DNA from: Prolixibacteraceae bacterium
Lineage (GTDB): Bacteria > Bacteroidota > Bacteroidia > Bacteroidales > Prolixibacteraceae
Direction: 5' to 3'
Assembly: GCA_028282195.1 (NCBI GenBank)
Contig: JANQII010000321.1
Span: 1 to 51,599, forward strand
Length of the DNA stretch: 51,599 nt
Part shown: one piece after another, positions 1 to 51,599 of the stretch
Numbering within the stretch: the stretch's first letter is position 1
How the letters are laid out: the number at the start of each line of letters is the position of its first letter
Position numbers and translations under genes: made by a program
The notes under the pieces: generated by a model
What the model saw: only the letters and a program-made list of their open reading frames with translations
What the model was told of the DNA's origin: nothing
The model's database searches: none

Positions 1-150
1 AAAAAAAGTGTCACCATTCATGACATTAGCAAATAGTACTATTTTATACAATTACAGCCATTTTCAGCTTCTAACTTTAAACAAGTTCATAATATAAAAC
101 ACAGATACAACATTGAGTATTTTGCAATACATTCAAGTTATTCTGCAATT

Positions 151-175
151 GGGCAAAGCACGCATTTCTTTGCCC
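151..175 (-). terminator. hairpin downstream of pgl
   Basis: Inverted repeat GGGCAAAG / CTTTGCCC (151-158 and 168-175) with a 9-nt loop, 14 bases after the pgl stop on the minus strand. The position suits a transcription end for zwf-pgl, but there is no strong T-tract after it, so it may only be a 3' stabilising hairpin. The remaining bases 1-150 show no gene. Confidence 0.45.
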
Positions 176-188
176 ATTGCTTTTGCCA

Positions 189-917
189 TTAACTAATTTT
201 AGATGCGGCTTTTTGGTCAAGAAAAAAAGCGATCTCTCCTTTTTCTGGTTCAATGTGATAAGCAGGTAGTTTTTTAGCTTTTTTCAGGTTATTCATAATT
301 TCTGAAACACGCTTAGCTTTTGGCTTCCCTGTAATTAAGAAAAATACCCTGTTCGCATTATTTAGAACCTGACCAGTTAACGTAATTCGTTCTTGCCCGG
401 TTTCAGGATGAGTTGCCACTGCGCAAATTTCATCAGACTTAAGCAATTTCATCTCGTGAGGAAAGATCGAAGCTGTATGGCCATCACTTCCCATACCAAG
501 AATAATTAAATCAAAAATTGGCCAATCATTTCTTTCGTTAAGATTTGATTGGATTTGCCTGATATAGTCTTGACAAGCTTCTTCTGGAAGCAGTTCCCCT
601 TTAATGCGATGAACCTGGCTTTCATCAATTGGTATTTTTGAAAACAGGAATTCTTTGGTCATCCTGTAATTGCTCTCTTCGCTGGTAGGAGGAACACAAC
701 GTTCATCTCCCCACCAGAAATGAATCCGTTCCCAGGGAATTTTTTTATTAAAGTCACGGGCGAGGATTTCGAAGAGGAGTTTTGGGGTTTTACCACCCGA
801 AAGAGCGATGTCGAACCTTTGCCTGGTGCTTGTAACCATTTGATAGAACTCAAAAGCAAATGCTGAAGCTACACTTTCAGCATTTTCAAAAATTTTAACT
901 TCTTTTGATTCAGTCAT
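189..917 (-). CDS. pgl: 6-phosphogluconolactonase (DevB/Pgl family)
   Basis: Hydrolyses 6-phosphogluconolactone to 6-phosphogluconate in the cytoplasmic oxidative pentose phosphate pathway. The protein (242 aa from the chosen start) carries the family's sugar-phosphate isomerase-like fold signatures: ALSGGKTPKLLFE near the N-terminus, the WWGDERCVPP segment, ESNYRM, and GMGSDGHTASIFP in the middle. I chose the ATG at 917 (MTESKEVK) because the longer open frame from 968 overlaps the end of zwf and adds a non-conserved leader. It follows zwf by 38 bases on the same strand, so the two consecutive pathway enzymes are probably one operon. Assignment is by family motifs and context; little doubt. 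Confidence 0.95.
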   Translation of the reverse strand: MTESKEVKIFENAESVASAFAFEFYQMVTSTRQRFDIALSGGKTPKLLFEILARDFNKKIPWERIHFWWGDERCVPPTSEESNYRMTKEFLFSKIPIDESQVHRIKGELLPEEACQDYIRQIQSNLNERNDWPIFDLIILGMGSDGHTASIFPHEMKLLKSDEICAVATHPETGQERITLTGQVLNNANRVFFLITGKPKAKRVSEIMNNLKKAKKLPAYHIEPEKGEIAFFLDQKAASKIS

Positions 918-955
918 AAGCCGGTTTTTTATTAAATGTAAAGTTACTTGAAAAC

Positions 956-2455
956 TTATAATTCGCAATAATTTCCGTCGTCAGTTAAATTTTTGCAAGG
1001 GTACCTCCAGGTACCTGTTTCCACCAAATCATCTGCTACATCTGGTCCCCAGGAACCTGCAGGGTATCCGTAAACAGGGATATCCGAATTGTTTTTCCAC
1101 GCGTTTAAAATAGGTTGAACATACTCCCAGGTCTTTTCTACAGCATCACCACGTGAATATAAGGTTGCATCACCCTGCATGCAATCAAGCAATAAGCGTT
1201 CGTAGGCAGATGGTAAATGTTTATCTGCCAGGTCAGAATAATGAAAATCCATATTGACCGTTTGTACATTAAAACCTGCACCTGGAACTTTCATGCCAAA
1301 CTTTAGTAAAATACCTTCATCTGGTTGTATGCGGATGACCATTTGATTTCCAGCATCAATCGAAAAAGGAGTTTGTCCAAATAAATGCATGGGTGGTTTT
1401 TTAAAATGAATCACTACTTCAGTGACACGGGTGGGTAGTTTCTTCCCTGTCCGAATATAAAAGGGCACGCCGCTCCATCTCCAGTTATCAATGAAAAACT
1501 TCATCCCGAAAAAAGTTTCTGTACGACTTTCGGTATCAACACCTTTTTCCTGGCGGTATCCTTTAACGGGTTCACCTTTTATTTTCGATTCAATGTACTG
1601 TCCTCGAATTACCTGGCTTGCAACATCGTCTTCAGTGAGAGGCCTGAGTGATTGAAAAACTTTCAAAACCTCATTACGTATCGCATCAGCTTCAATTACA
1701 ACCGGAGGTTCCATTGCAACAAAACCAACCAGCTGCATTAAATGGTTTTGAACCATGTCACGCATAGCCCCTGAATGATCATAGTATCCACCACGGTCTT
1801 CAACCCCAAGACTTTCAGCAGAAGTAATTTCAACATGTTGAATAAAATTATGATTCCAGATTGGTTCAAAAATCCCATTTGAAAAACGGGTGACCAGCAT
1901 GTTTTGTACGGTTTCTTTTCCGAGGTAGTGGTCAATTCGGTAAATCTGATCTTCATCAAAATAATTGAGCAGGTTTTTATTGAGTTCTTTTGCAGTTTCC
2001 AGATTAGTTCCAAAAGGTTTTTCAACAATAAGCCTTCGAAAACCATCATTGGGTTTATTTAAGCCAACATTAGAGAGGTTTGCCGGGATAATTTCGTATA
2101 GAGAGGGTGGGGTTGATAAATAGAAAATATAGTTTTCAGCAATTGAATTGGCTTTTGCAATTGATGTTAAACGATCATGCAGAATCGGATATTCATAAGA
2201 TTCAGATGTGCTTAGTGGTTGATAATAAAGCATATCCAGGAATGCGTCCAATTCACTATTGGTTGGTAAAAATTCCTTCATTCGACTACGGAATTCTTCA
2301 TCGGATAAATTTGTACGGCTTACTCCAAGCACTGCAAATTGTTCTGGCAATAGCTTTTGTTTATAAAGAGCATAAAGCGCAGGCACCAATTTTCGTTTGG
2401 TCAGGTCTCCGGATGCACCAAAAATTACCAAAATATGGGGGTCAATATTCTTCAT
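956..2455 (-). CDS. zwf: glucose-6-phosphate 1-dehydrogenase
   Basis: Oxidises glucose 6-phosphate to 6-phosphogluconolactone with NADP+, the entry step of the oxidative pentose phosphate pathway. The 499-aa length is normal for the family. The N-terminus has the dinucleotide-binding motif GASGDLTKRKL, and the middle has the active-site signature RIDHYLGKETVQN with its catalytic His and substrate-binding Lys; further typical blocks are VEKPFGTNLETA and FYIRTGKKLP. It is immediately upstream of pgl on the minus strand, which makes a two-gene pathway operon. The start MKNIDPHILVIFGASGDL places the nucleotide-binding loop at the expected distance from the N-terminus. Confidence 0.97.
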   Translation of the reverse strand: MKNIDPHILVIFGASGDLTKRKLVPALYALYKQKLLPEQFAVLGVSRTNLSDEEFRSRMKEFLPTNSELDAFLDMLYYQPLSTSESYEYPILHDRLTSIAKANSIAENYIFYLSTPPSLYEIIPANLSNVGLNKPNDGFRRLIVEKPFGTNLETAKELNKNLLNYFDEDQIYRIDHYLGKETVQNMLVTRFSNGIFEPIWNHNFIQHVEITSAESLGVEDRGGYYDHSGAMRDMVQNHLMQLVGFVAMEPPVVIEADAIRNEVLKVFQSLRPLTEDDVASQVIRGQYIESKIKGEPVKGYRQEKGVDTESRTETFFGMKFFIDNWRWSGVPFYIRTGKKLPTRVTEVVIHFKKPPMHLFGQTPFSIDAGNQMVIRIQPDEGILLKFGMKVPGAGFNVQTVNMDFHYSDLADKHLPSAYERLLLDCMQGDATLYSRGDAVEKTWEYVQPILNAWKNNSDIPVYGYPAGSWGPDVADDLVETGTWRYPCKNLTDDGNYCEL

Positions 2456-2515
2456 GGTTCAAACTTTTTTTGATAGAACAAGCAATTGTCTTTTAGGTTT
2501 TATAAAAGCTGGCTT

Positions 2516-3142
2516 TTACAGGTTGAATGAATCAACCAGGTAAGCAATAAGTTGGTCATCGTAGTTGAAAAAAATAATCTTATATTCTTTCACCTTTTCT
2601 TCAGAATAAAAATCAGCAAAAACATTTGATTGATCAACTTTCTTTATTTGAATTTGAGTAGAAAAGTGAACACCTGGAATTCCAGCTGCTTTATAAACGG
2701 CTTCTTTCACACACCAGAAAAGAGCCAGTCCATTTTCATATTTTGATGCAAGTTCCAGCTCTTCATCATTCATGAATTTGTGTGCGACTTTCCGAAAATC
2801 ACGATCAGTACTTTCTATATCTAAGCCAACAGCATGATTTTTGTGTAACAAAACGCCAGCCAGTTTATTTGAGTGGCTTATACTAACATGTTGGTATTTA
2901 CTATGCTTAATTGTTGGTTGATTATTTTGGTTGTAATTCACAGAAATGTCCTGACAACCTATATGCTTTAGTATAAGACGAACCGCAAGCCACTCTTTTT
3001 GCCGTTTCGAATTTTTAAGTTTTTGGAAACCTTCCCCAAAATCAATTTCTGAACATTCTTCCAGCAATGAGTCAACATCCTCTTTAATTTCCCAAAGAAC
3101 AAGCAGCCCATCTTTAAATTCTATTTCTTTTAACAATGGCAT
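2516..3142 (-). CDS. 4'-phosphopantetheinyl transferase superfamily protein
   Basis: Likely transfers the phosphopantetheine arm of CoA to a carrier protein (Sfp/HetI/AcpT type). The C-terminal half carries the superfamily core: SISHSNKLAGVL, then GLDIESTDRDFRKVAHKF with the Mg-binding acidic residues, then FWCVKEAVYKAAG with the catalytic WxxKEA motif. At about 208 aa it is the usual size. I chose the start MPLLKEIEF at 3142, which overlaps the end of gldD by a few bases and suggests translational coupling. A PPTase next to gldD/gldE recurs in Bacteroidetes genomes, but the carrier-protein partner cannot be read from this window. Confidence 0.88.
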   Translation of the reverse strand: MPLLKEIEFKDGLLVLWEIKEDVDSLLEECSEIDFGEGFQKLKNSKRQKEWLAVRLILKHIGCQDISVNYNQNNQPTIKHSKYQHVSISHSNKLAGVLLHKNHAVGLDIESTDRDFRKVAHKFMNDEELELASKYENGLALFWCVKEAVYKAAGIPGVHFSTQIQIKKVDQSNVFADFYSEEKVKEYKIIFFNYDDQLIAYLVDSFNL

Positions 3143-3143
3143 A

Positions 3144-3719
3144 TTAGTTTTTCCAGCTGGCTGATTCAATTAAATGTACAATATCGGGTCGTAAAAAATC
3201 GATGACGGGGCGAATGGAATCAATATTCGGTATTTCACGGATGTAAAGTGCACCCCTTAAAAAATGTTTGCTGCTATCGGTTAAAAAGAATTGAATTGGA
3301 GAAGCAGCGTTACCATCAATAAGATATATTGTACCGTAAACATTTTTTTCAGGATTTACATAAACCTGCTCATCAATCGCATCAGCTTTAATGCTGTGTT
3401 TATAAGCCAGCGAACGTGATTCTTCAGTAAGTATATTCAAATTATTTTCAACATGTTTGTAGCTGATATGTATTTCTGCATTATTGTTTTGAATTTCAAT
3501 ATTCCCCCAGTAAAGTTCCGGACCAGCCTGTGTGTCAGGAATTAGCTTGCTGTATTTAGGAATATTGAATTGATAAGGGAAATCATAATCAATGTGCTGA
3601 TATACTTTTTCCGGGAAACTAATCCGGTAATATCCACGAGGTTTTGGGACATACTCTTTTTTACAGGCTGCAAAAAAAAATGCGATTGTTAGTAGTAGAA
3701 GAAAACTTTTTCTGACCAT
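3144..3719 (-). CDS. gldD: gliding motility lipoprotein GldD
   Basis: Predicted lipoprotein of the Bacteroidetes gliding/T9SS-associated set. The start MVRKSFLLLLTIAFFFAAC gives a clean type II signal peptide with lipid-anchored Cys19; the longer frame from 3782 adds a leader that would bury the signal and overlap gldE. The mature part begins KKEYVPKPRGYYRISFPEK, which resembles GldD proteins, and the length (about 191 aa) fits. It lies 10 bases after gldE and just before the phosphopantetheinyl transferase on the same strand, the arrangement known from gliding flavobacteria. GldD is needed for gliding in Flavobacterium; its biochemical role is unknown, and possession alone does not prove motility here. 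Confidence 0.87.
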   Translation of the reverse strand: MVRKSFLLLLTIAFFFAACKKEYVPKPRGYYRISFPEKVYQHIDYDFPYQFNIPKYSKLIPDTQAGPELYWGNIEIQNNNAEIHISYKHVENNLNILTEESRSLAYKHSIKADAIDEQVYVNPEKNVYGTIYLIDGNAASPIQFFLTDSSKHFLRGALYIREIPNIDSIRPVIDFLRPDIVHLIESASWKN

Positions 3720-3729
3720 TCTTTCAGGA

Positions 3730-5049
3730 CTATAAAATTTCGACCTTAATTTTTTTGATGCGGCGATTATCAACTGCTTCAATAGAGAAAACGAAATTTT
3801 CGCATTTTATTTTCTCATGTATTGAAGGAATTTCACCTTTTAATTCAAGAATCAACCCCGCAAGGGTATCTGCATCTCCTTTGTGATCATCAAAAACATG
3901 GTCGTTACTTTCGGTTACCCGATAAAAATCATTAAGCATTATTTTACCATCAAACAGGAATTTATTAGCGGTGATTTTTGTATAGTAGTTTTCATCGTCG
4001 TCAAATTCGTCAGCAATATCTCCCACAATTTCTTCTAAAATATCCTCAAGTGTAACAATTCCGGAACTTCCCCCATATTCATCAACTACGATAGCCATAT
4101 GTACTTTGTTTTTTTGAAATTCTTCCAGAAGGTCATCAATCTTTTTGGTTTCAGGTACATAAAATGGAGGTCGAATAATGGTTTGCCACCGGAATTTTTC
4201 TTTTTTATGAATATGTGGTAATAAATCTTTTATGTATAGTATTCCCCGAATTTGGTCAAAGGTTTCTGAGTAAACGGGAATGCGTGAGTAACCGGAATCG
4301 TTGATAATATTAATTACTTTTTCAAATGAAGCTTTTAATTCAAGAGCCATGACATCTACACGGGGACGCATAATTTCAGCAACATCTTTATTCCCAAACT
4401 TTACAATGCCTTCTAAAATCTCTTTGTCTTCAGAGATCTCCTGATCGGAAGTAAGCTCTAAAGCCTGAGAAAGTTCATCAACTGAAATATTTTGCGAATG
4501 CTTTTGAATCCGTTTATTTACAAATGAAGTGGAGTAAATTAATATCGAGTTCAACGGCCTGAAAAGATGTTCCAATATATTTAAGGGCATTGCCATTAGT
4601 TTTGCAAAATGCATTGAGTGGCGGGTAGCATAAACTTTCGGAATAATTTCGCCAAAAAGAAGAAGAAAGAAAGTAATTACAATAACATTGAAAATAAAGC
4701 CAATTGTTGGTGTAGAAGAAAAATCGATAATCATGTTAGAAGTATAGGCTGTAAGAATTACGATACCTACATTTACAAAATTATTAGCCACCAAAATAGT
4801 GGCTAATAATTTTTCAGGGTGGCTCAAATTATTTAATGTCAAACGACTGTTTTTGTCATTGCTATCTTTCAGCTTGTTCTTGTCATTAGCTGCAAGCGAA
4901 AAATAAGCGACTTCTGAGCCAGAGATTAGCGCTGAAGAAATCAGTAATAAAATAATCAGAAATAAACTGAATAAAACTGTAATTGAAAATGGATAAACCT
5001 GTATATCCCAACTAAAAACGGCTAAATTCGGTAAAGGGTCTGTTTCCAA
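3730..5049 (-). CDS. gldE: gliding motility-associated protein GldE (CNNM/CorC family)
   Basis: Inner-membrane protein of the HlyC/CorC (CNNM) family. The N-terminal third is hydrophobic (DUF21-type transmembrane region with SGSEVAYFSLAAND and FGEIIPKVYATRHS), followed by paired CBS domains (EIMRPRVDVMAL; VVDEYGGSSGIVTLEDILEEIVG) and a C-terminal CorC_HlyC domain, about 439 aa in total. The family is linked to Mg2+/metal transport; in Bacteroidetes the gldD-adjacent member is called GldE. It sits between ssb (19 bases upstream) and gldD (10 bases downstream), an operon-like run. The GldE name rests on this synteny; the transported ion is not established. Confidence 0.88.
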   Translation of the reverse strand: METDPLPNLAVFSWDIQVYPFSITVLFSLFLIILLLISSALISGSEVAYFSLAANDKNKLKDSNDKNSRLTLNNLSHPEKLLATILVANNFVNVGIVILTAYTSNMIIDFSSTPTIGFIFNVIVITFFLLLFGEIIPKVYATRHSMHFAKLMAMPLNILEHLFRPLNSILIYSTSFVNKRIQKHSQNISVDELSQALELTSDQEISEDKEILEGIVKFGNKDVAEIMRPRVDVMALELKASFEKVINIINDSGYSRIPVYSETFDQIRGILYIKDLLPHIHKKEKFRWQTIIRPPFYVPETKKIDDLLEEFQKNKVHMAIVVDEYGGSSGIVTLEDILEEIVGDIADEFDDDENYYTKITANKFLFDGKIMLNDFYRVTESNDHVFDDHKGDADTLAGLILELKGEIPSIHEKIKCENFVFSIEAVDNRRIKKIKVEIL

Positions 5050-5068
5050 TTATTTTTTGTTTTAATTA

Positions 5069-5509
5069 CTAAAATGGGAGATCATCTTCTTCAGACTGCT
5101 GATAATCGGGTTCATTTACACTATCAGCAGGTTCGTTTTGGGCGGCAGGCTGATTTGACTCAGCATTGTTCCCACCACTAGGCCTGCCACCAAGCATTTC
5201 CATGTTATCCACGTAAATCTCGGTCGTGTAACGCTTGTTCCCTTCTTTGTCATCCCAGGAACGAGTTCTTATTCTGCCTTCAAGGTAAAGTTTGTCGCCT
5301 TTTTTGACATACTTTTCAACCACATCGGCTAAACCCCTCCAAACAACAATGTTGTGCCACTCAGTAGTGGTAACACGTTCTCCGTTTTTAGCGTTGTAGC
5401 TTTCTGAGGTGGCAAGGGGAAAATTTGCTACTGCAACGCCTTTGTCAAGATGTCTGACTTCGGGATCACGTCCTACGTTACCAATTAAAATTACTTTGTT
5501 TACTGACAT
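5069..5509 (-). CDS. ssb: single-stranded DNA-binding protein
   Basis: Binds single-stranded DNA in replication, recombination and repair. The N-terminal OB fold is clear (MSVNKVILIGNVGRDPEVR, then TTTEWHNIVVWRGLADVVEKYVKKGD and YLEGRIRTRSW). A glycine/asparagine-rich linker leads to the acidic C-terminal tip EEDDLPF, which in the family docks partner proteins. The 146-aa length is usual. It is the first gene of an apparent minus-strand run ssb-gldE-gldD-PPTase, downstream of mutY. Confidence 0.97.
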   Translation of the reverse strand: MSVNKVILIGNVGRDPEVRHLDKGVAVANFPLATSESYNAKNGERVTTTEWHNIVVWRGLADVVEKYVKKGDKLYLEGRIRTRSWDDKEGNKRYTTEIYVDNMEMLGGRPSGGNNAESNQPAAQNEPADSVNEPDYQQSEEDDLPF

Positions 5510-5639
5510 AATAGTGACTTTTAAAATTAATCAACATTAAAATTACAATTTTTCACCCTTGTTTTTAAAGAATTAACGATAGTTTTTGATGGATTCACCA
5601 AATTAATGCCAAAAAATTGCATTTTTGTCAATGAATTGA

Positions 5640-6698
5640 TCAAAACCAGTTCGTATTGTTAAGTTCTCTTTCTATTAATCTGGGGACAGCAAAGTTAAAA
5701 ATATCTTCCTTATTAACTTTAATCCAACCATTGGGAATTACTTTTTCTTCAGTAATTTCAATATAAATGAATTTATAGTGGATATGTTGGTGGCTTAAGA
5801 TATGTTTTCGCCAATCAGTTTCTTTTATTAAAATGAAAGATTTAGGATTTAGACTTGTTGGAATAGTATCAATAATTTTTTGGGTTGATGATCTTTTTTC
5901 AGACTCAATCATTGGAAATTCGTGGAGGTTCTTCCAAATGTCATTTTCTGTTCTTTTTTTAATGAACGTATTTTGTCCTGATTTGAGCACGAAGTAATTG
6001 AAATATCTATTTTTAACTTTCGTTTTTCCTTTTTTAACCGGGAATTTTTCAACTTCGTCAATTTGTTTAGCTATACAATTAATAATTAGAGGACAGTTTT
6101 CACAGTCTGGATTTTTAGGAGTACAAAGCAAAGCGCCGAACTCCATTACAGCCTGGTTATATATTCCGGGTTGGTGCACATCCATATTCTCATCAGCGAT
6201 TTTTTGGAATATTTTTTTCCCGTTTGAAGAATCAATTGGCTCATCAATTCCAAAAAAACGAGCTAACACCCTGTAAACATTTCCATCAACAGCAGCATGT
6301 GGTATATTGAAAGCCATCGATGCAATAGCAGCAGCTGTATATTCGCCAATGCCTTTTAACGAGAGTAGTTTTTTAAAGGAGTTTGGAAATTCCCCATTGT
6401 ACTTATGTACAATTTCTTTAGATGTGTAATGCAGGTTGCGTGCCCTTGAATAATATCCGAGCCCTTGCCATAACTTTAAAATTTCGTCTTCAGGTGCTTG
6501 AGCTAACTTCTCAACTGTTGGATATTTTTCAGCAAATTTTAAAAAATAAGAAGTTCCCTGAGCAATTCGGGTCTGTTGCAAAATGATTTCAGATAACCAA
6601 ATTAAATATGGATTTTTGTTTTCACGCCACGGTAAATCACGTTTATTTTGATTATACCAATTGATAATTTTTGTTGTAAAATCGCTTTTTTTCGCCAT
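5640..6698 (-). CDS. mutY: A/G-specific adenine glycosylase
   Basis: Removes adenine mispaired with 8-oxoguanine. The key residues are all present: catalytic Glu37 in WLSEIILQQTR, the helix-hairpin-helix LKGIGEYTAAAI (about 114-125), catalytic Asp138 in AVDGNVYRV, and a [4Fe-4S] cluster with Cys192, Cys199, Cys202 and Cys208 in the C-x6-C-x2-C-x5-C pattern. A shorter C-terminal NUDIX-like region (about 230-350) would read 8-oxoG. At 352 aa it is normal. It is divergent from HU with 130 bases between. Confidence 0.96.
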   Translation of the reverse strand: MAKKSDFTTKIINWYNQNKRDLPWRENKNPYLIWLSEIILQQTRIAQGTSYFLKFAEKYPTVEKLAQAPEDEILKLWQGLGYYSRARNLHYTSKEIVHKYNGEFPNSFKKLLSLKGIGEYTAAAIASMAFNIPHAAVDGNVYRVLARFFGIDEPIDSSNGKKIFQKIADENMDVHQPGIYNQAVMEFGALLCTPKNPDCENCPLIINCIAKQIDEVEKFPVKKGKTKVKNRYFNYFVLKSGQNTFIKKRTENDIWKNLHEFPMIESEKRSSTQKIIDTIPTSLNPKSFILIKETDWRKHILSHQHIHYKFIYIEITEEKVIPNGWIKVNKEDIFNFAVPRLIERELNNTNWF

Positions 6699-6768
6699 AA
6701 CTGCTTTAGAATCTTCATGAATTACAAAAATAATTCATTTCAGATGTTTATAGTTTTTAAATAATTTT

Positions 6769-6776
6769 TATTTTTG
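6769..6776 (+). promoter_or_regulatory. -7 element of the HU gene promoter
   Basis: TATTTTTG matches the Bacteroidetes -7 consensus TAnnTTTG exactly. It lies 52 bases before the HU start codon in an AT-rich stretch between the divergent mutY and HU genes; a T-rich -33 region precedes it. Confidence 0.6.
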
Positions 6777-6828
6777 CACACCGATTTATACGAAATTATA
6801 ATTTATTGAAAACTAAATATTTTAAGAG

Positions 6829-7116
6829 ATGACTAAAGCAGATATCGTTAATGAGATTAGCAAAAACACTGGGATTGAAAAAGTAACTGTTCAAAAAACT
6901 GTTGAAGCTTTTATGGAAACCGTAAAAGATTCTTTGACAGATGGTAAGAATGTTTATCTTCGTGGATTTGGTAGTTTTATTGTAAAAAAACGCGCTGAAA
7001 AAACAGCCAGGAATATTTCTAAAAATACAACGATTATCATCCCTGAGCATTTTATTCCAGCTTTTAAGCCTGCGAAAACTTTCGTAGCTCAGGTAAAAGA
7101 ACAAATTAAAAAATAA
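6829..7116 (+). CDS. HU/IHF family DNA-binding protein
   Basis: Small basic nucleoid protein (95 aa) that bends DNA as a dimer. The sequence follows the family from MTKADIVNEISKNTGI through the signature GKNVYLRGFGSFIVKKRAEKTARN to the C-terminal FKPAKTFVAQVKEQ; the beta-arm region (about 60-75) has the expected basic residues and a Pro. It is followed after 4 bases by the COX24-like micro-gene and then RNase G. It has its own promoter-like -7 element 52 bases upstream. Confidence 0.96.
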   Translation: MTKADIVNEISKNTGIEKVTVQKTVEAFMETVKDSLTDGKNVYLRGFGSFIVKKRAEKTARNISKNTTIIIPEHFIPAFKPAKTFVAQVKEQIKK

Positions 7117-7120
7117 AGTT

Positions 7121-7213
7121 ATGCCAAGCGGAAAGAAAAGAAAAAGACATAAGATGGCAACGCACAAGCGTAAAAAAAGACTTCGTAAAAATCGTCATAA
7201 GAAGAAGAAGTAA
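7121..7213 (+). CDS. 30-residue AURKAIP1/COX24-domain (mS38-like) ribosomal protein
   Basis: A complete 30-codon reading frame starting 4 bases after the HU stop. It begins MPSGKKRKRHKMATHKRKKR and ends in a lysine run; it is almost entirely Lys, Arg and His. The KRxRHKMxxHKRKKRxRKxR pattern is that of the AURKAIP1/COX24 domain, known as mitochondrial small-subunit protein mS38 and its short bacterial counterparts. The very tight spacing to HU and the position before RNase G, both conserved in Bacteroidetes as far as I know, support a real gene. Binding to 16S rRNA is inferred from the family. It is easily missed by gene callers because of its size. Confidence 0.85.
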   Translation: MPSGKKRKRHKMATHKRKKRLRKNRHKKKK

Positions 7214-7254
7214 TTTTTTACTTTTTTAGCGTTAGCTATTAAAAAATATCATGG

Positions 7255-7288
7255 TTAAACCTAAAGTGCTTTTGTGCTTTAGGTTTAA
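7255..7288 (+). terminator. strong hairpin between COX24-like gene and rng
   Basis: Perfect 12-bp inverted repeat (7255-7266 TTAAACCTAAAG, 7277-7288 CTTTAGGTTTAA) with a 10-nt loop. It lies after the HU/COX24 unit and 52 bases before rng. The following T-tract is weak, so it may be a terminator, a processing site or an RNase G leader structure. Confidence 0.5.
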
Positions 7289-7340
7289 TCTGTTTAATGA
7301 CCATATAAAAACAGAAGCAAATTTTAATTAAAAAAACGTT

Positions 7341-8894
7341 GTGAGTAGCGATCTAATTATTGACGTCTCTCCATCAGAAGTTGTAATTGCATTACTGGAA
7401 AACAAGCGACTGGTTGAGCTGGCCAGAGAAAAAAGCGGAGCAAAATTTGCAGTTGGTGACATTTATTTAGCCAGGGTAAAAAAAATAATGCCGAGCTTAA
7501 ATGCTGCTTTCATCGACGTTGGATATGAAAAAGATGCTTTTTTGCATTACCTCGATATGGGGCCGCAATTTTCGACTTTAAATAAGTTTATGAAAATTGC
7601 AAGTTCTAGGAAAAACCGTATTTCTTCCCTGTCTAAAATCCACTCCGAAAAAGATATAGACAAAGAAGGAAAGATTACGGATGTATTGAAAGCCGGGCAA
7701 AATATTTTGGTGCAGGTAGCCAAAGAACCCATCTCAACAAAAGGCCCGAGATTGACATCCGAACTTTCTGTTGCCGGAAGAAATTTAGTTTTAATGCCGT
7801 TTAGTGAGAAAATTAGTATTTCTCAAAAAATTAGTTCTATTGAAGAAAAGAACAGGCTGAAAAAACTTATTCAGAGCATTAAACCTAAAAAGTACGGTGT
7901 TATTGTCCGAACGGTAGCCGAAGGGAAACGAGTTGCTGAGTTAGATCAGGAATTAAGAAAACTGGTCGCAAAGTTTGAAACAATCTTCCAAAAATTGAAG
8001 AAACCAATTGCTACCCCTTCTTTGATTATTGGAGAGTTAGACCGGACATCAGCTTTATTGAGGGACATTTATAATCCAAATTTCAACAGTATCATTGTTA
8101 ATGATACTGCTGTGGCCGATGAAATAACAGAGTATCTGGGAACGATTGACCCTGAAAAGAAGAAGATTGTCAAAAATTATAAAGGCGGACAGCCAATTTT
8201 TGACCATTTTGGGGTTGAGAAACAAATCAAAGCATCGTTTGGTAAGACTGTTTCGTTTAAAAATGGGGCATACCTGATTATTGAACACACTGAAGCTTTT
8301 CATGTTATTGATGTGAACAGTGGAAACCGCTCTAAAGCGGGAGTTGATCAAGAAACAAATGCCCTTGAAGTAAATCTGGCAGCAGCCGATGAGATTGCAC
8401 GACAGTTACGATTGAGAGACATGGGCGGTATTATTGTTATCGATTTTATCGATATGCATAATACTGAAAACCGGCAAAAGGTTTATGAGCGCATGAAGGA
8501 GTCGATGGGTGTTGATCGTACCAAGCATAACATACTTCCGTTAAGTAAGTTCTGCTTGATGCAAATCACTCGTCAGCGGGTAAGACCTGAGGAACATATT
8601 GATACCGCTGAAGTATGCCCGTCTTGTAAAGGAACAGGAAAAGTGACTCCAACGATTCTTTTTACTGATGAACTTAGCAATAAGGTCAAGTATATTTTTA
8701 AAGACCTTCACAAGAAGAGTCTGACTTTAAAAGTTCATCCTTATGTAGCAGCCTATTTAACCAAAGGATTTCGATCTATTAGAAGAAAGTGGGCGCTTAA
8801 ATACATGAAACGAATTCAGATTGAAAGTGCTAATTCCCTCGGTTTTTTGGAGTACCACTTTTATGATGAGAACCTGGAAGAAATTATTCTTTAA
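7341..8894 (+). CDS. rng: ribonuclease G/E family endoribonuclease
   Basis: Endoribonuclease for rRNA maturation and mRNA decay. It has an S1 RNA-binding region (about 38-130; VGDIYLARVKKIMPSLNAAF), the catalytic domain with Mg-binding Asp324 in VIDVNSG and Asp368 in VIDFIDMHN, and the Zn-link CPSCKGTG (Cys426, Cys429) that joins the dimer. At 517 aa it is RNase G-sized and lacks the long degradosome scaffold of enteric RNase E. The start codon is GTG (MSSDLIIDVSPSEV), in line with the family N-terminus. It follows HU and the COX24-like gene, the usual Bacteroidetes order. Confidence 0.95.
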   Translation: MSSDLIIDVSPSEVVIALLENKRLVELAREKSGAKFAVGDIYLARVKKIMPSLNAAFIDVGYEKDAFLHYLDMGPQFSTLNKFMKIASSRKNRISSLSKIHSEKDIDKEGKITDVLKAGQNILVQVAKEPISTKGPRLTSELSVAGRNLVLMPFSEKISISQKISSIEEKNRLKKLIQSIKPKKYGVIVRTVAEGKRVAELDQELRKLVAKFETIFQKLKKPIATPSLIIGELDRTSALLRDIYNPNFNSIIVNDTAVADEITEYLGTIDPEKKKIVKNYKGGQPIFDHFGVEKQIKASFGKTVSFKNGAYLIIEHTEAFHVIDVNSGNRSKAGVDQETNALEVNLAAADEIARQLRLRDMGGIIVIDFIDMHNTENRQKVYERMKESMGVDRTKHNILPLSKFCLMQITRQRVRPEEHIDTAEVCPSCKGTGKVTPTILFTDELSNKVKYIFKDLHKKSLTLKVHPYVAAYLTKGFRSIRRKWALKYMKRIQIESANSLGFLEYHFYDENLEEIIL

Positions 8895-8897
8895 TAT

Positions 8898-8928
8898 AAA
8901 TCCCGGACTTATGTTCGGGATTTTTTTG
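8898..8928 (+). terminator. intrinsic terminator after rng
   Basis: Stem AATCCCGGAC / GTTCGGGATT with a TTAT loop followed by a run of seven T, starting 4 bases after the rng stop. A textbook Rho-independent terminator. Confidence 0.85.
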
Positions 8929-9079
8929 TATTAAGAAGCTTTTAGCCTTATTAACAGTTTTAAAAAAGCAGCTTTGGTATATGTAAATGTATTGATGTTT
9001 ACATACTTGCGGTCGTGTCTATTGTGTCTCATGTTGTAAACTATTGATTTTGTCATTTTTTAGACAATCAAAACATGTT

Positions 9080-9087
9080 TATTTTTG
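9080..9087 (+). promoter_or_regulatory. -7 element of dsbD; decides its start
   Basis: TATTTTTG fits TAnnTTTG exactly. Transcription would begin near 9094, downstream of an upstream in-frame ATG at 9044, so the start codon at 9116 with its signal peptide is preferred. Confidence 0.6.
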
Positions 9088-9115
9088 TTACTTTCAAAAA
9101 ATAAAATCTGATGAT

Positions 9116-11077
9116 ATGAAAAAGTCAATAACGGTATTCATTTTTACATTAATATTTGCTACGGGTTTTTCTCAGGTAGTCAACCCTGTTAAATGGACTT
9201 TTGATTCAAATCAAAATGGAAGCGAAGTTGAGCTGACCTTTAAGGCCACCATTGATGCCGGCTGGCATTTGTACTCGACAAAGATCCCTGAAGGGGGACC
9301 GATCAAGACCAGCTTTTATTTTGAAGATGTCAAAAACATTGAGTTTACTGATGAACTCTCTGCCGATAAAGAAGCCATAGAAAAGTTTGACAAGTCCTTT
9401 CAAATGGACCTGAGCTATTACGAAGGGGAAGTGACCTTTACCCGTAAAGCCAGACTGACAGGTGGTGCAGGGTCAATAGCCGGCTATGTCGAATTTATGA
9501 GCTGTAATGATGAAACCTGTACCCCTCCGATGGAGCAGGAGTTTTCGTTTCAATTTGGAGACCCGGTTGAAGGAAGTGAAGAAACCAGCAACAATATCGT
9601 CCGTTCAACTGAAACCATTGAGTCCGAAAGTAAAACAAGTGATAGTGAAGACCGGGGCTACTGGAGCATATTCTTCATCGCTTTTCTCGGTGGGCTTGCA
9701 GCCCTTCTCACACCATGTGTGTTCCCAATGATCCCGATGACAGTAAGTTTCTTTACCAAGCAAAGCAAGACTAAAGCTGCAGGTATCAAAAACGGGATAT
9801 GGTACGGTGTTTCAATTATTATTATATACTTAATCCTCGGTACTGTTGTAACTGCTGCCTTTGGGGCTGAAAGTTTGAACAACCTTTCGACAAACCCGTG
9901 GTTCAACCTGTTTTTTGCCTTGCTGCTTTTTGTATTTGCCTTTTCATTTATGGGGGCTTTTGAAATTGTACTGCCACAAAACTGGGTAAATGCAGTTGAC
10001 CGTAAAGCCGATAAAGGCGGGTTGATCGGTATATTCTTTATGGCTTTTGCCCTTGCCCTTGTTTCTTTTTCATGTACAGGGCCAATTGTGGGTGCTTTGA
10101 TTGTTGAAGCGGCCCGGAGCGGTGGTATGGCCCCTGTTGTGGGCATGCTCGGCTTTTCATCTGCATTGGCAATACCGTTTGCACTGTTTGCTGCTTTCCC
10201 CGGGTGGTTGAACTCACTGCCAAAATCAGGAGGCTGGCTGAATTCTGTAAAAGTAGTACTTGGATTCCTGGAGTTTGCATTTGCATTTAAGTTCCTTTCC
10301 ATTGCCGATATGGTACTTAACCTGCATATACTGGAAAGGGAAGTTTACATTGCTATATGGATAGCCACATTCCTGGGGTTGGCATTGTACCTGTGGGGAA
10401 AGATCAGGCTCCCGCATGATTCAAAAATGGAATACCTTCCTGTTTCAAGGTTTGTGATGGGGACAATTGTAATGGCATTTGTGATTTACATGGTTCCCGG
10501 CCTTTGGGGGGCACCAGTGAAGCTGATCAGTGGGTTTCCGCCACCGGTGGATTATGCTGAATCTCCACTTGGAGTTGGAAAATCGCAGGTACAGGGGGTT
10601 GCACAGTCTTCTGTATATGTTGACCCCGGAAAGCATATTGGGCCTCATGGCATCCCGATGTTTGATGACTACCACAAGGCACTCGCACATGCAAAAGATT
10701 CAGGCAAGCCCTTGTTGATCGACTTTACAGGCAAAGGCTGTACAAACTGCCGAAAGATGGAAGACAATGTTTGGATTGATCCGGAGGTGAAGAAGATGTT
10801 TTTGGAAGATTTTGTTGTGGTATCCTTATATGTTGACTTAAGGGAAAGGCTACCTGAAGAAGAGCAGTATGTATCGGAAACAACAGGAAGGAAAGTAAGG
10901 ACTGTTGGGAACAAGTGGACAGATTTTCAAATATCAAGGTATAACAGGAACACACAACCCTATTACGTCATTTTGGACAACAACGAAAACGAAGTTGTTG
11001 ATGGGTATGGCTATGATTCCGATCCAAAAAGGTTTGCTGAATGGTTAAAGAAAGGCATTACAAATTTTAAGAAATAG
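9116..11077 (+). CDS. dsbD: thiol:disulfide interchange protein DsbD
   Basis: Moves reducing power from cytoplasmic thioredoxin across the inner membrane to periplasmic thiol proteins. From the ATG at 9116 there is a signal peptide (1-19), a periplasmic alpha domain with Cys130 and Cys135 (FMSCNDETCTPP), a multi-pass membrane domain with redox Cys201 (LLTPCVFPMIPM) and Cys320 (FSCTGPIVGAL), and a C-terminal thioredoxin domain with the CxxC pair Cys541/Cys544 (KGCTNCRKME). All three redox pairs are intact. The 653-aa length is normal for Bacteroidetes members. Its codon third positions look richer in G/C than the neighbours, with long open frames on the opposite strand that I treat as shadows. 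Confidence 0.95.
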   Translation: MKKSITVFIFTLIFATGFSQVVNPVKWTFDSNQNGSEVELTFKATIDAGWHLYSTKIPEGGPIKTSFYFEDVKNIEFTDELSADKEAIEKFDKSFQMDLSYYEGEVTFTRKARLTGGAGSIAGYVEFMSCNDETCTPPMEQEFSFQFGDPVEGSEETSNNIVRSTETIESESKTSDSEDRGYWSIFFIAFLGGLAALLTPCVFPMIPMTVSFFTKQSKTKAAGIKNGIWYGVSIIIIYLILGTVVTAAFGAESLNNLSTNPWFNLFFALLLFVFAFSFMGAFEIVLPQNWVNAVDRKADKGGLIGIFFMAFALALVSFSCTGPIVGALIVEAARSGGMAPVVGMLGFSSALAIPFALFAAFPGWLNSLPKSGGWLNSVKVVLGFLEFAFAFKFLSIADMVLNLHILEREVYIAIWIATFLGLALYLWGKIRLPHDSKMEYLPVSRFVMGTIVMAFVIYMVPGLWGAPVKLISGFPPPVDYAESPLGVGKSQVQGVAQSSVYVDPGKHIGPHGIPMFDDYHKALAHAKDSGKPLLIDFTGKGCTNCRKMEDNVWIDPEVKKMFLEDFVVVSLYVDLRERLPEEEQYVSETTGRKVRTVGNKWTDFQISRYNRNTQPYYVILDNNENEVVDGYGYDSDPKRFAEWLKKGITNFKK

Positions 11078-11120
11078 ATTTCAGAAAAGACATACATGTT
11101 AAAAAGATTGATTTTGAAAG

Positions 11121-11153
11121 AGGGAAGCTGAAAAGTATCAGCCTCCCTTTTTT
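11121..11153 (+). terminator. intrinsic terminator after dsbD
   Basis: Stem AGGGAAGCTGA / TCAGCCTCCCT (one mismatch, 6-nt loop) followed by six T. It ends the dsbD transcript 43 bases after the stop. Confidence 0.85.
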
Positions 11154-11205
11154 ATCTGGTTGAATAGATTTCTACAGGAATTTATTTGATTTTCATTGAA
11201 ATGGT

Positions 11206-11213
11206 TATTTTTG
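11206..11213 (+). promoter_or_regulatory. intact promoter of the broken sulfatase gene
   Basis: TATTTTTG (-7) with TTTG at 11185-11188 and a 17-base spacer, a good Bacteroidetes promoter pair, 35 bases upstream of the truncated sulfatase start. It survives although the coding region is lost. Confidence 0.55.
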
Positions 11214-11248
11214 ATAATCATAAACTAACTACTTAATATACCTGACCA

Positions 11249-11440
11249 ATGAAAAATCAATTAATCATTTTTTTGCTGATTTTATCAGTTCTATCCATTT
11301 CCTGTAACAAGAAAAATGTTGAGAAACAAATTCAAAAATCACCAAACTTTATTGTGGTTTTTATTGATGATATGGGATTGTCCTTATCCATTTTTTGTTC
11401 CTTATTTCTTATTTTTAAAAATAAAAAAATAGCAGTTTAA
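11249..11440 (+). pseudogene. truncated sulfatase remnant (N-terminus only)
   Basis: A 63-codon frame that begins like a sulfatase lipoprotein. Residues 1-19 form a lipoprotein signal (LLILSVLSISC), a short linker follows, then SPNFIVVFIDDMG at about 31-43, the first strand and metal-binding Asp pair of the alkaline phosphatase/sulfatase fold. From about residue 44 the sequence turns into unrelated hydrophobic and Lys-rich residues and stops. The catalytic Cys-x-Pro-Ser-Arg block and the remaining roughly 400 residues are absent. It keeps a promoter and sits just after the dsbD terminator and before a convergent operon. It is probably a deletion scar; secretion of the short lipoprotein as a functional product is unlikely. 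Confidence 0.7.
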
Positions 11441-11466
11441 CCCTGGAAAGTTATGGCTTACAATTT

Positions 11467-12051
11467 TTAAAGATACCTTGCTATTCTGCTTTTATAGTCC
11501 AGGTAATCGTTGTTGAAAGTAGAAGTAAGAAACTCTTCTTCTTTTAAAATAATGAAATGGTGGGTGATTGTATTATAAATGATTATTAGAGCAATGAGTA
11601 GGCTTGGAACAAGTAAAAAACAAGAAAGGTTGAAAAACAGGAAACTGGTGTACATGGGGTTTCTTGAAATTCGGTAAATACCATTTGTTTCAAGTGCATG
11701 TTCTCCTTTGGGCAGTCCAACCCTTGTGAAAATACTTAGGTTAATGTATCCGGAAATCAGCAATAGATTACCACCTAAAAGAAAAACCAAACTTAACAGT
11801 TTTTGCACTTCAGGAACCTCATTTTGAATAAGCCAGGGAAAAAATTGGAATGTACCTGAATCGATACTAGCTAAAAACAAAATGCCCATTATTACAACAA
11901 CAGACAGTTTAGCGAAATAGAAAAATAAGGGTTGAATGGTTGCTTTGCCCAAAGCTCCTTGACCGTTTCGCATAAGCTGATAAGCCAACATGAGTGTGGC
12001 AATTAATGGCAGGCTGCTTAATATGATTAACCCAATTTGGATCAGGTTCAT
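11467..12051 (-). CDS. isoprenylcysteine methyltransferase-like (ICMT/PEMT) integral membrane protein
   Basis: A 194-aa multi-pass membrane protein. The C-terminal part has the pattern of SAM-dependent membrane methyltransferases of the ICMT/PEMT superfamily: GIYRISRNPMYTSFLF, then a hydrophobic pair of helices, then LKEEEFLTSTFNNDYLDYKSR, where the RNPMY and the EE..F...Y..Y blocks are the cofactor and substrate side. It overlaps the upstream permease gene by 4 bases (stop/start overlap), so it is co-translated with it. The bacterial substrate is unknown; lipid or small-thiol methylation is only a guess. Confidence 0.75.
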   Translation of the reverse strand: MNLIQIGLIILSSLPLIATLMLAYQLMRNGQGALGKATIQPLFFYFAKLSVVVIMGILFLASIDSGTFQFFPWLIQNEVPEVQKLLSLVFLLGGNLLLISGYINLSIFTRVGLPKGEHALETNGIYRISRNPMYTSFLFFNLSCFLLVPSLLIALIIIYNTITHHFIILKEEEFLTSTFNNDYLDYKSRIARYL

Positions 12052-13364
12052 GAAATCTTTCCTTTAAATTGATAGCCAATTTCAATAATCAATTTTTCGA
12101 TGGCTTCCAAGTCAATCTTTTTCCCTTTCACCCGGACTACTGAATTATAATGATTAGCAAAAACTTCATCAATTCCTTTAAGCTTGACCAAGTTTCGGGT
12201 TACGCTTGCCTCGCAGTGAGAACAAGTCATTCCTTCAACTTTCAAAGTTACAAAGCCGGTTTGTTTAGCTTTTTCTGATTTTTCATAGCGAATATAAAAA
12301 TAACCGAAAATAAGCGAACCAACCAAAATAATAGTAGAACTAAGCTGAAGCCAGTAGGGAAGCATTTCATGTTCACCATTGCCATGAATATGTGCAATTT
12401 GAGTCAGGATTAAATCTGCTGGAATAAGCCAGTTGGTTAGCAAACCAAAAATACTTGCACCGATGATAATTGTTCCAAGGTACACGTATAACGATTTGCG
12501 CCCCATGGTGCTTCCAATAACGGTCATGGTTGCTACGTTAGTTGCCGGGCCGGCCATTAGGAAAACCAGGGCTGCTCCGGGTGAAACACCCTTCAGCAAT
12601 AGAACGGCTGCAATTGGAATGGAGCCAGTAGCACAAATATATATTGGAACTGAAGCTGCTAATATGATCAGAATTTCAAGGATTCCCCATCCTTTAAATG
12701 AACTGAAGAAATTGTCAGGCAATAAAACCGAAATTAGGGCTGCAATCAAAAAACCAATAATCAACCATTTCGCAATATCCTGTAACAACTCAACAAAGGC
12801 ATAATGTGTTGCTCTTACAATGGCATTACCTTTTGGTTCCTTCTTTTCATGACATCCACAATTGTCATCATCACAAGTTTCATCTTTTTTACCAAGTGCA
12901 GCAGTATCAATTTTAAATGAGCCAAACGGATTTGGAGCTACAGATTTTTCTTTTACAAAAAGATTGGTCAATATTCCACCAATGATACCGGTAACAAAAG
13001 CGACTACTGGGCGGAGTAATGCAAAAATCCAACCAAGCATGGAGTAGGTTGCAAAAATGGAATCAACCCCGGTTTGAGGTGTAGAGATCAAAAAAGAATT
13101 AGTAGCCCCTTTGGATGCCCCGTTTTTAAAAAATGAAATCCCGGTTGGGATAACACCGCATGAACAAAGAGGCATTGGTATACCCAGTAAAGATGCATTT
13201 ACAGCTGACTTCGTATTCGGCTTTCCCATGTATCTGGTGACTTTGCTCTCGGGAAAATATACTTTTAGTACTCCTGCAAAAATAAGCCCTAGTATAAGCC
13301 AGGGAGCCATCTCGTTCAAGAGATATATCAATTCATTCAAATAGTTTAACACAAAATCCATCAT
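12048..13364 (-). CDS. permease with C-terminal heavy-metal-associated domain (SO_0444-like Cu/Zn efflux)
   Basis: Integral membrane permease of the DUF318/ArsP-like family fused to a heavy-metal-associated (HMA) domain. The membrane part has MPLCSCGVIPTGISFFKNGA and FLMAGPATNVATMTVI, both typical of this permease family. A central cytoplasmic loop is metal-ligand rich (ETCDDDNCGCHEKK). The C-terminal 70 residues form an HMA fold with EGMTCSHCEASV. The combination matches proteins named SO_0444-family Cu/Zn efflux transporters. I chose the MMDFVLNYLNEL start at 13364; the longer frame to 13454 would run across the 41-bp inverted repeat and into nfeD. Metal specificity is inferred. Confidence 0.82.
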   Translation of the reverse strand: MMDFVLNYLNELIYLLNEMAPWLILGLIFAGVLKVYFPESKVTRYMGKPNTKSAVNASLLGIPMPLCSCGVIPTGISFFKNGASKGATNSFLISTPQTGVDSIFATYSMLGWIFALLRPVVAFVTGIIGGILTNLFVKEKSVAPNPFGSFKIDTAALGKKDETCDDDNCGCHEKKEPKGNAIVRATHYAFVELLQDIAKWLIIGFLIAALISVLLPDNFFSSFKGWGILEILIILAASVPIYICATGSIPIAAVLLLKGVSPGAALVFLMAGPATNVATMTVIGSTMGRKSLYVYLGTIIIGASIFGLLTNWLIPADLILTQIAHIHGNGEHEMLPYWLQLSSTIILVGSLIFGYFYIRYEKSEKAKQTGFVTLKVEGMTCSHCEASVTRNLVKLKGIDEVFANHYNSVVRVKGKKIDLEAIEKLIIEIGYQFKGKIS

Positions 13365-13385
13365 CTCTATTAACCTTTCCAGGGC

Positions 13386-13426
13386 AGTTACTGAGAGCCT
13401 CACTTTAAGTGAGGCTCTCAGTAACT
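13386..13426. repeat. 41-bp near-perfect inverted repeat
   Basis: Two 20-base arms (13386-13405 and 13407-13426) are exact reverse complements around a single central T. It lies 6 bases after the nfeD stop and 22 bases before the permease start. There is no T-tract on either side, so it is not a standard intrinsic terminator; it would form a very stable RNA hairpin or a cruciform. Confidence 0.9.
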
Positions 13427-13431
13427 GAATC

Positions 13432-14853
13432 TCATAACCCAAACTTTTCAACATACAACTGGGCTGCCTCGGCCTTGGTTACTTTTACGGCTTCCCCTTT
13501 TTCAATCATAGCCATTTCGGCAACAGCATCGTATATTTTTCCTTCAATTTTTACTTTACCTGAAGGGCGAAGAACTGTATAAGCCGTGCCTTCTTTTCCA
13601 ACCATTTCATTGTAAGAAGTGTCAACGCCAACAAAACCACTTTCTTTTTCCTGAACCGATTGTAAGGCCAGGTTTTTAAATGCACCAGATTCTGCCGTAA
13701 AAAGTTTTTTGCCCAGTACAAGACTAACAACAAAACCACTAAACATAGCGACTACAACCGTAGTAAGGGCTGTCATAATTTTTTCCGGTTCTACTCCTTC
13801 AAAATCAAAATTAACATTGTCAAGCAAGCTGATAACAAGTGCCGTGAATGCACATAGGATACCAAGTATTCCGGCTACACCAAAGCCGGGCAAGACAAAT
13901 ATTTCGACAGCAATGAGTATCAGTCCAACGATGAAAAGTAAAATTTCCCAGTTTGCAGCAAGCCCTTCCAAATAAAGAGGAGCAAAATAGGCAAATGCAG
14001 CAACAATAGCAATCACAAGAGCAAAACCAATTCCAGGCGTTTGCATTTCGAAATAAATTCCCCCCAAAATGGCCATTATAAGAATTCCGGAAACAATGGG
14101 GTTTACCAGGAACCCAATAATTTTTTCAAGTGCAGTTGGCTTGTACTCCACCAATTCGTATTCTTCAATTCCAACTTGTTCTAAAACTTCAGGTACATTT
14201 TCTGCAATTCCTTCGCAAAAACCGTATTTAACCGCTTCCGAAGGGGTGAATGTGAGTACCTTTCCGGTATCAATGATACCTTCAATGTAAACACTTTCGT
14301 CAACCATGGCCTCAGCAATTACAGGGTCACGAAACCATTTGAAAATCGTATCATTTTCAGAAAAAATAGAATCACCTCCATGCGATTCGGCAGTAGCACG
14401 CATGATTGATCGCATGTATGATTGATACTTGTCAGGCATTTTTTCCCCTGTTTGGTTTACAACAGTTGCAGCTCCAATTGATGCACCTTTACGCATAAAA
14501 ATACTGTCGCAAGCTACTGAAATTAGAGCGCCGGCGCTGGCTGCATTGTTGTCGATAAATACATATACCGGAATATTACTGTTGATTATTTTTGTTCGAA
14601 TCGAATCTGCATCCAGAACCGTTCCTCCGTATGTATTCATGTGAATCAACATCAAATCTGCATCCAAACTATCAGCTTGTTCAAAGGCCTGTTTTGTTTG
14701 CCTCCAAACACCGGGCGCAATATTTTCTTTAATATTGAACTTGTAAACCAGTTTCTTTTCATTTTCCTGTTTAAGCGAATCAACAGGAAATGAAAAAGAA
14801 TGATTAACAATTGCAAAGAGTAGAATACCTGTAACGTATAAGATTCGTTTCAT
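13432..14853 (-). CDS. NfeD-family membrane serine protease (NfeD1b-type)
   Basis: Long-form NfeD protein of 473 aa. A signal peptide (1-22) precedes a ClpP-like serine protease domain (about 35-225) with HMNTYGGTVLDADSIR and the nucleophile Ser107 in NNAASAGALIS. Four to five membrane helices follow (about 245-385; ILGGIYFEMQTPGIGFAL, EIFVLPGFGVAGILG), then a C-terminal OB-fold NfeD domain with GKEGTAYTVLRPSGKVKIEG. Such proteins usually pair with stomatin/flotillin-type SPFH proteins, but none is adjacent here; the neighbour downstream is the metal permease. The proteolytic target is unknown. Confidence 0.9.
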   Translation of the reverse strand: MKRILYVTGILLFAIVNHSFSFPVDSLKQENEKKLVYKFNIKENIAPGVWRQTKQAFEQADSLDADLMLIHMNTYGGTVLDADSIRTKIINSNIPVYVFIDNNAASAGALISVACDSIFMRKGASIGAATVVNQTGEKMPDKYQSYMRSIMRATAESHGGDSIFSENDTIFKWFRDPVIAEAMVDESVYIEGIIDTGKVLTFTPSEAVKYGFCEGIAENVPEVLEQVGIEEYELVEYKPTALEKIIGFLVNPIVSGILIMAILGGIYFEMQTPGIGFALVIAIVAAFAYFAPLYLEGLAANWEILLFIVGLILIAVEIFVLPGFGVAGILGILCAFTALVISLLDNVNFDFEGVEPEKIMTALTTVVVAMFSGFVVSLVLGKKLFTAESGAFKNLALQSVQEKESGFVGVDTSYNEMVGKEGTAYTVLRPSGKVKIEGKIYDAVAEMAMIEKGEAVKVTKAEAAQLYVEKFGL

Positions 14854-15038
14854 TTAAAATCAATTTATAGCGGTTTTCTCAAAGTTAATGAATTTTCAAT
14901 TGAGTGATGCGCTTTTTAACCGCATATTAAAAGGGTAGGCAAAAATAAAAACCTGAAGAACCTTGCCTGAAAAACAAAGCCCACGCTTGCACCGGCGTAG
15001 CGGTCCCGTAACATCATCAGAATTGTAAATAATTACAT

Positions 15039-15046
15039 TATCTTTG
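15039..15046 (+). promoter_or_regulatory. -7 element upstream of the HEPN gene
   Basis: TATCTTTG matches TAnnTTTG and lies 15 bases before the HEPN start, which implies a very short 5' leader. Confidence 0.5.
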
Positions 15047-15061
15047 AAATAAACAGGCTGC

Positions 15062-15448
15062 ATGGATCGAAAAGTAAAATATTGGGTGGATCTGTCCGAT
15101 TACGATATGGAAACAGCAAAAGCCTTGCTGCACAGCAAAAGGTATCTGTATGTTGGGTTTATGTGCCATCAAACCATTGAGAAAATATTTAAGGCGTACT
15201 TTACAAAGAAACAAAATGATACTGCACCTTTTTCTCACAGTTTGTCTTATATTGCAAAAAAAGGTGGATTCTATAACGATTTTACTGAAGCACAGAAAGA
15301 TTTTATTGATCAGATCGAGCCATTGAATATTGAAGCCCGTTATCCTTCACACAAGGAAAGGCTTATGAAAAGCCTTACCAGGGAGAAATGTGCAGAATTA
15401 ATTGATAATTCAATAAAGATGCTGGAATGGATAAAAATGAAGTTATAA
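15062..15448 (+). CDS. HEPN domain protein (partner of MNT nucleotidyltransferase)
   Basis: A 128-aa all-helical HEPN-domain protein. Recognisable parts are WVDLSDYDMETAKALL, YLYVGFMCHQTIEKIFKAYF and EPLNIEARYPSHKE, the pattern of the C-terminal/standalone HEPN family. It overlaps the next gene, a minimal nucleotidyltransferase, by 22 bases, so the two are translationally coupled. In characterised HEPN/MNT toxin-antitoxin modules the HEPN protein is an RNase-type toxin and MNT modifies it. The RNase motif here reads R-x3-H (ARYPSH), shorter than the usual R-x4-6-H, so nuclease activity is uncertain. Confidence 0.85.
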   Translation: MDRKVKYWVDLSDYDMETAKALLHSKRYLYVGFMCHQTIEKIFKAYFTKKQNDTAPFSHSLSYIAKKGGFYNDFTEAQKDFIDQIEPLNIEARYPSHKERLMKSLTREKCAELIDNSIKMLEWIKMKL

Positions 15449-15729
15449 ATAAGGTAAAGAAATACCGAAAGTTGTTGGAAAAACATATCCATATGGATAA
15501 AATGTTCCTTTTTGGTTCATACGCTAAAAACAATTCCAGTACTGATAGTGATATTGATGTAGCTATTGTTGTAGATCAGATTGAAGGGGATTTTTTTGCT
15601 GTCAACCCGTTACTCTGGAAATTAAGGAGACAAGTTGACGACAGGATTGAACCAATAATAATTGAACGGAATTTTGATGACGGGAATTTCCTGAAAGAAA
15701 TTGAAAAAAACGGAATTGAAATAACTTAA
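15427..15729 (+). CDS. MNT-type nucleotidyltransferase (antitoxin of HEPN/MNT)
   Basis: A 100-aa minimal nucleotidyltransferase of the Pol-beta superfamily. The active-site signature is intact: MFLFGSYAK (Gly30-Ser31) and then SDIDVAIVV with the metal-binding Asp42 and Asp44, plus a later acidic strand (RIEPIIIE). It overlaps the HEPN gene by 22 bases. In studied pairs the MNT enzyme neutralises HEPN by AMP transfer; that role is inferred here from the pairing. Confidence 0.88.
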   Translation: MDKNEVINKVKKYRKLLEKHIHMDKMFLFGSYAKNNSSTDSDIDVAIVVDQIEGDFFAVNPLLWKLRRQVDDRIEPIIIERNFDDGNFLKEIEKNGIEIT

Positions 15730-15843
15730 GGTAGTTTTTTCATTTTTTACCTGACAAATTCCAAGCTCAGGATTCCATGAACCATACATTGCAATATCTA
15801 AAACACTTTCAATAAAACAAGCGTATATTATTTTTTAATCAAC

Positions 15844-15942
15844 ATGAACGAAAAACTTTCTAAGGGAAAAAGAGAAATGGTTCAAAATACGGTTGAGGAA
15901 ATAAAAGTTATAAAGTATAAAAGCAAAAACCCAATAGCTTGA
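15844..15942 (+). CDS. possible 32-residue basic micro-protein
   Basis: Short frame MNEKLSKGKREMVQNTVEEI... ending in IA, rich in Lys and Glu. It lies between the MNT gene and the Abi-like gene. No recognised family; the only support is an uninterrupted frame with a plausible start. The rest of 15730-16017 holds an imperfect hairpin at 15930-15963 and the palindromic promoter of the Abi gene. Confidence 0.25.
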   Translation: MNEKLSKGKREMVQNTVEEIKVIKYKSKNPIA

Positions 15943-15974
15943 TAAAAATCAGGGGCTACTGGGAATAATATACT

Positions 15975-15997
15975 ACAAATATAATGCTTATATTTGT
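15975..15997 (+). promoter_or_regulatory. palindromic operator/promoter of the Abi-like gene
   Basis: Perfect inverted repeat ACAAATATAA-TGC-TTATATTTGT. Its right arm contains TATATTTG (15989-15996), an exact TAnnTTTG -7 element 21 bases before the Abi ATG; by symmetry the left arm gives the same element facing the other way. It could be an operator that overlaps the promoter, or a divergent promoter. Confidence 0.55.
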
Positions 15998-16017
15998 GTT
16001 TTGCAAGGATTTAATAG

Positions 16018-16706
16018 ATGAAATATGCCGTATTTGAACGGATAATGTCTCAACCAAGAATGAGCAGGTATGTAATTGCATGTTCCAACAATTCGAGAAA
16101 AGCGATGACATTATACCGCTTAAACTTAAAGCTATCGCAAGAGCTATTTACAATAATAAGCTGTTTTGAAATTGCTCTAAGAAATTCCATAGACAATCAT
16201 TATACACTAATGCATGGGCAAGAATGGTTGAAAAACTCTGTTGACAAAAATGGTTTCTTCAACAACTCAAAGTGTCATCAAACTGCTAATATTATTCGAA
16301 AAGCATTACGCAAGCTCAATAGTGGTTACACCCATTCTAAATTGATAGCAGAAATGGATTTGGGTTTCTGGAGATATTTATTCTCACAACCCCAGTTTTA
16401 TGCAGGAGGACAATCTTTACTGAAAATATTTCCTGCGAAGCCATCAAGTACACCTTCAATTCAATATAATAGTAGATATGTGTTCAATGAATTGGAGAAA
16501 ATAAATAAAATGAGGAATAGAATAGGATTGCTCATCATGAACCAGTTTGTTTTAAGCTGGGTAGTGCAATGATAGATACTACTTATTCCAAACAGAAATA
16601 TCGATTAATTAAGGACTTGTTTAATTGGATGCTAATAGATGAATCTGCACTCCTATATGGAATAGATCATGTGAATCAGATAGTTCGAAAAATTGATGAA
16701 CTGTAA
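16018..16706 (+). pseudogene. Abi-type (abortive infection, HEPN-like) protein, frameshifted by a 5-bp duplication
   Basis: Resembles Abi_2-type abortive-infection proteins: ELFTIISCFEIALRNSIDNHY near residue 45, then SKLIAEMDLGFWRYLFSQPQ. The frame from 16018 stops at 16572 after 184 codons. At 16515-16524 the sequence GAATA is present twice in tandem. With one copy removed the frame reads KMRNRIAHHEPVCF, the RNxxxxH HEPN active-site motif typical of the family, and continues to the stop at 16704-16706 for a normal 227-aa product. As it stands, the duplication replaces the active site and C-terminus with unrelated residues. It is either a pseudogene or a reversible slipped-strand off state. 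It sits next to a HEPN/MNT pair. Confidence 0.8.
16515..16524 (+). repeat. GAATA x2 tandem duplication at the HEPN motif
   Basis: Two adjacent copies of GAATA (16515-16519, 16520-16524). Deleting either copy restores the Abi reading frame and the RNRIAHHE motif. Confidence 0.9.
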
Positions 16707-16785
16707 ATTAAAAGCAAAGATGGTATCCCGGTGAAGATTACCTTAGCCAATACATTAAAAAAAACTCTTCACCCGTAAAAAATGC

Positions 16786-16793
16786 TAACTTTG
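16786..16793 (+). promoter_or_regulatory. -7 element of purB
   Basis: TAACTTTG, an exact TAnnTTTG match, 20 bases before the purB ATG at 16814. It supports the short leader and the internal start. Confidence 0.55.
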
Positions 16794-16813
16794 TGGCTCG
16801 AAAAATAAAAACC

Positions 16814-18160
16814 ATGGAACTGAATTTATTAACTGCTATTTCGCCGATTGACGGTCGTTACCGAAACAAAGTTGAAAACCTCGGAAAGTACTTTTCGGAG
16901 TATGCTTTGATTAAATATCGGGTATTTGTTGAAATTGAGTATTTCATTGCACTTTGTGAGTGGCCTGTTCTTCAGTTGGCTGATTTTGACAAAAGCTTAT
17001 TTGGCAAACTTCGTCGGATTGTTGAGGATTTTTCAGTTGAAGATGCACAGCGTGTTAAGGATATTGAAAAGGTAACCAACCACGATGTAAAAGCAGTTGA
17101 ATATTTTATTAAAGAAGAGTTTGATAAACTAGGGCTTGAAGCCTACAAAGAATTTATTCACTTTGGTTTGACTTCTCAGGATATTAATAATACTGCAGTG
17201 CCAAAGTCTATTCAGGATGCACTGGAAGATGAGTATTATCCTGCTATTGATGAATTGTTGAAGAAACTCGATGAATTGGCAACAGAATGGGAAGATATTC
17301 CCATGCTGGCTAAAACTCACGGACAAGCTGCTTCACCTACGAATCTGGGTAAAGAGATTCGTGTGTTTATTGAACGTATTCAGGTACAGTTGGAGCAATT
17401 GAAGGCTACGGCTTGCGATGCCAAGTTTGGAGGTGCAACCGGAAATTTTAATGCACACAATATTGCTTATCCTGAAATTAACTGGGCTGACTTTGGAAAT
17501 AAATTCCTTGGTGAATACCTTGGGTTGAAACGTTCACAATTTACGACGCAGATTACCCATTACGATAATCATGCTGCTATTTTTGATGCTTTGAAACGTA
17601 TCAATAATGTGATTCTTGATTTGGATCGTGATATGTGGACTTACATTTCTATGGATTACTTCAAGCAAAAAATTAAAAAGGGTGAAGTGGGTTCATCAGC
17701 AATGCCGCATAAGGTTAACCCAATTGATTTTGAAAACTCAGAAGGTAATATTGGACTGGCAAATGCAACTTTTGAGCATCTGTCAGCTAAACTTCCAATA
17801 TCGCGTTTACAACGTGATTTGACTGACTCAACCGTAACCCGGAATATTGGTGTCCCTATGGGGTATACATTGATATCAATCAATTCAACAATGAGGGGGC
17901 TTGGCAAATTGCTAATTAACATAGAAGCGATTAATACCGATTTGGAGAAAAACTGGGCTGTTGTTGCAGAGGCTATTCAAACAATTCTTCGTCGTGAGTC
18001 TTATCCAAATCCATACGAAGCTTTAAGAAACCTAACCCGCACCAATAAAAAAATGGGACAGGAAGTAATACATGAGTTCATTGATACGTTGGAGATTAGT
18101 GAACAATTAAAAGACGAGCTGAAACAAATAACCCCGCAAAATTATACAGGGATATTTTAA
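16814..18160 (+). CDS. purB: adenylosuccinate lyase
   Basis: Cleaves adenylosuccinate to AMP + fumarate and SAICAR to AICAR + fumarate in purine synthesis. It belongs to the long PurB group: N-terminal LLTAISPIDGRYRNK, KTHGQAASPTNLGKE, and the fumarase/aspartase superfamily loop SSAMPHKVNPIDFENSEG with the catalytic Ser. The protein is 448 aa. I chose the ATG at 16814 (MELNLLTAISPIDGRY), because the longer frame begins inside the promoter element. It is followed after 9 bases by an ABC exporter on the same strand; the two are probably co-transcribed but functionally unrelated. Confidence 0.96.
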   Translation: MELNLLTAISPIDGRYRNKVENLGKYFSEYALIKYRVFVEIEYFIALCEWPVLQLADFDKSLFGKLRRIVEDFSVEDAQRVKDIEKVTNHDVKAVEYFIKEEFDKLGLEAYKEFIHFGLTSQDINNTAVPKSIQDALEDEYYPAIDELLKKLDELATEWEDIPMLAKTHGQAASPTNLGKEIRVFIERIQVQLEQLKATACDAKFGGATGNFNAHNIAYPEINWADFGNKFLGEYLGLKRSQFTTQITHYDNHAAIFDALKRINNVILDLDRDMWTYISMDYFKQKIKKGEVGSSAMPHKVNPIDFENSEGNIGLANATFEHLSAKLPISRLQRDLTDSTVTRNIGVPMGYTLISINSTMRGLGKLLINIEAINTDLEKNWAVVAEAIQTILRRESYPNPYEALRNLTRTNKKMGQEVIHEFIDTLEISEQLKDELKQITPQNYTGIF

Positions 18161-18169
18161 ACACTCCGA

Positions 18170-19990
18170 ATGAGAGAATTCATAAAACTATTAAGGCGAT
18201 TTGTTCCTCCGTATAAAAGCAAGATTGTATTGAATTTTATATTCAATCTGCTGGGTGCTATTTTCGGTGCCTTTTCATTTGCTTTGTTAATTCCAGCCCT
18301 AGAGGTTTTATTTGAAACAGGGGAAGCAGTTGTTGTTAAACCTGAGTTTGCTTTAACAATTGACTCCTTAAAAAATTTCTTTAACTTTTATGTTTCACAA
18401 ATTATTGAGGACTACGGTAAGCACAATGCGTTGATTTTCATAGGTGTATTTTTAGTTATTGCTGTTTTCTTAAAAGTTGGCTTTACTTATTTAGCTAGCT
18501 ATGTTATGATTTCTCTTCGGAATGGTATCGTTCTGGATATTCGTTCTGAGATTTATAATAAGATGATCAAACTACCTTTGGGTTTCTTTTCTGAAGAAAA
18601 AAAAGGTGATATTATGGCAAGAACAACCAATGATGTTCAAGAGGTTGAAAACTCAATTGCGAACTCGTTGGAAATGATGTTCAAGAATCCGGTCATTATA
18701 CTCATTTCTTTATTGGTAATGATTTACATGAGTTGGTCTTTAACTCTATTCGTATTTATCATGTTACCGTTCACAGGGGTAGTTATTGGTCGTATTGGAC
18801 GAAGTCTAAAGCGAGTGTCTGTTAAGGGGCAAAATAAGCTAGGTGAAATTCTATCAATTATTGAAGAAGATTTATCCGGCTTGAGGGTGATTAAAGCATT
18901 TAATGCTGAGCAAAAAGCGATTAATCGTTTTGAGAAGGAAAATAGCAATTACCGTTCTATTATGAATCGTTTAATGTGGCGTAGGCACCTGGCACATCCG
19001 GTCAGTGAGTTTTTAGGAACTATAGTTATCATTGTTGTTCTTTGGTATGGTGGACGATTAATTCTAGCTGGAGAAGGTTCTTTGACTGCAGCAGAGTTTA
19101 TGGGCTATCTGGTTTTCTTTTACAGCATAATTAACCCTGCAAAGGCTTTTTCAACTGCGTTGTACAGTATTGAAAAGGGAATGGCATCCATGAATCGCAT
19201 TGATAAAATTCTATTTTCAGACAATGAAATAAAAGATAAACCGAATGCAGGGAATGTTGATTCATTTAATAAAGAAATTGAATACCGAAATGTTACTTTT
19301 AAGTACGAGAAAGAAAAAGTTTTAAAAGACATTCAGTTAAAAGTTGCCAAAGGCAAAACAATTGCTCTTGTGGGGCAATCCGGTTCGGGCAAAACAACAA
19401 TGGTTGATTTGTTACCCCGATTCTGGGATGTTTCTGAAGGTGAGATTTTAATTGATGGTAAAGATATCCGGAATATCAAGCTTCATGATCTTAGAAACCT
19501 GATGGGGAATGTAAATCAGGAACCGATTTTGTTTAACGATACTTTCTATAATAACATCGCTTTTGGGGTTGACAGTGCAACTGAAGAAGAAGTAATTGCT
19601 GCGGCTAAGATTGCTAATGCTCACGAGTTTATTGTGAATACTGAAAATGCTTATCAAACCAATATTGGCGATCGTGGTGATAAACTTTCCGGAGGACAAA
19701 AGCAACGTATTTCAATTGCACGCGCAATTTTGAAAAATCCACCAATTTTAATTTTGGATGAAGCAACTTCTGCTTTGGATACTGAATCTGAAAAGCTGGT
19801 GCAGGGTGCACTTGAAAACCTAATGAAAAACCGCACCTCGCTGGTTATTGCCCACAGGCTTTCAACCATTAAGAATGCGGATATGATATGCGTACTTCAC
19901 AAAGGTAAGATTGTTGAAACAGGTACTCACGATGAATTAATAGCACAAAAAGGACGCTATCATAAATTACATCAAATGCAGGTTTTCTAA
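18170..19990 (+). CDS. ABC transporter, fused membrane/ATPase half-exporter (MsbA-like)
   Basis: A 606-aa half-transporter with a six-helix membrane domain (about 15-330) and a C-terminal ATPase. The ATPase has Walker A GQSGSGKTTM, Q-loop region NVNQEPILFNDT, signature LSGGQKQRIS, Walker B ILILDEATSALD and the H-loop VIAHRLSTIK. It acts as a homodimeric exporter in the inner membrane. The MsbA-like lipid flippase role is the most common annotation for this type in Bacteroidetes, but drug or peptide export cannot be excluded. It follows purB by 9 bases. Confidence 0.9.
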   Translation: MREFIKLLRRFVPPYKSKIVLNFIFNLLGAIFGAFSFALLIPALEVLFETGEAVVVKPEFALTIDSLKNFFNFYVSQIIEDYGKHNALIFIGVFLVIAVFLKVGFTYLASYVMISLRNGIVLDIRSEIYNKMIKLPLGFFSEEKKGDIMARTTNDVQEVENSIANSLEMMFKNPVIILISLLVMIYMSWSLTLFVFIMLPFTGVVIGRIGRSLKRVSVKGQNKLGEILSIIEEDLSGLRVIKAFNAEQKAINRFEKENSNYRSIMNRLMWRRHLAHPVSEFLGTIVIIVVLWYGGRLILAGEGSLTAAEFMGYLVFFYSIINPAKAFSTALYSIEKGMASMNRIDKILFSDNEIKDKPNAGNVDSFNKEIEYRNVTFKYEKEKVLKDIQLKVAKGKTIALVGQSGSGKTTMVDLLPRFWDVSEGEILIDGKDIRNIKLHDLRNLMGNVNQEPILFNDTFYNNIAFGVDSATEEEVIAAAKIANAHEFIVNTENAYQTNIGDRGDKLSGGQKQRISIARAILKNPPILILDEATSALDTESEKLVQGALENLMKNRTSLVIAHRLSTIKNADMICVLHKGKIVETGTHDELIAQKGRYHKLHQMQVF

Positions 19991-20086
19991 CCTTTTGAAA
20001 AAGGGCAAAAATTTCCTGTTCTTCATTTCGTAATGAAAATTCTACACAAAGTGGGTTGGGTTTTGATGGGACATCATAAAAGAAAC

Positions 20087-20284
20087 TTAGCTAATTCTTT
20101 TCTTATTGTGTTTCTTTTTCGAGATTTCCCAGGGAACCACGTAATCAAACCGATCACCTTCACAATGAATGCCTTTTTGGTTTATGCTTGGAACATAAAG
20201 GTTGCTGCTCCGGGGCCTGAAATAACCTGATTTGTGAACTTGGGTCGGTGTATGTGCTTTTTTCTTTGAAACTGTTGCTTGCAT
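20087..20284 (-). CDS. possible small basic protein, 65 aa
   Basis: Frame MQATVSKKKAHTPTQVHKSG... ending HNKKRIS. It is strongly basic, with an aromatic/hydrophobic middle (SNLYVPSINQKGIHCEGD, RFDYVVPWEIS). I do not recognise a family. A CAAAAATA at 20319-20326 is an exact TAnnTTTG on the minus strand with TTTG 15 bases further out, so it has a promoter-like signal. It fills part of the 526-base gap between the ABC exporter and the Fe-S protein; the rest of that gap is AT-rich with nothing recognisable. A plus-strand frame over the same bases looks like a shadow. Confidence 0.4.
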   Translation of the reverse strand: MQATVSKKKAHTPTQVHKSGYFRPRSSNLYVPSINQKGIHCEGDRFDYVVPWEISKKKHNKKRIS

Positions 20285-20516
20285 CAGCAATTTCAATAAA
20301 GGTTAAAATAATATCCATCAAAAATAGCTCTGATTTATTCTCAAATATTGTTGAAAGTCAGAACATGCGAAAAGTCCAGTTCAATAATGAACCTATCAGA
20401 TCAATAGAAAAAATCTACTAATAAAGTTACGTACAAATCCTTTAAAATGTTTTCAAAAAAACACTTAAAAATTCTTAATAGCTAAAAATTTAATGAACTT
20501 TTGATCGAAAATTAAT

Positions 20517-21242
20517 TTATTCCCAGCCGGAAGCAAGAATATCCGCTATGTGTATAGGCTTGATTGGAATATTATTCTTTTTTATATAGCCTTCAAGATT
20601 TAAAATACATGAAGATTCGGTTGAGATGATATATTCTGCGCCAGTGTTTAATGCGTGTTCCACTTTTTGTTCGGTCATTGCCGAAGAAATAGACTTAAAC
20701 TTTGCTGAAAAAGTACCGCCAAAACCACAGCAAGTAGCTGTTTCTTCCATTTCAATTAACTCCAGGCCTTTTACTTTTGAAAGCAGTTCGCGAGGCTCTT
20801 TCTTAACCCCATATTCCCTTAAGGCGGTACAAGCATCATGATAAGATACCTTATGCGGAAAACTTGCTCCAAAATCAGTGAATTTAATCTTGTTTACCAA
20901 AAAATCAGTTAGTTCGAAAAGTCTTGTCCTAAGCTTTAACTGTATTGCATACTCCAAGTCATTTTTTGTGAATAGCTCAGAATAATAATTCTTGATGAAA
21001 CCGGTGCAGGAAGCTGAAGGGCTTACAATTAAACGATCACCCGGAAAATCTTTGATGAATTTTTTTGCTAAACTTTTTGTTTCATCCCAATAACCACTGT
21101 TATAGGCCGGTTGGCCACAACAGGTTTGTTCGGGATTATAATTTACGGTTACACCGGCTTTCTTCAGCAGTTTTACAACATTAAAAGCTGTGTCAGGATA
21201 AATTTGATCAATAAAGCAGGGGATAAAAAGATCGATTTCCAT
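20517..21242 (-). CDS. CCG-domain Fe-S oxidoreductase subunit (LutA/GlpC-like)
   Basis: A 241-aa protein with two cysteine-rich CCG domains: TCCGQPAYNSGYW at Cys41-42 and TCCGFGGTFSAKF at Cys171-172, with partner cysteines at FIPCF and HDACTALR. This architecture is that of LutA (lactate oxidation) and the heterodisulfide reductase/GlpC-type electron-transfer subunits. LutB and LutC, normally encoded beside LutA, are absent here: the neighbours are tRNA-Trp upstream and an ABC exporter gene on the other side. The reaction is therefore not assignable with confidence; lactate or glycolate oxidation is the likeliest role. Confidence 0.82.
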   Translation of the reverse strand: MEIDLFIPCFIDQIYPDTAFNVVKLLKKAGVTVNYNPEQTCCGQPAYNSGYWDETKSLAKKFIKDFPGDRLIVSPSASCTGFIKNYYSELFTKNDLEYAIQLKLRTRLFELTDFLVNKIKFTDFGASFPHKVSYHDACTALREYGVKKEPRELLSKVKGLELIEMEETATCCGFGGTFSAKFKSISSAMTEQKVEHALNTGAEYIISTESSCILNLEGYIKKNNIPIKPIHIADILASGWE

Positions 21243-21286
21243 AGGTAAACAAATTTGCCCGAATTTAAGAAAAGAATGGTAAACAA

Positions 21287-21310
21287 AAAACCTCGCTTAA
21301 GCGAGGTTTT
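21287..21310 (-). terminator. terminator of tRNA-Trp
   Basis: Perfect palindrome AAAACCTCGC-TTAA-GCGAGGTTTT with a further T-run on the minus strand, directly downstream of the tRNA. Confidence 0.8.
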
Positions 21311-21311
21311 G

Positions 21312-21384
21312 CACGGGAGGAGAGACTCGAACTCCCGACACCTGGTTTTGGAGACCAGTGCTCTGCCAACTGAGCTACACCCGT
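21312..21384 (-). tRNA. tRNA-Trp (anticodon CCA)
   Basis: Read on the minus strand, a 73-nt cloverleaf starts ACGGGTGTAGCTCAGTTGG, has the anticodon stem CTGGT/ACCAG around loop CTCCAAA (anticodon CCA), the T-arm loop TTCGAGT, and acceptor 3' strand CTCCCGT plus discriminator G. One acceptor pair is T-T. CCA is not encoded. A bidirectional palindromic terminator follows at once. Confidence 0.95.
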
Positions 21385-21482
21385 GTGTGAATGCGAGTGC
21401 AAATATAGTAAATCCTGCAAAACAACCTAAGAAAAAATAAAATTTAGTGGATACGTTATGTCTTGTGTTTTTTCACCATAAA

Positions 21483-22604
21483 CTAAGTCAAACTAATAGT
21501 ATAAATTCTCACAGGTTCTTTTTTCCCATACACCGAAACTTCATCCAGATATTCAATAGTGTAGCCATTTTTGTACTTCTGAAGCTTTTCGGCAAAAAAA
21601 TCAGTTGACAACAAGTTAGCGTTATATTGCTTACATTTTTTTTGAATTCTGGCCGCGGTATTAAGCACATCGCCGTGATAAGCAATCGCATTCTTTATCT
21701 CACCAACTTCAGCGACCATAATATTTCCCGAATTTATTGAAGCAGTAAACTTTGGGAAAAAACCATATTGAGTTTCAAAGTGTTCACGTTTTTTTTCTAA
21801 ATCGGTCTTGAATTGAAAGAAAAAGCCAGTTGCTTTTAAGTAATTTCTCTTTTTGTTTGATCTCCATGTTAATACAGCTTCATCACCAACAAATTGGTAA
21901 ACAGTGGCATGTGTTAATAAAATGGCATTACTCATTACCCGAAAGCATTCTTGCAAAAATTCACTGTATCTTTTATGCCCTAGCTTCTCAGCAACTTCGG
22001 TTGATGAAACCAAATCAACAAAAAGAAAAATTCGATCTTCTTCTTTCGGCTTACGGTATTTTCCAATAATCAAACTAAGCAAGTTCGACCAGCCTAAATT
22101 TCGTTGTACCGTTTGAGTAAAAATCAGCGAGGTTGAAATTAATGTGGCAACAATAAAAAAATACAAACCTACCGGGTTAAAGAAAAATTTATCAAGTTGT
22201 TTCAGGGATTCAATAAATCCAAGGTTTTTTTCAAAAGAATAATAATAGGTTGCCATTATTGTTCCCATTATTGCAAATGCCAGAATATTATCAAAAAACT
22301 TTCGCAGAATTGTAAATCCGACTGAACTATTTTTAGACAATCGTTTAATCAGGAAATTCTCAAGATACCAGTCCATTATTACAAATAATGAAACAATTAT
22401 TGAACCAGTCGTAATATTTTCCCTAAAGAAGGCAATGGACTTTGGGATATCGGCTTCCATTGGATAGTCCATTAAACCCATAAATTTCAAGGATATAAAA
22501 ACACGAATAAAGAAATTCCACCAAACCAATGCAAAAACAAGATTGAAAAAAGGTATGCGGGCCTTTGAGTAAAAGTTATAATGTTTTTGATGGGTTTTGT
22601 TCAT
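21483..22604 (-). CDS. membrane-anchored class III adenylate/guanylate cyclase
   Basis: A 373-aa protein with an N-terminal membrane region of about four to five helices (about 18-165) and a C-terminal class III cyclase domain (about 185-370). The two metal-binding Asp are present, Asp197 in FLFVDLVSSTEVAEKLG and Asp241 in QFVGDEAVLTW, and the later AYHGDVLNTAARIQ block carries the ribose/transition-state Asn and Arg. The cyclase is probably active, but the base specificity (ATP or GTP) is not clear from sequence. It lies 70 bases downstream of the LytTR regulator gene on the same strand, so it may be read through from the efflux/two-component operon. Confidence 0.85.
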   Translation of the reverse strand: MNKTHQKHYNFYSKARIPFFNLVFALVWWNFFIRVFISLKFMGLMDYPMEADIPKSIAFFRENITTGSIIVSLFVIMDWYLENFLIKRLSKNSSVGFTILRKFFDNILAFAIMGTIMATYYYSFEKNLGFIESLKQLDKFFFNPVGLYFFIVATLISTSLIFTQTVQRNLGWSNLLSLIIGKYRKPKEEDRIFLFVDLVSSTEVAEKLGHKRYSEFLQECFRVMSNAILLTHATVYQFVGDEAVLTWRSNKKRNYLKATGFFFQFKTDLEKKREHFETQYGFFPKFTASINSGNIMVAEVGEIKNAIAYHGDVLNTAARIQKKCKQYNANLLSTDFFAEKLQKYKNGYTIEYLDEVSVYGKKEPVRIYTISLT

Positions 22605-22674
22605 ACTTCAATAGCATATAAATTGAGTTTCATTTCGATAAGTTGTTTTACATCCCCGAAGGTTTTTAAGGGTA

Positions 22675-23442
22675 TTATTGGTCAATCCAGTATTTAAAGC
22701 TGGCAGCTTTTAGGCGACTTACGGTTATTGTTGATTTGAAAGGGGCAATAAGTTTAACGATTAGTTTTCCTCCAAAATAGCTTTCAATTTTATGAACCGA
22801 ATCAATATTTAAAATGTATTGGCGGTTCGCCCTGTAAAACTTATCCGGATCAAGCTCTTCTTCAAGTTTATCTAAAGCGTAATCTATGATGTGTTCTTTC
22901 CCATCAAAACAAACAGCTGTGGTTAGTTTATTTTCGCTGTAAATAAATGCAATATCATCGGTTGATATTTTTGAAAGGGAAGTTGCCCCTGAAACTAAAA
23001 AACGTTGTCTGTACTTTTTCTCACCTTTTTTAATAGCATTCAGTATTTCATTATAATTAGGTTGTTCTTTTTCTTCATTGATGTATTTGTAGGCCATTTC
23101 AAATTTTGAAATCGCGAAGCTCAGGTCATCTTCTTTAATCGGTTTTAACAGGTAATCAATGCTGTTTACTTTAAATGCCTGAATTGCATATTCATCATAA
23201 GCAGTAGTAAAAATAATGAGGCTTTTTACAATAACATGTTCAAAAATTGAAAAAGAAACCCCATCGGTAAGCTGAATGTCCATAAAAATTAAGTCGGGGT
23301 GGCTATTTGAATTAAGCCATTCAACCGTAGATTTAACGCTTTCAAAGGCAGCAACAACTTCCCATTTTGGTCGCAGCTTCCTGACCATCCCTTCGAGCAT
23401 TCTCCTATTGTGTATTTCGTCTTCTACAATTACTACTTTCAT
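22675..23442 (-). CDS. LytTR-family response regulator
   Basis: A 255-aa response regulator. The receiver domain (about 1-120) has Glu-Asp near the N-terminus, phospho-acceptor Asp55 in LIFMDIQLTDG, and the KPI motif (YLLKPIKEDDL). The C-terminal LytTR DNA-binding domain (about 145-250) shows FYRANRQYILNIDSVHKIESY and PFKSTITVSR. It follows its kinase by 11 bases. LytTR proteins bind short direct repeats spaced about 21-22 bp, which matters for the 21-bp repeat array upstream of this operon. Confidence 0.93.
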   Translation of the reverse strand: MKVVIVEDEIHNRRMLEGMVRKLRPKWEVVAAFESVKSTVEWLNSNSHPDLIFMDIQLTDGVSFSIFEHVIVKSLIIFTTAYDEYAIQAFKVNSIDYLLKPIKEDDLSFAISKFEMAYKYINEEKEQPNYNEILNAIKKGEKKYRQRFLVSGATSLSKISTDDIAFIYSENKLTTAVCFDGKEHIIDYALDKLEEELDPDKFYRANRQYILNIDSVHKIESYFGGKLIVKLIAPFKSTITVSRLKAASFKYWIDQ

Positions 23443-23453
23443 CCGTCTCAGTT

Positions 23454-24524
23454 TTATAATAAAGGAACTTTTACTTTAAAGACACCATCTTTTTCTTTAA
23501 TTATAACCTCGTTGTCGGTTAATATGGCATAGCGTTTCACTAAATTTTTCAAGCCGGTTTTAGTTGAATATGAAGTTTCTTTAAGCTGAATATTATTTTC
23601 AATTACCAAATAATCTCCTTTAGAAAAAACATCAATTTTTAATGGTTTTTCAGTACTGGCAATATTGTGTTTGATCGCATTTTCGATTAAAAGTTGAATC
23701 GTTAGCGGTGGAATTTCTTTTGATAACAGATCTTTTTTGACAGAACCTTTCACGATTAAACCTTCACCAAGTCTTTCCTGATGAGTACCTACAAATGCAT
23801 CCAAAAAAACGAGTTCATCTTTTAACTTAACAGTCATTTTATCCCGACTTTGCAATACATACCGATAAACATCAGTAAAATTTTCAGTGAATTTTACAGC
23901 AGATTCATTATCGTACATGATTAAGGATTTTAAAACACTAAGGTTGTTAAAAAGGTAATGAGGATTGAGTTGATCTTGTAAAGCGTTGTAGTCCCTTTTT
24001 AATTTTTCCCTTTTCAATTCTTCAATTTCCTTTTGTGCAAACATCCATTTATCAACCATTCTGGTCATTAATAAACTGGTGACCAGGAATATTGTAAAAA
24101 CCAGGCCGAATCCCATCGAAAGCCTTCTCAGGTTGTCCGAGAATTCTTTTTCTTCATGAAGGGTACCTGTTAAAACTGCAATGGCAATATAATAGATAAC
24201 TGTTGTTAAAATGATTGCTATTATGGTTTGTACTACGAATCTTAATTTTAATTTTTCAGGAATAGGAAGATATTTTTCAAGAACCATATCTGCAATAATG
24301 ATAGATTCACTTAAAACATTAAATGAAATGATGATATGTAAATAATCTTTAAATAAAAATTCACTTACAGGAACATCGGTAACACTGGCTAAAAAACGAA
24401 TGGTAAGTACGCCTATAACACTTATTATTAAGACACGGATCAAAACAGACCAAGGCTCGTAAGTAGGTAGTTTACTTACAAAATATAAAGTACCTGGTTT
24501 GTATTTCTTCAGTTTCTTTCTCAT
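23454..24524 (-). CDS. LytS/YehU-type sensor histidine kinase
   Basis: Inner-membrane kinase of the His_kinase family. Four membrane helices occupy about residues 25-160; a short coiled coil leads to the phospho-acceptor box LQDQLNPHYLFNNLSVLKSL (His189 in the form starting at 24524), and an ATPase domain with IPPLTIQLLIENAIKHN follows. I used the ATG at 24524 rather than the GTG four codons upstream. No periplasmic sensor domain is evident. It lies 115 bases downstream of the TolC gene and 11 bases upstream of the LytTR gene, so kinase and regulator pair with the efflux system. Confidence 0.92.
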   Translation of the reverse strand: MRKKLKKYKPGTLYFVSKLPTYEPWSVLIRVLIISVIGVLTIRFLASVTDVPVSEFLFKDYLHIIISFNVLSESIIIADMVLEKYLPIPEKLKLRFVVQTIIAIILTTVIYYIAIAVLTGTLHEEKEFSDNLRRLSMGFGLVFTIFLVTSLLMTRMVDKWMFAQKEIEELKREKLKRDYNALQDQLNPHYLFNNLSVLKSLIMYDNESAVKFTENFTDVYRYVLQSRDKMTVKLKDELVFLDAFVGTHQERLGEGLIVKGSVKKDLLSKEIPPLTIQLLIENAIKHNIASTEKPLKIDVFSKGDYLVIENNIQLKETSYSTKTGLKNLVKRYAILTDNEVIIKEKDGVFKVKVPLL

Positions 24525-24570
24525 CACATCAAACACTTAATCCCATAAATGTACTAAATCAGGATTAAAA

Positions 24571-24635
24571 AGCTGTGCCGGGTTGGTTTTAAGAATAGAC
24601 TCAAGCATGAAGCAAAAAGAAAACCCGGCATCAGC
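24571..24635 (-). other. long-loop inverted repeat between tolC-like and kinase genes
   Basis: AGCTG-T-GCCGGGTT (24571-24584) pairs with AACCCGGC-AT-CAGCT (24622-24635) across a 37-base loop, just after the TolC stop. It could be an attenuator or processing site that sets kinase levels below those of the pump genes. Confidence 0.45.
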
Positions 24636-24639
24636 TACT

Positions 24640-26022
24640 TTAATTATACCCTAATTCTCCCGTTACTTTCGTCCAACTTGTTTTTAATTGTTCAAATTTT
24701 GTTAATGCTGCAATAAGGTTTGTTTGTGCTTTTTGCCATTCTGCCTGTGCATTTAAAACCTCTGTTGTTGTATTTAATCCAAGCTCAAAGCTTAGTTTTG
24801 TTTCTTCCAGGTTTTCGTTAGCTTCATCAATACTTTTCTTTGCAATTTGAATTGATTCCCACGCTTCTTCTACCTGGATCATAACCTGGTTAACCTCAAG
24901 AGCAACCAAATCACGAGTATTGCTCAATTCCATTTCTGCTTGTTGAATTTCCATTTCTGCAGCTTTCTTCTTGTGTTTGCTTTCTTTCCAGTGAAAAACA
25001 GGAATTGAAACTTGTGCTGCAGCTATTGTATTCCATTGCCCTTCATCAACCAGTTGGTTGATCTTACTGTAGGTATGATTTATGCCAACTCCAACCTGTG
25101 GCATGTAATCTGACATGATTATTTTTTTATCATACTCCGAAAGATTCAGTTTGCCAGCCAGCATGTTTAATTCCGGTCTGTTTTTTAAAGCTGAAGAAAC
25201 ACCGCCTTCAAAGTCAGGTAGATTCGCATTGTGATTTAAAGAGTTTGTAACTTCTATTTCCCGGGTTAATTCAAAACCCATAATCTGGTTCAAAGCCATT
25301 TTGGTTAAACGTAAACCGTTTTTTGCCCTGATTAATCCAAGTTCTGCTTCATTTTTTTGAACGGAGACTTTTAGCTTTTCACTGGCAGGAACCAAGCCCA
25401 GATCATACATGTCAGTCATTTGTTCCTGCAGTTCCGAAAGCATTTTTACATAGTCGCTGGCCAGTTTTACATTTTCTTTCATTGCAACAACATTCCAGTA
25501 GGCCTGGTCAGTCTGTTCAATTACTTCGGAATATTTTAATTTATATGATTGCTTAGAGATATTCACTCCAAGATCAGCCATTTTATTGGAGTATCTGATT
25601 TTTCCACCCGCATAGATGGGAAGTTCAATGCTTAACTGACCTGATAAATAGGTGATGTCGCCCAGGTCTAATTCGAGTCCCGGGTTCCATACATTGCTTT
25701 CTCCTGAGAAGTTACCTGCTTGTGCAGCTTCAGCACTCTCAGCCGTTTGGAGGAAGGATCCCGGCATCGAAATTTCATCGATGCCAGGTACATACATTGC
25801 ACTACCTTGTGCATCAACTTTTGGCAAATATGCAGTACGCGCGGTTTTCTGATTGGCAATTGCTTTTTCTTCCTGGTACCTGGCAATTTTTAGGCTTTTG
25901 TTGTATTCAATTGCTTTTTCCCTGCACTCTCCAATCGTTAGCACATCTTGTGCCACTGAGCTAAATACTGTCATTCCAACAGCTAAAACAGGAAGTATAT
26001 ATTTTCTGAGTTTTAACTTCAT
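24640..26022 (-). CDS. TolC-family outer-membrane efflux protein
   Basis: Outer-membrane channel partner of the RND pump. It has a signal peptide (1-24, ending VFSSVAQ) and two repeats of the outer-membrane efflux protein fold, long amphipathic helices with heptad-like Glu/Ala/Leu patterns (TLIGECREKAIEYNKSLK near the N-terminus; ESIQIAKKSIDEANENLEET near the C-terminus). Length 460 aa is usual. It starts 2 bases after the pump gene. Expected to form a trimeric channel; cargo unknown. Confidence 0.9.
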   Translation of the reverse strand: MKLKLRKYILPVLAVGMTVFSSVAQDVLTIGECREKAIEYNKSLKIARYQEEKAIANQKTARTAYLPKVDAQGSAMYVPGIDEISMPGSFLQTAESAEAAQAGNFSGESNVWNPGLELDLGDITYLSGQLSIELPIYAGGKIRYSNKMADLGVNISKQSYKLKYSEVIEQTDQAYWNVVAMKENVKLASDYVKMLSELQEQMTDMYDLGLVPASEKLKVSVQKNEAELGLIRAKNGLRLTKMALNQIMGFELTREIEVTNSLNHNANLPDFEGGVSSALKNRPELNMLAGKLNLSEYDKKIIMSDYMPQVGVGINHTYSKINQLVDEGQWNTIAAAQVSIPVFHWKESKHKKKAAEMEIQQAEMELSNTRDLVALEVNQVMIQVEEAWESIQIAKKSIDEANENLEETKLSFELGLNTTTEVLNAQAEWQKAQTNLIAALTKFEQLKTSWTKVTGELGYN

Positions 26023-26024
26023 TT

Positions 26025-29000
26025 TTATTTCAGGTTTTTTGAATCTTCTTTATATGCTTTTGTATTAACCTTATAAAAAGATGCATAAAGAACAGGTACA
26101 ACCAACAAGGTAATCAGTGAACCAACCAACAAACCAAACATGATGGTGATAGCCAATGAGTTAAACATCACGTCCCAAATGAGTGGCAGCATCCCAAGGA
26201 TGGTTGTAAGGGAAGCCATCATAACCGGGCGCATCCTCGAAACCGATGCGTCAATGGTCGATTGATAGGGTGTTTTTCCTTCACGGATACCGATGTTGAT
26301 CTCATCGAGTAGTACCACCGAGTTTTTAATCATCATTCCAATCAATCCAAGAGCTCCAATAATTCCAATGAATGTAAATGTTTGCCCGGTGGTTAAAAAA
26401 CCTATAATTACCCCAACAAACGCGAATGGTACAATAAGAAAAATAATCGCAGGTTGCTTCAGGTTATTGAAAAGCCCGATAATGATGATGAGCATTAAGC
26501 CAACAGCCAAAGGGAGATAAAGGAACAATGCACTTTGGGCTTCTGAAGAAGAACCAACAGTTCCGTCCCAACGCCTTGAATATCCATCGGGAAGAGGAAT
26601 TGCATCAATTTCATCTTTAATCATTGCTTGTAGCTCGGTAGGCAATATTCCCGGGACAACATCACATTGGGCTTTCATTGCTCTTTTACCATTATAGCGG
26701 CATACTTTTTTGTATTCCCAATCCAACTTTATCTCTTCAGTCAGTTGACCCAGAGGAATGCTGGTCTGACTATATCTTCCCCATACCGGTAATGCTGAAA
26801 GCCTGGAAATATCCTGATCGATAGGTTCTTTCATTTTAAGTACAACAGGAAGCATATTGGTCGCTTCGTATATGGAACCAATAGGCATACCATCTGTTGC
26901 AACCAAAATTGAATTGGCCATATCTGAACGGGATAAACCAAGTTTCTGGGATTGTTCCACAGAATAGATAGGCTTCAAGACTTTTGTTTGATTTTGCCAG
27001 TTGTCTGTAATACTTATTGCATTTGGATTTGCATACATGATTGTTTTCGCTTTACCGGTAAGTTCCTTTAAAACCTTTGGGTCCGGTCCCGAAAATTCAA
27101 CTTCTATTTCATAATCATTGAAAGCAGCTCCGAATGTTCTGTTTCTGACAATTGACTGAGGATAATTCTGTTCTGTGAATTTTTGTATCTTTTCAATTAC
27201 ACTTGCAACCTGATCTGGATTTTCTGTTTCAATAATTAATTCCCCATAGTTGTTCCCACCGGTTGCCATTGGGCGCATTAAGCTATATCGGGCAGGAGGT
27301 CGGCCAATGGCTGTAACAACAAACTTTACTCCTTCAATTTTCCTTACATAATCACGGATTTCACTAATATCTTCTTCAACTGCATTTATATCGCTTCCCT
27401 GTGGCATATGGTATTCAACAAAGAACTGATTGTAATCCATTTTAGGCATAAACTCCATGCGTACATGCTTAAAACCGGAGAAAGCCAGGATAAGAATGAC
27501 GAAGCTTACAATCAAGAATACAGTTTTATGGGACAATACCCATGCAACAAGTTTTTTATAGGATGGGTAAATCCCTTTTGAAAAAGGATCAGGGTTTTCT
27601 CCTTCCGGGCGTTCTTTCCTGTAAAAATGCTTGGCCATAAATGGCGTTTGGATCATGGCAAACAACCAGCTAAGCATTAGAGATATAAAAAGTACGGTAA
27701 ACAATGAGCTCATAAATTCACCAGCAGCATTAGGAGCCATTCTTAATGGTAAAAAGGCCAGAATTGCAACCAGTGTTGCCCCGAGTAGTGGCAAAGCCGT
27801 TCGTTTTGCTGTTGCAACAAAGGCTCTACTTCGATCTATCCCATGTTTTAGATCAATTAAAATTCCATCTGCAACAACAATGGAATTATCAACCAACATG
27901 CCCATTGCAAGAATGATAGCACCTAAAGTTACCCTGTGAAGTGGCATTTGAATACCCAACATCACTAAAAGAGTAGCAAAAATGGTAAATACCAAACCAC
28001 TGGCAATAAGCAAGCCTGAGCGTAATCCCATAGCAAAAAGCAGAACCACAATCACAATACCGACAGACATAACCAGGTTAAGCATAAAGTCGTTTACAGC
28101 AACTTCTACTCGATCGGGTTGTGAATATATATCACGTATTTCAATGCCTATTGGTAGTTCTTTTTTCAGGTCATCAATTTTTGCTTTTACCCGTTCCCCC
28201 AGTTCAACAACATTTGCACCTGCTTCGTTTGAAAGAGCAAGGGACATTCCCATTTGTCCGTTATAGGTAAGGCTTTCCCTTTTGGGATCAAGAATTGAAC
28301 GTTCTATTGTTGCGATATCCCCTAACCGAAAGTTACCACCTTCCGGTACCTGGATAAGTAAATCCTCTATTTCTTCTTTTGTGCTGATTTTATTACCGAC
28401 CCCAACACGAATGGATTCATCTCCTGACGAAATGGTTCCGGCATTAACAATAGCTCCCTGGTTTTGAAGTGCAGAAGCTATCATTAAAGGATTGATGCTT
28501 AAACTGGCAAGCTTTTCATTCGAGAAAAGTATATCAATTGTTTCTGTTTGTTTTCCATATATTTGTGCCCTTTTTACACCTTCAACATCTAATAATTCCC
28601 TTTTTATAAACTCAACGTAATCATCCAATTCTTTGATTGAATAGCCATCCGATATTACAGCATAAAACATCCCATAAACATCTGCAAAGTCGTCATTAAC
28701 AATAGGCTCCATCGTTCCGCCTGGAAGACCTGGTTTTGCATCATTTACTTTTCGTCGCAAATGATCCCAAAGTTGAGGTAATTGTGGTGTCTTTACTGCC
28801 GGGGCAATATTAACAGTGATATAGGATAGGCCAGGCATTGAAATAGATTCAATGTCTTCAATATTTTCCAGTTTTTGGATTGCTTTTTCCAAAACATCGG
28901 TTACCTCCAGTTCAACTTCATGAGATGTTGCACCGGGATATGGAGTAAGAACGACGGCTGACTTAATAGGAATTTCGGCATCTTCCAGTTTACCCATTTT

Positions 29001-29084
29001 CATATAGGCAAATATTCCCCCGAAAAGAACGGCAATGAGGATTGTGGTTATCATTGCCTTTTGGTTCAGTAACTTATCCAGCAT
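26025..29084 (-). CDS. RND-family efflux pump, inner-membrane permease
   Basis: A 1019-aa AcrB-like permease with twelve predicted membrane helices and two large periplasmic loops. The proton-relay helix reads GMLVDNSIVVADG, retaining one of the two neighbouring Asp of AcrB (the second is Asn, a common variant). The HAE1-like tail GMLPLIWDVMFNSLAITIMFG is present. It overlaps or abuts the adaptor gene by one base and is followed by the TolC gene after 2 bases, a complete tripartite set. Substrates could be drugs, bile-like amphiphiles or metabolites; the sequence does not tell. Confidence 0.94.
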   Translation of the reverse strand: MLDKLLNQKAMITTILIAVLFGGIFAYMKMGKLEDAEIPIKSAVVLTPYPGATSHEVELEVTDVLEKAIQKLENIEDIESISMPGLSYITVNIAPAVKTPQLPQLWDHLRRKVNDAKPGLPGGTMEPIVNDDFADVYGMFYAVISDGYSIKELDDYVEFIKRELLDVEGVKRAQIYGKQTETIDILFSNEKLASLSINPLMIASALQNQGAIVNAGTISSGDESIRVGVGNKISTKEEIEDLLIQVPEGGNFRLGDIATIERSILDPKRESLTYNGQMGMSLALSNEAGANVVELGERVKAKIDDLKKELPIGIEIRDIYSQPDRVEVAVNDFMLNLVMSVGIVIVVLLFAMGLRSGLLIASGLVFTIFATLLVMLGIQMPLHRVTLGAIILAMGMLVDNSIVVADGILIDLKHGIDRSRAFVATAKRTALPLLGATLVAILAFLPLRMAPNAAGEFMSSLFTVLFISLMLSWLFAMIQTPFMAKHFYRKERPEGENPDPFSKGIYPSYKKLVAWVLSHKTVFLIVSFVILILAFSGFKHVRMEFMPKMDYNQFFVEYHMPQGSDINAVEEDISEIRDYVRKIEGVKFVVTAIGRPPARYSLMRPMATGGNNYGELIIETENPDQVASVIEKIQKFTEQNYPQSIVRNRTFGAAFNDYEIEVEFSGPDPKVLKELTGKAKTIMYANPNAISITDNWQNQTKVLKPIYSVEQSQKLGLSRSDMANSILVATDGMPIGSIYEATNMLPVVLKMKEPIDQDISRLSALPVWGRYSQTSIPLGQLTEEIKLDWEYKKVCRYNGKRAMKAQCDVVPGILPTELQAMIKDEIDAIPLPDGYSRRWDGTVGSSSEAQSALFLYLPLAVGLMLIIIIGLFNNLKQPAIIFLIVPFAFVGVIIGFLTTGQTFTFIGIIGALGLIGMMIKNSVVLLDEINIGIREGKTPYQSTIDASVSRMRPVMMASLTTILGMLPLIWDVMFNSLAITIMFGLLVGSLITLLVVPVLYASFYKVNTKAYKEDSKNLK

Positions 29085-30166
29085 TATAATAATCCTCCTA
29101 TATTGGTTTTTGATCTTTCCTGAATTGGTTTTACCTGCTGGTTTTCAACTAAGGAATGGATTCCTGCTGTAACAATTTGTTCTCCTGCATTTATGCCTTT
29201 TCGAATGCTTACCCGTCCGTTGTTGTTTAAATTCTTAACGGCAACTTCTCTCTTTTTTACTACTGAAGTTTGAGCATTGTAGACCCAAACGTAATTTTTC
29301 CTGTTTGAATGAAATACAGCACCAACAGGAACAGATATTGATTCTGGCGTATTAACATATCCATCAATTAAAACTTCAGCAGACATCCCCGGTTTAATAT
29401 TGGTTTTAGGGTCAAGGTTAAGTTGAAAACGTACTTCATACAAGTTGTCAGCACCTGCTTTTTTTGCAACATTGGTCAGTTCTGCCGGAATGTTAGTAAC
29501 CCCGGCATTTTGAACTGAGCAATAAACTTTTCTGTCTTCATTAATCTCGCTTAGCTTTGAGGCAGGTACATGGATAACAACTTCTTGTTTACTCATGTCC
29601 ACTATAGAAACAATGGGTTGGCCTGGGCCAACTGTTTGGTAGTTTTCTGTAAATTTTTCAAAAATATATCCTGAAACCGGAGCTTTTAATTCGGTGTCTT
29701 TTAAAGCATTCCCTGCATTTTCATGGGCCGCTTTAGCCATTAAGTATCCAGCTTCCAGTTTTTCAAGTGTATTTTCCGGGAGTTTTTTCTTTTTATATAG
29801 CTCATTGTATCTTTCGTATTCCCCTTTGGCTTGCATATATTGGGCTTTTGCAGTTTGAACCTGCAACCGGTAATCACGTTGGTCAATGACTGAAATGGTT
29901 TGTCCCTTTTTCACGTAACTGCCAATGTTTACATCAAGTTTGGTAAGTGGCCCACCTACCCTGAAAGATACTTGTGTTGTGCTTTTTTCTTTGATGTTCC
30001 CATTAAAAGTTAGGTCAGTTACAGCGTTGTTGGTTGAAACCTTTTCAACTTTTACAAACCTCGTGGACTGTTCTTTTTCTCCGCATTCAGTATTGCACGA
30101 GGTCATTAAAAACAGTGATGTACAAGTGATTGTAAGAACCATCAAAATTTTCTGAATTGTTTTCAT
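29084..30166 (-). CDS. RND efflux periplasmic adaptor lipoprotein (membrane fusion protein)
   Basis: Links the inner-membrane pump to the TolC channel. The preferred start MKTIQKILMVLTITC gives a lipoprotein signal with Cys24 (LFLMTSCNTEC); the longer frame to 30193 adds nine residues. A biotinyl-lipoyl-like half (LDVNIGSYVKKGQTISVIDQ), an alpha-helical hairpin (about 95-150) and a second lipoyl half (LKAPVSGYIFEKFTENYQTV) are followed by the beta-barrel and membrane-proximal domains (about 190-350). It is the first gene of the efflux-kinase-regulator run. Confidence 0.93.
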   Translation of the reverse strand: MKTIQKILMVLTITCTSLFLMTSCNTECGEKEQSTRFVKVEKVSTNNAVTDLTFNGNIKEKSTTQVSFRVGGPLTKLDVNIGSYVKKGQTISVIDQRDYRLQVQTAKAQYMQAKGEYERYNELYKKKKLPENTLEKLEAGYLMAKAAHENAGNALKDTELKAPVSGYIFEKFTENYQTVGPGQPIVSIVDMSKQEVVIHVPASKLSEINEDRKVYCSVQNAGVTNIPAELTNVAKKAGADNLYEVRFQLNLDPKTNIKPGMSAEVLIDGYVNTPESISVPVGAVFHSNRKNYVWVYNAQTSVVKKREVAVKNLNNNGRVSIRKGINAGEQIVTAGIHSLVENQQVKPIQERSKTNIGGLL

Positions 30167-30418
30167 TTTTCTGTTTTGTTTTTTCATGAACATCTATTCT
30201 GGCTTAAATGAATTTTCTAAATTTCGATGGTAAAAGTATATCCGGATAAGCCTGTAATTATTAAGAAGTTTACCGGGCTGATAAAATTCAATACTGAAAT
30301 GAATTTAAAGTGAGGTGAAATGACAAGTTAGTTTAATACAGAAGCTGAGCTAAGTAATATTTCTTTGAGAAGGTAGAGTTTTACAGACATGTTTGTAGTG
30401 AAATACCTATGCAGAATC

Positions 30419-30565
30419 ATTCTGCTTAGTTATTTTTCTATTCTGCATTGCTATTATGGAATTCTTCACGACTATTATATCATTCTTCACGATTATTATA
30501 TCATTCCTCATGGCTATTATTCTATTCTGCACAATCATTTTTCCATTCTTCTTGTCTTTTACAGT
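30419..30565. repeat. array of seven 21-bp imperfect tandem repeats
   Basis: Units at 30419, 30440, 30461, 30482, 30503, 30524 and 30545, each 21 bases, all beginning ATTC with consensus ATTCTKCAYGNYTATTATNT. The two best units (30461-30481, 30482-30502) differ at one base. The first unit also forms GCAGAAT-C-ATTCTGC with the preceding bases. The array lies in the 518-base gap between the end of the PUL regulator gene and the start of the efflux operon, about 250 bases upstream of the adaptor. A reading frame across it is just the repeat translated. Confidence 0.85.
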
Positions 30566-30684
30566 TACAATAACCACATCTATTTAGCCTTTTATAGTAT
30601 TTCACATTGATAAGCTTACATACTATCAAGCTATGATAATCTTAAAATAAATTTGAAAACAGTTTTAGCGAAAGATACTATAGT

Positions 30685-33510
30685 TTATAGCGTTAGAATC
30701 AGGTCAATCAACTTTTCATCATGTTCCAGATGCATTTTTTTGCGCAAGCGATAGCGGTGGTTTTCAACTCCACGTACTGAAATTCCAAGTAGAGGAGCAA
30801 TTTCTTTTGAAGAAAGGTTCATTCTTAAATAAGCGCAAAGGCGCAGGTCTTTTGAAGTTAAATCCGGATACTGTTCTTTTATTTTGTATAAGAATTGTTC
30901 GTGAGCCCGTTCAAAATTGGTTTCGAATAATTGCCAATCGTCATGGCTGGTAATATTTTCTTCGATTTTATTTGAAAGATGATTGAAATATTTGTCAGGA
31001 TACCTGGAACCTAATTCTTCTTTTTGCTTGACCAGGATTTTTTTTAGATCAAGAAGAAACTCATTCTTTTTAATAATTGACATGGTTGAGTTTGCCAATT
31101 CTTTACTTTTATGGGACACTTCGTTTCTCAACTTCTCGTTTCTTAATTTGATTAGCTCTTTTTCTTTCTTTTCGTGCTGAACCTGAATTTTCTTTTTGGT
31201 TTGTTTTATAACCCGGCTTCTTACGCCGATTAGTACTAAAATAAGAAGAATCACATATAATATTCTGGCAACTATGGAAGCATACCAGGGCGGTAATATT
31301 TCAATTAGAAGTTCGTATACCTGACTTTCATTATCCCACAAATCAACTGCTTTAACCAATAATTTATAGCTGCCTTCAGGAAGACGATCAAAGCGAAAAT
31401 CGGGTTCAGGTATTTTTTCAGACCAATTAAGATATAGACCTTCAAGATGGTATTGATAGTTAATTGCTTGTGCCGTATACTGTGGGAAGGCAAACTTAAG
31501 GCTTAAGTTGTGGTAGTTGTGTTTGACTTTAATTTCCTTACTTTTTGTGGAGAGCTTTTGAATGTTCCCTCTGTTATTATTTAGTTCCAGGACGCGAAGT
31601 TGGGGTGTAAACTGATTAATAAGAAGTGCTGTGTCTGATACTGATGCATCAAGATGTGCAATTCCATTCTGGAGGCACAGGATCGCTTTTGTTTCAGTTA
31701 GTGGCATTATATTTTCAAAACCATCAACTAAAGGATTTGTATTAAAAAGCTGGGTCGGGTATTCATGTATTAATTTAACAGAGTCCTGTGAAATCTTAAA
31801 AAGTCCGATGTGTTTGCTGTTTAAAAACCAATAGTGATGGTTCGGAGCTTTTACTATCCTGCTTGAGCTGGCATATTTATCAAGATGTTTGTTTAAAGAG
31901 GTAAAAGGAACAATGGTATCATTTAAATCATCAAATGTGTATAGTTGCTGATTGGTTGTGAAAACGATCCTGTCCTCAACTTCGAAAACATGAACTGAAT
32001 GGTCTTTCCCAAAAACATTGGCTCCATAATACTTTTCATGTATTATATTTTCCCTGCTGTCATCAAGGTAAAGTTTGAAAATGCCCCGGTGCATGTGGCT
32101 TGCCCAAAGGTTTCCCATGTGGTCAACTTCAATGTAACGAATAAGGTCATAAAACCCCTGAATGTTTTTATTCAGTTCATATTCTTCGCCAACTTTTTTA
32201 TAGGTAACAAGACTTGAGTAAGTTGACTGCATCAGCTTGTCCGGGTTCTTTTTGTCTTTAAGGATTGCAAACCCTCCGGAGTGATGAGATATGCGGTTTG
32301 CATTCATTCCTTCAACAATAAAAGTACCTTCGTTATGACCCGCAAAAAGATGATCATCTATAATTTTTAAGTCCCAGACCTGGGCTTGTGTGTTTGGAAT
32401 AAGTTCGAACCTGGTATCAGAACTGGAAATTTGTTTTGCAAATAAGCCTTGATTGGTTCCCAAATAGAAATAACCTTTATGAATAGCAGCTGCATAAACT
32501 GCCCCGATATCAGGGATACTTTCTATTTTGTAGCTTTTCTTCCCGTTGTTGGCGATAAAACCAATTCCACGATCAAGTGCAATCCAAATGTTTCCCCACG
32601 GGTCACTATTAATCCCGAGTACAGTATTGTTCGGAAGCCCAACAGATGTATTTACCTTTGAAATGAGGTTCCCATTATTGTCAAAAATGACAATACCATC
32701 AATGATAGAACCAATTACAACATTCCCGTTTTTAGTTACATGTCCACGGTTTACATCGTGATCAATGAAGTATTGGGTCCAACCTGGGTTCCAGGAAGTA
32801 ATTTTTTTTTGATCGAGAACAAATATACCATATGATGAAGTTCCTATCAGGATTTTGTCTTCTTCAAAAGGCAGTAGGAAACGAATCGTTTTATCCTCAA
32901 AAAACGGATCGGTTATATATGGTTTAGCAACATTATCTTCAATTTGATAGATGCCCCTGTCTTTGATAGAAAATAGAATTTGATCCCTTACCTTACTCAT
33001 CAGGCTGGTAAATCCGGGGAAACTAACTTTATAAATTGAATCATTCCGGAAGGCAAGGATTGAACCATACGACTGAAAATAGACAGTACTGTCATCAACT
33101 TCAATATTCCAGAATTCTTCATTTTTTGTGAAAAATTGTTTTGCTTTTTCTGATAGCGAATAATATTGAAGTGTTCCAAATTGATCCGGTTTCCAGTATC
33201 CCAGTTCCAAATATCCACCTGTATAAATGATGGAATCTGAGGCAACATTAACATCACGTAAAGTCGTATTATTGGGCAGGCTGTGTAATTTCCAGCTAAC
33301 TCCATCAAACTGCAAAAGCCCCTGGTGATTGGCAAAGTAAATAAAACCATCCTTTGTGGTACTTATACTCCAGTTTTGGCTTGCTGCACCATAATCCAGT
33401 TTTTCATACTGCTTAATGTTGGATTGGGGTTCAAACCCCAAACTATTTAAGCCAATAAAAATGGAAGAAAGGAATACTAAGAGATAATATGTCGTTAGTG
33501 AGCGATTCAT
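30685..33510 (-). CDS. Y_Y_Y/beta-propeller sensor-regulator with C-terminal LuxR-type HTH
   Basis: A 941-aa membrane regulator. After a signal/anchor segment (1-22) comes a long region of two-component-regulator propeller-like repeats (about 30-640; for example NNTVLGINSDPWGNIWIALD), then a Y_Y_Y domain (about 665-735; INYQYHLEGLYLNWSE), one transmembrane helix (about 745-765), a coiled-coil stretch, and a LuxR-type HTH at the end (LSSKEIAPLLGISVRGVENH). It resembles the sensors of hybrid two-component systems but has no histidine-kinase or receiver domain, so it would signal directly across the membrane. Position beside susC/susD suggests it senses the PUL glycan. A ~100-bp repeat shared with the susC upstream region lies just upstream of its start. 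Confidence 0.88.
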   Translation of the reverse strand: MNRSLTTYYLLVFLSSIFIGLNSLGFEPQSNIKQYEKLDYGAASQNWSISTTKDGFIYFANHQGLLQFDGVSWKLHSLPNNTTLRDVNVASDSIIYTGGYLELGYWKPDQFGTLQYYSLSEKAKQFFTKNEEFWNIEVDDSTVYFQSYGSILAFRNDSIYKVSFPGFTSLMSKVRDQILFSIKDRGIYQIEDNVAKPYITDPFFEDKTIRFLLPFEEDKILIGTSSYGIFVLDQKKITSWNPGWTQYFIDHDVNRGHVTKNGNVVIGSIIDGIVIFDNNGNLISKVNTSVGLPNNTVLGINSDPWGNIWIALDRGIGFIANNGKKSYKIESIPDIGAVYAAAIHKGYFYLGTNQGLFAKQISSSDTRFELIPNTQAQVWDLKIIDDHLFAGHNEGTFIVEGMNANRISHHSGGFAILKDKKNPDKLMQSTYSSLVTYKKVGEEYELNKNIQGFYDLIRYIEVDHMGNLWASHMHRGIFKLYLDDSRENIIHEKYYGANVFGKDHSVHVFEVEDRIVFTTNQQLYTFDDLNDTIVPFTSLNKHLDKYASSSRIVKAPNHHYWFLNSKHIGLFKISQDSVKLIHEYPTQLFNTNPLVDGFENIMPLTETKAILCLQNGIAHLDASVSDTALLINQFTPQLRVLELNNNRGNIQKLSTKSKEIKVKHNYHNLSLKFAFPQYTAQAINYQYHLEGLYLNWSEKIPEPDFRFDRLPEGSYKLLVKAVDLWDNESQVYELLIEILPPWYASIVARILYVILLILVLIGVRSRVIKQTKKKIQVQHEKKEKELIKLRNEKLRNEVSHKSKELANSTMSIIKKNEFLLDLKKILVKQKEELGSRYPDKYFNHLSNKIEENITSHDDWQLFETNFERAHEQFLYKIKEQYPDLTSKDLRLCAYLRMNLSSKEIAPLLGISVRGVENHRYRLRKKMHLEHDEKLIDLILTL

Positions 33511-33550
33511 TGAGCCGGTATGGTGTTTTAGGTTAAAGCCTGGTCAAAAT

Positions 33551-33650
33551 AAATGGATTTTCTTTTCAAATAAAATAAAATTGAGGGCTTTATGCTTTTT
33601 TTTAACGCTGTATGTTATAAGTCATATAGTTAACTTTACATAAATATGAT
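33551..33650 (+). repeat. regulatory direct repeat, copy A (upstream of PUL regulator)
   Basis: Aligns without gaps over the first 80 bases to 35221-35300 with about 76% identity by my hand count, then with one-base offset through TAAATATGA. Both copies carry an inverted pair TCATAT ... ATATGA (33622-33627 and 33644-33649 here, 16-base spacer). It is 41 to 140 bases upstream of the regulator start. The rest of 33511-33953 is AT-rich, with the BrnT promoter at its end. Confidence 0.75.
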
Positions 33651-33941
33651 AGTTTGAAGTTTTTTACATTCTTGTTAATCGGTTAGTTTTGTGTGGATGA
33701 ACGTAAATCTTCCTTCGAAATGTGAGTTAATTGAGTTTTATAAAATTAATGGTTATCCTTTTCCATCACAAAAAATTCAAAGTAGTTATTGAAAACATCG
33801 TCTATCTTTGAAAAACGGGAAATAAGGCATTTATTAGCTACCCCGGGGAACTGCATATGGGAAGTTGAGATAGCTTAAAATGATCCTTCATAACAAATGA
33901 GAATTCTTTATTGATTTGTTGACATAAAGCACACAGTGTAC

Positions 33942-33949
33942 TATATTTG
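33942..33949 (+). promoter_or_regulatory. promoter of the BrnT/BrnA-like pair, almost on the start codon
   Basis: TATATTTG is an exact -7 element and TTG lies about 20 bases upstream (TTGACATAAAG). Only four bases separate the -7 box from the ATG at 33954, so the transcript would start at or next to the start codon: a leaderless mRNA, or a start slightly further in. Confidence 0.6.
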
Positions 33950-33953
33950 TAGC

Positions 33954-34238
33954 ATGAACATTTTCAACTGGAATGAGGAAAAAAACAAATGGTTAAAAGA
34001 GAACCGGAACATCGGTTTTGAAGATATTGTATTTCTGATTAGTGAAGGGAATTTGATAGAAGTTATCAGAAACCCCAATGCCCAATATATTAACCAATTC
34101 ATGTTCGCTATCAATTTTGAAGGTTATATCTATTTGGTTCCGTTTGTAACTAATGAAAATGAAATATTTTTAAAAACCATCATTCCCAGTAGAAAGGCAA
34201 CAAAAAAATATTTAGGAGGAAAAAAAGATGAAAAATAA
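33954..34238 (+). CDS. BrnT-like toxin
   Basis: About 94 aa. It has the BrnT-type layout: N-terminal FNWNEEKNKWLKENRNIGFED, a central strand pair (IYLVPFVTNENEIFLKTIIP) and the C-terminal SRKATKKYLGG. BrnT proteins are RelE-like ribonucleases that cut mRNA at ribosomes or free RNA. The sequence is a divergent member, so nuclease activity is inferred. I chose the ATG at 33954 (MNIFNWNEEK) rather than 33936, because the upstream codons lie in the promoter element. It overlaps the antitoxin gene by 11 bases. The module sits between a PUL regulator and susC. Confidence 0.75.
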   Translation: MNIFNWNEEKNKWLKENRNIGFEDIVFLISEGNLIEVIRNPNAQYINQFMFAINFEGYIYLVPFVTNENEIFLKTIIPSRKATKKYLGGKKDEK

Positions 34239-34506
34239 CCTCGATAAAGAAGAAAAAGGGTTACTGGAATCATTCGGGAAAGGTGAGTGGGAGAAAATCC
34301 CAAACCAGGATGCGGAGTTGAAGAAATTCCAGCAAATCGCAAAAGAATCCCTGAAGAAAGACCAACGCATTAATATTCGGATTTCGGGTAGGGATTTGAG
34401 GGAGATAAAAAGAAAGGCTGTTCATGAAGGAATACCCTATCAGACCCTGGTCTCCAGTATTTTGCACAAATATGTGAGCGGAAGACTTATTGATAAAACT
34501 GGTTAG
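34228..34506 (+). CDS. CopG/RHH-type antitoxin (BrnA-like)
   Basis: A 92-aa basic protein. The C-terminal half has a ribbon-helix-helix DNA-binding segment: RINIRISGRDLREIKRKA, then EGIPYQTLVSSILHKYVSGRL. The N-terminal half is acidic and flexible (LESFGKGEWEKIPNQDAELK), as expected for the toxin-binding part. Overlap with the toxin gene gives coupling, and the RHH domain would let it repress its own promoter at 33942. Confidence 0.8.
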   Translation: MKNNLDKEEKGLLESFGKGEWEKIPNQDAELKKFQQIAKESLKKDQRINIRISGRDLREIKRKAVHEGIPYQTLVSSILHKYVSGRLIDKTG

Positions 34507-35220
34507 AAAAGTGTTGCAGTTAAATGTTTATTGTACCGTTTAATCTTCTTGCTTTTTCTCAGAAAAATGTTTTAAATCATTCATAACAAGTGCGTTATGA
34601 TACATGTAAACTATAAGGTGAACTAAATATTTTGTCAAGTTTAGGTCGCCTTTTATTTTGTATGTTTAATAAATACTAACATTACAGAAGATTATGGTAT
34701 AGCCCCGTTTGATATAAAATGGATTTTTTCGGTGGCTTATCTGATGATCTTTTTAGGATCAGTTGATATTTTTGTGGATTAAGCAGGATCAATTGAAAAA
34801 GTAGGTGGATGTATTCACACTTCCTTAACTGATCCTTGTTCCCGGATTTTCAGGTTGAAAGGTTTAACTGTAAGAATAGAGGAATGGGAGGATGAGGGAG
34901 CAGTAGCCTCTGACTTAACCCGTAACCCGAAATAAATATCTTACCTGGCTCTTGGTTCCTGATTCCTGATTCTTTTGAATTCCTTATCACTTTCCTTCTA
35001 TAGGATATATGTACTCATGCACGTTGGTACTTTTTTCATCTTTATCACTTTGTTTCTTTTTTACTGTTTTGAATAAGTTTAAGCATAAAATAAAAATCCA
35101 CCGGAAATTCCATTTGATCCTCTTTTTAACGGTTTAGTTTCAAATTGAAACCCACGTTCTCTGAACGCGGTCAGAGTATCTATGTGAGTTTGTCTCAGTT
35201 AGCAAAATCTTAAGCCAACG
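34507..35220. other. AT-rich non-coding gap between TA module and susC regulatory block
   Basis: No convincing gene. A short plus-strand open stretch ending near 34780 translates as DYGIAPFDIKWIFSVAYLMI followed by FLGSVDIFVD and a stop; it reads like the tail of a membrane protein and may be a relic, but it has no start or family match I can name. The remainder is AT-rich with scattered stops. Confidence 0.4.
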
Positions 35221-35320
35221 AAATGGTTTTTTTTCGTAAAAAAAATAAAAATAAAGGCTTTGTTCGTGTTTTTTACTCAGCATGTTATAAATCATATAAT
35301 TGACTATTACTTAAATATGA
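35221..35320 (+). repeat. regulatory direct repeat, copy B (upstream of susC)
   Basis: Second copy of the block at 33551-33650, same orientation. The inverted pair TCATAT (35292-35297) ... ATATGA (35315-35320) has a 17-base spacer. It lies about 150 bases upstream of the susC -7 element and 190-290 bases upstream of the start codon. Confidence 0.75.
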
Positions 35321-35471
35321 CAAAACTGTGCTTTTTATGTTTTTGTATATCAGTATTTTGAATCTTATGAAAATTTCAATGATGAGGTAATGATGAGGTG
35401 TAAAATCATATTCATCAGGCATAGAGAATTAGAAGTGTATTGAATTTTCAAAAAAAAGTTTTTAGCCACTC

Positions 35472-35479
35472 TAATTTTG
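35472..35479 (+). promoter_or_regulatory. -7 element of susC
   Basis: TAATTTTG, an exact TAnnTTTG, 28 bases before the susC ATG. No clear -33 box at the standard spacing, consistent with an activator-dependent promoter. Confidence 0.55.
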
Positions 35480-35507
35480 AAACCAAACTGATTCAAAACA
35501 ATAGACT

Positions 35508-38500
35508 ATGAAAAAATTAACGTTTCTTTTTTATTTGTTCTTATCAGTTACAACTGTTTTAGCACAACAAAAAAATGTTGTTACAGGAAATGTAACTGAA
35601 TCTGCAAATGGTGAACCGATTCCCGGTGTTAGTGTCATTGTAAAAGGCACAACAATTGGAACAATCACTGATTTTGATGGTAACTACTCAGTTGAAGCAA
35701 CAGGTGCTGATGTGCTTGTTTTCAGCTTTGTTGGATTGACAACCCGGGAGGTTGCAATTAATAATATGAATACGATCAATGTATCATTAGATGAGTCAAC
35801 TGAACTGGTTGATGAAGTGGTTGTTGTAGGTTACGGTACTTTAAAAGTAAAAGACCTTACCTCGTCCATTTCTACAGTAAAATCTGAAGACCTTATAAAA
35901 ACCCCTACCGGTCAGGCGATGCAGGCATTGCAAGGTAAAGTAGCTGGTCTACAGGTTGTAAGTGCCGGTTCGCCGGGTGAATCCCCAACCATACGTGTAC
36001 GAGGTATAGGTTCATATCCGGGAAGGGGAAATGAGGATCCGCTGTATGTAGTTGATGGGGTATTTTTTGACAATATAGATTTTCTGAATACCGCGGATAT
36101 TGCTTCCGTTTCAGTATTGAAAGATGCTTCTGCTGCTGCAATTTATGGCGTACGTGCAGCAAATGGCGTTGTTCTTATTGAAACAAAATCAGGGGCACAT
36201 AACCAAACTGCTGAAATCGTATACAATGGCTACTATGGTTATCAGGTTGCACAGAATGTGTTAAAAATGGCTAATGCCGAGCAATTCACAAACATGGCCC
36301 TTGAATCTGGTTCAGCGGCTGATGCCAGCTTCATTTTAAATGCGATGCAACGCTATGGGAGAAGCCGGATAAATCCAAATGTACCTGATGTAAATACGGA
36401 TTGGTATGATGAGATAATGCGTGTTGCCCCAATTCAAAATCACAGTTTAAGTGTATCGGGAGGTAGCGATAAAGCAACTTATTCTATCGGATCAAGTTAC
36501 TTTGCCCAGGAAGGTATTCTGGATATGAAAAATGAATACGAACGTTTTAACCTTCGATCTAAAATTGATTACAATGCTAATGACTGGCTCACAATTGGAG
36601 GTAACATGATTTTCAGTAATGCTACTAAATACCTTCCTGAGTTGGGGGCATGGAACCAAGCCTATTTTGCAGTTCCCATTCTTCCGATTTATGATGAAGA
36701 GAACCTGGTTGCAACACCAATCAACTTTGCCAGTGCACAGGACATTGGTTACCGTGGAGGACAGAACCCATTTCCGACTTTAGAGTTTAATGAAAATCGT
36801 CAAAAGATTAGAAAGGTTTTGGCGAACTTCTACGCTCAAGTTGAAATACTTCCTAAAAAACTAACTTTTAAAACTACCTATAACCATAGCTTTACATCAA
36901 TTGATCAGCGTAATGTAAACTTACCATATTTTATTAGTAATAATTTTAAAAGAGATAATGCCTCATTAGTAAAAAGATCAGAAACATACTCCAATCAAAC
37001 CTGGGATAATGTGTTAACATATAATGATACTTTTGGAGATCATAAATTGGTTGCTATGGTAGGTTCATCTTATAGGGATGAAGCCTGGGATATGCTTACA
37101 GCAAAAGGATTAAATTTTCCAATTGATCAAGACAATGCATGGTATTTGGCACAGTCTGATGAAATTGTAGTTGAAGAAAATAATAGACGTGTAGTAACTG
37201 ATGATGGACTTCGTCAATATGGAATGTCTTATTTCGGAAGGGTTTCGTATAACTATCAGGACAAATACTTATTGTATGGTACAATGAGGGCTGATGGCAG
37301 CTCTAAATATCAACAAAAATGGGGATACTTCCCAACAGTTGGTGTTGGCTGGGTTATTTCTGAAGAAAGCTTTATGGAGAATAATGGAGTGGTTGACTTC
37401 CTGAAATTGCGTGGCAGCTGGGGGGAATTAGGTAACGATAAAATTCAGGCAAGCGATGGCGCTTCAACGACTTCAGTTGTAACAGGTGCTTTCGATGATG
37501 TATTGCTTTCCGGAAATACAACTTCAAATACATTTTCTTCTTTGAAGTGGGAGGTAACCGAAGAAATAAATGCAGGCCTTACTGCTCATTTGTTAGATAG
37601 CAGGCTTGTTGTGGATGCTGATTATTTTATCAGGGATACTAAAAATGCTGCAATCAATGTAATTATTCCATCTGTTGGGGGAAGCGTTTTGAAGAATGTT
37701 GGAGAAATCAGAAACTCCGGTTTTGAACTTACATTGAACTGGAGCAATCAAATCTCAAAAGACTTAAGCTATAATGTTTCAGCAAACATTTCAACGTTAA
37801 AGAATGAAGTTCTGGACTTGTTCGGCCAACCACATATTGATGGAGGAACAGCTGAATTCCGTCAGCGTTCAATTGTTGGAGAACCATTACTGGCTTTTTT
37901 TGGACGCGAGGTACTTGGTGTTTATCAAACTGAAGCTGAAATTCAGGCTGACCCAATTGCTGTTGCGAATAATCTGGAACCTGGGGATTTTATTTATAAA
38001 GACCAGAACAATGACGGGAAAGTAGATGATGATGACCGTGTTGTGTTAGGTTCTTATTTCCCAACTTTCATGTATGGTTTTAACCTTGGAATTAACTATA
38101 AAAACGTTGAATTTTCAACAAGCCTGATGGGACAATCAGGAAATAAAATCTTAAACCGTAAGCGTGGTCAGCTAATCTGGACTAACGATGGAAACCTGGA
38201 TGCAGATCTTGCTAAAAATCGCTGGCATGGTGAAGGTACTTCCAATAAATACCCTTCTTCAAAAGGATTACGTAAAGGATGGAATCAAAAAATGAGTGAC
38301 TATTTTGTAGAAGATGGTTCTTTCTTTAGAATTCAAAATGTTCAACTGGCCTATAATATCCGTGGAAAGAAATGGTTCGGTACACAAATTCCTGAATCAA
38401 GAATTTCATTAACAGCAGAGCGCCCATTAACCGTATTCAACTACAACGGCTTTAATCCTGAAGTTGCTAATGGTATTGATATGCAAACCTACCCGGTTCC

Positions 38501-38537
38501 TGCAGTATATACAATTGGGCTGAATGTTAAATTTTAA
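35508..38537 (+). CDS. susC: SusC-type TonB-dependent outer-membrane glycan transporter
   Basis: A 1009-aa RagA/SusC-family transporter. Signal peptide (1-19, TTVLAQ), an N-terminal carboxypeptidase-regulatory-like domain (about 24-105; GEPIPGVSVIVKGTTIGTIT), the SusC-specific TonB box/linker (ELVDEVVVVGYGTLKVKDLT), a plug (about 115-225) and the long beta-barrel ending INIGLNVKF-like (TIGLNVKF). It imports oligosaccharides with SusD as lid, powered by TonB. It is the first gene of the PUL transport block, 13 bases ahead of susD. Confidence 0.96.
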   Translation: MKKLTFLFYLFLSVTTVLAQQKNVVTGNVTESANGEPIPGVSVIVKGTTIGTITDFDGNYSVEATGADVLVFSFVGLTTREVAINNMNTINVSLDESTELVDEVVVVGYGTLKVKDLTSSISTVKSEDLIKTPTGQAMQALQGKVAGLQVVSAGSPGESPTIRVRGIGSYPGRGNEDPLYVVDGVFFDNIDFLNTADIASVSVLKDASAAAIYGVRAANGVVLIETKSGAHNQTAEIVYNGYYGYQVAQNVLKMANAEQFTNMALESGSAADASFILNAMQRYGRSRINPNVPDVNTDWYDEIMRVAPIQNHSLSVSGGSDKATYSIGSSYFAQEGILDMKNEYERFNLRSKIDYNANDWLTIGGNMIFSNATKYLPELGAWNQAYFAVPILPIYDEENLVATPINFASAQDIGYRGGQNPFPTLEFNENRQKIRKVLANFYAQVEILPKKLTFKTTYNHSFTSIDQRNVNLPYFISNNFKRDNASLVKRSETYSNQTWDNVLTYNDTFGDHKLVAMVGSSYRDEAWDMLTAKGLNFPIDQDNAWYLAQSDEIVVEENNRRVVTDDGLRQYGMSYFGRVSYNYQDKYLLYGTMRADGSSKYQQKWGYFPTVGVGWVISEESFMENNGVVDFLKLRGSWGELGNDKIQASDGASTTSVVTGAFDDVLLSGNTTSNTFSSLKWEVTEEINAGLTAHLLDSRLVVDADYFIRDTKNAAINVIIPSVGGSVLKNVGEIRNSGFELTLNWSNQISKDLSYNVSANISTLKNEVLDLFGQPHIDGGTAEFRQRSIVGEPLLAFFGREVLGVYQTEAEIQADPIAVANNLEPGDFIYKDQNNDGKVDDDDRVVLGSYFPTFMYGFNLGINYKNVEFSTSLMGQSGNKILNRKRGQLIWTNDGNLDADLAKNRWHGEGTSNKYPSSKGLRKGWNQKMSDYFVEDGSFFRIQNVQLAYNIRGKKWFGTQIPESRISLTAERPLTVFNYNGFNPEVANGIDMQTYPVPAVYTIGLNVKF

Positions 38538-38550
38538 TTCTTAAACAAGT

Positions 38551-40092
38551 ATGATTATGAAACTATTAAAATATACAATAAAGCTCACATTATTTACAGC
38601 AATACTTTTGGCTGCACCAGCCTGTGAAGACATTTTGGATGAGCCAGCTGAAAATAAATCGTTCACAGAAGAAACGGATTATACAAAATCCGAAGATATG
38701 ATCTTACCTCTAATTGGTGCCTATTCCGAATTTTATTCCCGTGGATGGGAAGAATTTCCATTGCTTTCGGTACGTGGAGATGATGTAAACCATGGTGGTT
38801 TGGGTGATCAGCAGGACTATGCAGAAACTGATAAATTTAATTATAACAAGGATTATTGGATGTACAACTCTTTATGGCAAAATTACTATAGGGATATGTA
38901 CCACGCGTATTCGTCGCAAGACCAAATAGAGTTATATAAAGAAAATGGAGCAAACGCTTCTTTAGCTGATCAGTATATTGCAGAAACTAAAGTATTGAGA
39001 GCCTGGTATTTATTCCAATTAGCCCGTGTTTGGGGTGAAATTTTAATTCCTGCCAGTTCTGATCCATCTGATCTGTTGATTGTTGAATTGTCAACCAAGG
39101 ATGAGGTCATGCAGTTTATTTCTGATTTAATGGATGAAGCTATTCCTTCATTGGTTGACAGCCATCCAAATCAAAGAACTGATGTAACCGGGGGGGCTAC
39201 TAAATATACTGCACTTGCGTTGAAAGCTTTGGCAAATCTGGAGAAGAAAAATTACCAGGGAGTGGCTGATGCAACTTCACAAATTATTAGTTCAAACAAA
39301 TTCAGTTTAGAACCGGATTTCTATGAATTATTTAAAATTAAAGGCAAGTTGAACAATGAGAATATCCTTGAACTTCAATACTCTGATTTTGGGCAAGGAG
39401 CAGGGGATATCAAAAGCCACCTGTTTGCATTTTATGGTCCTCAGGGTTGGACACCAAAAGTTGAAGGGGCAAGCAGTGGATGGGGATTTTATGAACCAAG
39501 TTTAAAATGGATTAAGTTCATGCTTGACCGTGGAGAAACCATTCGTCTCGAAACAAGTGTTTTGTTTACGGATAGAGGAATTGCAGAAATTCAAAAAGAT
39601 CCGAATTATGCAAATTTACCTGCTTTTGTTTCAAACACTACCCGTTCAGGGGATCGTATCAATGACTATGCAAGAGCAATGTTTGCGAGTGGTAAGCATT
39701 ATTTACCATCAGATCAACTCACTTCAGGACGTACAGGCTATGGGAATAACAAAAACTTCACGTGTATCCGTTATGCCGAAATTTTGTTAATGCATGCTGA
39801 AGCTCTGACACAAGGTGCATCAGGTTCAGCTATGTCTGCTGATGACGCAGTTAATGCAGTAAGATCCAGAGCAGGTTTGCCAGCTCTTTCTGGGGTAACC
39901 AACGAACAAGTAATGGATGAAAAATTCGCTGAATTAGCAATGGAGTGGGGAACCCGCTATTACGATATGGTTAGACTTGAAAGAAACAGTGACCTTAGTT
40001 ACGAAGGCAGATCATTCAGTGCTGATTTGACTTTCTTGCCTTATCCACAGAACCAGGTTGATTTGTTGCCAGCTTTACAAAGCGATAACTAA
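38551..40092 (+). CDS. susD: SusD/RagB-family outer-membrane glycan-binding lipoprotein
   Basis: A 513-aa lid protein of the SusCD complex. Lipoprotein signal with Cys in LLAAPACEDILDE; the acidic residues right after the Cys fit a Bacteroidetes surface-export signal. Mostly helical TPR-like fold with SusD signatures YIAETKVLRAWYLFQLARVWGEI and CIRYAEILLMHAEAL, and a C-terminal ELAMEWGTRYYDMVRLER. Start may be two codons later (MKLLKYTIK, 38557). Ligand is inferred from the enzymes downstream. Confidence 0.95.
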   Translation: MIMKLLKYTIKLTLFTAILLAAPACEDILDEPAENKSFTEETDYTKSEDMILPLIGAYSEFYSRGWEEFPLLSVRGDDVNHGGLGDQQDYAETDKFNYNKDYWMYNSLWQNYYRDMYHAYSSQDQIELYKENGANASLADQYIAETKVLRAWYLFQLARVWGEILIPASSDPSDLLIVELSTKDEVMQFISDLMDEAIPSLVDSHPNQRTDVTGGATKYTALALKALANLEKKNYQGVADATSQIISSNKFSLEPDFYELFKIKGKLNNENILELQYSDFGQGAGDIKSHLFAFYGPQGWTPKVEGASSGWGFYEPSLKWIKFMLDRGETIRLETSVLFTDRGIAEIQKDPNYANLPAFVSNTTRSGDRINDYARAMFASGKHYLPSDQLTSGRTGYGNNKNFTCIRYAEILLMHAEALTQGASGSAMSADDAVNAVRSRAGLPALSGVTNEQVMDEKFAELAMEWGTRYYDMVRLERNSDLSYEGRSFSADLTFLPYPQNQVDLLPALQSDN

Positions 40093-40121
40093 GAATAGTT
40101 TATCATCTAAAATTGAAGAAA

Positions 40122-41873
40122 ATGAAAAAATTCAAAAATATAATAGTTGGAATGCTTGCCATCGTTTTTGTAGTTTCGTGTAACGAAGGTATAGATTCAA
40201 TTACACCGATTGAACCGGGGTCAGATCAATCAGCTCCCGTTGTAACGATCAACTTTCCTCTGGAAGGAACACAAATTCAGGTTCCGGAACTTGTAGCATC
40301 TGTTGATATTAAACTGGAAGTTACCGATGATATTGAAATTGGTTCTATCACTGTATTACTTGACGGGGCAGAGATTGCATCGTTTACTAATTTTAAAGAC
40401 TATCGTCGTTCACTTGAGGAGTTTACATACGATAATGTTACTAACGGAGACCATACATTAACTGTAACTGCGACTGATCTTGAAGGGAAAAGTACAACAG
40501 TAACAGTTAATTTTTCAAAAGCTCCTCCTTATGTGGCCATGTTCGAGGGTGAAACTTTCTATATGCCATTTGATGGGGATTTTATGGAAATGATTAGCTT
40601 TAAAAATGCGACTGTAGTTGGAACTCCGGGATTTGCAGGTGAGAGCTTAGCAGGCCTGGATGCTTATAAAGGGGCAACAGATTCTTATTTAACTTTCCCG
40701 GCAGAGGGTCTGCTTACAAATGAGTTTAGTGCGGCGTTCTGGTATAAAGTTGATGCAAGTCCTGATCGGGCTGGTATACTGGTAGTAGGCGATGACGCTG
40801 ATGATCGCAAACAAGGTTTCCGTTTATTCCGGGAAGGAAATGCTGATGAGCAACGATTGAAATTAAACGTTGGTACAGGTGATGGTGAAAGTTGGAATGA
40901 TGGAGGTATTATTAACGTTGCTGCAGGAGAATGGGTACATATTGCATTTACCATTTCCGAAACAAAGAACACCATTTATTTTAATGGGGTTGAAGTAAGA
41001 TCTTCGGATATGGCTTCCGGTGTTGACTGGACTGGATGTAACGAAATTACGGTTGCTTCAGGTGGCGAAACTTTCAGTTACTGGAACCACAAATCTGATA
41101 TCAGTAAAATTGATGAATTACGTTTGTTCAATAAGTCTCTTTCACCGGCTGAAATAAAGAGCATGATAAATGCTGCGATGCCTTATGAACCACAATTTGA
41201 TGGTGAAATTTTTTACATGCCGTTTGAAGGGGATAATATTGATTTGGTAAGTGGTACTGAAGCTACAGTTGTTGGAACTCCTGGTTTTGCAGGAGAAGGT
41301 AAAAGAGGGAATGATGCTTATGCCGGAACTACAGATTCTTACCTGACCTTTCCAACTGATGGTTTATTGGGAGACGAGTTTAGTGCGAGTTTCTGGTACA
41401 AGGCTAATGCTACTCCGGATCGTGCAGGTATTTTGGTAATTGGTGCTCCTGATGTGGATAACGCTGAGTATCCAACCAAACAAAACTTACGTAAGCATGG
41501 CTTCCGTTTTTTCCGTGAAGGTGGTGAAACAAATCAAATATTTAAGCTAAATGCAGGTTTTGGTGATGGTGACAGTTGGTTTGACGGTGGTGCTGCAGCA
41601 ACGATTGATCCAACTACAAATGAATGGGTACATATGGCCTTTACCATTTCATCAACTGAATGTGTGGTTTATATCAATGGTGAAATTGTAAAACAAGGTG
41701 AATTCGCAGGAATTGACTGGACAGATTGTGATATTATATCAATTGGCTCTGGTGCACCACGTTTTACAGGATGGAGCCACTTATCTGACAGTAGTTTAAT
41801 GGATGAGCTTCGCTTATTTGATAAAGCATTGTCCCAGGAAGAAGTTCAAACGATAATGAATGCAGATAACTAA
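40122..41873 (+). CDS. surface glycan-binding lipoprotein with Ig-like and two LamG-like domains
   Basis: About 583 aa; position after susD and architecture suggest a surface glycan-binding protein. Lipoprotein signal with Cys20 (VFVVSCNEGID). An Ig-like domain (about 30-135; TDDIEIGSITVLLDGAEIAS, GDHTLTVTATD) is followed by two concanavalin/LamG-like modules (about 147-350 and 365-583) that are clear copies of each other: YMPFDGD/YMPFEGD, ATVVGTPGFAGE in both, TDSYLTFP in both, and FWYK...PDRAGILV in both. I chose the ATG at 40122 (MKKFKNIIVG) rather than the TTG at 40113. No catalytic motif is seen. A stem-loop follows at 41945. Confidence 0.82.
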   Translation: MKKFKNIIVGMLAIVFVVSCNEGIDSITPIEPGSDQSAPVVTINFPLEGTQIQVPELVASVDIKLEVTDDIEIGSITVLLDGAEIASFTNFKDYRRSLEEFTYDNVTNGDHTLTVTATDLEGKSTTVTVNFSKAPPYVAMFEGETFYMPFDGDFMEMISFKNATVVGTPGFAGESLAGLDAYKGATDSYLTFPAEGLLTNEFSAAFWYKVDASPDRAGILVVGDDADDRKQGFRLFREGNADEQRLKLNVGTGDGESWNDGGIINVAAGEWVHIAFTISETKNTIYFNGVEVRSSDMASGVDWTGCNEITVASGGETFSYWNHKSDISKIDELRLFNKSLSPAEIKSMINAAMPYEPQFDGEIFYMPFEGDNIDLVSGTEATVVGTPGFAGEGKRGNDAYAGTTDSYLTFPTDGLLGDEFSASFWYKANATPDRAGILVIGAPDVDNAEYPTKQNLRKHGFRFFREGGETNQIFKLNAGFGDGDSWFDGGAAATIDPTTNEWVHMAFTISSTECVVYINGEIVKQGEFAGIDWTDCDIISIGSGAPRFTGWSHLSDSSLMDELRLFDKALSQEEVQTIMNADN

Positions 41874-41944
41874 TTGAAGCTTGATTCGATAATCTGTTTT
41901 GTTAGTTTTTAGATGTAAGATAGAGTAGTTTAGTTAGAATCTTG

Positions 41945-41974
41945 AAAAGGCTGCCTGGAAAGTGGCAGCCTTCT
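41945..41974 (+). terminator. stem-loop after the SGBP gene
   Basis: AAGGCTGCC / GGCAGCCTT stem with an 8-nt loop and a weak T-rich tail (TTCTTC), 74 bases after the stop. Probably a partial terminator or mRNA 3'-protecting hairpin that sets susCD-SGBP above enzyme expression. Confidence 0.6.
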
Positions 41975-42024
41975 TCAGGAAAACTAAATCACGATTTTAC
42001 TGACCTAAACATTATTATAAACAA

Positions 42025-43377
42025 ATGAAGTATTTACTTATATTCAGTTTACTGCTGGCTATAGTTGTAAGCTGCTCACAAACAAAAAATAAAACCAACG
42101 AAGGGAAGAAAACTGTTGAATTGTCTGATGAACAGTTATTGGATACGGTGCAATACCAGACCTTTCAATATTTCTGGGATGGTGCTGAACCAAATTCAGG
42201 ATTGGCACGGGAGCGATACCATACCGATGATATTTATCCGCAAAATGATAAGCACATTGTTACCTCCGGTGGTAGTGGTTTTGGGCTAATGGCAATCCTT
42301 GTTGGTATTGAACGTGGATTTATAACCAGGGAACAAGGCCTGGAAAGATTTCAGAAAGTTGTAAAATTCCTTGAAAGAGCAGACCGGTTTTATGGAGCCT
42401 GGCCCCATTGGATGGATGGAGAAACGGGAAAAGTAAAGCCATTTAGTAAAAAGGATGATGGTGGTGATTTGGTGGAAACGGCTTTTTTGGTTCAGGGGCT
42501 ACTGACCGTTGCTGAGTATTTTAAAGGAGGAAATGAAGGAGAACAGCAATTGGTAGCCGATATAAACAAACTTTGGAAAGAAGTTGAGTGGGATTGGTAC
42601 ACGCAGGGAGGACAGGATGTTCTTTACTGGCACTGGTCGCCAAAATATGGATGGGAAATGAATTTTGCTGTTGGTGGTTATAACGAATGTCTCATCATGT
42701 ATGTTTTGGCAGCCTCTTCTCCAACACATCCAATTAAGCCAAGTGTTTATCACAAAGGATGGACGGTTGATGGACAAATTTCTGAAGACACTGTTTATTA
42801 CGGAATAAATACCGTCCTGAATTTTTACGAACATGACGATGCCCCGATCGGGCCACTTTTCTGGGCACACTATTCCTATTTGGGTCTGAACCCTAAAGGC
42901 TTGTCTGATAAGTATGCTGATTATTGGGAACTCAATACAAATCATGCAAAAATTCATTATAAATATGCCTTGGATAATCCAAAAGGATTTGAAGGTTATG
43001 GCGAAAAACAATGGGGATTTACTTCCAGTTATTCGATGAGAGGTTATGCCGGGCACAGACCTGGGGATAAAGATTTGGGTGTAATTTCTCCAACGGCTGC
43101 ATTATCATCGTTCCCATATACACCGAAAGAGTCAATGCAATTCTTAAGGTATTTGTATACTGAAGCCGATTCTTTAATTGGAAAGTACGGACCGTATGAT
43201 GCATACAGTCATTCGGCTGATTGGTATTTGCCACGTTACCTGGCAATTGATCAGGGACCAATCCCGGTTATGATTGAAAATTACCGCACAGGTTTGCTTT
43301 GGAACCTGTTTATGAAAAACGAAGATGTTCAGAGAGGGCTAAAGAAATTAGGTTTTACCAGCCCTGCTTTCAACTAA
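42025..43377 (+). CDS. GH144-family beta-1,2-glucanase, lipoprotein
   Basis: A 450-aa single-domain enzyme of the GH144 (glucoamylase-like alpha/alpha-barrel) family, whose characterised members cut beta-1,2-glucan. Lipoprotein signal with Cys17 (AIVVSCSQTKNK); no acidic residues follow the Cys, so a periplasm-facing location is likely. Conserved blocks shared with the second GH144: KDDGGDLVETAFLVQG, YWHWSPKYGWEMN, AASSPTHPI, FWAHYSYLGLNPKGL, and IDQGPIPVMIENYRTGLLWN. It lies 150 bases after the SGBP stop and 10 bases before the GH43-like gene. Endo- versus sophorose-releasing action cannot be decided from sequence. Confidence 0.88.
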   Translation: MKYLLIFSLLLAIVVSCSQTKNKTNEGKKTVELSDEQLLDTVQYQTFQYFWDGAEPNSGLARERYHTDDIYPQNDKHIVTSGGSGFGLMAILVGIERGFITREQGLERFQKVVKFLERADRFYGAWPHWMDGETGKVKPFSKKDDGGDLVETAFLVQGLLTVAEYFKGGNEGEQQLVADINKLWKEVEWDWYTQGGQDVLYWHWSPKYGWEMNFAVGGYNECLIMYVLAASSPTHPIKPSVYHKGWTVDGQISEDTVYYGINTVLNFYEHDDAPIGPLFWAHYSYLGLNPKGLSDKYADYWELNTNHAKIHYKYALDNPKGFEGYGEKQWGFTSSYSMRGYAGHRPGDKDLGVISPTAALSSFPYTPKESMQFLRYLYTEADSLIGKYGPYDAYSHSADWYLPRYLAIDQGPIPVMIENYRTGLLWNLFMKNEDVQRGLKKLGFTSPAFN

Positions 43378-43387
43378 ATTAAGTTTA

Positions 43388-45190
43388 ATGTTTAAAGATT
43401 GGATGATGTATAAAAAGATTTTGCTTAAATGTTTATTGTTTGCAGTTGCGGTTTGTTTTATTCTGGAATCTGGTGGGCAGTCAATAAAAGCAAAAACTTA
43501 TTGCAATCCAATCAATATAGATTACGGTTATACTCCCATTCCGAATTTTGCGGAGTGGGGGCGCCACCGTGCAACAGCCGATCCGGTTATCGTAACTTAT
43601 AAAGGGGATTATTATTTATTCAGCACAAACCAATGGGGGTATTGGTGGAGCCATGATATGCTAAACTGGAATTTTAATCCACGCAAATTCTTGCGTCCCT
43701 GGAATGAAGGATGTTATGATGAGTTATGTGCTCCGGGCTTAGGTGTAGTGGGTGATACCATGATTGTGTTTGGCTCTACTTATACCAGTGAATTTACTTT
43801 GTGGATGAGTACTAACCCAAAGGAAAATGAATGGAAACCACTGGTCGAGAAGTTCGAAATTGGTGGCTGGGACCCTGCCTTTTTTACCGATGATGATGGG
43901 AAGCTTTACATGTACAATGGAAGTAGTAATGTTTATCCCTTATACGGTATCGAGCTGGATCGAAAAACTTTTCAGCCAATTGGAACAAGAGAAGAAATGC
44001 ATATTCTGCATCCATGGCGGTATGGCTGGCAACGTTTTGGGGAACATCAGGACAATACTTTTCTGGATCCATTCATGGAAGGTGCCTGGATGACCAAAAA
44101 CAATGGAAAATATTACATGCAGTATGGAGCTCCGGGCACCGAGTTTAGTGGATACGCAGATGGTGTTGCTGTTTCCGATAGTCCACTGGGTGGTTTCAAA
44201 GATCAATCCGATCCATTAAGTATGAAGATTGGTGGTTTTGCACGTGGTGCCGGACACGGGGCAACTTATCAGGATAGAAATAAAAACTGGTGGCATGTGA
44301 GTACTATTATGCTTTCAGTAAAAAACAATTTTGAAAGAAGAATTGGTATTTGGCCTGCCGGGTTCGATGAGGATGATGTGATGTGGTGTAATACAGCATT
44401 TGGCGATTATCCGCATAAACTTCCAATAGATGGTATTCAGGAAAATCATTTTTATGGGGAAGGTTTTACAGGTTGGATGCTTCTGAATTATAAAAAACCT
44501 GTTACAGTTTCTTCTACTTATGGAGGTTTTTATGCCAACAACGCCAATGATGAAAACATGAAAACCTATTGGAGTGCCAAAACCGGAGATAAAGGCGAAT
44601 GGATTCAAACTGACTTAGGGAATATCTCTTCGGTAAATGCAATTCAAATTAATTATGCCGATCAGGATGTTTCAGAAGATCATCTGGGGAAGGTTAACGG
44701 AGGAGAACAATATCATCAATACAAAATGTACCATTCAAATGATGGTAAAAAATGGAAAATACTGATTGATAAAAGTAAAAACCTAACCGATATCCCTCAC
44801 GAATATGTAGAGCTGGAGAACCCTGTTCAGGCCCGTTTTATAAAATTAGAGAACATCCATATGCCAACTGGGAAGTTTGCAATAAGCGGACTTCGTGTTT
44901 TTGGAAATGGAAACGGAGAAAAACCAGATGCTGTCAAAAAGTTTATGGTGCTTCGAACCGAAAAAGACAAACGAAGTGCCTGGATAAAATGGCAACCCGT
45001 TGATGATGCTTATGCTTACAATATTTACTATGGAACACATCCGGACAAACTGTACAACTGCGTAATGGTCCACCAAAACAATGAGTACTGGTTTAAGTTA
45101 ATGGATAGTCAGAAAACCTACTATTTCACTATTGAGGCGATCAATGAAAATGGAGTATCTGAAAGGTTTGAAGTATTAAAAGTTGACTAA
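43388..45190 (+). CDS. GH43-like beta-propeller glycosidase with F5/8C domain
   Basis: A 600-aa secreted enzyme. A signal sequence (start M1, or M6/M7 at 43403/43406) precedes a five-bladed propeller (about 35-360) with the acidic residues placed as in GH43: Asp65 in TADPVIVTYKGDYY, Asp162 in GGWDPAFFTDDDGK and Glu231 in LDPFMEGAWMTKNNGKYYM. A coagulation-factor 5/8 C-type carbohydrate-binding domain (about 375-505) and a fibronectin-III-like module (about 515-600) follow. GH43 enzymes usually remove xylose, arabinose or galactose; none of these is expected in plain beta-1,2-glucan, so the substrate is uncertain. It overlaps the next coding region's upstream part. Confidence 0.78.
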   Translation: MFKDWMMYKKILLKCLLFAVAVCFILESGGQSIKAKTYCNPINIDYGYTPIPNFAEWGRHRATADPVIVTYKGDYYLFSTNQWGYWWSHDMLNWNFNPRKFLRPWNEGCYDELCAPGLGVVGDTMIVFGSTYTSEFTLWMSTNPKENEWKPLVEKFEIGGWDPAFFTDDDGKLYMYNGSSNVYPLYGIELDRKTFQPIGTREEMHILHPWRYGWQRFGEHQDNTFLDPFMEGAWMTKNNGKYYMQYGAPGTEFSGYADGVAVSDSPLGGFKDQSDPLSMKIGGFARGAGHGATYQDRNKNWWHVSTIMLSVKNNFERRIGIWPAGFDEDDVMWCNTAFGDYPHKLPIDGIQENHFYGEGFTGWMLLNYKKPVTVSSTYGGFYANNANDENMKTYWSAKTGDKGEWIQTDLGNISSVNAIQINYADQDVSEDHLGKVNGGEQYHQYKMYHSNDGKKWKILIDKSKNLTDIPHEYVELENPVQARFIKLENIHMPTGKFAISGLRVFGNGNGEKPDAVKKFMVLRTEKDKRSAWIKWQPVDDAYAYNIYYGTHPDKLYNCVMVHQNNEYWFKLMDSQKTYYFTIEAINENGVSERFEVLKVD

Positions 45191-45203
45191 AAATTTGAAC
45201 GAA

Positions 45204-47579
45204 ATGAAAATTTCCAGAAGTATATGTGTTATTTTTTTGATGTTCATGAGCTTATTAAGCGGGGCTCAGGAAATACATTTCTTTTCAGAAGGCACTGATA
45301 ACAATTTCTATGATCAGGGGATTGTCAATGTTAATGGTTTGAATGGAAGTACTTTTGAACATACTTATCCTCCTGGTGGTTCGCCTACGAAGTGGAACGA
45401 TAAAGTGCCATGCTCTACCACTGCATATAAAGGGGAAACATCTCTTAAGTTCAACTATACTTCTGCTGAGAATGGCAACTGGCAAGTTCGTATTCATAGA
45501 AATGATTGGTCTGCTACAGATATTTCGAATATGGATTCCATTTCCTTTTTTATTTTTTCTGAAACAGAATTGCCTAAAACAGCTTTACCATTAATTGGCA
45601 TAATGACCAATAATGGTACTTCTGACCTGGATACGCTTTCCAAATACAATGAAAATATACCAGCTTCAACATGGATCCAAATTAAATATCCTATTGATAG
45701 TTTAAAAGGTACTTTTGATTTAACACAAGCAAAAGCAATAATTCTTGCTCAGTCGGAGAATGACAATAGCTCTCGTTTGGTTCTGATAGATGAAATTCTA
45801 GCATTTAAAAATTTGGATGAGATTCCAGCTGTGGAAGTATTTTCAGCTACTGGTTATGATAGCCATGCCGAGTTGAATTGGGTTCATCCAATGGCCGATC
45901 TGAACTATAAAATTTATGCTTCATTTGATGGAGGCCAGACATTTGAGCTGAGAGCAGAAACAACGGAAGACTTTTACCTTGATTTTGTTCCTGAAAATGG
46001 AAGAAATTCAACCGTTAATTATCGCATTATTGCAAGTGCACAAAGCAAAGATTCTGAACCAAATGAGAAATCCGTTGAGATCAGGGATTTTACGGATGAA
46101 GAATTAATGGATATGGTTCAGGAATATTCTTTCCGGTATTTCTGGGAAGGAGCTCATCAAGCCACGGGCATGTCAGTTGAACGTTCAAATGGAAATGGGC
46201 TTACGGTAGCTTCCGGTGCTACAGGAATGGGCTTGATGGGAATGATTGTTGCTTATGAAAGGGAATATCGTCCCCGGGAAGAATTAAAAGATCGGATCCT
46301 AAGTATTCTTGATTTTCTGGGAACTTGCGAAAGGCACCACGGAGCCTGGTCACACTGGTACAATGCCGATACAAAAGCATCACAGAAATTTGGCGATAAA
46401 GATGATGGGGGTGATATTGTAGAGACTTCTTATGTAGCGGCGGCTATGATTGCATTGAAGAATTATTTTGATGGAACTGATGGAAAATCTGTTCAAATTC
46501 GACAGAAAGCAGATCAACTTTGGAAAGAAATTGACTGGAGATGGTATCAGAATGGGCAGAATGTACTTTTCTGGCATTGGTCGCCCAACTCTAATTTTGA
46601 GAAAAACCTGAAAGTAAGTGGGTGGAACGAAAGTCTGGTTACTTATATCATGGCTGCTTCTTCTCCAACCCATGGAATTGAAAAGGTAGTATATGATCAG
46701 GGTTGGGCAAGAAATGGTAACATGGTCAATAAAAGAACTTATTATGATCTGGAGATTAATCTTGCCCGTGACTGGGGAGGTCCAATGTTTTGGATTCATT
46801 ATTCCTATCTTGGAATTAATCCACATGGTTTAGAAGACCAATATGCTGATTACTGGCAAGAGTATGTGAATATTGCGAAAATTCATCATGCCTATGCAAT
46901 TGATAATCCATTTAATTTTGAAAACTATAGCGATAAATGCTGGGGGCTTACGGCCAGTGATGGCCCTGATGGTTACAATGCTCATAAACCTATGACCAAT
47001 GACGACGGAACAGTTAGTCCAACTGCCGCATTGGCAAGCATGCCCTATACACCTGAAGAATCAATAAAGGCATTAAAATATTTCTACCGGGAACGGGGGC
47101 AGGATTTGTTTGGCAAATACGGACCTTATGATGCCTTTAACGATACCAGGGATTGGGTAAAAGAATCATACATCGGTATTGATCAGGGACCAATTGTAGT
47201 GATGATCGAGAATCACCGAACAGCTTTGCTTTGGAACGAGGTGATGAAAGATGCTGATGTGAAAGCCGGATTGGATAAACTGGGCTTTCAGTACCAGGTA
47301 GTAACTTCTTCTGAAAAATTGAAAAGGGAGAGTAAATTTAAAATCTACCCGAACCCTGCAACGAATAAAATATACTTTTCTGGTTCAGGATTAGATATGA
47401 CAGAACCTATACAATTGAAAATCTTGTCATTAGATGGTAGAATAATAAAGTTGGCAAAAATAGATCAACCAGGGAATGATTTTTCAGTTGATTGCTCTGG
47501 AATTAAACCAGGACTTTATTTTATCAGGCTTGAATCAGAAAATAAGGTTTGGTCTCAAAAGCTAATCATTCAGAAATAA
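45204..47579 (+). CDS. GH144-family glucanase with T9SS sorting domain
   Basis: About 791 aa from ATG 45204 (MKISRSICVIFLM); the longer frame begins at a TTG inside the preceding gene. Signal peptide (1-22), an N-terminal jelly-roll-like domain (about 25-200; GNWQVRIHRNDWSA), a fibronectin-III-like module (about 205-290), a full GH144 domain (about 293-703; KDDGGDIVETSYVAAAMI, FWHWSPNSNFEKN, AASSPTHGI, IDQGPIVVMIENHRTALLWN), and a C-terminal type A sorting domain (about 715-791; FKIYPNPATNKIYFSGS ... KLIIQK). The tail directs export by the type IX system to the cell surface or medium. This is the extracellular counterpart of the lipoprotein GH144 two genes upstream. Confidence 0.9.
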   Translation: MKISRSICVIFLMFMSLLSGAQEIHFFSEGTDNNFYDQGIVNVNGLNGSTFEHTYPPGGSPTKWNDKVPCSTTAYKGETSLKFNYTSAENGNWQVRIHRNDWSATDISNMDSISFFIFSETELPKTALPLIGIMTNNGTSDLDTLSKYNENIPASTWIQIKYPIDSLKGTFDLTQAKAIILAQSENDNSSRLVLIDEILAFKNLDEIPAVEVFSATGYDSHAELNWVHPMADLNYKIYASFDGGQTFELRAETTEDFYLDFVPENGRNSTVNYRIIASAQSKDSEPNEKSVEIRDFTDEELMDMVQEYSFRYFWEGAHQATGMSVERSNGNGLTVASGATGMGLMGMIVAYEREYRPREELKDRILSILDFLGTCERHHGAWSHWYNADTKASQKFGDKDDGGDIVETSYVAAAMIALKNYFDGTDGKSVQIRQKADQLWKEIDWRWYQNGQNVLFWHWSPNSNFEKNLKVSGWNESLVTYIMAASSPTHGIEKVVYDQGWARNGNMVNKRTYYDLEINLARDWGGPMFWIHYSYLGINPHGLEDQYADYWQEYVNIAKIHHAYAIDNPFNFENYSDKCWGLTASDGPDGYNAHKPMTNDDGTVSPTAALASMPYTPEESIKALKYFYRERGQDLFGKYGPYDAFNDTRDWVKESYIGIDQGPIVVMIENHRTALLWNEVMKDADVKAGLDKLGFQYQVVTSSEKLKRESKFKIYPNPATNKIYFSGSGLDMTEPIQLKILSLDGRIIKLAKIDQPGNDFSVDCSGIKPGLYFIRLESENKVWSQKLIIQK

Positions 47580-47616
47580 AATTTATTAGATAGTTAGATT
47601 TAGAAAATAGATAAAA

Positions 47617-49902
47617 ATGAAGCTAGGAAAAGTACTTTTTTGGTCTTTAGGAATTCTGTTGGCATTACAGCTTAATGCCCAAAATAATAAGTCAGAGATG
47701 GATGCTTTTATCAGTGAATTGATGAAGCGTATGACCATTGAAGAAAAGATTGGACAACTGAATTTGATAACTCCGGGAGGTGGAATTCCAACTGGTGCTG
47801 CAGTTAGTACTAACGTTGAAGCTAAAATTAAAGCAGGTAAAGTGGGTGGTATTTTTGGCGTTTATGGCCCTGAGAAAGTTAGAAAAGCTCAGAAACTGGC
47901 TGTGAAAAATAGCCGACTGGGAATTCCAATGCTGTTTGGTTCAGATGTTATTCATGGGTATAAAACCACTTTTCCAATACCGCTCGGATTATCGTGTAGT
48001 TGGGACATGGAGTTGATCGAAAAGACCGCTCGGATTGCTGCAACAGAAGCTACGGCTGATGGTATTTTCTGGAACTTTTCGCCTATGGTTGATATTGCCC
48101 GTGATCCGCGTTGGGGACGGATTGCTGAAGGAGCGGGGGAAGATACTTATCTGGGATGTCAAATAGCAAAAGCAATGGTTCGTGGTTATCAGGGCGATGA
48201 TTTAACCAAGGCAAATACGATGATGTCAACGGTTAAGCATTTTGCTTTGTACGGAGCTGCTGAAGCTGGTCGTGACTACAATTCAGTGGACATGAGTCGC
48301 TTGAGAATGTATAACGAATATTTACCACCTTATAAAGCAGCTATTGACGCAGGTGTAGGTTGTGTGATGACTTCATTCAATGATGTGGATGGCGTTCCGG
48401 CCACTGGCAACAAATGGTTACTGACCGATTTGCTTCGAAATGAATGGGGCTTTGATGGCTTCGTTGTTTCTGATTATACTTCGGTAAATGAGATGATCGC
48501 TCATGGCTTGGGAAATTTGCAGGATGTTTCTGCATTATCAATTAAAGCCGGTTTGGATATGGATATGGTTGGCGAGGGTTTCCTGACAACTTTGCAAAAA
48601 TCCTTGGATGAAGGAAAGGTTTCAGTCGAATACATCAACACTGCCTGTCGCCGGGTTCTTGAAGCAAAATATAAGTTGGGTTTGTTTGATGATCCATATC
48701 GATATATTGATGATTCGCGCCCTGCAAAAAAAATTCTTACAAAAGAACATCGAATGTTTGCACGTGAAGTTGCAGCCCAATCTTTTGTACTGTTGAAAAA
48801 TGAGAGCCAAACTTTGCCTCTTAAAAAATCAGGTACAATAGCTTTGGTAGGTCCTTTAGCGGATAATCAAAACAATATGTTGGGTACCTGGGCACCAACG
48901 GGTGATATTAAATACGCTGTTCCAATATTGAAAGGAATTACAAATTTGCTTGGAACCAAAGCTGAAATCTTATATGCCAAAGGGGCAAATATATCGGATG
49001 ATCCGGAATTTGCTGAAAAAGTGAATGTGTTTGGAACGCGCATAGATATTGATGAACGCTCTCCCGAAGAAATGATTAAAGAGGCTTTGGTTGTGTCTGA
49101 AAAAGCAGATGTGATAGTTGCTGTAGTTGGTGAGGCAACTGAAATGAGTGGGGAATCAGCAAACAGAACGGATATTAGACTTCCTGAACCTCAAAAGAAA
49201 TTGATACGGGCTTTGGCAAAAACAGGAAAACCGCTTGTGCTGGTAATGATGAGCGGCAGGCCTATGGCAATTACAGAAGAAAATGACTTGGCAACATCTT
49301 TGCTGCAGGTTTGGCATCCTGGTGTTGAAGCGGGTAATGCTATCGCTGATATACTATTCGGCGATTACAACCCATCAGGGAAATTAACCGCTACTTTCCC
49401 AAGAAATGTTGGGCAAGTGCCGATATATTATGCCATGAGAAATACAGGTCGTCCACAGGGAAGTGATCAATTTCAGAAGTTTAAATCCAACTATCTGGAT
49501 GCACCAAATTCTCCTTTATATCCTTTTGGGTACGGCTTAAGCTATACAACATTTGAGTATAAAAACCTCAAAAAAAATAAGTCAACATTTTCTAAAGATG
49601 AAAAACTTGAGATTTCTGTTGAAGTAGCGAATACAGGTGATTACGATGGGGAAGAAGTGGTTCAGTTATATGTTCGGGATTTGGTTGCTTCAATTACCAG
49701 GCCTTTAAAAGAATTAAAAGGTTTTCAGAAAATTGCCATCAAAAAAGGAGAGACAGAGAAAGTAAGTTTTACGATTAACGCAAAAGATTTATCCTTTTAT
49801 AATCAGAATTTGGATTTTGTTGCAGAACCAGGAGACTTTGAGGTTTTTGTAGGTGGTAATTCCAATGATGTTATTTCAACTTCTTTTAAGTTAATAGAAT
49901 GA
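47617..49902 (+). CDS. GH3-family beta-glucosidase
   Basis: A 761-aa GH3 enzyme. Signal peptide (1-21, LQLNAQ) to the periplasm; TIM-barrel domain with SPMVDIARDPRWGRIAEG, KHFALYGAAEAGRDYN, and nucleophile Asp286 in GFVVSDYTSVNEM; C-terminal sandwich domain with GEATEMSGESANRTDIRLPE where the acid/base Glu lies, and a C-terminal fibronectin-III-like domain (VANTGDYDGEEVVQLYV). It would split sophorose and short beta-1,2-glucooligosaccharides to glucose. In Bacteroides thetaiotaomicron a GH3 next to a GH144 acts on such substrates, by my recollection. It overlaps the sulfatase gene by 4 bases. Confidence 0.92.
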   Translation: MKLGKVLFWSLGILLALQLNAQNNKSEMDAFISELMKRMTIEEKIGQLNLITPGGGIPTGAAVSTNVEAKIKAGKVGGIFGVYGPEKVRKAQKLAVKNSRLGIPMLFGSDVIHGYKTTFPIPLGLSCSWDMELIEKTARIAATEATADGIFWNFSPMVDIARDPRWGRIAEGAGEDTYLGCQIAKAMVRGYQGDDLTKANTMMSTVKHFALYGAAEAGRDYNSVDMSRLRMYNEYLPPYKAAIDAGVGCVMTSFNDVDGVPATGNKWLLTDLLRNEWGFDGFVVSDYTSVNEMIAHGLGNLQDVSALSIKAGLDMDMVGEGFLTTLQKSLDEGKVSVEYINTACRRVLEAKYKLGLFDDPYRYIDDSRPAKKILTKEHRMFAREVAAQSFVLLKNESQTLPLKKSGTIALVGPLADNQNNMLGTWAPTGDIKYAVPILKGITNLLGTKAEILYAKGANISDDPEFAEKVNVFGTRIDIDERSPEEMIKEALVVSEKADVIVAVVGEATEMSGESANRTDIRLPEPQKKLIRALAKTGKPLVLVMMSGRPMAITEENDLATSLLQVWHPGVEAGNAIADILFGDYNPSGKLTATFPRNVGQVPIYYAMRNTGRPQGSDQFQKFKSNYLDAPNSPLYPFGYGLSYTTFEYKNLKKNKSTFSKDEKLEISVEVANTGDYDGEEVVQLYVRDLVASITRPLKELKGFQKIAIKKGETEKVSFTINAKDLSFYNQNLDFVAEPGDFEVFVGGNSNDVISTSFKLIE

Positions 49903-51506
49903 AGAGATTATTGATTGTATTGCTGTCAGCTTTTATCTTTTCTTGTACTGAAAAGGAGAATGTTGATTCGAGACCGAATATCATTTTTATAATGAGTGAT
50001 GATCATGCTTATCAGGCAATTAGCGCATACAACGATAAGTTGATTCAGACTCCCAATATTGACCGGATTGCCAATGAAGGCATGCTTTTTACCAATGCAT
50101 GCGTGGGCAATTCAATTTGTGCCCCTTCCCGTGCCACAATTCTAACGGGTAAGCATACACACATTCATGGAAAAATAGATAATATTTTTCCCTTCGACAC
50201 TACAAATGTCACTTTCCCACAATTGCTGCATGAAGCTGGTTATCAAACGGCCATGTTTGGTAAACTTCATTTTGGCAATAACCCAAAAGGTTTTGACGAA
50301 TTTATGATCCTTCCGGGGCAGGGTGATTACTACAATCCTGATTTCATCACCAATGAAGGTGATACAACAATTATGGGCTATGTTACTGATGTAATTACAG
50401 ATTTGACTTTAGATTGGCTGGGTAACAAACGAAAAGAAGACAAACCATTTTTTTTGATGTACCTTCATAAAGCACCGCACCGGGAGTGGATCCCGGCAGA
50501 AAGACATTATAAAGAGTTCACCCAAAAAACCTTTCCTGAACCAGAGACATTATTTGATGATTATAAGGGGAGGGGAACAGCTGCAAAAACTGCTGAAATG
50601 AATTTGCTAAACCACATGACCATTTCTGCAGATAATAAAATATATCCTGAATTAGCTGATGAACTTGGAATAGTTGAACCTTCAGATTGGGGAAAGAAGG
50701 TCTTTCATATGAAGTATTCCCGATTTACTGAAGATCAAAAGAAACAATGGGACGCAATTTATCAGCCAATTAATAATGACTTTAGAGAACAATACCCGGA
50801 TATGACCAGGCAGGATTTTATGCGGTGGAAATACCAGCGGTATATGCAGGATTATCTGGCTTGTATTGCTGCAGTTGATGAAAATGTTGGTCGTGTACTG
50901 GATTATTTGGATGAGAATGGGTTGAGCAGAAATACAATTGTTGTTTATACCTCTGATCAGGGATTTTTTTTAGGGGAACACGGTTGGTTTGACAAGCGGT
51001 TTATATATGAAGAATCGTTTAAAACACCACTTTTGATTCGTTGGCCTGAGAAAATTAAAGCAGGTTCAAAGTCGGACGAAATGGTGCAAAACCTTGATTT
51101 TGCTCAAACACTTTTGGAGGCTGCTCATGTTGAGTCTCCGGCTGATATGCAAGGTGAAAGTTTAGTGCCATTACTAAAAGGGGAAACTGATGAGTGGACA
51201 AGGGATGCCGTTTATTACCATTACTACGAGTATCCTGGATTTCATGCGGTGAAGCGCCATTATGGAATTGTGACCAAAGACTATAAACTCGCTCATTTCT
51301 ACTATGATGTGGATGAATGGGAACTTTATGATCGAAAAAATGATCCTTTGGAGCTAAGCAATGTATATGCTGATCCAGCTTATGTAGATGTTGTTGTCAG
51401 ATTAAAAGAAGAACTGAAGAAACTAAGGGTAAAATATAAAGATTCAGAAGACTTGGATCAAAAATATATTCAGAAGTACAAAAAGAGAGGAATAATTAAA
51501 GAATGA
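49899..51506 (+). CDS. S1-type sulfatase, lipoprotein
   Basis: A 535-aa alkaline phosphatase-superfamily sulfatase. Lipoprotein signal with Cys16 (FIFSCTEKE); metal-binding start SRPNIIFIMSDDHAYQ; formylglycine site Cys74 in SICAPSRATILTGKH (CxPSR), so maturation by an FGE/anSME enzyme is required; YTSDQGFFLGEHGWFDKR in the C-terminal half holds the second metal ligands. The subfamily and target sugar are not clear. The 4-base overlap with GH3 makes it part of the PUL operon. The last 93 bases of the window hold no gene. Confidence 0.92.
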   Translation: MKRLLIVLLSAFIFSCTEKENVDSRPNIIFIMSDDHAYQAISAYNDKLIQTPNIDRIANEGMLFTNACVGNSICAPSRATILTGKHTHIHGKIDNIFPFDTTNVTFPQLLHEAGYQTAMFGKLHFGNNPKGFDEFMILPGQGDYYNPDFITNEGDTTIMGYVTDVITDLTLDWLGNKRKEDKPFFLMYLHKAPHREWIPAERHYKEFTQKTFPEPETLFDDYKGRGTAAKTAEMNLLNHMTISADNKIYPELADELGIVEPSDWGKKVFHMKYSRFTEDQKKQWDAIYQPINNDFREQYPDMTRQDFMRWKYQRYMQDYLACIAAVDENVGRVLDYLDENGLSRNTIVVYTSDQGFFLGEHGWFDKRFIYEESFKTPLLIRWPEKIKAGSKSDEMVQNLDFAQTLLEAAHVESPADMQGESLVPLLKGETDEWTRDAVYYHYYEYPGFHAVKRHYGIVTKDYKLAHFYYDVDEWELYDRKNDPLELSNVYADPAYVDVVVRLKEELKKLRVKYKDSEDLDQKYIQKYKKRGIIKE

Positions 51507-51599
51507 AACGAGCATGAGAAATATTCACACATAGGCGATTTATTAAAATCATGCGAGTTCCATCTTATACCTTAGAAAACAAACAATTTTAATAAGATG

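Follow-up and report, generated by a model that had tools for sequence, protein, structure and literature searches.

The paper that gives the consensus of Cur (BT4338, MalR) of Bacteroides is said to be that of Ravcheev et al. from 2013. In the excerpt of PMC3878776 the Crp-family consensus of Cur is wwwTATGTTnTAnAACATAwww, and the motifs of SusR-like regulators are long direct repeats 67 or 77 bp apart; these SusR-like PUL regulator operators are predictions, and the word LuxR does not occur in that excerpt. In Bacteroides thetaiotaomicron, the strongest enrichment for BT4338 was at fusA2, where both BT4338 binding and activation were lost when such a site was deleted (PMC6989115, excerpt). 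In the arabinan PUL of B. thetaiotaomicron the local sensor BT0366 has a promoting role, and full activation needs BT4338 (PMC5061871, excerpt).

The PUL and its sampled relatives

The window (the whole stretch of 51,599 nucleotides that was analysed) holds a susC/susD pair, glycan-active enzymes and a linked regulator, the combination by which the locus is classed as a PUL. Its main genes are:

30685–33510, minus strand: PUL regulator of 941 aa with Y_Y_Y and a C-terminal LuxR/GerE HTH (Pfam)
35508–38537, plus strand: gene for a susC-like TonB-dependent transporter (Plug, CarbopepD_reg_2)
38551–40092, plus strand: susD-like gene (SusD_RagB, E = 6.2e-22)

In the regulator, the GerE match (E = 5.9e-06) is above the Pfam cut-off, and the Y_Y_Y match (E = 1.3e-05) scores 25.5 bits for a cut-off of 26.6. 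Genes for a LamG-like protein, two PF10091 proteins (glycoamylase-type), GH43, GH3 and a sulfatase lie 3′ of susD on the plus strand. The gap between the regulator and susC is AT-rich and measures 1,997 bp. No Rfam family matched at gathering scores between 30000 and 36000, and a scan for the sigma-70 consensus was uninformative (11 found, 9.4 expected).

Of 61 genomes, 45 (the window's own included) contain a match to the regulator at E ≤ 1e-30. The 102 regulator loci that were fetched comprise 80 named loci and 22 stretches from upstream regions, including two next to paralogs from the same genome. A susC divergent from the regulator was present in 51 of the 102; none was found in the other 51, some of which are short contigs. 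Six duplicates and one locus with a 1,834-bp gap (L074) were removed from the 51 divergent loci, leaving 44 relatives and, with the window, 45 promoters for comparison. The spacing from the regulator match to susC is 308–730 bp in the 44 relatives. A promoter profile and an alignment were built from 24 of these 44, chosen by hand.

The direct repeat and its two copies

The initial annotation had described a direct repeat of about 100 bp at about 76% identity, with one copy upstream of the regulator and the other upstream of susC, and the coordinates of both copies agree with that description:

33551–33649, plus strand: copy A, a duplicate of the susC promoter's upstream half, adjoining the regulator (by identity to copy B)
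35221–35320, plus strand: copy B, the upstream part of the presumed native susC promoter (by identity to copy A)

Positions 33551–33635 and 35221–35305 are identical at 65 of 85 bases (76%) without a gap, and with short gaps the match reaches 33649 and 35320. The local alignment score of 88 was equalled by none of 1,000 dinucleotide-preserving shuffles (mean 23.8, sd 2.4, maximum 36), and the alignment stands clear of shuffled sequence. Aligned without gaps elsewhere in the window, copy A reaches at most 43/85 identities on the plus strand and 44/85 on the minus strand. The pair TCATAT-N16/17-ATATGA, reported near the right end of each copy, was recovered as described: TCATAT starts at 33622 and 35292, ATATGA starts at 33644 and 35315, and the spacings are N16 and N17. 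TCATAT forms the right-hand half of a palindrome (33611–33626 and 35281–35296). The two copies had also been said to face the same way, which holds on the forward strand, where both are in plus orientation, but not relative to their neighbour genes, with respect to which they point in opposite directions because the regulator is on the minus strand and susC is on the plus strand.

Two candidate operators upstream of susC

Three matches to a Crp/Cur-type site fall between the regulator and susC (no strand is assigned to any of them):

33611–33626: Crp/Cur-like palindrome TATGTTATAAGTCATA of copy A, 12/14 to the consensus, score 11.5
34564–34583: third, weaker Crp-like matrix match AAAATGTTTTAAATCATTCA, inside the insert between the copies, score 8.5
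35281–35296: Crp/Cur-like palindrome CATGTTATAAATCATA of copy B, at −227 from susC, 12/14 to the consensus, score 14.3

The scores come from a matrix built on sites outside any PUL. Six Crp-type genes above the Pfam cut-off are present in the window's genome, and only one (G000:C274:80731-81429) has a 12/14 site in its promoter; it was picked for the matrix because its promoter alone reached 12/14. The best solved relative of its product is 2gau, of the Crp/Fnr family (E = 1.2e-59), and 32 of 41 genomes, its own included, contain a match to the gene at E ≤ 1e-60. Two of the 32 matches were not fetched and four of the other 30 were skipped as having no readable start, which left 26 loci. In 24 of these 26, GATGYTGTANAACATA or a close variant of it is present in the promoter, and in 20 of the 24 the site starts directly on the last base of TTTG; the remaining two loci are below the matrix score limit. 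Among the skipped loci, L178 has a 12/14 site at −30, L176 an 11/14 site at −70, L179 a 10/14 site far upstream, and L181 a 9/14 site. The symmetric matrix was derived from the 24 Crp-type gene promoter sites, which had themselves been selected by likeness to the published consensus.

Over 51,580 positions in the window, this matrix ranked 35279 (copy B) first, 17583 second and 33609 (copy A) third. Its best match falls at −224 to −232 from susC in 11 of the 45 promoters; column-shuffled matrices gave a mean of 1.8 promoters, and 2 of 2,000 reached 11. The 11 sites are not all independent, since those of L055/L040, L033/L037 and L058/L095 are identical, and the sites of L058 and L095 score only 5.2. 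By position, 11 of the 45 promoters, the window's among them, have a palindrome that starts between −225 and −230 from susC, while the same kind of palindrome lies at −115 to −120 in six others and at −221 in one. A score of at least 7.5 at any position is reached in just 16 of the 45, and none of the 44 relatives has a second site of that score; the window alone has two or more. The match at 34564 may be due to chance in 1,997 bp of AT-rich sequence. On the grounds of the fit to the consensus, the ranks given by the Crp-gene matrix and the fixed position in the promoter, we infer that the palindrome is a Crp/Cur-type site and a candidate for binding by a Crp-type protein.

No clear genome-wide excess of Cur-like sites was seen with strict patterns, which alone were used for this search: the first gave 8 matches for 4 in the control, the second 2 (one palindromic place) for 2, and the third 2 for 0, one of the latter being copy B and the other lying in no evident promoter. 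At the genus's EF-G2-like gene, six of 20 loci were readable and none has a good Crp-like site, with matrix scores of 4.8 in the window's genome and 7.4 at most. A weak search of the literature found no published regulon of this kind for this bacterial group.

Nearer to susC, three further elements were recognised:

35383–35399, plus strand: TGAGGT-N5-TGAGGT, a direct repeat that the LuxR-type regulator may use as its operator (hexamer count)
35424–35439, plus strand: susC promoter element GAGAATTAGAAGTGTA, conserved (aligned promoters of 24 relatives out of the 44)
35472–35479, plus strand: TAATTTTG, the susC promoter's putative −7 box (position of TAnnTTTG)

TAnnTTTG is the −7 box of Bacteroidota. 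It is present at −46 to −28 in 21 of the 45 susC upstream regions, and a "−7 consensus" is also named in the excerpt of PMC6989115. The profile of 24 relatives finds copy B in the window (35281–35501, E = 3.3e-29) and nothing else significant there, copy A not being detected. Because its elements are shared with the promoters of relatives and because the profile matches it, copy B is, as judged from this conservation, the native susC promoter.

Among all 4,096 hexamers, TGAGGT is the commonest at −136 to −108 from susC (31 of 45 promoters), and an exact pair at a step of 11 bp is present within the upstream 330 bp in 15 of 45. The form TGAGGT-N2-T-N2-TGAGGT has 10 exact matches in the 61 genomes. 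Five of these are, by their coordinates, in the susC promoter considered here (the window, G001, G006, G029 and G035) and the other five are elsewhere, including one in the window's own genome (G000:C92:5984); the control gave 30 matches, 28 of them in the single genome G041. The strict direct-repeat pattern ATGAGGTNATNATGAGGT is present in only 2 of the 61 genomes. From its position and spread we infer that TGAGGT-N5-TGAGGT, near −125/−114, is probably a likelier operator of the LuxR-type regulator than the palindrome is.

Origin of copy A and comparison with known systems

The DNA between the copies contains the following:

33911–34511, plus strand: TA-like module that includes its own candidate promoter at 33919–33949 (homologous DNA in relatives)
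33954–34238, plus strand: gene for a BrnT-like toxin of 94 aa (PF04365, E = 1e-05, 26.2 bits for a cut-off of 34.5)
34228–34506, plus strand: gene for a CopG-like antitoxin of 92 aa (PF12441, E = 4.4e-06, 27.8 bits for a cut-off of 28)
34603–34711, no strand assigned: dispersed repeat fragment, matched at 78–84% in G005 and, at contig ends, in G002
34834–35054, no strand assigned: sequence with a 68% copy elsewhere in its own genome (G000:C255)
35131–35177, no strand assigned: hairpin-bearing repeat fragment with 87–94% copies in G015, G016, G002, G003 and G010

The candidate promoter of the TA-like module combines TAnnTTTG at 33942 with TTGACA-17-TATATT. DNA homologous to the module is present at 66–74% in G034, G016, G031 and G009, on contigs other than that of the regulator; CopG-like matches were found in 6 of the 61 genomes, its own included, and BrnT- or CopG-like proteins in none of the 102 fetched regulator stretches. 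Repeated elements tend to sit near contig ends. Many copies of the fragment at 35131–35177 are near contig ends, and the fragment is probably the end of a mobile element.

To the left of the palindrome, the spacers of the two copies (33551–33605 and 35221–35275) align with a local score of 43, reached by 0 of 2,000 shuffles. The same spacers do not align with the 10 relatives compared (best local score 25 for copy A and 22 for copy B). Because copies A and B share a spacer that is not conserved in relatives, copy A is a duplicate by descent, and the duplication is, on this comparison, later than the split from the sampled relatives. The initial annotation had offered, as an alternative, that a duplication of the regulatory block accompanied the origin of the TA-bearing segment, and this suggestion is supported: the 44 relatives lack the TA pair and the second copy, and the spacer is private to copies A and B. 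The simplest history would start from an ancestral divergent gap holding a single promoter block; duplication and the arrival of mobile DNA in the gap, in one order or the other, would then have produced the present arrangement.

Right of 33650 the similarity between the copies is weak. As good a match was given by 6 of 2,000 shuffles for 33650–33740 against 35320–35402, by 26 of 2,000 for 33700–33815 against 35366–35482, by 71 of 2,000 for 33650–33820 as a whole and by 1,083 of 2,000 for 33650–33700 alone. When copy A was compared with 10 relatives, 59 of 400 shuffles did as well. An intact TGAGGT-N5-TGAGGT was not found in copy A, in which one further feature is suggestive only:

33723–33737, plus strand: possible decayed direct repeat of copy A (TGAGTT at 33723 and 33732)

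The reading that we favour, and consider probable, is that copy B is the working susC promoter and copy A a duplicate left beside the regulator, the two having been parted by mobile DNA and the TA-like module. A Crp/Cur-family protein at the site about 227 bp before the susC start would gate susC by the general carbon state, the LuxR-type sensor-regulator would bind TGAGGT-N5-TGAGGT about 125/114 bp before susC and gate it by the specific glycan, and the promoter would be served by a −7 box some 36 bp ahead of the start codon. The palindrome lies about 190 bp upstream of the presumed susC transcription start, which is far for a Crp-type activator, and it might act by DNA bending or by contact with the regulator, not by direct contact with polymerase. 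The divergent gap between regulator and susC would have been duplicated and opened by mobile DNA carrying the TA-like module, with copy A staying beside the regulator; its upstream half (spacer and Crp-like site) is clear, and the remainder may have decayed or be absent.

Copy A may be a working element of the regulator or a relic. That it was kept to serve the regulator, the duplication having given each of the parted promoters its own Crp-like site, is possible but doubtful: its palindrome is 101 bp from the regulator start, and its score of 11.5 remains in the range seen at relatives' sites, yet no TAnnTTTG is directed toward the regulator (minus strand, 33511–33960), and conservation of the palindrome does not significantly exceed that of the remaining block (4 mismatches in 25 positions against 16 in 60, p = 0.40). 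It is unlikely that copy A was the promoter of an earlier susC operon, arranged in tandem, that has been lost and replaced by the TA module and repeat debris. Such an origin would fit the weak extension of copy A through the direct repeat and −7 region (the 6 and 26 of 2,000 shuffles above) and a TAnnTTTG at 33803, which lies 192 from the palindrome of copy A, compared with 191 in copy B. However, tblastn with nine PUL proteins gave no convincing match in 33511–35507 (best E = 0.22), ruling out that remnants of coding sequence from susC or another PUL gene lie in the gap, and the divergent arrangement of relatives has one susC adjoining the regulator.

The initial annotation had itself proposed that the repeated block is an operator through which the LuxR-type regulator controls both its own gene and susC, giving autoregulation and PUL activation, a proposal that now appears decidedly unlikely. 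It would account for one copy before each gene and for a palindrome scoring at least 7.5 beside the regulator in 16 of 45 intergenic regions, and LuxR-type HTH proteins can bind palindromes. Against this, the palindrome fits the matrix from Crp-gene promoters, 29 of the 45 intergenic regions lack a site of at least 7.5, and TGAGGT, at −136 to −108 in 31 of 45, is the most widespread element. The distance from the palindrome to susC is also nearly fixed (225–230 bp), whereas that to the end of the regulator match is 146–301 bp, or about 139–217 bp after correction for unmatched regulator residues. Conservation of the paired motif before homologous regulator and susC genes did not hold up either, ATATGA following the palindrome in 1 of 10 relatives, and there at another spacing. 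Finally, similarity of copies A and B through chance or AT bias, for which the AT-richness of both blocks might speak, is refuted by the 1,000 dinucleotide shuffles, none of which reached the observed score, and by a next-best ungapped match of 44/85 against 65.

Returning to the favoured reading of copy B as the working promoter and copy A as its parted duplicate, the module between them resembles BrnT/CopG type II TA systems in that its two small genes overlap and match BrnT_toxin and CopG_antitoxin weakly; it differs from members of those families in that both scores are below the Pfam cut-offs, CopG just and BrnT well. As with SusR-like regulators, a direct-repeat operator is proposed for the PUL regulator, but the TGAGGT step is 11 bp here rather than 67 or 77 bp between centres, and the window's regulator, unlike SusR-like regulators, carries a recognisable GerE HTH. 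The palindromes share their geometry and 12 of 14 core positions, in both copies, with the Cur (BT4338, MalR) sites of Bacteroides in the excerpt of PMC3878776, and a similar site precedes a Crp-type gene of the window's genome. Unlike Cur, there is no visible regulon by strict patterns and no good site at the EF-G2-like gene, and here the site is far upstream of susC. It is conceivable, if rather doubtful as a whole, that TGAGGT-N5-TGAGGT is the operator class of the order's Y_Y_Y/LuxR-type PUL regulators, that the Crp/Cur-like site has shifted between about −227 and about −117, and that TA insertion with block duplication left the regulator and susC each with a Crp-like site of its own.

Phylogenetic footprinting here resolves two separate candidate sites in one promoter, of which the local regulator would use one and a global carbon switch the other. 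If this assignment is correct, the Cur-type site extends from Bacteroides to Prolixibacteraceae and neighbours. The locus also illustrates how mobile DNA can split a divergent promoter with one copy remaining on each side. The closest parallel is the arabinan PUL of B. thetaiotaomicron, with which this locus would share a local glycan sensor and a global Crp-type activator; the local regulator there is the HTCS BT0366, whereas here it would be a Y_Y_Y/LuxR protein. By analogy, we would expect susC to need both the glycan-sensing regulator at TGAGGT and a carbon-state Crp-type protein at the palindrome. The locus would represent a familiar type of control in a new setting and with an unusual split, in which two candidate operators can be told apart.

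Crp-like site and susC in relatives

In relatives of the window's genome, the candidate Crp-like site, a palindrome common to copies A and B, also occupies a second class of position, at -115 to -120 relative to the start of susC, versus about -227.

Loci with the Crp-like site at -115 to -120, upstream of susC: L044, L068, L070, L071, L082, L086

The match to susC in another locus, L040 (genome G032), is interrupted by approximately 1 kb (about 1505-2527, window orientation), suggesting that this susC carries an internal insertion.

Repeats and a second CopG-like sequence

A repeat with a hairpin (CCACGTTCTCTGAACGYGG) is located at window 35131-35177, and several copies lie close to contig ends in relatives; it probably marks where a mobile element, as yet without a name, terminates. 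Repeated HDYYIIL-like units make up a low-complexity open frame at window 30389-30610, between efflux genes and the regulator. A partial CopG-like gene is present at a second place in the window's genome (G000:C119:48845-48961), sharing 85% DNA identity across 104 bases with the window antitoxin gene.

Apparent PUL remnant in a same-genus genome

Locus L210 (G003:C7, positions 1449-3816), from a genome of the window's genus, contains DNA matching window 20533-21436 followed by apparent PUL remnants. Only the ends of the regulator (C-terminal) and sulfatase are left, which suggests that a deletion removed the PUL there. Between these two ends lies an open frame resembling a transposase of the IS3 type.
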